Shown here: positions 1-52,194 of the stretch, piece by piece
How the letters are laid out: each line of letters begins with the position of its first letter
Position numbering within the stretch: the first letter of the stretch is position 1
Assembly (NCBI GenBank): GCA_016748015.1
Contig: JAAOMT010000144.1
Location: 86,363-138,556, forward strand
Length of the DNA: 52,194 nt
Direction of reading: 5' to 3'
Source of the DNA: Geosiphon pyriformis
Lineage: Eukaryota; Glomeromycota; Glomeromycetes; Archaeosporales; Geosiphonaceae
Notes under the pieces: generated by a model
Seen by the model: only the letters and a program-made list of their open reading frames with translations
Told to the model about the DNA's origin: nothing
Databases searched by the model: none
Made by a program: the position numbers and the translations under genes

Positions 1-348
1 GTAGGAAGCAAAAGAACCATTCTGTAAATTTTTTGGTATCGGTTCAGTTGATTTTCCAATACTATTTTCTTCGGCATTATTGGGAGACGAAAAGAAACGA
101 ACTGGTTTATTTTCATCAATCCATTGGAAAAATTTACACTTATCATCATCGTCTTCTGTTCTAAATTTCGGACATCGCCAAAACCAACGACCAAAATTCT
201 TCCCTTTTTTACTTGTTCGCCAGGCAATGGCTTCGAAATCACAATAACATTCTGGTGAGTTAACAGTATCCGGTGCGAAATCGATTTGATGGGATGAAGA
301 GGAATCGTTTTCGCCCGTAGATAATGAGGGTTTATTGTTATGGTTCAT
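1..348 (-). CDS. GRF-type zinc finger protein, 5' part (runs off the window)
   Basis: The minus strand is open for 116 codons from an ATG at 348 to the first base of the window, so the gene continues outside. Two in-frame TAA codons directly precede this ATG, which fixes the start. After a Ser/Asn-rich leader of about 32 residues there is a GRF zinc finger (residues about 34-76): Cys34 and Cys36 (CYC), then TSKKGKNFGRWFWRCPK with Cys59, then Cys71 followed by KFFQW. This is the family pattern CxC...GxNxGRxFxxC...CxFFxW. GRF fingers bind single-stranded nucleic acid and occur at the C-termini of APE2, NEIL3 and topoisomerase III alpha, and as small standalone or helicase-linked domains in fungi. 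Here the finger is N-terminal, so the enzyme context, if any, lies beyond the window edge. The domain call is firm. The cellular role is unknown. Confidence 0.85.
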   Translation of the reverse strand, partial: MNHNNKPSLSTGENDSSSSHQIDFAPDTVNSPECYCDFEAIAWRTSKKGKNFGRWFWRCPKFRTEDDDDKCKFFQWIDENKPVRFFSSPNNAEENSIGKSTEPIPKNLQNGSFASY

Positions 349-1144
349 TTATTAGCTAACCTGATCTTATATATCATTCGAAGTTTTCGCAGTATAAGAC
401 TTGTCAAAGCAATTTAATTATTTTTGTGGGTCAAATGTCAAACAGACGACGCTTTAATATACATATGTGGGAATCAATTGTTCTATCCTGTCCCCTTTAT
501 CTCGGCTTTCTTACATATCACAAATGACCGTCGAGACAATTGAGCTCCTGAATTGATTGTTGCAGTGGTGGGTCTGACACTAGTTTGACGATCAATTGCC
601 AGATGGTGATTGTTGGGATGATGTGATAATGACCTAGATGAAAAGAGGTCAGAGGCCATGTGTCAATTCTCTTTAATATTAGGATATTCCGATCTGAAAA
701 GCCAAAGGTTTACAAACATCCCATACCATCAATCTCGTAAACTTCAAAAAGATAATACAATTTTTAATTCTGAGCTTTGGAATATTTATTTGTGAATATG
801 ATTAGTTCATTTTCTTTAAACGGAATAAAGTTACATTCTCAGGTTTTCTATGAAACTGATGTATACCCTATGATAACAATTCGTTTTAAAAACCTCCCAT
901 TATGACTTTTCCAGAGTTTGAAGAATAAAGAAATAACAAGAAATTTCTCTCCATTTTACTATAGGAGTTGGAAGATGACTTGGATTTAGTTGCTCTTTGG
1001 TAGTATATCTAGAAATTGTGGAAGTATAGTTTGTAAAAGAAATCGAAATTAATTCATTTTAATAAATATTTCACCACCCAAAATAGTGATATTTCGAGAC
1101 TCAAAATGAAAACATGCGACATATCGTAATTAGACTCTTATAAA
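349..1144. other. Intergenic stretch, nothing supported
   Basis: This lies between the divergent GRF gene and the metallopeptidase-like relic. I see no open frame of note, RNA gene or repeat. The first 100-200 bases probably carry the GRF gene promoter, but no convincing TATA box or other element stands out. Confidence 0.4.
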
Positions 1145-1633
1145 TTACAACATTTCCAGAACTGCTTTTAAATTAGATATATATGATGATAACCATCGAT
1201 TATGTTCCGGAATGAACTCAACATATCTATCAAAAATGTATTCGACAAAAGGGACGTTTTTCGCACGATTTCTTAGTATCTGGGCATAGAATTGGAGTTA
1301 GGGCCTCCCACTGACTTTTTTCTCGTTGATGTAATCGTGCCAACCGCTATAAAAGCCAAGACCATGGACCAGTTCATGAAGAAGCACGAAAGAAAAGTCT
1401 ATCTGGTCTGTTTTAATAGTTGTTGCATATTTTACATATTACATACCAACCAAAGGTCTAATACCAGGCTCGCAACTTTTTGGATTATCCTCGCAAAATG
1501 AATGAAACTTTGCATTCACCCTAATTGGAACCTGAAAAGTTAATACTAATCTGATATAATTCCCAGCAACCTCGAATGAATTCTCACATATTTTTTTATC
1601 TTTAATTCCACATTTAAAATTGATTTGAAACAT
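1145..1633 (-). pseudogene. Relic of a zinc metallopeptidase-like gene (HExxHxxGF)
   Basis: Reading the minus strand from 1633, one frame gives a fragment with FQVPIRVNAKFHSFC, then a stop (1439-1441), then in the same frame FVLLHELVHGLGF with the zincin motif HELVHGLGF at 1352-1378, followed by YSGWHDYIN. After another stop the homology resumes in a shifted frame as FVEYIFDRYVEFIPE and ends at a TAA at 1145-1147. From memory, this order (NATF-x-DFC, HEL-x-HGLGF-x-S-x-W-x-DY, FDRY) matches a secreted protein family common in Rhizophagus and relatives. The two His and the Glu of HExxHxxG would bind zinc and act in catalysis. About 60 residues normally found between the two first blocks are missing. 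With two stops, one frameshift and an internal deletion it cannot be functional. The family name and secretion are recall, not seen here. Confidence 0.6.
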
Positions 1634-2520
1634 CTTTGTTTTCGATTTTCTAAAATTTTCGGTTGAATTATTATTTTGCCTAGAATCGCCTTAAGGAAAA
1701 TATTGGTTTAATATCAGCCATAAATTTGCAAGCATTTTCTTTTGTGCCAGCATTTGAGGGTTTTAAGCATTGATCTGCTATTTGGGGATGGGTAGAAATG
1801 AATGATAATGTGAAAAATTAGGAAGAGTGAAGATAAAAGTTTTTTTGAAAAGTTAAAAGCGGGAAATCTTTGTTTCATTTTGAAGACTTTGAGTTTCCAA
1901 TGAGCCAGATTATTTTTGAATAAGGCCTTCAGCTCGTAAAAATCTTCAAAAAACTTTTTCGCTTCTTCTCTTTTTATTTAACTTTTAAGTTATTAAATTC
2001 ATTTCGATTTTTACAATAAAACTATTTTGAACCTTCTCAAAAATGCTAGTAATGTTATAATTTTTAGAAAAAACACTTTCCTTAAAGAATTTTTATTGTT
2101 GAAACACTTTTGATGCTGCTGTCATTGATTGTCTCTTAGCATATAAAAATAAAATTTATGTAATCGCTTAAACTGAAGCAATTAGATTATATCTATACAG
2201 GAAACAGTATTAAATAGTGTTTGAAGCTGGCATTTATATTAACGTTTCCTTTAAAGATCCAAAAAGTAAAATGAGAGATACTATGAAGACTAGATGTTTG
2301 TGCCCCACAAATTTAGAAAAATCTTGTTTTTTGCCTATCTATTGATATCCAATACTTAATCACAATCACTCGTCTAAATAATTAGTCATCAATTGTAAGA
2401 ATTTATCAACAGATCATGGATGGATAAAAAGTTTCTTTGTTATTTCGAAATTCTTTTCAAATTTGATTTAGAAGAGCTCCTCTAATAACTTACAAAATCA
2501 TCCCCAAGGGGTAAAACATA
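1634..2520. other. Intergenic stretch upstream of the first MFS gene
   Basis: AT-rich, without a credible ORF or repeat. It should hold the promoter and 5' UTR of the transporter starting at 2521. No TATA box is clear enough to call. Confidence 0.35.
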
Positions 2521-4179
2521 ATGTCTTCCCAAAGAGAAGGTGAAAACGAAAGATTGATCCAGTCCGCAGAAATTTACTCTAATTACACGAACGACAGGGA
2601 TATTAGGAAAAATGTCAAAGTACCAGCAATAATAGATGCTGGCGAGCCTGTAAACGATCAGACAATGGAATTTCAATTTAAGCAGCGTATGGCTATATAT
2701 GTTGGCCTCGTTATGGCCATTTTTCTGGCTTCGCTAGACTCTACAATCGTATCTACTGCTCTGCCCACAATTTCGTCGGAATTCAATGCATTATCTGATA
2801 TCCCTTGGGTTGGTACAGCATATTTGTTAAGTTCCACGGCATCACAGCCACTCTATGGAAAGTTTTCCGATATCTTCGGGAGGAAGGCTTTATTCTTGTG
2901 CGCCATTTATGTTTTCTTGCTGGGTTCTCTGCTTTGTGGTGCTGCCCAAAGTATGATTATGCTGGTCATAAGTCGAGGTATCGCCGGGATTGGTGGCGGT
3001 GGTATCTATTCATTGGTAAATGTCATTATAGCAGACATAATCCCTTTACGAGAACGTGGCAAATACCAAGGAATTATTGGTGCAACGTTTTCACTCTCGT
3101 CAGTTGTTGGACCATTAATAGGAGGTGCGCTTACAGATAATCTGTCTTGGAGATGGGCTTTCTATATCAATATTCCAATCGGGATTGCAGCGATCATCGT
3201 GATTGTTAAACTTCTCAATCTGCCACATGTTCAAGGCTCATTAAAGGCAAAATTGTTACGCGTAGATTATTTCGGTACATTTATATTCGTAGTTGCTGTT
3301 GTATCAATTCTACTAACATTAAACTGGGGAGGGAATAAATACGAATGGACTTCACCTGTGATAATCTTGCTTCTTTTGGCGGGTGCATTCTCAATATTGA
3401 TGTTTATCTTTTATGAAGTTTACGTTGCTCCTGAACCAGTAATCACCGGACGTCTTTTCAAAATTCGGAATCCGCTGGCTGTTTTTGCCTGCAATTTTAC
3501 CACGGGCATAACTTTTTTGGGTCTTATATTTTATTTGCCAGTCTACTATCAAGCTGTGAAAGGTGATGGTGCTATGGAAGCAGGATTGAGGTTAGCCCCA
3601 CTTATGTTGGGTATAGTTATTACGTCAGCTGTATCTGGTTTCGTGACCTCTTGGACAGGCTATTATCGAGGTTGGACCATTGTGGGCTATTCATTAATAG
3701 CGATTGGAACCGGTTTATTAACAACGTTCACCGAAAAAACTGATCGAATCCAAGAAATTATTTACATTTTAATCATTGGGGGTGGTTTCGGAGCTTCACT
3801 TCAAACATCTCTTATAGCAGCGCAAACATCGGTTAATTATAAAGATGTTGCCGTCGTTACTTCTCTTACTGGATTTTTTCGATCAATTGGTGGAATAGTT
3901 GGAGTTTCTATTTCTGGATCAGCATTCCATTATATGTTAGAAAAGCGACTCGTCGAAATTCTACCACCAAACGTGTCATTAGAAAATGTTATGAATTCAC
4001 TTTCCTATGTTCGAACCTTGCCCCTTGACGTTCAAGAACCGATTATTCAATCATATATGTGTGCGCTACAATATGTATTTCAAGTCTTGACTCCTCCAGC
4101 TGTATTATCGGTTTTTATAAGTCTTTTTATAGAGCATATTCCTCTGCGAAGAACCTTGGGTCCAAGATCGAACGAATAG
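2521..4179 (+). CDS. MFS drug/amino-acid:proton antiporter, DHA2-type (14 TM)
   Basis: A 552-residue single-exon gene, typical length for the 14-TM DHA2 branch of the major facilitator superfamily. A hydrophilic N-tail of about 55 residues precedes TM1. Family motifs are intact: D1 LDSTIVSTALP (72-82), motif A GKFSDIFGRK (113-122) between TM2 and TM3, SRGIAGIGGGG (151-161), antiporter motif C GATFSLSSVVGPLIGG (187-202) and WRWAFYINIPIG (210-221). It ends IPLRRTLGPR, a tail shared with the two paralogues in this window. DHA2 proteins exchange protons for drugs, siderophores or, in the yeast Vba/Fnx1 group, basic amino acids at the vacuole. An acidic dileucine signal (ENERLI, residues 8-13) favours an endosomal or vacuolar membrane. 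Substrate cannot be told from sequence. The start ATG has A at -3 and is the only one before TM1 that keeps the dileucine. Confidence 0.93.
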   Translation: MSSQREGENERLIQSAEIYSNYTNDRDIRKNVKVPAIIDAGEPVNDQTMEFQFKQRMAIYVGLVMAIFLASLDSTIVSTALPTISSEFNALSDIPWVGTAYLLSSTASQPLYGKFSDIFGRKALFLCAIYVFLLGSLLCGAAQSMIMLVISRGIAGIGGGGIYSLVNVIIADIIPLRERGKYQGIIGATFSLSSVVGPLIGGALTDNLSWRWAFYINIPIGIAAIIVIVKLLNLPHVQGSLKAKLLRVDYFGTFIFVVAVVSILLTLNWGGNKYEWTSPVIILLLLAGAFSILMFIFYEVYVAPEPVITGRLFKIRNPLAVFACNFTTGITFLGLIFYLPVYYQAVKGDGAMEAGLRLAPLMLGIVITSAVSGFVTSWTGYYRGWTIVGYSLIAIGTGLLTTFTEKTDRIQEIIYILIIGGGFGASLQTSLIAAQTSVNYKDVAVVTSLTGFFRSIGGIVGVSISGSAFHYMLEKRLVEILPPNVSLENVMNSLSYVRTLPLDVQEPIIQSYMCALQYVFQVLTPPAVLSVFISLFIEHIPLRRTLGPRSNE

Positions 4180-7100
4180 ACTCTATTAAAGATAGACAAT
4201 GTGTTAACTATATTTAGAGTTCACTAAAGTAAGTTAGTGTTACTTGACTTGAGATTTTCAAATAATGTGATTGGCTGAATCAAATCATTTATTGATCAAT
4301 ATAAAGATTTAATAATTGTATCAGTATTATCTTCTTATGGCTGGAGTTTGAATATATTCAAATATTTTGATCACCTTTTGACATTTCATATATGCAATAA
4401 CATTCTGATATTATTAAATTTGGTTTTTTTTTCTGTTATTTTTGTATTTATAGACATGGTTTTATTTACTTAAAATCTAGTCTTAATTTTTATTATTAAT
4501 TAAGCATTTTAAATTTTTATTAATATCTAATTATTAGTTATTTGATTTATTCAAATTAATATATGCAAATTGAATTTTGGACTTAAAAAATTTTGTTGAA
4601 AATTATAAAATTATTAAAATAGTCAATATTAAATATATTTAAAAAGTATAAAAATAAATATTAATATGATTATTGACTTAATTAATAACTTAATTATTAA
4701 ATTAATTATTAATTCGATATTTAATTTAATTATTAATGTAATTACTAATTTGATTATTAATTTTTTTTTATAAATATATAATCAAAACTTCTTAAAACTG
4801 TAAAAATTTATTTATACTTGAATCAATTTATTTACACTCAGATCAATTTATTTAAAACAAATATTAATACAATAATATTAACTTTTTTATTTTCTTTTCA
4901 CTATTTTTTTCTTTTTTTTTTCTTGATTTGTATAATTTTTAGTTTTTATAAAATATATTGAATAAAAATTTACTAAAAAGTACAATTAATATCTATTATT
5001 AAATTTTAAAAGCACTAATATAAAACATAAAATTATATCAATTTGTTATTTTTCTGCTTTTACATTCTTTTGTTATTATTTAAAAAGAATAAAAACTGAA
5101 ATATTTATAAGACTGATTTTACATATTGAATTCTTACTAATTTAATTTGCTTATTAAAGTTGAATTACTTTTTTATTATTTTTATTTGCTATTTATTAGC
5201 ATATTACTGATTATAACAATATAATAATAATAACAATAAAAACAATAATTATAATAAGTAAAATTATTTAAAGTAAAAGATTTTTTAAAATAAATTAATT
5301 GAATTTTATATATAATTTAACTATAATTAAAAATAATTGATTAAAAAAGTAATTAACTAAAAAAATATTAATTAATTAATAAGATAATTAACTAAATTGT
5401 TATAATCAATCATTAAATTAATTAATTAATAATATATTTATATATGGCACAAAAATAATAATTTTATTTAAAAAATACTGTAATACTATTTATTTTTATA
5501 TTAGTTTTATAATTATTTTATAATGTAAAAAAATATTGAGTTTTAAGTAATAATATGTAGAATTTTCTTTTTCATCAGTTTTGCATGGTAATAATGACTG
5601 GCAAATTAGATGCCTTGTTTGTTTTTATTAGTTATTAATTGTTTAATAATCTTAAACTATCATTATTTATGATTTAATATGTATAATCAGAACTGTGTTT
5701 AAAGTATTAATTTAAATCATTTTGTATTGTAATAATATATGTAATTTAATATTATATTAATCAACAATGTTTGCTATAAATTATTAATTTTAAAAAAATG
5801 TGTTCATTTTTGATCAGTCGTTACCAAAGTTAAGCAAAATTATACAAGATTAAAAGTATTTTTTATTAACCTGATTACTTTTTTATGGTATAATGTACTT
5901 ATTTCGAAAATTTATTAGAATCGATACAAAAAAATATTTCAACATTCAAGTATAAAAGTATGTAAAAATACATAATTACTAATATCTATTTTATTTTCAA
6001 TATGAAAAGAAAAATATTCACACACTGTATTATGAAGAATTGGAATTAACACAAAAACTTCAATAATAAATATTTAAAACCATAAAATGTATGTTAAGTC
6101 TAAAATACTAAATAATTTAAAACTAACTGGTAAATGGCTTTTTGGTGAAAGATGTTTTGAAAAACTTTATATACATAAATGCTTTTAAGACTTGGAATTT
6201 TCAACAAAATGTCTTAATCAATATTAAGTTAGAGTTTCGTATTTAACTAATAGAGCCGTTATTTTATATAAATGACTCAAGAATGTACCAACAGATAATT
6301 ATTTTTTAAATTTATTTAATAATAAATATTAACTGGTTTTTTCATTAAATATGTGAAACTAATAAGGTGAATAAAATTATAATAAAATTTAATCATAAAT
6401 GGTTGCATTATGTACAGTATACATGTATTAACAAATGAAAAAGCAAGTAACCCTCTACTGTACTTTGTTTATTTCAAAAAAATTCGATGATTTGTGTTGA
6501 GAAGAAATTCTCAGCAAAAATCTTACATTTAGGAGCAAATCTTGAACAACTTTTATTAGGTTATAACAATCTATGACAATTAGAAAAGCTTCTCCCAGGC
6601 TAAATCAATTTTTATAAGGAAAGATGCGTAGTTGAATTCCGGATGTTAATTCAGCAATTTCCCTGTGAATGACATGATTTCGTTTAAAATCCAAAAATAA
6701 ACAAAAAAATTTGGTCTTTTCATACCCGCAAGAATGAGGAATTATTTTTGGGAAAAAAATATCAGACTTTTGAAGTCTAAATCCTTTGTAGACATATTAA
6801 CGCAAAATAGAATTCCGAAGCCAAATATAACATGAAACATTAGAATATTGAAGCTCAATTTCCACAAAAGAAATTCCAGAAACAAAATTGGACAAAAAAA
6901 GAACAAAGCGCACTAAGATACAGGAATTTATTTTTCAGTCTCCTATTCTTATATTATTTTTCAGTATATAAACTTACAATGAAAATTTTCCCTCAAAATT
7001 TTGGTTCTTTATTCAAAGATTGATGATTTTATTGTAATATTATTTGTTATAATTGATATAATATTATACAAATGAAATGGACTAATCTATTTAAAGAATT

Positions 7101-7333
7101 GAATTTACAGCGGTGGTTGATAAGATCTCTGTAAAAATTGAGATTTTGAAAGTTCCAACAACTGAAGCCCATTGATAATATAGTCTTTATTCAGGTATGC
7201 TATTCACAGACTGAAAATCACGCGTTTTCCATTGTAATATTTACAAAATGAGGAACTATCTATAATCAACACCCATGCTTTTTAACTGTGGCTTAGCCAA
7301 ACAATTTGAAGGATCTGGCAATTACTCAATGGT
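4180..7333. other. AT-rich intergenic island
   Basis: About 3.1 kb with no credible gene. From about 4430 to 6300 it is almost pure A/T, the same texture as the islands at 26.2-29.3 kb and 39.8-43.3 kb that can be aligned to LINEs. A short patch at about 5540-5620 (including ATGACTGGC) weakly resembles the 3' end of the local LINE family on the minus strand, so this island may be a decayed LINE. That is not demonstrated. The part from 6400 to 7330 is ordinary noncoding sequence and includes the 3' flank of the kinase gene. Confidence 0.35.
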
Positions 7334-8871
7334 TCAAACTCGAATCGCCATTCGTTTCAGCGTGATCTCATCCAATATCCGGCTAGTATAAACGGATTGC
7401 GGATGACGTACAAGAAAATTAAGTATATCTTGTCCGGGATCACCAAGAACCTTGATTCGTCGTGATTCAGCTTTATAAAATTCTTCCATCAATTCTACAT
7501 CACTTTTTCGAAGCAATGCTCCATACCATTTACAAATTATCGCCAATATATTATCGATTGAAAATCGTTCCTCTGGTATATGACCCCAATTAGCATGAAT
7601 GAGTTCGAGATAGCCGTTTGGTATGCCGACTCCATAGGCAAGCTTGGGCCGTTTGCCTTCAATAATGGATTGCTTCAAATGTGAATCATGTGCAAATCCT
7701 GAAAATGGTAGTGACCCCGTCGAAATTTCATACATGACTATAGCGAAACTGTAAATATCTGCCGCCTGTGTATAAGCATCTTTACACCAGACTTCAGGAG
7801 CAATATATGGGACCAGCCCAAAAGGTGGTTGAAATTCCAATGGATCATTTTCAGGTCCACGACACATGGCTAAATCGGTGATCATCGGAACGGTATTGTG
7901 CATCAATATATTGCCTGTGTTAAAGTCTCCATGTACTAAACCATATTTGTGAAATAGTTGTAACCCTAATGCTATATCTTTGGTTAATCGAAGTTTTTCT
8001 TGCCAATTTAACAGTGTCCATTTTTGATCAAGGTATTCTCGTAACGTGCCATTATTTGCTAATTGGTAGACCAATTCATAACGCCGGGTTTCTTCATTCC
8101 ATGTTACGCCATAACAACGAATCACATATTTTATTCCTCGTTCAAAGTCCTCACCCCTACTAGGATCAATAATTAATAAAAGATTGGCTTGAGTCTTTGA
8201 AAAAATGCTAATTCGACAAAACTTACCCAAATTCGTTAAATCTTTGTAGCCAAAGCTTAACAGCCCGGAGCTTTATTTTGACAGATTCATTTTAGTCTCG
8301 ATATGGATGAAGTGTTTAACGCAATTGATAATTTAAAAACAGGCTACCTCTTTGATGAAGAGTTTTTGACTTTTAAAAGACTTGATAGCCACTGTTGTTG
8401 GTCCATATCGTGGATAATTATCTCTTTGGACAGATTTTCTTGGGCCATCAGCCCAGAGTGCTGCGCTTACACTTCCAGTTCCACCTTCACCAAGTACACC
8501 AGGAATACGCACCAAGCCATTTGCTGGAATCCATTCAAGGAATGCAACTCTATTTCTTGTTTGAAATTGTGTTTCTTCAATGATTGAATTTATTTCGAGA
8601 TTACCACTATCCCATTTTGGCCAATTTGTAATGAATTCTCGTTTTTCACATGCACCACACCAACCAATGTGACTTAAAGGTTGACGACAAAATCTACAAA
8701 TTGTTCGACCAACTTCATCGTCTGATTTCCTAAGATAATTGGGCTCTGTTGAATGGAAAGATTCATGGTATAAAAAATTTGAATTGCAATACGATGTTCC
8801 CAATAATGTTTGGACAACTTACTTGGAAAATCTTGAGGGTGAGTGGTTTCAAAATCAGATTTTTCAGACAT
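7334..8871 (-). CDS. Protein kinase with N-terminal CX2C-X9-CX2C knuckle (four exons)
   Basis: My model joins four exons, given in transcript order: 8871-8823, 8745-8348, 8270-8227 and 8156-7334. The introns are 77, 77 and 70 bp, all GT-AG; two donors are GTAAGT, and the donor at 8347 (GTAGCC) is weak. Phases match and give 437 residues. An N-terminal CRFC/CGAC zinc knuckle (33-49) leads into a kinase domain: glycine loop GEGGTGSV (102-109), VAIK lysine (Lys138), catalytic loop HGDFNTGN (Asp241, Asn246), DLA in place of DFG (258-260), and APE (283-285). This architecture is greatly expanded in Rhizophagus-type fungi (TKL-like kinases). HGD for HRD and DLA for DFG are departures, so activity may be reduced. 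The ATG at 8871 has a good context (GCC before it). The frame stays open to ATGs at 9081 and 9072, which would add about 70 basic residues. Confidence 0.8.
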
Positions 8872-11800
8872 GGCGTGTTTTGAACTGATAAATGAAGAGC
8901 TAAAAGATGAATTTTCTTGGCGCGAAAACTTAAAGCAGTTCATGAATGTGGACACACGCGAAAGTCGAAAATGGTATTTATGAAGTTTTTTGAGACCGAG
9001 TTTGGGAATTTTAATAGATTTCCACAAGGACTTTTTACTTTGAGAACTCCTAAACTCGGTTTTACCGCTCATTTTGTGCATGTTACCATAGATTTTAGAG
9101 ACTTATTGCTGCCGGGAATGGAAAGTTTATGGTAGCAAAAAACAGTGCAGAGGAGGACAGCATTTTCTTTAATATGTGTGGCGGAAATCTATGAATAGGC
9201 CAGCGATTCCCTGCAATAGAATTGTTTACAGTTAAGCCTGATACTTTTGTGTCTGCTATTAGCCATTCTTGGTAAGTAACAACGATGATTCACTGAAACC
9301 CGGACTGTAAGGGTTAATATTTTAGGAAATAACTCCCAAAAATAATGGCTGGAAAAGTTTAGGCAGATTCATTTGATCAATGATTAAGCCAAATCAAAAG
9401 GGCTTAGATAATTGAAAATTTTTGCTGAGTAATGCCTATCCATAAAAATACATGATGGATGTGCTTCGGATAATAGAATCTTCAGTTTATAGAGTCATAA
9501 ATGCACGTGATAATAGTGCAACAAGTTAAATCCATGATTTACCTCACAATATTCCTATTTAATCTATGTAAACACGATATCTAAACCAGCAATTGCATGT
9601 TTTGTTATTTTTTTAATATTAATAACTTTAACAATGGTTTTCAATTAGTAAAATAGAATCAATTCTAAAAATATTCGCAAGCAGATTTATTTTTTAGTTA
9701 ATTATTTTCTTAATCAATTATTTTTTTATTTAATTATATTTAATCACATTATTAATACATTTTTTTATTTACATTATAAATTATATTGTTTTAAATTAAT
9801 TTTATATTACATCATAATTTATTAATAATTATATATACTATTTTATTTTATAATTTGATCAATATTAGTATTAAATGTTTTAAATAAAAAAGAATATTTT
9901 AAATCTGTTGAGACTTTTAAAAAATTTGGTATAATATACATTGAATAATTTAATGACAAACATAATATAATAAAGATTTGTTTTTAAATAATTTAAAGTA
10001 TATATTGAATAATTAACAAATAATAATATTAATAAAAAAATCTAATAGTATATTAGAAATACAAACAATTTATTTTTAGATATTGTTAATATTAATGCAA
10101 AAATTTGTAAAAAAAATTTTAAATTTATAATTATTGTATTAACTATAAAATATATTTTTATAAAAAAAGTTGTAATATATATACAATCAGTTAAGCAACC
10201 ATATACATATATAAATTAAAACAACAAATTTAATATTTTAAAAGAAATATTAAATAAAAAAATATAGAATTGCCAATATTATTTTACATAAAGAATTAAC
10301 AATAAATTAAAGCAAAATTAAAAGTTATTTAGAAATTTTGAAAAATAAAATAATAATAAATTAGTTAATAAAATTTTTGTTATTATATTAGATATTTAAT
10401 TTTTTTTGGAAAATTATAATAAACTTATTATTTTTAATAGTGTTTAATGTTTTATATAATATATATACAGTTAATTATGTTTAATAAAGAATTAAATATT
10501 TTAAAAAATATTTTAAATAAAAATTTGGTTAATAATATAAATTAGAACAAACTTATTTTAGTTTAATACTTTAACAAATATATTAAGTTTAAATACAATT
10601 AATATAAAGAAATTTTGATTTTTGAATTTTTGATAAATAAATTTGGAATTCTACAAAAATTTTTGCAATTTGTCAAATTAAAAAAGAATTTATAATATAT
10701 TTCTTAAAGAAAAATATATAGTTTTAACAAAAAATTTATATTTAAAAATTAATATAATGAAATATTAAAAATTTTTAAAAAGATTAAAATAATTACTGTT
10801 AAAATAATAAATTTTGTTTAATTAATTATATTATTAAAAAAATAATTATCATTGTAAAAACAAAAGCAAATATATAAAAAATATAATTAAATATGTAATA
10901 TTATTTAAGCATAAAAAATATTAATATTTATAACAAATTTTATAATAATTAATATAGCTTTAAAATTAATAATTAATCACAATTTTAATTTAAAGATTAC
11001 CAAAAAAAAAGCTTTAAATTATTATATAAAATTGTTAAAAATAATAAATTCTATATAATTATATACAAAATTTTTGTACTTAAAGCCTGGTTTAATAAAT
11101 CAATAAGAGTTTTTAAATGAATTGATTTTTTTATGATTTAATTATTAATTGCAAAAAAAAAATTTGATTGTTTAATATTAAATTAAGATTAAAAATAGGA
11201 AAAAAAAATTTGTTAAGTGTTAATAGATTTTTGTTTAAAAATATGTAAGACTTCATAATTATTATTCTTAAAAAATGTGTTTGCAAATTAAATATTCTTG
11301 CGAATTATTAATCAATTTTAGTTTTTAAAAAAATTAATTGTTTTTTTTTATTTAAATTATAATATATTTGTTATTATAGATATATATTATAATTTTAATT
11401 AATGAAATGACTGGTTATATTTTTTTAAAGCATATTTTATTGTATCATAGTAAATAATAGTTAAGTTTTACTTATTAAATAAGATGAAAATAATTTTTTT
11501 AATAAATATTGTATTACTTATAAAAAATTTTTTTTATTAAATTAAATACTACTTTAAATTTTTATTAAACTTTAAAAAGTATAATTTAATTATTATTTAA
11601 ATATATTTAATATATATTAGATTAAATACCGTTTACATGTTTTTTATATAAATAACTAATTACTTAAATTTATGTTAAAATCATATTAAATTTTAAATGT
11701 TTTTATTTTTTTAACAAATCTATTTTACTGTTTTATAATAAAAAAACCTATTAAATTCAAGTACTCAAAAAAATAAAGCATGTTTAATCACAAAACTAGT

Positions 11801-12983
11801 CAATTATTAAAAAATTAATTAATTAATTTTATTTTAAAAATATTTGTTAAAGCAATAAGCTTTTTTTAATTCAAAAAATTCTAATACTGTTTTTTATTAA
11901 TATTAACTAATAATTAAAAACACAGTTAGCAAAAACCAAATTTTTAAAATAAAAAATAGTATATTATTACAAATTAAAAAATTTTAACTTAATAATAATA
12001 ATTTTTTAGTTTAGAAAAAAAGTAATACTTCAATTTTTATAACAATAGCCCAAGTTTTTAAAATAAATAATGCTATTTAATAATTTAGATAAAATATATG
12101 TTGGAATACAATTTTTTTGCTTTTTTAATAAAAAAAAAAATGCCAAAAGAATTATATTAAACAATACAATCAAATATTATCTTAATAAATATGTTGTAGC
12201 TGTTGTTATTCAAATTAAAAAAGTGTTATTGTTTATAACTGGATTGGAACCAATTATTATGGCAAAAAAAAACCAATATTAAGTAAAAAAACACAGATTT
12301 ATTTTTTAAAACAATAGTGATAAGTTCAAAATTTTTAAAAGCCATAAAAATATTGCTTTAAAGAATATTAAAAGAAAAACTTTTTTTAAAATTTTAATAA
12401 ATATCCTGTTAAAATTGTTGTGAAAAAAAAATTTACGAGACTAAGAAGTGAAATTTTATGTTTTTATTAATAATTATTATTTTACAAATTAAAATAATAA
12501 TTATTAAATAAAAAATATTCAATATTATAACTGATTTATAATATATTTTAAAACTTTTTAATATTTAATAATCATTATAAATATTAAAAATTCGTAAAAA
12601 CATATTTTAAATTTTAAATACACATTAAAATTTAATTATAATTTATTAAAAAAATGGATTTAATATTTAGTATTTTTTGTAATAATAATATTTTACAAAA
12701 ATGATAAATTAATTAATTATGAATTAATAAAAAATTGAAAATTTATTTTTAATGTTTTTTATTAAATTTTAAGTAATTTAAATTAAGATATTATTAAGAC
12801 ATATTTTTATGAAAAAAATTGTCATAGTTTTTAAGACTTTAAATTTTTGCTAAATTTTTGTGAATTTAATTGATTTTATTAAGTCTTAAAAATTTTACTT
12901 AAAGCTATAAATTTTAACTGAAAATAATTGGTTTCCTGTTTTAGTATGTATGTAATTTAATAATTTAGTGATATTTTGATAAC
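8872..12983. other. Kinase upstream region and AT-rich island
   Basis: 8872-9600 is normal-composition flank and 5' region of the kinase gene, with an open frame to 9081 that could be N-terminal coding. From about 9600 to 12960 the sequence is almost only A and T, with homopolymer runs. No gene is supported, and the 70-codon frame at 12070 is low-complexity chance. By analogy with the islands beside LINE-B this is probably a decayed repeat, but I could not align it convincingly. Confidence 0.4.
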
Positions 12984-12995
12984 AATAACAATAAT
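12984..12995. repeat. Possible 5' target-site duplication of LINE-A
   Basis: AATAACAATAAT occurs here and again right after the A-tail at 19755-19766. A 12-bp direct repeat at both ends of a LINE is expected from target-primed insertion. Because the motif is low-complexity in AT-rich DNA, chance agreement is possible. Confidence 0.45.
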
Positions 12996-13149
12996 AATTA
13001 AAACACAAAAACTTCTTTCTTTCCTTTATCCCAAATTCTTGAAAAAGAGCCAAAAGTTTTTTGAAAAGAAGTTTTCTACAATTCAGTATGATAAATCCAA
13101 ATCTTTTCTGCTTAATTACAAGGCCATTGTTGGTCCCAATATTGCTGTA

Positions 13150-14939
13150 ATGAAGAAGTCTGCTAAAGGCTTTAGTGCTGATACTGTTAGTAAGGACATT
13201 GCTTCTAGGAAAAAAAGGAAAGATGGTGTTTTGAAGGATGATACTGCTCAAAAAATAGTTGTGTCTAATAAAGTAATTGGTGGTTCTTGGGGATCTGAGA
13301 CTGAGAATACCACTGAGTCTGACAGTGTAAACATGGAAGAGAAGTTTTTGATTGAAGAAACTAGTGTAGATTATGAAGAAGGTAATCTTTTGGAAGGGAG
13401 AGACATTAACCAAACACCAAAAGGGCCCAAAGTAGTTACTAAGCAAGCTTTGGATAAACCTTTGGGCAAAATTAATTTTCTGGGCGATGATAATGATGGT
13501 GATGTTCTATCAGATGGCCATTTAGAACTTCCTCCTCCTTTGAGAAATCTGGTTAATGTCCCTGTTCATAAGTCATTTGCTCTGGATATTGGGTTGGAAA
13601 AAGTGACTGGTAAATCTTCTCAAGAGAAACTTTCTGCAGTCAGGAAATTATTTTCAGAAATCAATAGTTTTGGGGGGCCTTTACCCTCTCAAAATTTGCT
13701 GAGATCATCAAAGCAACATTTACGTCCGAATCAAGCTTGGCACAGGCTTCTAAAAAGGCTGAGAATGCAAAAATCTTGGTTAACACCAATCTCAAGAAAC
13801 CAACTGGTCATTCAGATTGGGCTGTGATGGTAAAGAAAATTCCAGTTGGAACATCAGTTAAGGCTGTGCACACTGTACTTTCTGAATTTGGTTCTGTTGT
13901 GTCAATCAAAATGCAATTGGTAGGACTATGGCAAAAGGCTGTGGTTGAATTTGCCCAATTGAATCAGGCTGATTTGGTCACAGCTAGATGGTCCATCTTG
14001 ATCAGAAAGAATGCCGTGAGAGTGGCTAAGGCTAATTCGGACAAGGAATCATGGAACACAAGAAATCAGCATAGGGCTTTGCTCTACATACTGCCAATGG
14101 GCACTAATGCACATGATATCTGGGATTTCATTGGTTCTGTGGATGGGAGAACATGCGTCATTGATTGACATTCTGTTATATATGCTCAGACTAGATGTAC
14201 TATTGTCTGTTTTGACTCTGTGGCTTCAATTAATGCAGTTATGAAAACCACTCCTGTCTTGAAGGGCGCCAATCTGCGTTGGGCTCATATGGGTTCTGCT
14301 AAGTATGCTAAGTGTGGGAATTTGGGTCATACATCTTTGGGTTGTTCTGTGGGTGGGAAATCTTCTCCTGGTAGACTAGCTTGTAGAATATTGTCTGAGG
14401 ATGATAAAAGCAGGCTGGCTTCTATTTATGTAAGGCGCTCTGTTTCAATATCCCATCCTGTGTCTTTTGGTGGCATTTCATGAACCAATGTTGTTGGTGG
14501 GTCTTTTTTTCCTCCTCTCTCTGTACGTGATGATTTAGCTTCTTCTGGTTCCTCTTCGGGGATAAAACCTCCTCCGTCGGTGTCTGTAGAATTAAATTAT
14601 AGGTTTGCCACTCTTGAGCGTAATCTTGCCAGCCTCACGGAACACATGGACAAGTTGGCTAAAAGGTTGGACTCACTTGGGCCAATGGTTTCCCAGCCTA
14701 GCCCTGGATGTCAGCCATTGGTGACCCCTTCATCACAGAATCAAGGAGTGGATATAGTGATGAGTGAGGGTTCAGGTGTGGCCACTGGTGGTGAGGCTAT
14801 TGCGAAAGTGGTGGTTTTTGATCCTTCAGTTGTCTCTAAAATGGAGGAAACTTTGCGCAATCTTTCAGTCACAGTTATGGGCCTCTCAGCCAAAATTAAC
14901 AATGCTGGTTTGGTTCCCAATGTTCATTCTTCTCAATGA
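13150..14939 (+). pseudogene. LINE-A ORF1 (Gag-like, RRM-like region and zinc knuckle), broken
   Basis: Starts at ATG 13150 (MKKSAKGF), the same MKKS start as LINE-B ORF1. A Lys-rich and acidic N-terminal part is followed by a region (about 13800-14000) of the form GHSDWAVMVKKIPVG...LSEFGSVVSIKM, which looks like an RNA-recognition fold. Then comes the zinc knuckle at 14304-14345, YAKCGNLGHTSLGC, where the first Cys has become Tyr. The end of the protein (14580-14939) has a helical stretch that may mediate oligomerisation. Breaks: a frameshift near 13740-13820, TGA at 14166, TGA at 14481. The protein would bind element RNA. As it stands it cannot be made. Confidence 0.8.
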
Positions 14940-17900
14940 TGAAACTGGTTTGGAAAATTGCAACATGCAATGCTCGTAGTATCAATGTCCCTGCCAAGCA
15001 GAAAAATGTTGTTTGTTAGCACAATAATTCTGGGAATATGATTTCTATTGTTATGGAAATGAAATTGAGGTCTAATATTAGGTCTTGGATTATGAACAAG
15101 TTTGATGGGGTGAGGATATTCTCTTCTGGTTTGGACAATGGGATTTTTGGTGCTGGAGTGATGATCATTATGAAAAATTCTCTTGCTTGTCATGTTTCTA
15201 AGGTTGAGGAGGTACCTGGTCATTTTCTATCCATTTGGCTCTTTTTTAAGGGCAAGTTGTCAGTTGTGATTTTGGGCCTGTATGCAGATGCTTCTGCCAA
15301 GACTAGATTTGGCCAAGCTTGTGAAATTAACTCTCTTATTGCCAAGGCTGCTAATTCTTCTACGTTCATGGTTCTGGGTGGTGACTTTAATGAGGATGGA
15401 TCTAGGAAGAGTGCTAGTCTTAAGTTCTGCTCAGATTTGGGGTTGGTCAACTTCTTTGGCAGACATCTTCTGGCCAAAGCTTCTACTTGGGGCAATTCCC
15501 AGGGTGTCGTAAAGATTATCAACTACATTTTTGTGAGCAAAAGTTTGTTATCTGCTTTGGCTGGTTATGAAATCTCTTCTGTTTCTGATTTCTTTGATAC
15601 TGATCATAATGCTGTTCTGGTTTCTGTTGATTTGGATGGTTTCTTGGATTCCCGTCTTAATAGTGAACGCAAACAGGTCAATAAGGATAAGTGGAAATTC
15701 AAGATCAAAGATACAGATGCTAATAAGTGGTTATATTTTAGGGAATGTTCTTTAGACAGGTTCTTGGGAAACATAGTTTTATTTAATAATGCAAAAGTTA
15801 ATGGAGATTTGGATGCCATGTGGAGGATCCTTAAGGATGTGGTCTTTTACTCAGCAGATAAAGTGTTTTCTAGACGTTGGTTTAGCAAGTTTGATTGTTC
15901 AAAAAATAAGCTGTCTTTGAAGTTTTTCAGGTTGGAGTTGTTGGTGGCCAAGTTGATGAAATGTTTGAGTTTGGGTCAGGTATCAGATGCTGCTCACTTT
16001 CTCAAGGTGTGGTCTGATCTTGATAGTAAGAGGATCTCCAAAGTGTGCACAATGTTTGATGATAATGTGAGCAGGGTGAGCATTCTTCAACACTTATCAA
16101 GGATCAAAAAATTGTACCGTAAGTTTAAATACTACGAGTCTAGGGTGGCCAGAGATATTTCAATCAGAAGAGCAATAGACAAATGAATGGAAAACTTTAG
16201 CTTCAATAAAGGACTTATGATCAAGAGCATTTTGGATCGGCCATTCAAAAAAGTTGTGCTGAACCATTTGATATTGGACAATGAGTTGATTTTGGAGCCC
16301 AAGGAGGTTAAATCTGCTGTTGATAACATCATGGAAGGATGGACAAGGAAAAGAGTTGCTCTTGTCTTTCTGCCTGTTCGTTGGTCTAATCAATATGTCC
16401 CTCTGGACTATGTCAGTAATGATGCATTCTCGAAGGTCATGAATGTGATTAAATCAGATGAGTTTCTCTTAGTGGTCAAAGAACTGCCTGATGGGAAAGC
16501 TGCTGGCATGTCTGGTATTTCTAATGAGCTTTGGAAGCATGGAGATGCTCAGGTTCTGGGTGGTCTGCTTAACATTCTTAATGTGTGCTTAAAGTTAGAG
16601 GCAGTTCTTTTACAGTGAAGACAAACCTGAGTTTTCATGATACCAAAGCCCTATGATTGGAAAGAGACACTTACCAATATCAGGCCAATAGCATTGATTG
16701 AGACAGCCAGAAAGATACTGTCTAAGATTTTTTTTGACAGAATATCTCTGGCTTGTAGTGTTTCTGATGTCTTTCATGGGGACAATTTTTCGGTTTTAAA
16801 GGGTACATCTACTCAAACTCTTATCTTTACCATTGGTTCTATTGTTGAAGATGCACTTGAGAAGAACAGGCAGCTTTGGCTAGTGCTTCAGGATATGTGG
16901 AAAGCTTATGACTCAGTTGGGTGGCCTCATCTGCGAAATAGTCTAATTAAGATCAAAATGTGCCCCTGTTTTATTGAACTTTTTGGAAATATACACAATA
17001 ATTGGTCCAATTGGATAATGACAGACTTTGGTCTAACTGATGGATATGCTGTTCATAATAAGTTGGATTAAGGAGAAGTTTTTTCACTATTGTTGTGAAG
17101 GATCTTTTATGACCCTCTGCTTTGTGAGGTCAAAAGGCATAAACAATTGTACGGCTATAGATTGGATTTTAAATTTTTTACCAGGACAGGTAGAGCTGAC
17201 CCTAAGGCAGCAGAACCTCTTTTTTTGCAGCTAGTGCCTTTGTGGATGACACTATTTGGGTTGAGAATTGTCTGGCGGTCACACAATGTATTTTAGACAT
17301 TGTGAGTGAATTTTTTTCAATTAATGATATTGCTATTAACACAGACAAGACAGTTGTCATTCCTATCAATCAAGGGGCCAGGAAGGTTTCTTTGTCAATT
17401 AGTGGCTCTAGAATTTCTATTGCCAAGAAGGGTGTGTCTTACCAATACTTGGGGATTTTTTTTTCTACAGATGGCCTATCTAAGCCTAGTTTGGCCAAAG
17501 CCCATTCGGATATCAGGTTCTTTTCAAATGTTGTGCTAAGGAAGGCTGTTATTGAGAAGCAATTTTTGTATTTGGTATCTGCTGTTTTCAACCCATAATT
17601 GGTTACAGGCTTTAATTTAGTTGTGTCTCTAAGAGTGTTTGTGAAAAGTGAGACAAAATGTTGAAGAAGGAGTTAAAGTTCAAGACCAATCTACCCAAGG
17701 ATTTTCCAAATGAGGCTTTGTATTATCCGGAATTATACAGTTTAAGAACTTTTGAACAGGTGCTGACTGAGAATATATTGGCTGGCTTGGTTGTGTTCGC
17801 AAATGCTGGTGGAATCCTTGGTAAACTTTTTGAGCACAGAGCCATAGAGTTGTAGGCCACTAGCTGGATGCCCCGGCACCCTCTAAGAGTTCCGATCAAT

Positions 17901-19445
17901 TTGCTGATTAATCCCACAAATTGCTTTTTGGCTGGTGTGACACATGTTCTCAAGTTGTGCAACCTCTCATTGGGTGGTAATCTGTCTGATGTTTTTCGGG
18001 CCAAGAATAGTATTGCAGTTTTAGACATGCTTGGTTTAGGGTCTTATTTGTGTGTGGCAAAGTCTTTTAGGAGATACAGTATAGTGTTCGTTTATCAGCT
18101 TTTGGACTGCTGAGGTGCTTGTTTTGAGTGGAATACTTTTCACAAGTGGAAGAAGCTGGACCCTAGAGGCCCAGTTCCTGTTTGGTTTATCTTGTTGGTT
18201 GAATTTATTAAAGAAGGCGGTTTGTCGAATCATGTAACGTTGTTTCATTGTTCAGCTCTCACTGATTCTCCTTGTGACTTCGGTTATGTTAATGAGCGTC
18301 TACTAAATTCTGATTTGAGTTCTGTGACCATCTATACAGACGGTTCTGTCAAAAGTTTGGGTTCGTTGGATGCTCGTGGTGGTGCTGCCGCTTACTTTCC
18401 AGATGCAAATGTTAGCATTGGGGTCAAGATGGATGTGTTGTTATCCTTAACTCTGGTGGAGCTACAAGCCATTGCATTAGCTTTAAAGTGTATGTCTACT
18501 TCTTGGTCTGTTGTTTTGTTTACTGACAGTCAGGTCTCACTAGACTTGTGCGAATCTGGCAGTGGTGTATTTAGTCCTGATTTTTATGATAAATGCTGGA
18601 TTGAGAAGAAACATATTCGCCATGTCATCTTTAGTAAAGGCTTGTTGGTTACTTGGAACAAAGTCAAGGGTCATTCTGGTGTTGTTGAGAACGAATGTGC
18701 AGATTTCTATGCTGATGTCACTGTTGCCTCTAAGTTTTTTCTGCCCCTTGTGGTTTTTTATTGCTTTTTTAGAGTTAAAGACAGGCCTGTCTCTAGAAAT
18801 GCTCGTTACATTGCCAAAAAATTGTTTAATGCTGTTCACTCTGTTGGTTGGAAGGCCAAATGTGTTGGTAACTTTATTAGAGTGGATCTCTGTTACTATT
18901 TTGATAAGACCAATACCTTTTGTGTTTGGCATCCTGATGGCAAGATCAAATCTGGCTACACCAGTAGTGCATCAGTAACACTTCGGTCATATCTCATGAA
19001 AGCGCTCCACTATTGCTTACCAGTGGCCAAAAGGAAAAAATTGTATGATCCGAGATATCCAAGTATTGCATACATTCAGTGTGGGTTGGTGAAGGACTCC
19101 AATCATGTGTTTTCCTGCGTTCATAATACCAATGTTCAGGAAACTTTGTTGTTAGATGCTTCTATGGAGTGAAATGCAGTGTTGGAAATTGCTGCCAATG
19201 GGAATGCAATTGCTAATTCACTGTGTAAGACTGGGTCTTCCATCGACTTATTCACAGCGCTGGCTAAAAATTTTGTGTTGAAGGGCTGGGTGGCTGACAC
19301 AGTAAGCCGTTTGGGTGCTGGTTTTGGTGGGGGTGCATTGGTTGTCGATTTCGTTTGTTGTTTTGCTGAGAGTCACAGGTCAGCCGTTTGGATACCAGCA
19401 GCTAAGTTGAGATCCTATTATAAGAAGCATAATCTTCTGCCATAA
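14936..19445 (+). pseudogene. LINE-A ORF2 (endonuclease, reverse transcriptase, RNase H), broken
   Basis: Begins at ATGATG overlapping the ORF1 stop. The apurinic-type endonuclease shows MEMKLRS, GGDFNED (15377-15397) and FDTDHNAV. The reverse transcriptase shows LPDGKAAGMSGISNELW, IPKPYDWK, IRPIALIETARK, motif A DMWKAYD (16892-16912) and motif C FVDD (17239-17250). RNase H follows with YTDGS (Asp at 18339), VELQAIALAL, FTDSQ and KVKGHSGV. Near the end there is a CX2C...HX4C-like piece (QCGLVKDSNHVFSC) whose first Cys is lost. The catalytic residues listed are still present, but at least ten stops or frameshifts interrupt the frame, for example at 15017, 16184, 16616, 16628, 17069 and 17096. 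Confidence 0.85.
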
Positions 19446-19754
19446 GATGGCTCCTCCTTTTTGTCGGTGTCTAGTCTGTCTTCTTTGTGGTCTGCTGGGT
19501 CAATCCGAGATTTCGGTTTCAGGTTGGGTGTTTACATATGCTTTGGGTTGCACTCGTGCCTTACAAAATTGGACTTTGATTTCTTGAATGGTTTTCCTGT
19601 AGTGGGAGTTCTGGATGTGTAGAGCTGCCTTGGTTGGCTCAAGTGGCCAGTCATGTGTAGAAAAAGCATGAGCCATGCTTAATTTAGATTCTGTGTATTC
19701 TATGTACTTAGGTAGTGGTTGGGCTGCACTCGTAAAATCTTTAATAAAAAAAAA

Positions 19755-19766
19755 AATAACAATAAT
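19755..19766. repeat. Possible 3' target-site duplication of LINE-A
   Basis: Second copy of AATAACAATAAT, directly after the A-tail. It pairs with 12984-12995. Confidence 0.45.
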
Positions 19767-21018
19767 TAAAATTTTAATAGTTTACTATTTAGATAATTAA
19801 AAATATTGCCAACATTCTTGACTTTAAATTTCAATAGATAATACTATTGATTTCAGATTCTAAAGGTTTCAAAAAGTTAAAAGTAAAATCCATGATTCAA
19901 TATTAGGCCTATATATTCAAGACTGATAGCTATTTAGTAATATAGAGTATTGGGGTTGTAATAAAATGACACTCGAGAAAGCATCATACAGGAAATAATA
20001 GTCTTATTTAGCAAATACTTAGTAAGATTGACTATTGATGTGTTATAACCTATTTGGTAGTAATATAAAAAATTACATAAATAAGTTAGTACCGTATTCT
20101 CCCGAAAATGAGCACTTAAGAAAATACAGTGTCTTTAGAAACTATTGACAAAATTTATACATTTAATTATCTTTATTTGGCTATACTAACAAAGAAATTA
20201 AAAGAGCAGGATGATCCAGAATTCTTTTTTAAACTGCTCACAAAAAAAAAATTTTCTTCGAGAAACTTATTTATCGTGTATTTGACATACTTTTACCAAA
20301 CAAATCTCTTTTCGTGAAAAAATAAAGGTATATCTTTTTCCTAATTCTGCAAAAATAATACGGATGAGTGAATAAGAGGGATTTCAAGAGATATTTTAAC
20401 ACACACACATGGTAAGTAATAGTTCAAGTTAAAGGAAAAACCTATTTTTTATTTTTTTTTCTCCTTATACTTGTATCGTGGAAAACTTTGCATATTACTT
20501 AAAAATTTGGCTAAAAGAGAATGTTTTCTTTTTGCAATGAGAAAAATTCTTATCTTCAATATTTTATTTAGATAAAAAATTTATGGGCAACTTTTTATTT
20601 CTTTTCCTAATCAAATAATATTTATGAAATGAATATTCAATTTGTTCATTTTAAAAGTCAAAATTTTCAATCTTTCCCAAATGATATTAAACAAAAACAA
20701 TAATATAAACTGTGTAACGACATGTAAAGCCAAAAAATTATATTCATCTGTTCAAGGCTGAAATATATTATCTTACGTTCTCTATTTGTTTAGGGAAATA
20801 TTTATGGTAGACTTTGATTTTTTAGTGAAACCACTTTTTACTTTATTTACTTTTAATGGGCAAAATAGTAACGCTAACATTATAATTTACTTAAATCGTT
20901 TTATTTCCCTGCATACAATTGGTTATCATTAAAACCTGATTGGAATCGAAACGACTGTGAAAAATGGGCTTTAGGTAAAAGCGTGTTTTATTGTAAAACA
21001 TTTAAGATAGTATAAAAG

Positions 21019-21019
<1 letters not shown>

Positions 21020-21049
<30 letters not shown>
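21020..21049. repeat. (TAA)10 microsatellite
   Basis: Ten uninterrupted TAA units. Confidence 0.9.
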
Positions 21050-21052
<3 letters not shown>

Positions 21053-21669
21053 TTGCGTGAGAAACCTTATCCATTGTCAATCTTTCTAATAATGTTAATA
21101 TATGTTTTTCATTTTTAAACTTGTCTTTTTAAGGTAACCTCATGACACGCCATAAATGAAAATATTAAAAAACATGTTTAAATATCAAGTAATCTGAATA
21201 GATTTTTGGTTATAATGTTTATAATTTAACTAAACGCACATGATTTTTTGCAGCGTTACATTCCATGGTTGGTAATTGAAAAAGTGGGATGATTTAAAAA
21301 ACGATACAATTTCATTAAGAATCTAAGAATTTTACAAATATTCAGAAAACATATTTTTCAAAGATTGACAATTTTTTGGAATTTCTATATCAAAAAGAAA
21401 AAGATTTACTAAAAGATTTTAAAAAATGAAATCGATCTAGAAACTAATGTTTTCTGTTTTCACTAAATATCTATATATAAAAGAAATTTTTTTTTTTCTT
21501 GAAAAAAAAAAACCACTCCATAAACTGCTTTGTTGATTTATATTATCTTTTGTCAAAGAATAAAAATGTTTCACATGATCTTTACAAAATATTATATTTG
21601 ATATAATGCTGTGATAATCAATTTTGTCATAATTTTATAGTTGAATATAGTTGAATATAATTTTAATTT

Positions 21670-21689
21670 AAAAAAAAAAAAAAAAAAAA
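21670..21689. repeat. A20 homopolymer
   Basis: Twenty consecutive A residues after a short AT-rich stretch. It could be the tail of an old retroposed piece, but no recognisable element precedes it. Confidence 0.6.
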
Positions 21690-22788
21690 CAGGTATTGGG
21701 AGAGTTGGATTCAACTTAAAATAATCGCCTGATACATATAAATGCGACAACTCTTTTATTATTAGGAGGCATATACATGCAGGAGACTTCTCACAAATCT
21801 TATTAATTAGGTAATTAGATGTGAATCATCGTTTTCCAAACAGAGATGTCCCCCAAAAACCTTTCCTTTACTAACAACATCAAACAACATTCTTAATGAT
21901 TTTCAAGAATGTTTTCGAAGTTTCGTAGTACAAAGAAGATAAATAATATGAATCTCTATGATTTTCATTCATATTTTTAAATGGATTTATATATAATCCC
22001 ACATATAGCGATCAAACGGCCGAAAAGGAATTCAACTTTAAACCAAATTTAAAAAAGTGATCTGCCAAGTAAATAAAAATAATGATGATAACATACTTTG
22101 AATTATTCCCAATCAACTGTGTGGGATAAAATGGATGAAAAAGAGAAATTTATTACATTTATTTTTCAACCCCTAAAATCTTACCATAGATTCCTCTTCA
22201 AAAATTTGGAAAAATTAATAAATATTTTAATGAAACAAAAAAACTTGTTTGCGAAGAAAAAAATATTGGATTTTTCTTTTGAAATTCTCGAATAAAAAAA
22301 TTTGGGAAATATTTTTCTCTCAAAATATAGAAAAAGCTTTGATAAATTAACGTAATTGAAACGTAATTGAATCGTAATTACTAAAATATGCAAAGACATC
22401 ACCAATAATAGGTCAAAAGGCAACCTCGTTTTTTCCTTCCATATTGTTCATATCGGTTACCATTACAAGAAATTATTTGTCTTTAATATGATCATTTATT
22501 TGTGTATTTGATCTTTCAAAATACCCAATTACCTCTTATATACTTGTGAATACGGGTTTTATCCTCAAAAATCAACCAACCAACCAATCTAATCATTTCC
22601 CCCACTTTTAATCATAAGATAACCATATTAAGGTTACTGTATAACGTGGTAGTAATTTGAAATATTAATTTATATACCCATCATGGGGTTCAGGAGAGTT
22701 TCTCAAAGTAAATTAATCAAAGGGGTAATCTATAAATTCCTTCTTGAAATCATAATCATTGAAATATAATCAAAGTTTACCCTTTCTC

Positions 22789-22797
22789 TATAAAATA
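22789..22797 (+). promoter_or_regulatory. Candidate TATA box of the second MFS gene
   Basis: TATAAAATA lies about 155 bases upstream of the start codon at 22950, a reasonable distance for a TATA box plus 5' leader. In AT-rich DNA such a match is weak evidence on its own. Confidence 0.3.
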
Positions 22798-22949
22798 TAA
22801 CAATTTTTGTTACAATTTTGAATTTAAAAATTTTCATTATAAACTTTTAAGAGAAAAATCAAGAAAATTTTGTTTGACTTGGGTGATTTGCGACCACCAA
22901 ACGTCTACGATACAAGAGAGAAACCAAAGAATCTTTTCCACCAAATATA

Positions 22950-24626
22950 ATGTCGCAACCAGATGTTCGCGAAATCAGTCCGTTGATACAGTATCGACAC
23001 AGTTACCCGACATATAGGACTTTACTTGATGATGATGATGCCATTATGGCAAAATGCAAAAGGGGTTCCGAACCTTTCGATTACATTTCCTATTTCAACG
23101 ATCAAACGGCAGAAGTTTCTTCACGCGAGCGAATAATATTATTCATTGGTCTATGTTTGGCACTTTATTTGACGGCAATAGATCAAACCATTGTGGCAAT
23201 CGCTCTTCCAAAAGTTTCCACGGCTTTTCACTCATTATCACATCTCTCCTGGGTCTCAACAGCGTATTTGCTAAGTTCAACCGCTGCCCAACCTATATTT
23301 GGTAAGTTGTCGGATATTTTTGGGCGAAAGTTGACGTTCCTGCTTGCCATAGACACCTATTTATTAGGGTCACTGCTTTCTGGCGCTTCACAAACCATGA
23401 TCGTTTTGATTGCAAGTCGTGGTATTTCTGGAATTGGTAGCGGTGGAATCTTATCGTTGTCTAATATTATCTTGTCAGACATTATTCCAATGCGTGAGCG
23501 AGCAAAGTTCCAAGGAATTATTGGCGGTAAATTTGCAATCACTTCGGTCATTGGGCCATTGATTTGCGGAGTTTTGACAGATCACGTCGGATGGAGATGG
23601 GCTTTTTGGTTAAATATCCCAATTGGATTTGTTTCAACTTGGATTACTGTGAATTTTTTAAACTTGCCCCATGTTTATGGTTCCCTACAAGAAAAATTGA
23701 TGCGAATTGATTTTCGGGGTACATTTGTATTTGTACTAGCCATTTTTTCAATCTTATTACCTTTGAATTGGGGTGGTATGAAATACGAGTGGAATTCACC
23801 ATTAATTATCTCACTCTTTTCCTTTGCCGCATTATGCATTCTGATCTTCATTTTCATCGAATCCAGAATTGCTTTCGAACCAATAATCGCCATTCGTATT
23901 TTTAAGATCTGGAATCCAGTGATCATCTTTATTTGTAACTTTTTAATTGGAATCACTTTTTTTGGAATTGCATTTTATTGGCCACTTTTCTTTCAAGCTA
24001 TCAGAAGCGAAAAGAAGATGGATACGGCTTTTCGAATAGTTCCATTGACCGTTGGATTAGTGAGCTTTTCTGTGTGTTCCGGTTTTGCCACGACGATTAC
24101 TGGACATTATCGACCATTCCTAACCTTTGGTTATTCAATGGTTACCATTGGAGCCTTATTGCTAAGCACCATCAAAGAAACTTCAAATGATGCACTAGCG
24201 TTCACTTTTATTTTAACTGCGGGTGCTGGATTTGGATCATCAATACAAACGGCTCTTCTTGCTGCGCAAACATCCGTTGCGTTTAAGGATATCGCCGTGG
24301 TGACCTCTCTAACTACATTCTTTCGATCAATTGGTGGGATTTTTGGTGTCGCCATTTGTAGCTCGGCTTTCAATCATTTCTTGGCACAACATTTAGTCGG
24401 ATTATTGCCTCCGGGTATTGAACTTGGAAAAGTGATGAATTCCATTGCTTACGTGAAGACTTTGCCGTTGGATATTCAGCAGCCCATAATTCACGCTTAC
24501 GTACAGGCCTTGAATTTTGTGTTCCTTTTGATAGCACCTGCTGCTGCTCTTGCGGCATTTTTAAGTTTGTTTCTTAAACATGTCCCATTACGAACAACGT
24601 TAGGTCCGAGGGCTGACGAAACATAA
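22950..24626 (+). CDS. MFS antiporter, DHA2-type (14 TM), second paralogue
   Basis: A 558-residue intact single-exon gene, homologous over its whole length to the genes at 2521 and 44933. Motifs: D1 IDQTIVAIALP (77-87), motif A GKLSDIFGRK (118-127), SRGISGIGSGGILSL, antiporter motif C region ending VIGPLICG, and WRWAFWLNIPIG. It is the most divergent of the three: D1 has Gln for Ser after the Asp, and the GG of motif C is CG. The N-terminal tail is longer and acidic (DDDDA at 27-31) and carries the dileucine EISPLI at residues 8-13. The C-terminus VPLRTTLGPR is the shared tail. It probably acts as a proton-coupled exporter or a vacuolar importer of small cations or amino acids. Substrate is unknown. 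Confidence 0.93.
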   Translation: MSQPDVREISPLIQYRHSYPTYRTLLDDDDAIMAKCKRGSEPFDYISYFNDQTAEVSSRERIILFIGLCLALYLTAIDQTIVAIALPKVSTAFHSLSHLSWVSTAYLLSSTAAQPIFGKLSDIFGRKLTFLLAIDTYLLGSLLSGASQTMIVLIASRGISGIGSGGILSLSNIILSDIIPMRERAKFQGIIGGKFAITSVIGPLICGVLTDHVGWRWAFWLNIPIGFVSTWITVNFLNLPHVYGSLQEKLMRIDFRGTFVFVLAIFSILLPLNWGGMKYEWNSPLIISLFSFAALCILIFIFIESRIAFEPIIAIRIFKIWNPVIIFICNFLIGITFFGIAFYWPLFFQAIRSEKKMDTAFRIVPLTVGLVSFSVCSGFATTITGHYRPFLTFGYSMVTIGALLLSTIKETSNDALAFTFILTAGAGFGSSIQTALLAAQTSVAFKDIAVVTSLTTFFRSIGGIFGVAICSSAFNHFLAQHLVGLLPPGIELGKVMNSIAYVKTLPLDIQQPIIHAYVQALNFVFLLIAPAAALAAFLSLFLKHVPLRTTLGPRADET

Positions 24627-24780
24627 TAATAACCGATAAAGGAAAAGATGTATCATAAAAAGGTGGATGTACAGATGGCGAACCTTTGTTTTTTTGTTCG
24701 AACAATCATTTCAAACATTTACAAACAATTATGTTACGTTCTTTTTCTTGTGAACATTATAATTTAGCTAGAATATAGTG

Positions 24781-24786
24781 AATAAA
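24781..24786 (+). terminator. Candidate polyadenylation signal of the second MFS gene
   Basis: AATAAA about 155 bases after the stop codon, in an AT-rich 3' flank. Confidence 0.35.
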
Positions 24787-25883
24787 ATCAATGAATAGTT
24801 TTTGGGATCTACAAATATTAAGTATTTCCTTTTGGACGCCAAAATCAAAAATGGATTGTAAATAAAACAATATTTAATTTTCAATTTCCACAATCAATTA
24901 ATTTATTGATGGTGGAGATTCATTAAACCAGTTTAGGCTTCGCCGCTGTTCATCAACTAATCGAAAGTCTAACTTTACTTCCGAAATTGGAGCTTATTAT
25001 ATGAATGTACAGCACGATTAAAAGACATTTTTTTGCCCACCAGTTTTGTTCAAAACGTGAAACAGAAATATTATTTATTATTTATTATTTATTAGTTAAT
25101 GAATTTGGGGTCTTGATTTAAGTTAGAGACCAAAGTACAAAATTACCAATTTGTCAACATATTGAATTTTAGAGAGATTATTAAAAATTTAAAACCTTTT
25201 ACTCTTGTTATTTCTAAATTTTCAAACTCTATTTTTCTGATTTCCAGTATGGAACGAATATCATTCATTACGAAGCTTTGAAGAATCTTTTTAGAAGGAT
25301 TTTTATGCATGGTTACTCTTATTAAAAATGAAAGTTTGTTTAGCTTAGAATTAGTAACCTCCTCCTATGGGAAAGTTCGATTTTTTGGCAATATTTTTAT
25401 CATTTGGTAGTTTTTGTTGATGAATATCTTGTATATCATAACCTGTAATTTTAAAAAAAACTCCGTAAACAATTTATTACTCAAAACAAAAAAAACAAGG
25501 CTGTATTTTTTTCATTGTATGCAAAGCTTGAATTAATGATGAAACTTGGACTATTTTTCTAAAGCGAGAAAAAGATGAAAGATCAAAATTATTTATTTAC
25601 TACCCACATGATACGCATGTTGTATTTTTGTTTTTCTCATTGTCATATAATGGAACACCACCTGAAACCATTATTAAAAAGTATACTTGCTCTTACAGTC
25701 CCTAAAGTTGCTAGCTTGGAAAGAGGCAAGTTATTTTAATTAAAAAGACGAAAATAAATTTTTACAACTAATATTATGGCATGTTTCCATTTTATTATGT
25801 AACATAATCTTATATATTAAATGTATCTTTTTGGTACTTGAAAGAGCTAAAAAGATTTATTTAAAAATTGTAATCTGTTAAAA

Positions 25884-25886
<3 letters not shown>

Positions 25887-25921
<35 letters not shown>
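25887..25921. repeat. (ATT)n microsatellite
   Basis: About eleven ATT units, lying 65 bases outside the 3' end of the LINE relic that starts at 25985. Confidence 0.9.
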
Positions 25922-25922
<1 letters not shown>

Positions 25923-25984
25923 TTGTTATTATTACTTGTTATTTTTAACTAACTTTGTTAAAATTGATTATTATTTTTTATTTT

Positions 25985-28010
25985 TATTGCTTAACAAAGT
26001 GTGGTCCAACCATTATCCATGTACATAAAATTAAAACATCTTATAATAAACACAGCTTATTTTTTTTCTGCGCATGACCAGTTATCTGAGCCAGTGAAGA
26101 CAACACTGCGCACTATTTAAAAAATTTTACCATACGCATAGATTCTGTCAAACATCTTATGAACACATAAATAAAAACTCAGCCCGCTAAAATGACCGGA
26201 ATAATTCAGATAATTTATTCTAAGTATAACTTTATCTTCTAAAATAATGATATATAATTTACCAACTGCATTGCAATCAACCATTTCAAACTTTTTTCAT
26301 GTTTTACTCTCATCTTGATTATTAACAAATGTAAAAATTCTATAATTTTTTTGACAACCAATTTAAAAAATCTGAAATTTCTTAAAGCTTTGCTATCCTA
26401 ATTTTTTAACACAAAATTCTTTATTAGGACTATGTAAAGCTATTTTATAAAGATTAAATTAGCATTTCGAAATAAGAACTCAAAATTATTGAAAGATTAT
26501 AAGACCCCAAAAACACTAATTACAGAATTAGCTCATATCTTTATATTTATAAATAATATTCAGTTTAATATTCATATTTGTAGCACAAATAAATACATAA
26601 TTTAATAATTTGACTTTTTTACATTTAATATATGCAGACCTTAAGTATTTAATATTATATACTTTCTTTTGAATTATAACTAATAGTTTACAATACAGTA
26701 TTTTACTATATAAATATAAAAAACTGCTTTATATGTATTATTAGTACTGGTTTTTATGTATAAATTAAAATATTATTCTAGAATTTTCTGTGCTAGTCTA
26801 TATTTTTAAATAAAGTTTTAGTAAAATACTTTTTTGAATATCTTATTTTTTATTAAACATAATTAATCATATTATAAACATAATAAATAAATTAATGAGC
26901 ATTATTAAAAGTAAAAATGCTATTATAACTTTTAAGAAATCTTTTCAATATTCCATATAATAGTGTTTATTTAAAAAATAAAGTTATATTAATACTTAGT
27001 TTATTATTGTTCAAAACTTCTAGATAACTTTTTAATTTAATTAAATTAACAATTAGATTTTTTTTCAAGATTTTTTTAATAATCTTGTATTTTTTAATTA
27101 ATATTTATTGCAAAATTTTGGTCTTTTAATTCTTGTTTTCTTTAATAATGTATTTTAATATTAGTATTATGGCATATTATTTTTTACTTAAATTATTTTT
27201 ATTTTCTAATTTTATTATTATCGTCTTATTCAAATTAAATTATCATTATAATAATTTAAAATGATTTTTATGTTAAATTATAATTTATACAGAATATTTT
27301 TTATTTAAAAAAATTTTATTAAATTTAAAATTTTAAATGTTTTTAAATTTAAATTTAATATAAAATATTAATAATTAAGCTTGTAAATAGTTGTTTGAAA
27401 AAATTTAATTTTTTCAATGTTAAAAACAATAGTTTTTTTTAATTAATGTATATTGTTTAAAAATTTTTCTAAAAAATATTGCTCTTGAAAACTATTTTTA
27501 CAATTAATTAAAATATAGTTGCATTTCAAAATAATGTATCTAATATAAATTAAGCTTAAGAAATATTTTAAAATTAATTAAATATCAAGAAAAAAAATAA
27601 AAAATTTAAAAATAGATAATTAAAAATTTTTTAATAATTATGTTTATTTAAAAAGATATTATTATAAAATTATAAATTTCTAAATTATTTAAAAATCTAA
27701 ATAACTTTTTAAACCTTTTAAAATTTCTATAATTTTTTAAACTTTTAAGAATGTAAAATAATGTTAAAATAATTCTGTTTGTTTTTAACAGATGATAATA
27801 TTTATAATATTTAAAATGACTTGAAAATAATTAATGTTAAAAATTTTTATTTAATTATATAGTAAAAAATTTCAATTTTTTTTGGTTTTTAAACTTTAAA
27901 AAAGTTATATGAAATAATTTAATTTTAACTTACATATTTTTATTTTTACAATATTTATTTTGAATTTATTAATAAAAACTAGGTTTAAATATAAATATTC
28001 AATTAAATTT
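25985..28010 (-). mobile_element. LINE relic E: 3' end recognisable, body AT-decayed
   Basis: 25990-26125 aligns with the reverse complement of the last 130 bases of LINE-A: GTGTGGTCCAACCATTATCC here against GTGCAGCCCAACCACTACC there, then GCGCATGACCAGTTATCTGAGCC against ACACATGACTGGCCACTTGAGCC. The 3' end is thus at about 25985 and the element points left. The next 1.9 kb up to the 3' end of relic D is AT-rich with no readable protein. I assign it to this copy by position only. Confidence 0.6.
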
Positions 28011-29325
28011 TTTTAAAATTTATTTAATGAATATAATCCAATTATTATCTAATACAATATAACAACCAAATATTTAAAATTAAACATAAATTATAAATAA
28101 TCAGTTACTTAAACCAATTAAGACAATATTATGTATTTATTTCAATAATAATATAACTATTCAAATCTGGGAAAAATAAGCAAAGCTTATATGTTTCATA
28201 AACAATATTAAAAGTTTTAACAACATTAAATAAATAAATATTATTATTAAATAAAATTATTAGTAAACCATTGATAAATTTAAATATAATAAAATTATTA
28301 CATATTAAATTATTTTTTTTATATTAATCTTATATTTAAACTTATATAATTATATACTATTATAGTAATTAATTATTAAATATTAGATAGTTTAACCAGT
28401 TTAAAAATTAAAGATATTATAAACAATTAATCTTTAAAAATAAAGTTTTTATTTAAAATTATATAAATATTAATATTAATTATATTAAAAAACAATATCT
28501 GTAATATTAATAATAATAAAATACACATATTAATTAAAAATATTTAATAAGCAATATAAACATTTAACAATTTTTTGTATAATATATTAATAATAATATA
28601 TATAAATAATTAATTAAATAATTTTATCTTATTATAATATAAATATAAAATACTTAAATATAAATAATTATATAATTTTTATAATATATATATGCAAACA
28701 AATTATTAATTTTTTTGTAAATTTAAAAATTATATAAAATTTAAGATATTAAATTATAATAATACAAACTTAATTTATAATATTAATTATATTTATATTA
28801 ATAATATTAACATAAAAATTAGTTTTCTAATATATATATAATAAATTAATTTATAAATATTATAAACAAAGTATTTAATATTGTCAAATATTATTATATT
28901 ATAAGTTTTAATAAATACCAAAAAAAAATATAATATTATTAATAAATATATTTATATATTTATTTTCAAAATTCTTTAAATGGCTTTTAATCTTAAACTA
29001 AATAATACTTAAATTGTTTTTCTTAATAATATTAAATATGTAGTATTTTTTTAATTAACAATAATTATAAAAGTCTAATAACAACAGATTTTCTTTAAAA
29101 ATATAAATATTCAAAGAAATTTAATTGTTTAAATTAATCAAAACACTACTAAAAAGCAGAATATATTTAAAAGCTAAAATAATTGTTTACAATTTAGTTA
29201 TTGTTGATAAAATTAAACCCAAAATATTATTACCAATTTCTAATTTATAATTTGCAAAAAATGTAAATATACTGCTTATTACTTTAATAAATAAAGCAAA
29301 AAAAATATATTTAATTATATTTTTC
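28011..29325 (-). mobile_element. LINE relic D: AT-decayed 3' part
   Basis: 28015-28200 aligns with 29345-29533, the 3' end of LINE-B. Examples are ATATAATCCAATTATTATC against ATGAAGTCCAACTGCTATC, and AATCAGTTACTTAAACCAA against GGTCAGCCACTCAGGCCAA. The changes are mainly G/C to A/T. The copy ends against LINE-B at about 29325. It may be the 3' half of the same old LINE whose 5' half is at 39760-41955, with LINE-B inserted between them, but about 3 kb of middle would then be missing. Confidence 0.55.
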
Positions 29326-29533
29326 TCTTTTTTTTTTATTTTTATTACAGGTTTTACGAATGAAGTCCAACTGCTATCTAGTACATAGAACCAAACTAAG
29401 TGGAACTAACTAAATGCAGCTCACGCACAGACTACATGTGGTCAGCCACTCAGGCCAAACAAGGCAACATTATGCACTTATGTTGACAAAAGCACTACCA
29501 TCCAAACCAGAGAAAAATTGACACAATTTGTGT

Positions 29534-30539
29534 TGTTATCTGAGTAGAAAAACTGATCCAAAGTTATGAAGAAACATGACCAAAATGTGACATAACACAG
29601 AATAGCACGCAATAATGTTGGATAACACGTTATAACTTAGAATAATGCAGAATAATGCATTATAATATAGGATAACATATAATAACACCAGATAACATAT
29701 TATAACATAGAATAACTAGTAATAACATAGAAAAACGAAGCAATTACAGAAATAGCAAAGCAATAGTTAGCAATAACAAAACAATTAGAAGTAATCCTAT
29801 AGAACAAAAAGAATGTATAAAATGAGTAGCTATAGAAGTTAGAAAGACATCCAGAGAGAAAATTAGACTTTCAGAAGTCAATTAAACTCTCAGAGTCAAT
29901 TAGACTTGCAGGTTATAATTATTAAATACTCCTCCTTTCAAAGATAGTTGCTATCAACTAAAATGGAATTATATCAATAAAATATCTTTTTAATTCTTCA
30001 AATCTATGTTATTATCCATTACTTAATCTACTGGCACAATAGCTCTTAATCACGGCTATTGACAAAACACTTATTTCTTATTTTTATTTTTTTTATTTTT
30101 TTTATTTTCTTTTATTTTCTTTTATTTTTTTTTATTTTTTATTTTTTTTCTCTTTTAGAGTGGCAACATAAGAAAATTGACTGTTTGGGAATAGACTTCA
30201 TGATAGTCTGGTAAAAGAGGGAGGCTCCCCCTAGGTTTTAGATATTAACATTATCTTAATAGCTTACCAGAAAGGCGAAAAGATAATGTCAAACCCTAAC
30301 AACTGCACTCGTTAGCTCGGAGAAAAAAGCTCATATTTACAGAAAACGTTGCAATCGACGAAAAACAAACTCTGTGCCTTATAACCAAAAAACTCAATGG
30401 GTAAATTCACATTCAGGAATAGACCTTCAGAGACTGATAATCAAGACTAAGCCAACAGAATTATACAGAAGACGCATCCCCAATAATTGAGAGCACCAAA
30501 TGTTACCAGTTCCATTACCCACCAAGTTTATCCATAACA
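29534..30539 (+). repeat. 5' LTR
   Basis: 1006 bp, bounded by TGTTA and TAACA. It contains a run of short ATAACA-type repeats (about 29590-29735), a T-rich microsatellite (about 30080-30150), a TATA-like TTATACA at 30461 and the predicted transcript start near 30491. Confidence 0.85.
30461..30467 (+). promoter_or_regulatory. Candidate TATA element in the 5' LTR
   Basis: TTATACA, with its TATA core about 29 bases upstream of GAGCACCAAATG at 30491. That is the spacing expected between a TATA box and a transcription start. Confidence 0.4.
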
Positions 30540-30549
30540 TTTGGTGCTC
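30491..30549 (+). promoter_or_regulatory. Primer-binding site and complementary transcript start (self-priming hairpin)
   Basis: GAGCACCAAATGTTA (30491-30505) is the exact reverse complement of TAACATTTGGTGCTC (30535-30549), which spans the LTR end and the primer-binding site. The loop is 29 bases. In Tf1/sushi-type elements the first bases of the mRNA, not a tRNA, pair with the primer-binding site. The predicted start at 30491 makes this arrangement plausible here. Confidence 0.55.
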
Positions 30550-30649
30550 CCTGTGAGGTTATAAAATCCACAGAAACAGAGTGCTCCAAAAATTCACAAA
30601 AGTGAAAGACCAAGAGAAAACAACAGAAAAATCACTTAGGATTCACAAA

Positions 30650-31460
30650 ATCCTTATTTTAGCATTTCCTTTAAAAAACTCGTTAAATTAAAACTCTGAT
30701 TATTCAAAATCTGATCATTAAAACCCTGAACATTCGCAACTTACCTTTGATAAATTCGTTAAAAAAAAATTGTTAAAATTAAAAACTCCGATTATTCAAA
30801 ACCTGATCATTAAAACCCCAAACATTCAAAACTTACCTTTAATAAATTCATTAAAAACTCATTAAATTAAAACTCCGATTATTCAAGACCCGATCATTAA
30901 AAACCCAAACATTCAAAAACTACCATTAATAAACTCGTTAAAACTTGTCAAATTAAAACTCTGATTATTCAAAACCCGATCATTAAAATCCCGAACATTC
31001 GCAACTTACCTTTGATAAATTTGTTAAAAAAAAATTATTAAAATTAAAACTCCGATTATTCAAGACCTGATTGTTAAAACTCCAAACATTCAAAACCTGA
31101 TAATTCCAACCCCGCTATTGTATAAAAAACTTACCTTCGATAAACTTGTTAAATTAAAAACTCTGAAAATTATTCGAAACCTGATAATTCTAACCCTGCT
31201 ATTGTATAAAGAAACTTACCTTTAATAAAACTTGTTAAAACTCTGATTCTTCAAGACCCGATAGTTCAAAACCTGAACATTTGAAACCCGATAAATTCCA
31301 ATCCCACTAGTATAGAAAAAAACTTACCTTCGGTAAAATTCGTTAAAATTAAAACTCTGACCCGATCATTCAAAACCCAAATATTCAAAACCCGATAAGT
31401 CTAACTCCGCTATTGTACAAGGAAACTTACCTCAGATAAAACCCATCAAACCTCTAGAAA
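30650..31460 (+). repeat. Degenerate minisatellite in the LTR-element leader
   Basis: About eight imperfect units of 85-125 bp built from GATTATTCAAAACC-type, CATTAAAACCC-type and ACTTACCTT(T/C) blocks. ACTTACC is intact in seven of them (ending about 30745, 30837, 31010, 31135, 31220, 31328, 31431). On the opposite strand this reads GGTAAGT. The units fill the space between the primer-binding site and the internal frame. Confidence 0.75.
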
Positions 31461-31633
31461 TTCAAAACTCCGATTATTTAAAGACCCATTGGAAAAATTC
31501 CAGAAAAAAAACTACCCAGATTCATACTTATCTGTGCAAAGACTGCCTTTTTTTGTGCCAAAAGTCAGTGTTGAGAAAAAAATTTGAGAATCAGCAGTAC
31601 CAAAATTGATCAACAAATTATTAAACTTACTTG

Positions 31634-32086
31634 ATGGCCCCGAGTCACAATCCACTTCCACGCATCATATATTTGAACTCCGAAGAAGATGAGCCAATCA
31701 GCGAAAATTGGAATCAGAACTTAATCCCGATTCAAACTCTACTAATGACGATGATGACAATTCAAACTCCACCAACAATGACAACAATGATTCAAACTCT
31801 GCTTCAAATACCAAACAATATATCATGCTTCTAGATTTTACAATGGAGCAGAAATTAACTCAATTCAGTGATAATAATGAGAGCATTATGGCTGAACGTG
31901 TGCATAATACGAATGCAGAATTTGAAATTAGATATCTTGGACAGACCACTATAGTTTTAAAAAAAAAAAAACACCATTCATGTACCAAAATAGATTTAAT
32001 AATAACAATAGAAATTATGGCAACAACATTGAGACAAAAGAGAAATTTAGAAGATTTCGCAGGAGCTCAATTCTAAAAGAGAGGGA
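31634..32086 (+). pseudogene. Internal frame of the LTR element (Gag-like remnant)
   Basis: ATG 31634 opens MAPSHNPLPRIIYLNSEEDE. After a frameshift near 31705 the frame continues with an Asn/Asp-rich stretch (NPDSNSTNDDDDNSN). A second shift in the A-run near 31965 exposes a basic tail NRFNNNNRNYGNN followed by FRRFRRSS, which stays open into the 3' LTR. An acidic low-complexity middle and an Arg/Asn-rich RNA-binding-like tail fit the ends of a Gag protein, but no capsid or zinc knuckle is visible, so the Gag label is a guess from position. Confidence 0.4.
32075..32086 (+). other. Polypurine tract
   Basis: AAAAGAGAGGGA, three bases before the start of the 3' LTR at 32090. This is the expected site for plus-strand priming in LTR retrotransposons, and it fixes the element's orientation. 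Confidence 0.75.
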
Positions 32087-32089
32087 TAA

Positions 32090-33106
32090 TGTTACCCGAG
32101 TAGAAAAACCGATCCAAAGTTATGAAGAAATGTGACCAAAACATAACATAACACAGAATAGCATGCAATAACGTTGAATAATACATTATAACTTAGAATA
32201 ACACAGAATAACGTGTTATAACATAGGATAACACAAAATAACATATAATAACACCAGATAACATATTATAACATAGGATAACTAGTAATAACATAGAAAA
32301 ATGAAGCAATTACAGAAATAGCAAAGCAATAGTTAGCAATAATAGAACAATTAGAAATAATCCTGTAGAGCAAAAAAAATGTATAAAATGAGTAGCTGTA
32401 GAAGTTAGAAAGACATCCAGAAAGAAAATTAGACTTTCAGAAGTCAATTAAACTCTCAGAGTCAATTAGACTCACAGGTTATAATTATTAAATACTCTTC
32501 CTTTCAAAGATAGTTGCTATTAACTGAAATAGAATTATATCAATAAAATATTCCTTTAATTCTTCAAATCCATGTTATTATCCACTACTTAACCTGCTGG
32601 CACAATAGCTCTTGATCATGACTATTAACAAGACACTTATTTCTTATTTTTATTTTCTTTATTTTCTTTATTTTCTTTTATTTTCTTTTATTTTCTTTTA
32701 TTTTTTTTCTTTTTTTCTCTTGTGGAGTGACAACATAGAAAAATTGACTGTCTGGAAATAGACTTCATAATAGCCTGGTAAAAGAAGAAGGCTCTCCCTA
32801 GGTTTTAGATATTAATATTATCTTGATAGCTTACCAGAAGGGTGAAAAAACAACACCAGACCCTAATAACTGCACTCATTAGCTCGAAGAAGAAAGCTTA
32901 CATTTATGGAAAATGTTGTAATCGACGAAAAACAAACTCTGTGCCTTATAACCAAAGAACTCAATAGGTAAATTCACATCCAGGAATAGACTTTCAGAGA
33001 CTGATAACCAAGACTAAGCCAACAAAATTATGTAGAAGACGCATTCTCAATAATTGAGAGCACCAAATGTTACCAGTTCTATTATCTACCAAATTTATCT
33101 GTAATA
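32090..33106 (+). repeat. 3' LTR
   Basis: 1017 bp, colinear with the 5' LTR from TGTTACCCGAG to TCTGTAATA. The terminal CA has decayed to TA. Many differences from the 5' LTR are transitions (ATGTGACATAAC against ACATAACATAAC), and there are length differences in the ATAACA and T-rich repeats. Confidence 0.85.
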
Positions 33107-33268
33107 GTATCTACCAAACCTAACAGCAAAGAATTTCATAACACCAAGCATATAAATAACACCAGCTAACAACCTGAAATTGACACTATTAGACAAGTCA
33201 GAAACCAAACTATTATCTCCAACCAAGCTGACCTTTTCCATATTCACTTTATGTTTGGCTCTAATAGA

Positions 33269-36200
33269 TTATATCTTATCACAATGTAACTTCACTACAA
33301 ATCTGACGTATTTAACAAGAGCTAAAACAGCTTTTTTTTTCCCCTTAAAAACTAAGACAGCTTCAGCATACCAATCTTTTATTACAAAATCTTTGCAAAT
33401 AGCCATATAAAGACTCACATCCAAAAAACACAATGAAGGCAAAAGCAAAATAGCAGATGTAAATAGATTCGAAAAACCAGACATTGACTTCCATTTTTCA
33501 GTAGCTTTAACCAAAATGTCCCCATGCAGACCAGAGTTACCAGAACAGGTAAAAACATGGTCAGATAACTTTACCTTGTTACACATTAAGCACAACACTC
33601 CAGAGTAACTCTTCTTATACAATCTTTTTCTAATTGCAATCAGCAGCTGTCTATATACAGCCTTTATCAAATATGTGCACAGATTGGCTGATTTCCTACT
33701 GGTAAACCCAAACAGCATATGTGAATCAGAGTGCCAAACTGCTGCAGTAGTCTTCCAATCTATTTTTCTAATTATAACATCTAAAACAATATCAAAACTT
33801 AGACCAGCCTCCCAACAAGTATGGCATATTGACTGGTATAAGTCTTGAACAAAATGACGAATATTGCCAAATACAGCAAATCCTTCAGCAACCAGAAATC
33901 TTTTCCAAATTCCAACTGACAAAAAAAAAAATAAAGAAGTCGCCTTATTAACTAATACATCAGTCTTAATATTATCTACTACACCTAAATGCCCCTTAAC
34001 CTTTACCCACTTAATTGAAATATTTTTACTTATAAGGAGATTGTCTATATGCAATATTTTGATTCAACATTGGTTATGGAAGTCAGGCATAGTGAAAGAG
34101 GTCTCAAAAGTGCATGCATCAATTACAGATTGACTATCTGAGTATAAAACCACTAAGCACGAAGATGGAATACATTTTAAAGCTAATACTACAGCCTGCA
34201 ATACAGTTAAAGTAGAGGACAAAAACCTATCTATTCTAATCCCAATATCTGTATTTGTAGCCAGAAAGTATACAGCCACTTCACTCATTACCTTAGTAGA
34301 ACCAACATATTGTAAGGATTCATCTGTATAAATCTCAATGCAATCAGACCACACCTCTAGTAAACTATTACAAACATCAGAAAATCCATCAAAATCCAAA
34401 ACACTTAGCACATTTTTTCCACTAGCAGAAGCAGTACCGACCTCCAAAGAAACAGATTTGGTTATAAAATTAAATGTTAATGAGAACCAATAAGGCACTG
34501 GGCCTCTTGGATTCAACTGCTTTCAATGATAGAATGTCTTCCAGTTCATCATCTTTCCTTCCTTATTAAGAAGTCTGTCACCAAATGCAACACCAAATTA
34601 TTTCAATGACAAAACAGATTTGAAATACAAGGACTGACCCAAGATGCTAGACATCGGAAAGTTACTACACCTATGAAAAGCACAAAGCAGATTGTTTGCC
34701 AATAACAACTCATTATTCAGAAAAATTTTCACCATCCCAGCCAGAAAATTGTTTACAGAACTAACATGCAATCTGACTGGAAATTGTAAAGGATCCAGAA
34801 TAACCCACCTCAAAACTTGTAAATTCAAAAATTTATAATCAAATAAGCATCCCAGAATGTCATGGCTATTGAAAAATGAGATCAGTAATACCAGCTTTTC
34901 TTCAGACTGTACTTGCTCAAAGGACTTCAAACTATATAAAGAAGAATAGTACAAGACCTCACTGAGAAAGTCACGTGGCAAATTAGCTTTGGCTTTAAGA
35001 CTTTTTCTAATCATAATATTCCACTTACAATACACAGCTAAAGAAATGAAACTGAATTGTATATGATAACCAACTATGGGTTGCAAGACTGCTAACACCA
35101 AATAACAGAATTATTTGTTTGTAATAGCCTTTTTTAACACTATATTAGAAAAAAACTTGATATTCACATGAGCTTGAGCCAAACTGAGTTTAGAGAAACC
35201 CTCAGTTGACAAAAATATGCCTAAATATTGGTGTGGCTCTTCTTTTTTAGCAATTGAAATTGGCAATCTATTAATTAATAGTGAGGCATTCTTAATTTTT
35301 TGATTGATTGAAATAGCTACCATTTTATTAATATTAATTAAAATGTCATTAATCACAAAAAATTCACTTGCAATGTTCAAAATATACTGCATAGAAGCAT
35401 GACTACTACCAATCCAAATTGTATCATCAACAAATGCACCAGCAGCTAAAAAAGAAGTTTTTTTTCCACTTATTTTAATCCTGCCAGACTTAGCTACGAA
35501 CCTAGAATTAATCCTGTACCCACATAAGTGTTCATGCTTTTTTATCTTACACAGAAGTGGGTCATTAAAGATCTTCCAAAACAGTGAAGAGAAAACCTCT
35601 CTCTGATCTAACTTGTCATGTATCTTGTAGTCTTTTAAGAGCCCAAAGTCTATCATTACTCTGTTAACCTGGTTTTCATGGATGTTACCAAAAAGTTGGA
35701 TAAAGTGTTTACATATTTTTATGTGATACAAGCTTATTTGCAAATAATGCCAGTCTACTAAATCATAGGCTTTGTACATATTTTGTAGTACCAATTAAAG
35801 CTCTCTGTTTTTTTCCAGAGCATTTTTAACAACCAAACCAATAGCAAAAATATGAGACTGGGTGGAAGTACTCTTCAACACTAAAAAGTTGTCACCACAA
35901 AGAACATTAAACTTACTACAAGCCAATAATATCTGATCATATAGAATCTTAGATAGTATTTTATGTACAGTATTGACTAATGCAATAAGCCTAGTATTTG
36001 TTAGAACACAATTTTATTTGTAAGGTTTTGGAATTATAGAAATCTATGCCTTTTTCTAGGGATTAGAAACTACACCCTGACTTAAATACAAATTCAATAG
36101 CCTCAAAAGACAGGCCAAAATCTTTTTACCACAATGCTTCTAAAGTTTATTAGGTATCCCTGACAATCCAACAGCTTTATTATTTGGTAGGTTATCAACA

Positions 36201-37732
36201 ACCAAAGACAATTCCACCATACTGATTACATCCATTATACCAGAAAAAGCATTATCATTTACATAATCTAGAGGCATATATTGTCAAAACCAAAGGTCAG
36301 GCATTTTTGGAAAAATAGATTATTTTCTTGTCCACCCTTCTATAATTTCATTGACCTTGAGCAATACCTCTTTAGGCTCAACAACCAGCTCATTATCTAC
36401 TACTAAGTAATTCAAAACTACTTTGCAAAATGGATGTTTTAAGATGCTTTTTATTATTCTCCCTTTGTCAAAACAAAAATTTTCCATATAGCAGTCAATT
36501 ACCTTTCTTATAGCAGTATCTTTAGCAATCTTAGACTCGCAATATTTGGACTTCCAATACTTCTTTCTTATTACTGACAAATGCTTAACCAACTTTACTG
36601 AGCTTACACCAGTCAAAATTATGCTATCAATCTTGGAAGCTTCAACACCATCAATAGCCAATCAGACCTTAATAAGACAGTTGAAATTCAATAGATTACT
36701 GGAATTCCAATATTTCAAAATCTTTGCAATAAGCTGTTCCAATTTAAAGAACTTCAAAGATTGTTTATTCTTTAAACAGTCACATTCACCATACCAAATC
36801 TTAGAGAAAACTGTATTGGCAGCTTGTACTATGGCCTCTTCCAGCATTTTCCACATTGTATTTAAGTCATCGTTGTTTTCTGCCTCTTCAAACATATCTG
36901 ACCTAACCAACAACTCAGCAGACACATGGTCCTTAAAGTCCAACTACTGAATATAATTCACATTCTTTAAATTGAATTTCTATTGGTCTCTGTTGACTTG
37001 CTTGTGAATGCTAATAAAATAGACATCCAGTAATCCACCCAGACCAATTAAAACTGAAACTGATTTATGATCTGAATTAAAAAACTCAAACACATCATTG
37101 ACTTTATGCAATGCAATAGCAGACACCAAATTTCCACTCACTAGAATAAAATCAATCACTCTCTTAACACCTTTAGAATTGCTCTAAGTAATTGCTTTGG
37201 CCAGCAAGTGCCCATTAAAAGTGTTAACTAGGCCCAACCCCAAACAAAACTTGAAACTTGCACTTTTCTAAGATCTATTTTTATTAAAGTCATCACTCAA
37301 AATCACAAAAGAGCTGGAATTAACTGCCTTGAAAATCATAGAATTAATAACAGCAGCTTGACCAAAATGTGTGCCAACAGACACACCAGTATATAGACCC
37401 AAGATTATAACTGAAAGCTTGTTTCTGAAAAAAGGTGCACAGAGATCAACTGACCAGGAATCTCATCTACTTTTGAAACATATTAAGCCAAAGAAGTGTT
37501 TATAATAATGCAATACCATTGCCTTAAAAACCAACATCCAAACCAGTAGTGAAAATCCAGACACCATCAAACTTACCCATAATCCAAGGCCTAATATCAG
37601 ATCTCAATTTTGTTTTAGTAACAATAGAAATCATATTACCCAAATCCTTATGTCAACAAACAATGTCATCTTGTTTAGCCAAATTCATCATACCTCTAGT
37701 ATTACATGTAGCCACCCTCCAAACAAGCTCAT
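33269..37732 (-). pseudogene. LINE-B ORF2 (endonuclease, reverse transcriptase, RNase H), broken
   Basis: In transcript order: endonuclease start with TCNTRGM and TKTKLRS, where the metal-binding Glu of ETKLR is now Lys; then ILSDDFNKNRS for GGDFNEDGS. The reverse transcriptase has motif A LQNMYKAYD, with the catalytic Asp changed to Asn at 35780-35782, and motif C FVDDTIW intact near 35420. RNase H has YTDES, loses the Glu of AELQ (TVLQ) and keeps YSDSQ and KVKGHLGV. A C-terminal CLMCNKVKLSDHVFTC finger is complete. Several stops and frameshifts are present. It was inactivated independently of LINE-A, which kept its catalytic residues. Confidence 0.8.
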
Positions 37733-39589
37733 TTATTGATGCAAATAATGTGTCAAGGAGCCTAAATTCACACACAACAGATCTAACTTTCCCAAAATCA
37801 AGTCGATAGAAACTTCAAGAGCTATCATTTTAAATTCTAACTCACCAACTTTAGAAGTCAGAACTTTTGAACTACTTAAATCCAAATCAACTGTTTTTTC
37901 TTCAATCTTGGGAGACGAAGGAAGAAGAGATGGCCATAGAATATCTAAAATCATATCAGCATCTGATATTGATAACACAAAGATAAAGACATCTGGATGT
38001 TCAACTTTGAGAACAAGCACCAGAAGCACCAGCTCCATACTATTTAACTTGTGCAAAACATCTGATACTTGATCAGCTAACAATTCCAAAAAGCATTCTA
38101 ATAAAGCCAGATAATTGTTAATTGAAGAACTATCATGATCGGCCAGAGTATCCCCTTTATCACAGACAACACCAAGAGAAGAAAAACCAGCTCCAGAGCC
38201 AGAACCAAAATGAGAGCCACCAAAAGGAGAGGCAATTGAAATTATCTGTGCCCAAAACTTGCCACCAAAAGCAGCAGAACAAAAGATAGGAACATTCTTC
38301 TTTGTGTACAGCTTTACTAGCTGAAGATGATGTACATCTGAAGTGACCTTCTTAATAAACCTTAAGGATTTAGCATTGGGTGCAATAGTTGCATTACACT
38401 CTATAGCAGAATGATTAAAGTGTCCACAATTCTCACAGCAAACCAGATCTAATCTAGCCCAAAAAAGTTTAACACCACCAAAAATTGGCTCAGTTTGATA
38501 TGCAGATTCAAGACACTCCTCAGATTCAAAACCAACTACAGTGCATCAAATTTGGTTGCCAGTATTAAGTGAGCAATTGATGATACAAGTTTTGCCACCA
38601 ATCTTGTCCAAAAGAGTGTCCAGATTATGAGCAGTTATACCCATAGACAAAGTAAACAACAAAACCCTAAACCAATCCCTTGATGCTCAGGTATTGTGAT
38701 CTCTTTCAGCCATAGCCACATGTACCAAATCTTTACCAATTAGAAAGGACCATCTAGCAGCCAAAAGTTCAGTCTGATCTGATTTAGTAAATTTTACCAT
38801 AGTCTTTTGCCACAACCCAATCAGTTAAACTTTGATTGACTTAATTTCACCAAACTCAGCTAAAGCAGTAATGATCATTTTCTTTGGTGTGTTCATAAGA
38901 ATTTTTTTAATGACCACAGCCCAATTTGAATGGATTTCTTGTTTCTTAAGATTACTGTTTACATCGATTCCTTTTTCTCTGGCCAATGATGTGGTTATTT
39001 CTATGTTTTTTTCTGAAGTGAAGATAGATTAGATGATCTCTTCAAATTTTGAGGGAGTAGTAGTCTCCCCAAAACCATTGACTAATGAAAATAATTTTCT
39101 GATAAATTGAGTTTTAGCTGTTACTAATTTTCCATCCACAGCTAATAGATTAATGTCCAAAGTAAAAAATTTTTTTACTAATACTTCAACCTAAGTTTTC
39201 ACAATTTTAGGATCAATTTACTTTTTGTCAAGAAAGAAGTTGAGAGAAGGAGGGAGAGAGCCCATTTTTTCATCCATTTCAAAGTCTATAACTTCAACAG
39301 GAGTACTACTAATTAAACCAATATTGCTTTTTTTAGCTTTGGAAGTAAAAGCTGCTAAGCCAAGGAGAAAACCACCATTTGAGCCCACTACAGAGCGACC
39401 AGTCTCATTGTTACTGAATTCACTGTCCATATTCGAATACATGTCTTCACTGATATCAGATTTGACTAACAAAATTTCCTTTTCATCTCCAGAGTGTTTT
39501 ATATTGCCAACAAAAATCTTCTTTTTTTAAGAGAAAATACCACCAACAGAGCCATGAAAAGCACTTTTTGGGCTTTTTTTCATAGACAT
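37733..39589 (-). pseudogene. LINE-B ORF1 (Gag-like), broken
   Basis: Starts MSMKKSPKSAF at 39589, collinear with LINE-A ORF1. It contains the RRM-like segment HSNWAVVIKKI...LAEFGEIKSIKV and an intact CCHC zinc knuckle CENCGHFNHSAIEC at 38396-38437. The frame ends with a TAA directly followed by the ATG of ORF2 (37732). Internal stops are at several places, among them TGA or TAG where the LINE-A protein has Trp or Gln. Confidence 0.75.
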
Positions 39590-39759
39590 ACTGCTATTTG
39601 AAGCAGCCTTCAGGCTCACTACAAAGGGGTTATTAGCTTGAGAAATGTTGAAAGTAATATAACAATGAGATAAAAAACAAAAACTTCTTTTTCAAAATTT
39701 GTTTTTTGGAGAATTTGGACAAAGGAGAGAAAGAAGTTTTTTTTTTTCTTTTTTTAAAT

Positions 39760-41955
39760 TGCTTTGTATTGTTGTTTTAATTATAAAACTATTTATTAAA
39801 GAATTAATTAGATTAAAATCCAAACACTTCTTAAAACTGGTATTTTTTTTGAAATTATTTTTATTAAAATATCTTTTAAAATAATATATAAACTTTTATT
39901 TATTATCTTAATTATAAAAAAAAAATTTTTATTAGCTTAATTTAAATATATAATTAATAAAATATTAATATAAAAACCTAAAATAAAACAAAAAACTTGT
40001 TTTTAAACAGCAATTTAAGCAACAAAAGTTAATTAGTTATTTTAAATACTTTTAAATATAATGACTTAAATTATTGTTTATAATAATTGTCATGTTATAA
40101 CTTAAATAATCAAAGTTTAAACCAGAAATAAAGACTTATATACTATTAAACTTGTTTTTAATTTAAAACTTAATTTAACTTTTTAGTTTTATCTTAATAA
40201 TAATAAATATTAGATTGTTTATTTTCTTGTTTTATTTAATAAAAATTTTTTATTTAATAAGATTGTTTATTCTTTTTATATTAGACAACTTACTAAAAAA
40301 AATACAAATATTTTATTTTTAGAAAACAATATACTAAAATTTGGTATTATTATATTAATAAAATTCAAAAGCTTATAAATACTAATTTTAAAATTATTTA
40401 ATTGCTTAATAACATAAACAAAAACATTAAAATCTGCAAATAAAACACCAAGTATTTTTTTAAAAAAATTTTTTAAGACCATATTAAAATTGAGAACTGG
40501 ATTTATAAAAAAAGCAGTATTTTAAAAAAAAATAACAAAAAAAAATAAAGTATTTAATTTTTCAGATATTTATAAAACTTGATAAAAAAAAAAGCTTCAA
40601 ACTTTTTTTTAATTTGTCTAATTATAAAATTGCAAATAAAAAGATATTATTAGAGAAAATATTATTTAAAAATAAAATTTGTTTATTACTATTATCAACA
40701 AATCAATTAAAAAAGATTATTTTAAGACAAGATAACAAAATTTTTTACAATTTTTACAATAAATTAAGTTTAATTTAGTCCAAAAAAAATCAACTCTATT
40801 ATATACAAAAATAGTACAATAAATCTAATTTAATGTTTTTTTAAAATCAAAACAAATTGTTATATATTAAACTTTAATAATAGTAGCAAATATATAATTA
40901 ATAACACATATTTTTTTATTAGTTTTTTTCAAAAAATCTCTAAAAATATATATTATTATATTTATAAGCAAAATAAACAACAATAATTCTTAAATAATTA
41001 GATTGTATAATTTATATTAGTTTTAATTATATGTATTAAATTTTTGCTAATTAAAATTAATAACTTAAATATTAATAGATCAATTTGGTCTAATTTAACA
41101 AATTTTATAACTGTTTTTTGCCATAGTTTAATAAGTTACTAAACTTAAATAAAACTGAAACAATTACATTCTTAAATATATTTATAAAAATTTTCTTAAT
41201 AATTATAGCTTAATTTATTTAAATTTTTGTTTTTTAGATTAATCATTATTAAGATCTTTTTTTTAATTATTAAAGTAATAATTTTTTTAAATCTATTAAT
41301 TAAAAAAAATAATTTAATAATTAATAATTTTGTTATAGCAGATTTCTTTTAAATTTTAATATGTTAATATTTAAAACATAAAATTTTTTGATAAATACTT
41401 CTATTTTTTTCTTAAAAATTTTAAAATTAATCTACTTTTTTATTAAAAAAATAATATAATAAAAAGAAAAAGTTATTTCTTCACTTTTAATTAAAATTAA
41501 TTATAACTAATAAAATATTTTCTTGTTTATTAGTATTTATTTTTTTACATTTAGTATATTTGTTTGAAAATTAAGAAAACTTTTATATTTATTATCTATT
41601 TTATATTTATTATTAACTGTTTAAAAATTTACCAGTTCTTTTATTAAGTCTATTTTTATGTTTACAAATTACTTATAATCTGATATAATTTACAAATAAC
41701 TTGAACTCCAAATCTATTTATTACTTAAGAGCTTAATATTTTTAATTAATATTTTTAATTTCTGTAAAAAACTATTACTGACTAAGTTAAATGCAATATT
41801 TTTAGCTATTTTTTTTTGTTATAATACCATTTGTGATAGCTATTGAATTTAAGACAAAAAATTTATATTGTATGAAATATTAATAATAATACAAAAAAAA
41901 CAAAAAACTTTTTTTTCAAAATTATGTCTTTGGAAAATTAAATATAATAAAAAAA
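39760..41955 (-). mobile_element. LINE relic C: AT-decayed 5' part, aligned to LINE-B
   Basis: Four patches align in order with the 5' half of LINE-B: 41893-41955 with 39671-39740 (5' end, CTTTTTTTTCAAAATTATGT against CTTCTTTTTCAAAATTTGTT); 41086-41135 with 38776-38825; 40745-40788 with 38424-38467 (zinc-knuckle region); and about 40560-40600 with 38250-38290. Distances from the 5' end agree within about 10%. In the 44-base knuckle patch there are 13 differences and no gaps: all are transitions, and 12 are G/C to A/T. This shows that the AT-rich island is an old LINE copy and not simple spacer. Confidence 0.75.
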
Positions 41956-43468
41956 AATTTTTTTAATTAAATTTGTTTAAAAAATGATAACATAATTAAA
42001 AAAGTCGAAGTTAAATTTAATGCTAATAATAACAAAAAATTACGAATGTAGTTTTTTAGAATTCTTATATGTTTATATATAATTATTTTTTTATTTTGCA
42101 ATTTTATAAGTTTAATAAAAACTTTAAAAATATTTATAAAAGATTATCAATATATATTAATTTTAATTACTTAAAAAACTATAAATATCATATATAAAAA
42201 GTAAATATTTTTTAATATTATATAATTATTAACTTATTAAATAAATATAAAACAAAGACTCTTTTTTTATTCATATTTAAAATTATATCTAAAGCAAAAA
42301 TTAAAATTAAAATTTATCTTATTTTTATTAGTTTTTAATAATAATATTATATAAAAAGCTCTTTTAACAATAAAAATAATTAAACAATATTTTGTTAAAG
42401 TGTTTTTTTAAAATAATAAAAAAATAAAACAGTTTTTATTTTTGGTTCAAAGTTTTTTTTTTAAGATTTTTCCAGAGTAATTTATTAAAAACAGTCTTAA
42501 TAATAATAATATTATTGTCAAAAATTCTAGAATTTTTAATTACAAACTAATAATCAAGTTATTGTTTTTTTTTTTTTTTATTGTTGTTTGGATAATTAAA
42601 AAAGCCAAAATAACCAAAAAGCAACTTTTTTTTCAAAAATATTTCAAATAAAACTTTTAAAAAATAAAAAATTAAGTTTTTTGGATATTTTTTAAAATAC
42701 TTTGATTATCTTAAAGTCTATTTTTTTTCTTTAAAAAATAAAAAATTAATTTTTTTGTTTTTAGTGTTTTTACCAGTTTTGTATTAATAGTATTAATTAC
42801 AATATCTAATTTTATTTTGAATAATAACAATAGTAACATATTTGTTACAGCTAATTTAGATTAATATTAAATTATATTGTTTAATACAATAGATTTTGAT
42901 TTTTTATTACTAATTTTAAAAGTAAAACAAGTTATATTTTTTACAAATAATTTTAATTAATAATAATAATAATAATATGTTATTTAATTACAAAAATTAT
43001 TTTTTTTTAAAAAAATTCTGTTAATTTTGGTGGTATTTAGAAAAAAATTACTAATTGTTAAAAGTTTTTTGAATAAATGATTTTTATTTTGGCTATTTTT
43101 AAATTGTAAAATTTTCTGTAATTTTTGTTTTGCTTTTGGTATTTTTAATAAAATTATCAATATTAAATTGAAATTTGCTAATTTATAACAATATATTATT
43201 GTGTATTTAAATTTTTTGTAGTTTTTGATGCTGTTTTTGCTTGTTAATTAGTAAAAAAACAGTATTGAATTTTTTTAATCAATTAAAAAAAGTTATTATT
43301 TTGTATAATACTATTGTAGATTAAAATAATATATTAACAAATAGCAAAAAAAACAAGTATTGAATAATAAAAAAATAAAAGAAAATTTGACTTTTAATAT
43401 AAATGTTGACACTCAGTTTATGTCTTTAAAGACTTAAAAAGTTTTTCTGATTCTGTTATATTTAAAAC
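41956..43468. other. AT-rich island, unassigned
   Basis: About 1.5 kb of almost pure A/T between the 5' end of LINE relic C and the Tc1-like scrap. It is probably more decayed repeat, but I found no alignment I would defend. No gene. Confidence 0.35.
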
Positions 43469-43675
43469 TTAATAGGTAGTATGGTCTTCTTTTGCGTTTA
43501 TACAAGCTTTAATACGAGCAAACATGTTATATATATATTAGTACCACCTCTTCTAGAGGATTTGCCCATTCTTTTTTACTATTCCAATGAAAACCTTTTG
43601 AGATATAGTTTTTTTTGCCACCATTCCTTCTACTTTTTTCTCAATAAGGTTGAGATCTGGGCTATATGATAATAA
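43469..43675 (-). pseudogene. C-terminal scrap of a Tc1/IS630-type transposase
   Basis: The minus strand reads SYSPDLNLIE at 43640-43670, which matches the YSPDLNPIE(N/K) block ahead of the third catalytic acid in Tc1/mariner DDE transposases. After shifts it reads NMFARIKACINAKEDHTTY and a stop at 43469-43471, like the (S)MxxRVxAVIxAKGxxTKY end of the family. Only the last 60-70 residues survive. The segment upstream, with the DNA-binding domain and first two acids, is not recognisable and no terminal inverted repeats were found. Confidence 0.55.
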
Positions 43676-44932
43676 TTGATGAAAGTCTTGCTTAGATGTG
43701 AAGGACATGTTCTGGAGAATGGAAATGTACCCGAACCTGAGAGCTATTCCCGGACAACTTATTTGCCGACTTCTTCGAACGCCAGATGCCTTTCTTTGAG
43801 CGCTTTAATTTCGGCCGCCAAACGAAATGATTTTCGTGCATTAGGTAGGGAAAAAATAGATGAAAAGATGGACAAATCACGGCAGGAATAAATGAGGGGT
43901 TGTGTGACATCAGGGGCTAACCTAAAATAACATTTATGCGACAAATTTTCTTGATTATGTTACCTCCATTACTTTCCGCCGGGACTATAGTATTGGACTA
44001 CTACAAACTTACAAAGATTTTATAAAACAGCAAAAAAATTACATTGAACAAAATTACCTACATTTCAAAAAATTATTTTGAAAACTTTTTATTAAACCAA
44101 AAATTTGATGGTTTGGTCCATGTAATTAAAGTAATATATATAATTTTATACTTCATTTATTTCCAATTTTTCTTACAACTTATTAAAAAATGGTTTGGAC
44201 TTTGAAATTTTTATTTACTATATCTTAAATCTTAAAACTGCAATTACGTCAATCAATTATTATATTTTTTTGATTCCTTAGAGAAAATAACTGATATATT
44301 TTTACAGTGAGAAATTCTTTATTGTCCATTCTTTATAGTTCACTTATTTGAAGATAAAAAGATGCTTTGTCAAAATATCTTAACTTTAAATTTAGGCCAA
44401 TAATTATTGATACTTTTAAATACAAACTTATGCTTTTCGTCTCCGACAATAATTTGCAAACATCTAATTTTCGTATTTATTTTGTAAATCCTCTTTTTGG
44501 AACTAACTTTTTTCAAACACCCGCTAATCCAAAATTCTCGATGCAATTTTTGCGTAATCTAAGTGAAGTAGAAAGAGACCAACAAAGAAACAGACAAACA
44601 AACAAACAAACAAACAAACAAACAAACAAACAAACAAACAAACAACCAGACATACAAATAAACTTTCAAGATCCAATGATTGGGCGTTTTTATCAATTTG
44701 AGGAATATCTTTTATGGCGTAATTAATAAATTCCCAATTGAGAGGGAAGAAAGATTATATTAAGAAATACATGATTGAGCTATGCTCGATGCGTTTTTAC
44801 AAAAATTTTTTACCTCTTATGTGCTACACAGTTTTACAACTTCTAACTGTATTAAAATGTTTTTTTTTTTTAAATTTGGGTTAATATCGGACTCCAGGTA
44901 ACGATATGTACTAATTTTACCGTTGAATATTT
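43676..44932. other. Intergenic region 3' of the third MFS gene
   Basis: 43680-43900 is richer in G/C than its surroundings and open in several frames on both strands (for example ARKSFRLAAEIKALKERHLAFEEVGK on the minus strand, shown here only as a trace). I recognise no domain. It may be eroded coding sequence. The rest contains an (AAAC)n microsatellite and the 3' flank of the transporter. Confidence 0.35.
44590..44644. repeat. (AAAC)n microsatellite
   Basis: About thirteen AAAC units. The repeat creates a QTNKQTNK reading frame that should not be taken for a gene. Confidence 0.9.
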
Positions 44933-46612
44933 TCATTCAATATTACTAGGGCCCAAAGTTTTTCTTAATGGGACATGAGTGACAAATAAACTAACTAGAG
45001 TGGCAAACCCAGCCGTGGGAACACCAATTTTAAATACATTTTGCAGGGCAATTACATAGGCATGAATTATAGGGTCTCTAATATCTTCGGGTAAGGTCCT
45101 TACAAACTCTATAGAATTCATGACTTGATCCAGGGGAATGTCTTCAGGTAAAAAATTTAACAAGCTACTTTCTAAAGAATTATTGAAAATCGCCCCACAA
45201 ATGGCAAGTCCAAAAATACCACCAACGCTCCGAAAGAAGGTAACTAATGTGGTAACAATTGCGATATCTTTATAATTCACAGATGATTGTGGTGATAAGA
45301 AGGCAGTTTGTAAAGAACATCCAAGACCAGCGCCGACAAGCCACATATAAGCTATTGCTTGAAGCTGATTTGTAGTCTCATTAAAAGTTCCCATCAATCC
45401 GCAACCAACGGCAATTGCTGCATACCCAAAAGTAATCCAGCCACGATATTCACCACTCATGCTGGCGGAAAAACCGGACCCTAAAGAAAGTATAAGCATT
45501 CCAGCCAAATAAGGGATTAATTGCAGTCCAGCTTCAGTTGCACCTTGGCCTTTAACCGCTTGAAAATAAAGTGGAATGTAAAATATGGCACCAGTGTATG
45601 GAATACCGATGGCAAAATTGGCAATAAATGAAAGTAGCACGTTCCTAATCTTGAAAAGATGAGATGATATTGTGGGCTCAACTGCTATTCGAAGTTGGAT
45701 AAATATAAATAATAGGGTAAGCAAGAGACCGATAACGAGCAAAGAGATAATTTTCGGCGAGTTCCAGGCGTATTTACTGCCTCCCCAGTTAAGTGGTAAA
45801 AGGATAGCAATAAAAGCAGCGAAGAAAACTATTGTCCCAAGGTAATCGACGCGATATAAATTCGCTTTAAATGAGCCGTAAACGTGTGGGAGATTCAATA
45901 ATTTGGCTGTAACTAAAATTGCCAATAAGCCTAATGGAATGTTGATGTAGAATGCCCATCTCCAAGATGCTTGATCTGTCAAAATTCCACCTACAAACGG
46001 CCCGACGACAGAAGAAATTGCAAATGTTCCAGTAATAATTCCTTGATATTTTCCGCGTTGGCTCAAGGGTACAATATCAGTAATAATGATGTTGACTAAA
46101 GAAATGATCCCGCCACATCCAACACCAGCAACGCCACGGCTTACAATTAAAAAAGTCATATTAGGTGCTGCACCACACATGACTGAGCCAATTATAAAGG
46201 CCTCAATGGCGAACAGAAAGACAAATTTTCTTCCAAATATGTCCGAAAGTTTTCCATACAACGGTTGTGAGGCTGTAGAGCTAAGATAATACGCGGTGCC
46301 TACCCAGGCTATATCTGACAATGCATTGAATTCAGATGCAATTTTGGGTAATGCTATTGAAACAATAGTCGAGTCCAAAGCTGCAAGAAATAATGCCAAT
46401 ACAAGACCGAGCATTAAGATAGTTCGTTCTTTAGTGGAAGTCTCGATTGTTTGATCGTTAACAGGTTCACTAGGTTTGAGAGGTTTATGGTTTATCGTGT
46501 CATTTTTGATATATCCGGGAAGATTCGTTCTTGCCTCGTTTGAGGAATAATTTCGAATGTTGTTTTGGATTTGAAGTAATCGTTCAGTTTCATTGCTTTT
46601 TGATGGTGACAT
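44933..46612 (-). CDS. MFS antiporter, DHA2-type (14 TM), third paralogue
   Basis: 559 residues from the ATG at 46612. The open frame extends 17 codons further, but only through a GTG, and this ATG places the dileucine ETERLL at residues 8-13 exactly as in the two paralogues, so I take it as the start. Motifs: D1 LDSTIVSIALP (79-89), motif A GKLSDIFGRK (120-129), SRGVAGVGCGGIISL, antiporter motif C FAISSVVGPFVGG, and WRWAFYINIPLG. The C-terminus VPLRKTLGP is shared. It is closer to the gene at 2521 than to that at 22950: EPVNDQT ahead of TM1 and SEFNALSDI after it are nearly identical. Intact, single exon, convergent towards the LINE cluster. The expected role is proton-coupled export or vacuolar transport. 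Substrate is unknown. Confidence 0.93.
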   Translation of the reverse strand: MSPSKSNETERLLQIQNNIRNYSSNEARTNLPGYIKNDTINHKPLKPSEPVNDQTIETSTKERTILMLGLVLALFLAALDSTIVSIALPKIASEFNALSDIAWVGTAYYLSSTASQPLYGKLSDIFGRKFVFLFAIEAFIIGSVMCGAAPNMTFLIVSRGVAGVGCGGIISLVNIIITDIVPLSQRGKYQGIITGTFAISSVVGPFVGGILTDQASWRWAFYINIPLGLLAILVTAKLLNLPHVYGSFKANLYRVDYLGTIVFFAAFIAILLPLNWGGSKYAWNSPKIISLLVIGLLLTLLFIFIQLRIAVEPTISSHLFKIRNVLLSFIANFAIGIPYTGAIFYIPLYFQAVKGQGATEAGLQLIPYLAGMLILSLGSGFSASMSGEYRGWITFGYAAIAVGCGLMGTFNETTNQLQAIAYMWLVGAGLGCSLQTAFLSPQSSVNYKDIAIVTTLVTFFRSVGGIFGLAICGAIFNNSLESSLLNFLPEDIPLDQVMNSIEFVRTLPEDIRDPIIHAYVIALQNVFKIGVPTAGFATLVSLFVTHVPLRKTLGPSNIE

Positions 46613-48562
46613 TTTTTTTTGTTTCGTTGTAAAATAATAGGACTTTAGAAATAAACAACTCACAGAGAAGAAAGGCTAATCTTTAAGAATATGCTTTTAT
46701 TCTTAAAATTTTTTCAATGTTTTTCATGAATTCTTTGTTCAGATAAATCTGTTCTTTGTCAAAAAAATTAAGGAAGTTCTGACAATGTTTTTGTGCCTCA
46801 TTATTTATATCGCTCGAGGTCTATTTTGATTGTGTTTTTAATTTTGATTTAATCGGCAACTCAAAAAAAAAAAAAATGTATGCAAGATGGCGTTGAATGC
46901 ACTTCTGAACATTGTTATCGTGAGAGATTTGTTTTGCATCGGATAAAATTGTTATAACTCGAAAAAAATCCGAAAAATCGAAACCATTCGATGTAGAGTT
47001 GATTTATTCCCAATTAAATGAATGTAAATCGAGGCGAAAATATCAGTAGATTATGGACCATACGAAATCTCTCAATCGCTGATATATTCTCGCTTTGAAA
47101 TGAGCTTTAATTAATAAAATAGGCAAATATATATTAAAAAGTTGAGAGAAAACTTAAGTTTTACCAACTAATTTTAACATAAAATGTTAAAACTAACCTT
47201 AAAAATGTGAAGGTTTCTTCAAAAGATATCGATTCCTTGGTTATTTAGAATTAGGTTAACGGGTTTTTTCTGTAAACGATCTGGCCTAAAACTCAGAACA
47301 AGATCTTTAAACCTATCCAAACAATAACTTTTCGCCATCTTGAGTTTTGACAATCAAAAAGTTTTAAAACTAAATTTCAGGAATTTTTTTTTTCAAAATA
47401 AATCGATTGAAATCTTATTACAACAATGAAAGTTTTCAATATTGTGACAAACTTTAAAATTAAACATTCTAGCTTTTTGTGATCAAGATTTTTAGATGTA
47501 TACCAATGAGACGATCAAAAGAAGACGCTCGATCGAGAAAACGCAGATACAATTATGTTATTTTCGGACTTTATGAAATATTTTCTAGAAAAGGGGAATC
47601 CTTTTGAACTGAAAATCTTTATTATATTAAGTAAAATTCATTCAAATCATAATTTTTTGTTTCAAATAATTAAATATAAACCTTCATACCAATGATAAGA
47701 TATCCTTGTTTATTTTCAAATAAAATTTAAAACAAAATTTAAATATAAAAATTTTCTATTTATGTAAACGTAAACTTGATCGGGGAATTAAAGCTCTTTT
47801 TCTGAAAGTCAACAGATAAAAAACCTTTTAATCTCTTTTTTCAACGGAAGTTTTCAACTTGAAATTCATATGCTTTCAATACAATAATAATACAAAGATA
47901 TGTTATCACAGGATTTCAATTTTATTATGATAACTCCTGAAATTAAAAAAAAACTTGGGCCAGATGATAAATAAAAGATTTGAAATCTAAAAAAGAAAAG
48001 AAAAGAAAAGAAAAGAAAAGAAAAGAAATAGTATCGAAGTTTTCAAAATCGGAAAAATCTAAAAATAAAATTAATTTGAATTTAGCTCATTTTTAAAGGC
48101 ATGGTTTTTTGAATCGTTATTTACCACTTACTTCTAACCTCCTGTCTTAACTAACTAGCCGCAATGGAATTTGTTTTTTAATGACATTCCTTTTTTTATG
48201 TTTTCCCTAAATAAAATATTAAAAAGAAAATTTCCCCCGATTACAAACAAACTGAAATCATTTAAGCAGAAAATTATTCTAATCGCCAAGCCACAGAAAA
48301 AAAAATAATGCCATGTGAATATTTAATTTCAGGTTGAAAAATGAAAATGACATAATTTATGATATAATCAAGGAATATCATGGTTTTATTTGAATCATTT
48401 AAAATACATAGGATACAAACACTACAAAGATCACTAATAATAAAAAGAAATTAGTAGCTTTTGTTTTGTTTATGTATAGTTATTTTATGATCGAACTTTT
48501 TAATGAAAAAGCATTTTTTTGGCGATTGTACATAAAATAATATGAAATTTGCAAGATTAAAT
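46613..48562. other. Intergenic region upstream of the third MFS gene
   Basis: About 1.95 kb without a supported gene. It holds the transporter's promoter at its left end and an (AAAAG)n run. Nothing else is recognised. Confidence 0.4.
47991..48027. repeat. (AAAAG)n microsatellite
   Basis: About seven AAAAG units. Confidence 0.9.
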
Positions 48563-49083
48563 TTAACATTGAAAAATTTTATGTTTACTGTTGTCTATTG
48601 ACCTTGAAACATATGTGATTCCAAATTTTGATTGGAAATTCTTTCGCAGAAGGTTTTGAAAATCAATTATTTTTTGGAAAGTTCTATTAGTTGATATGTT
48701 TTCATATGAAATTTGTTTTTGATTATTGAATTTTTTTGTGTCTAAAAAAGAACTTTTCACTAAATCACTCAAAATATTCAATAAAAGTTTGTTTCAAACA
48801 AAAATAATGACATAAAGAGTACTATTACACCAATCGTTGACCCTTTTTTTAACAAATGTATATGGGACAGTAATAAGAGAATAAATAACTACATATACTT
48901 GCGTCTTGATCAGATTGATTTCCTAAACCTCCTGGTTTTCCTATAATATTAAATAACCATTCAAACTTCACAATTCCTACCTTTGATTCTGATATAATCA
49001 TCTGATTTTTAGAATTTCGTGAAACTGACTTGGACAAAATCATGCGAACCTGGATATTTCCCTCCTTTGAGTAAATGGGACGA
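48563..49083 (-). CDS. Unrecognised gene, last two exons
   Basis: Two open segments on the minus strand fit as exons: 49083-48899 (185 bp) and 48741-48563 (179 bp, ending in TAA). The first is preceded by a good acceptor (CTTTTTTCAG) and followed by a GTATAT donor. The second is preceded by TTCTTTTTTTAG. The 157-bp intron keeps the phase. Together they encode about 120 residues, including FEWLFNIIGKPGGLG and FQNLLRKNFQSKFG. I do not recognise the family and see no membrane segment. No upstream exon could be placed: within about 300 bases lies the Fanzor relic with its pogo insertion, so the gene may be cut or may itself be a remnant. The second exon has a plausible hydrophilic composition, but chance remains possible. 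Confidence 0.4.
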
Positions 49084-49392
49084 CTGAAAAAAGTAAATTT
49101 ATGACATAAAATTTATTACTCTGTTATATTCAAATTTTTGCAAAGTAAATTTCGTACTATTAAAGCAAATTTATTGATAAAATTTTTCCAAGAGTCTTTT
49201 AATATTCCACCTTTAAAAGAAACGTAATCGTATGACTTCCTTTTTGCTATTGAAATTATAAAAAAATGTGGCAAGCTCACTTAATATCCCAAAACTAATG
49301 AAGAAAAGTTTTTCTGGGTATACGAGACGCAAAAACCAAGTGGATGGCTATGTTCATGTAGTCTCAATAGATCCTAGAATTCGCACTCCATT

Positions 49393-49394
49393 TA
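49393..49394. repeat. TA target-site duplication, left
   Basis: TA immediately before the left terminal repeat. It pairs with 51657-51658. Removing the element and one TA restores the Fanzor frame across the junction. Confidence 0.85.
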
Positions 49395-49417
49395 CAGTCA
49401 GACCTCCATAAAAGAAC
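49395..49417 (+). repeat. Left terminal inverted repeat of the pogo-like element
   Basis: 23 bases starting CAGTCAGACC. It matches the inverted right end (51634-51656) with one mismatch (C/T). Confidence 0.85.
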
Positions 49418-49696
49418 CCTCGATAAAAGAACAACCTCTTACAAAGAACATTTTTTTATAGAACCAATTGATTAATTAACAATTTTCCCTTTATATAAGA
49501 ACAATCTATAAAGGAACAAGAACATAATTTTATCAAAAATTTATTCGAAATTTACCTTCATATAAGAACAAATATCACGTGCTAGATGTTAATTGGTAAT
49601 TGGGAAAAGAGTTAGAACGTATTGAATTGATTTCATCCTAACTTTCTTTTAAATCGATTTAAATTGGACTTACTCTTTTTAATCTTGTCTGTTTTC

Positions 49697-51262
49697 ATGT
49701 ACAGCCACTTAATCCCTATTGTATTCCAATTCAAGCTTGCTAAAACCAAATCTAATATTATCATTATAGGCACATTTTCTAACAGACTTGCTAAATTATC
49801 ACCTTTATTCAAAAAACAAAAATTACCGGCAGTTAATGATGCTCTTCATAAAGAAATTTGTCAATATACCAAAAATCACTATGGCACGAAACATGATGAT
49901 ATTGTAGCTTACTTCAATCATAAATATCCAGAACTTCATATTTCTCGTGTCTCCAAGATAATCAAAGAGCATGCAAAGTGGTTGAATATTGGAATTGATG
50001 AAATCTCAGAAAGATCTATTCGACACAAAAGCGTTAAATTTCCATTATTAGACCAAGCTTTAAGTTATTGGGTAGAACAAGTAACTGCAGCCACTATTGA
50101 ATTCAATGATCAACTAATTATAGAGAAAGGAAAAGAATTTGCCAAACTTCTTGGTATGCACGAAAATGAAATGCAATTCTTAAATGGATGGGTTCAAAAA
50201 TTCAAAAAACCAAACCAGTTACGTGTTTACCAATTTCATGGTGAAGCAGGAAGTGTATCAACTGAAAGTTTACCAGAAGAAAGAAGAAAATTAAAAACCA
50301 TTATATCTGAATTTGATCCTGCTGACATATATAATGCTGATGAAACAGGATTATTTTTTCGTATGAGACCAAATCAAACACTTGCAAAATGTCAAAATGC
50401 AGGAAAAAAATTGGTATATTATATTTACCAATTTTTATCGTTATATATTATTGTTATATTAAATTAATTGGGTTTTTTATAGGATAAATCTTGGATTACA
50501 ATTCTTCTTGCTACAAATTCAACTGGATCTCACAAATTGCAACCTTTAGTAATTAAACATGCAAAAAATCCAAGATGCCTTAAAGGAATTAATACTTCCA
50601 AACTACCAGTAATTTACAAATTCAATTCCAAAGCGCGGATGCACTCAGATATATGGAAAGCATGGCTCAAATATATAAATGAAGGCTTTCGAATTCAAAA
50701 TCAGCACTTTTAGTTAATAATGCAACTTCTCATCATACTCAAATCGGAGAAGATTCATTCCAATTAACCAATATTACTTTGCACTATTTTCCTTCAAATA
50801 CAACATCACATCTTCAACCAATGGATGCTGCATTATCAAATCTTTCAAAGGCAAATATAAGCATTTATATTGTCAACATATTTTACATCAATTTGAACAA
50901 AAAATTAATATTGAACAGTTAAGTAATATAATATATACAGTATTATTATCATTATATATTATATAATTTTATCTAATATTAATTTATTTTTTAGAAATAA
51001 ATTAAACATAAAACAAGCAATTGATTATGTTGTTCAATCATGGTTTCAAGTAACACCTGTTACAATTCAAACCTGTTGGCAAAAAACGGATATTCTTTTC
51101 TATAATCAAGAATTAGAAATTCAAGAATCCGAAACATCAATTGCTATGGATATATTCAACAATTTACCATCAAATGCACAACAATTGTTCAAAAATCTCG
51201 AAGATTATACTGTAGCAGTTGATGAATTATTGGCAACTGAAAATATTCTTGATGATAATTAA
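49697..51262 (+). pseudogene. pogo-like transposase (CENP-B/Tc5 helix-turn-helix, DDE_1), decayed
   Basis: Exon 1 (open from about 49664, first ATG 49697) encodes a helix-turn-helix (HKEICQYTKNHYG...HISRVSKIIKEH), a Tc5-type HTH (FAKLLGMHENEMQFLNGWVQKF) and the first catalytic Asp in IYNADETGLFFRM (50339-50341). An intron of about 69 bp (50414-50482) leads to SWITILLATNSTGSHKLQPL. After a frameshift near 50690 comes LLVNNATSHH, where the second catalytic Asp (LLVDNA) is Asn at 50716-50718, then FPSNTTSHLQPMDA with the third acidic position. Another shift near 50830, a second intron of about 72 bp (50923-50994) and a tail with VQSWFQVTPVTIQTCW follow. The stop is at 51260-51262. Asp-to-Asn plus frameshifts make it inactive. 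Confidence 0.75.
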
Positions 51263-51489
51263 ATTGTAGATATGGTTTTAGCCGATGCTCAAATTGAAAC
51301 CAATACAATTAATGACTCGGAAAAAGAATTAGAAGAATCTCCACCTGCTATAATTACAATTACAGAAGCATTAGATTTGAAGAGCAATTAGCAGAAGAAA
51401 ATTTTGGTATAGAAAACCAAAATTACTTAATAAAAAATTATATGAATACGAAAAAATGAAGGAAGATTCTAAAAAACAGGTAACAATTA

Positions 51490-51500
51490 ATCAATATTTT

Positions 51501-51533
<33 letters not shown>

Positions 51534-51540
51534 TGATTGA
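51490..51540. repeat. (AAT)n tract inside the pogo-like element
   Basis: About nine AAT/TAA units between the transposase stop and the right end. Confidence 0.8.
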
Positions 51541-51633
51541 TTTAATAAATAAATATAATTTATTTGATAATAATTATAAAACTTTATAATAGAACACCTC
51601 TAAAATGGAACATAATTTGCATGTCCCAACTGT

Positions 51634-51656
51634 GTTCTTTTATAGAGGTCTGACTG
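51634..51656 (-). repeat. Right terminal inverted repeat of the pogo-like element
   Basis: Reverse complement of the left end with one mismatch; TA (51657-51658) follows. Confidence 0.85.
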
Positions 51657-52194
51657 TACATGGTATTCTCCAACAAAAGATGTGGGCAAATAGGATCTTG
51701 TGACATCAGTCATATTGTTCGCCTCTGCAAATTTATGAATGACCTTTGCTCAAAGAAAGATAAATTAAATACCTGCTCAAAACATAAGAAACCTAAAGCC
51801 AGAAAATTAGAAAAGGCGATTACGTGCATGCATCAAAAGATCTTATACTCGCAAACAGAAAGGCTGTCACAGTTTTCATTCACGAATTTGATGCTATCGT
51901 CATTCCTCCCTTTGAGGTATCGGACATGGTGGTCGAAAAGCACGCGAAAAACAGTTAGAAAGATGATATGCTGATTTCGTCAACGTCTGATCATCAAGGC
52001 AGAGTACCGAATTATCATCCAAAATGAGGCTTATTTGTAAAACGCCGGAATTTGTTATGGATAGAGATGAAAATAGCGCTCGGAGGATCTTCCTCCGGAC
52101 ATTGCTTGATGGAGCAATGCTTATTAATGATGTTCATGTGAATTAATAAATCTTTGTGACTCCTTCCCCATTTAGCATATATTTTAATTAATTT

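Follow-up and report, generated by a model that had tools for sequence, protein, structure and literature searches.

The broken reading frame near the end of this window raises the questions of what kind of gene it came from, what element carried that gene, and how a second transposon came to lie inside it. The window, meaning the whole stretch of DNA analysed, comprises the final 52,194 bases of contig C112 in an assembly of 124.7 Mb and 406 contigs. Fanzors are eukaryotic nucleases guided by RNA to the DNA they cut, and a first-pass annotation had described a decayed one interrupted by a pogo transposon at a TA within the RuvC-I region. The analysis reported here indicates that the relic is very probably a 3' remnant of a dead IS607-type, Fanzor2-like transposon, cut later by pogo at that TA. 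The features concerned are as follows.

49269-49394, plus strand: left half of the Fanzor relic, to RuvC-I (paralogue match starts; DNA matches; tblastn with paralogue L015, E 5.8e-5)
49364-49393, plus strand: SIDPRIRTPF (RuvC-I), with the Asp codon at 49370-49372; DPR here, DPG in relatives
49393-49394, no strand: left TA target duplication (sequence; paralogue alignments span the joined site with a single TA)
49395-51656, plus strand: decayed pogo-type DNA transposon (terminal inverted repeats, transposase domains, genomic copies)
51657-51658, no strand: right TA target duplication (sequence)
51657-52115, plus strand: right half of the Fanzor relic, rest of RuvC-I through RuvC-III, distributed among the three frames (DNA homology to paralogues; tblastn)
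51905-51928, plus strand: RuvC-II segment PPFEVSDM (direct reading, tblastn)
52026-52028, plus strand: displaced (Ealt-type) glutamate codon in QNEAY (tblastn; signature of PMC10711439)
52060-52092, plus strand: RuvC-III segment DRDENSARRIF (direct reading, tblastn)
52113-52129, plus strand: possible remnant of the family right end, remainder missing (17 nt; its score of 24 falls short of the best shuffle, 29, and is not significant alone)

Elsewhere in the window, the minus strand at 44933-46663 holds a 576-aa ORF that looks by eye like a major-facilitator transporter, and G+C ranges from 0.18 to 0.39 among 5-kb blocks of positions 1-50000.

A pogo element inside a broken reading frame

The interrupting element is exactly 2,262 bp long, with TA flanking both ends. 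Its terminal repeats are near-identical (CAGTCAGACCTC[CT]ATAAAAGAAC), and an inverted-repeat search, in which the flanking TA is counted, returns 30-nt arms at 49388-49417 and 51634-51663 with 93% complementarity. Pfam matches of its pieces to HTH_Tnp_Tc5 (E 1.6e-7) and DDE_1 (E 8.4e-15 and 1.2e-7) identify it as a pogo/Tc5-type transposon; the membership features of a pogo element, TA duplication, terminal inverted repeats and a DDE_1 transposase, are all present. The scoring of 40 out of 150 candidates in the genome gave at least 69 match rows for this element, and among the matches listed the long copies are 87-94% identical and some short pieces 97-100%.

When the two flanks are joined and used as a query, one alignment spans the junction and reaches 20 bases or more to either side of it in 18 of 26 distinct paralogue loci (30 locus records minus four second cuts of the same place). 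The translation of L015 is collinear with both flanks by tblastn, its residues 2-18 corresponding to 49343-49393 and residues 20-86 to 51660-51860, with residue 19 the codon split by the insertion. The split frame reads SIDPRIRTPF up to the element and TWYSPTKDVGK, then a stop, beyond it. The junction-crossing paralogues and the collinear L015 bear out the earlier statement that the frame is continuous once the element and one TA are removed, and the placement of the insertion precisely at a TA inside RuvC-I stands after a check of element coordinates, terminal repeats and target duplication. An uninterrupted paralogue might have exposed the two parts as unrelated; those found instead cross the joined site, and they already refute the idea that pogo and its flanks are a chance juxtaposition with no insertion into one gene. 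The exact TA duplication, the terminal repeats and the protein match to both flanks likewise oppose that idea, no point in its favour was found, and its probability is negligible. Because pogo sits inside the gene it is the younger of the two, as had been proposed. Between the Fanzor flanks and 17 paralogues the mean K2P is 0.162, and comparison of this value with the 87-94% identity of the long pogo copies listed yields ages that agree with a later arrival of pogo.

The interrupted relic is itself only part of a gene. Since 14 of 16 left-flank matches start at 49255-49273, the window copy lacks its 5' (amino) half; no right-flank match extends beyond 52115, and the contig ends 48 bases beyond the stop at 52146. 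The right half is detected by tblastn with L015 (E 7e-25) and with a second paralogue, L021 (E 1.5e-16), and a protein search with L021 also recovers it as C112:138138-138296 (E 9e-7). The zinc ribbon is gone, as first described: between 52034 and 52048 the window copy has 13 nt where the L021 query has residues 114-138, and the Fanzor-type glutamate of QNEAY is retained despite this loss. All three RuvC motifs reported earlier are present in their differing frames, but one of them calls for another reading. The published Fanzor signature combines DPG at RuvC-I with a glutamate shifted to a site six residues ahead of the zinc ribbon's first CxxC (PMC10711439), which is the position of QNEAY here; PPFEVSDM therefore marks the RuvC-II region, but the catalytic residue is probably not its own glutamate.

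Family identity and the carrier element

Scanned separately in Pfam, the window pieces of 32 and 104 aa gave no TnpB or Fanzor match, so that the profile search proposed earlier for the two parts did not recognise either. The Fanzor assignment rests on paralogues rather than on profile matches of the relic: these match both flanks as DNA and as protein and hit zinc-ribbon or TnpB models, and through them the original identification is sustained. Searched as DNA against the genome, the left flank gave 40 match rows and the right flank 57, window copy included, and the zinc-ribbon model PF07282 has at least 67 genomic matches. Eight paralogue pieces were scanned in Pfam. Three match PF07282, the C4 zinc ribbon of TnpB type that Fanzors carry between RuvC-II and RuvC-III (L021, E 9.4e-14; L022, E 1.1e-11; L029, E 2.5e-20), one, an N-terminal piece of L029, matches HTH_OrfB_IS605 (E 9.5e-6), and the remaining four gave nothing relevant. 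The NCBIfam model guided_TnpB matches three of three pieces at E 2e-7 to 2.8e-17, all under its full-length cut-off. The best match of C-terminal pieces among solved structures is the TnpB-like protein L79 (PDB 9b0l; E 3.9e-11 and 4.7e-9), which we take to be the Fanzor2 of a mimivirus IS607 element. Von Willebrand factor, also among the PDB matches (E 5e-4), was taken for chance and disregarded, and the RuvC-I piece matched no solved structure.

The published signature recurs across the family. A RuvC-I pattern was matched in 12 of 42 loci, with DPG in 10 of those 12, and a ribbon-start pattern in six of 42, all six with glutamate six residues before CxxC even though the pattern also admitted D, K or G there; both counts are minima, because the patterns are strict and the copies decayed. 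The window copy has DPR in place of DPG and keeps the displaced glutamate. A second, divergent Fanzor-like subfamily, represented by L029 (C354:384300-388600), L003 and L004, carries PPFNASQ and DRDVN; at the DPG position the residues are QP in L029, and in L003 a stop codon precedes P, so the catalytic aspartate seems to have been lost in both.

The search for full-length paralogues, likewise suggested in the first-pass annotation, found none in the genome matches listed. No intact Fanzor copy occurs among at least 67 zinc-ribbon matches or at least 149 protein matches (150 scored of 239 candidates); among the protein matches listed, no other covers the full 170-aa query, and the longest stop-free frame is 177 aa. 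Nor was a full-length frame seen in the 26 paralogue loci and three further loci. These searches read single frames, in which an intron-split gene would not appear as one frame.

Better-preserved copies share one order over approximately 1.6-1.9 kb: a left end, an IS607 serine-recombinase relic, the Fanzor, and a right end sharp at ATCCG. The left end recurs as YGATGAAAAGATTTGCTTAATAATGCC, and the family ends can be summarised as YGATGAAAAGATTTGC and ATCCG. Both are alignable in 12 loci, at a spacing of 1,560-1,926 nt in nine and 919-1,381 nt in three. The lead to the recombinase was an IS607 motif, by which seven frames were picked and five of the seven then profile-scanned. All five gave weak matches to NF033518 (IS607) in NCBIfam (E 0.018-0.18, under the full-length cut-off) and nothing in Pfam, and the matches are partly circular because the motif had selected the frames. 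An independent genome search with the Pfam Resolvase model identified three places above cut-off. Two of these, L048 and L050, share an identical stretch of 1,089 bp; in L048 the recombinase is followed by a Fanzor and a right end. NF033518 matches L049 (E 1.1e-8) and L048 (E 1.2e-7 and 3e-5), each under the full-length cut-off, at profile positions 89-142, 127-184 and 50-74 of 187, which combine to 50-74 and 89-184. Three of six L048/L049 pieces match IS607 in NCBIfam and the other three, all from L048, gave nothing; in Pfam, Resolvase reached no better than E 0.042 and 0.0096, under its cut-off, in two pieces. The nearest solved structure to one recombinase piece is the catalytic domain of ISC1926 TnpA (E 0.086).

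Several recombinase loci show peculiarities of their own. In L048 (260-387), approximately 130 nt separate the left end from IS607 profile position 50 and the first ~50 positions are unmatched, so that the usual N-terminal DNA-binding domain may be absent from the recombinase or replaced by a different one. The stretch shared by L048 (C397:2200-4700) and L050 (C310:449700-450857), 1,089 bp at 100% identity, reaches the end of C310 and is possibly an assembly duplication or haplotype overlap. L018 is a rearranged copy in which the recombinase (1603-1910, oriented) is inverted relative to the Fanzor. In L022 a single open frame joins a recombinase piece to the N-terminal part of the Fanzor and had suggested a TnpA-Fanzor fusion, which was set aside because the recombinase frame of L048 ends at a stop and the Fanzor N-terminus lies in another frame. 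ORF-less "ghost" loci of the Spizellomyces kind were also considered. Among 40 right-end matches, 15 seemingly without Fanzor were picked and 14 examined (C283:638594 was left out); since Fanzor or TnpA sequence lies upstream of the right end in every one of the 14, they are eroded copies rather than ghosts.

IS607 elements have neither inverted repeats nor target duplications (PMC6188088). In this family, a search of 26 loci for the 11-nt right-end motif in inverted orientation, with one mismatch allowed, found none. Of 28 right ends, 20 close with the dinucleotide CG and four others with TG or CA; at the left end the dinucleotide is CG in four of 15 and TG or CA in six of 15, leaving CG as a candidate crossover dinucleotide. 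Judged by its ends and recombinase relics, the carrier is an IS607-type transposon, a bacterial type of element, with a predicted Fanzor2-like nuclease, the name Fanzor2-like following from the type of carrier.

Right end, past selection and rival readings

Substitution patterns by codon position distinguish two phases in the family's past. Group A comprises nine copies near the window copy and group B five more distant ones from the zinc-ribbon search. L007 and L009, with a B-like body and no alignable right end, were left out, an omission that favours a conserved right end, and L032-L047 were excluded too, since right-end similarity was how most of them had been chosen. Differences at codon positions 1, 2 and 3 are as follows.

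C-terminal body, A-B: 0.200, 0.188, 0.437
C-terminal body, A-A: 0.152, 0.182, 0.189
C-terminal body, window-A: 0.128, 0.159, 0.167
C-terminal body, window-B: 0.251, 0.115, 0.443
Last 15 codons, A-B: 0.195, 0.249, 0.223 (18 nt after the stop: 0.206)
Last 15 codons, A-A: 0.190, 0.177, 0.181 (18 nt after the stop: 0.168)

The excess at position 3 between groups A and B, together with near-even values within group A and between it and the window copy, indicates a protein under selection while the subfamilies diverged, followed by near-neutral decay in the window subfamily. The last 15 codons behave otherwise. In all five group B copies, third-position difference is lower there (0.131-0.337) than in the body (0.422-0.534, measured against L021); the copy pairs are not independent, and no p-value is attached to the contrast. 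Such a constraint fits a nucleic-acid function overlapping the end of the ORF, whether an RNA or a transposase site. Of the conserved noncoding 3' end anticipated earlier as a mark of the guide RNA, the conservation was recovered, in the right end and the last 15 codons; it lies mostly before the stop, and an RNA structure was not supported. The hairpin drawn for the right end pairs in 87.7% of cells over 22 copies, but its covariation was equalled by 151 of 500 shuffles, the consensus fold from a first alignment of 14 copies contained no pair changed on both sides, and folding z-scores of four copies (-1.85 to +0.86) were unremarkable.

Two alternatives bear on this picture, one on the carrier and one on the right end. 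The relic could be a Fanzor1 borne by a eukaryotic DNA transposon, its recombinase pieces accidental neighbours; Fanzor1 is reported to be widely spread in fungi, particularly in incertae sedis species (PMC10432273), and the window copy is without a recombinase, tblastn having found no TnpA pieces in the window. Accident accords poorly, however, with the finding that 26 of 44 loci have recombinase pieces on the same strand as the Fanzor (tblastn, two query sources counted in) and with the repeated IS607 pairing. The missing inverted copy of the right-end motif also points away from such a transposon, as does the match to L79 as best in PDB, with none of the 16 chains listed named Fanzor. A Fanzor1 origin is thus improbable, and the IS607-type, Fanzor2-like carrier remains the preferred reading.

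Whether the right end of such a carrier also encoded a guide RNA is a closer matter. Covariation no higher than in shuffles, the lack of an Rfam match in three loci, and a conserved stretch mostly upstream of the stop codon all fit a right end that was a transposase binding site plus coding sequence and nothing more. Third positions in this stretch are nevertheless about as conserved as first and second positions, unlike those of the body (a binding site could have the same effect), and an RNA overlapping the 3' end of the nuclease gene is reported for GtFz1 and ISDra2 TnpB (PMC10432273). A right end with no guide RNA is accordingly given a probability appreciably below even, and the guide-RNA step in the life cycle proposed below is considered fairly probable.

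Proposed history and known counterparts

In the proposed life cycle, the living element would have encoded TnpA, a transposase of the serine-recombinase type, together with a Fanzor2-like RNA-guided nuclease. TnpA would have moved the element by way of a short dinucleotide, for which CG is the candidate, and without inverted repeats. To cut sites, Fanzor would have used an RNA that combined the 3' end of its own ORF with the element's right end and took its guide from flanking DNA. The domains, signatures, ends, insertion and decay pattern are observed in the sequences; nuclease activity, guide RNA and a role in spreading are all attributed by analogy with relatives in the literature. Pogo inserted later, at the TA in RuvC-I. 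A more extended scenario is held tentatively, at a little under an even chance: an undescribed eukaryotic IS607-Fanzor2 lineage that reached dozens of copies or more, split into subfamilies under protein selection, drew a guide RNA from the last ~15 codons and the 18-nt right end, and then became extinct and a target for pogo. If true, it would constitute a fossil record of the rise and fall of an RNA-guided nuclease transposon in one nuclear genome. Fanzors are mostly known from living copies, whereas this genome holds a fossil series: a recombinase-plus-Fanzor family whose ends can still be read, a subfamily in neutral decay, and distant subfamilies once selected as protein. A eukaryotic Fanzor is thereby tied to an IS607 recombinase, and its possible RNA-coding 3' end is testable in relatives with living copies.

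The pogo insertion itself is ordinary. TA duplication, terminal inverted repeats, HTH_Tnp_Tc5 and DDE_1 are shared with other pogo/Tc5 transposons, and apart from its decay this copy shows no notable difference. Among Fanzors, SpuFz1 of Spizellomyces punctatus is similar: it is multicopy, some of its copies are partial, its 3' RNA end is conserved, and its loci have received insertions of other elements, but it is a Fanzor1 with 30-nt inverted repeats and 19 full-length genes (PMC10432273); in the present family a recombinase is present, and neither inverted repeat nor full-length frame was found. IS607-family serine recombinases also occur in the genome of the yeast Saccharomyces kluyveri, as six recombinase genes for which the part of the text covered in PMC2715888 mentions no TnpB or Fanzor partner. 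Fanzor2 is described in the budding yeasts Ashbya, Eremothecium, Saccharomyces and Torulaspora (PMC3627910) and is said to be broadly present in fungi (PMC10432273). These are likewise Fanzor2 proteins of cellular eukaryotes, but the table of PMC3627910 gives one family for each, compared with dozens of relics and recombinase pieces here. IS607 elements with a recombinase, a Fanzor2 and no inverted repeats include ISvMimi_1 and _2 (Bao and Jurka, PMC3627910). The top solved-structure match, L79, is viral, in contrast to the many decayed copies here in a 124.7-Mb genome taken as nuclear and eukaryotic. The kind of element, an IS607-type transposon with a Fanzor2-like nuclease, is thus already known, and what appears to be new is the multicopy family.
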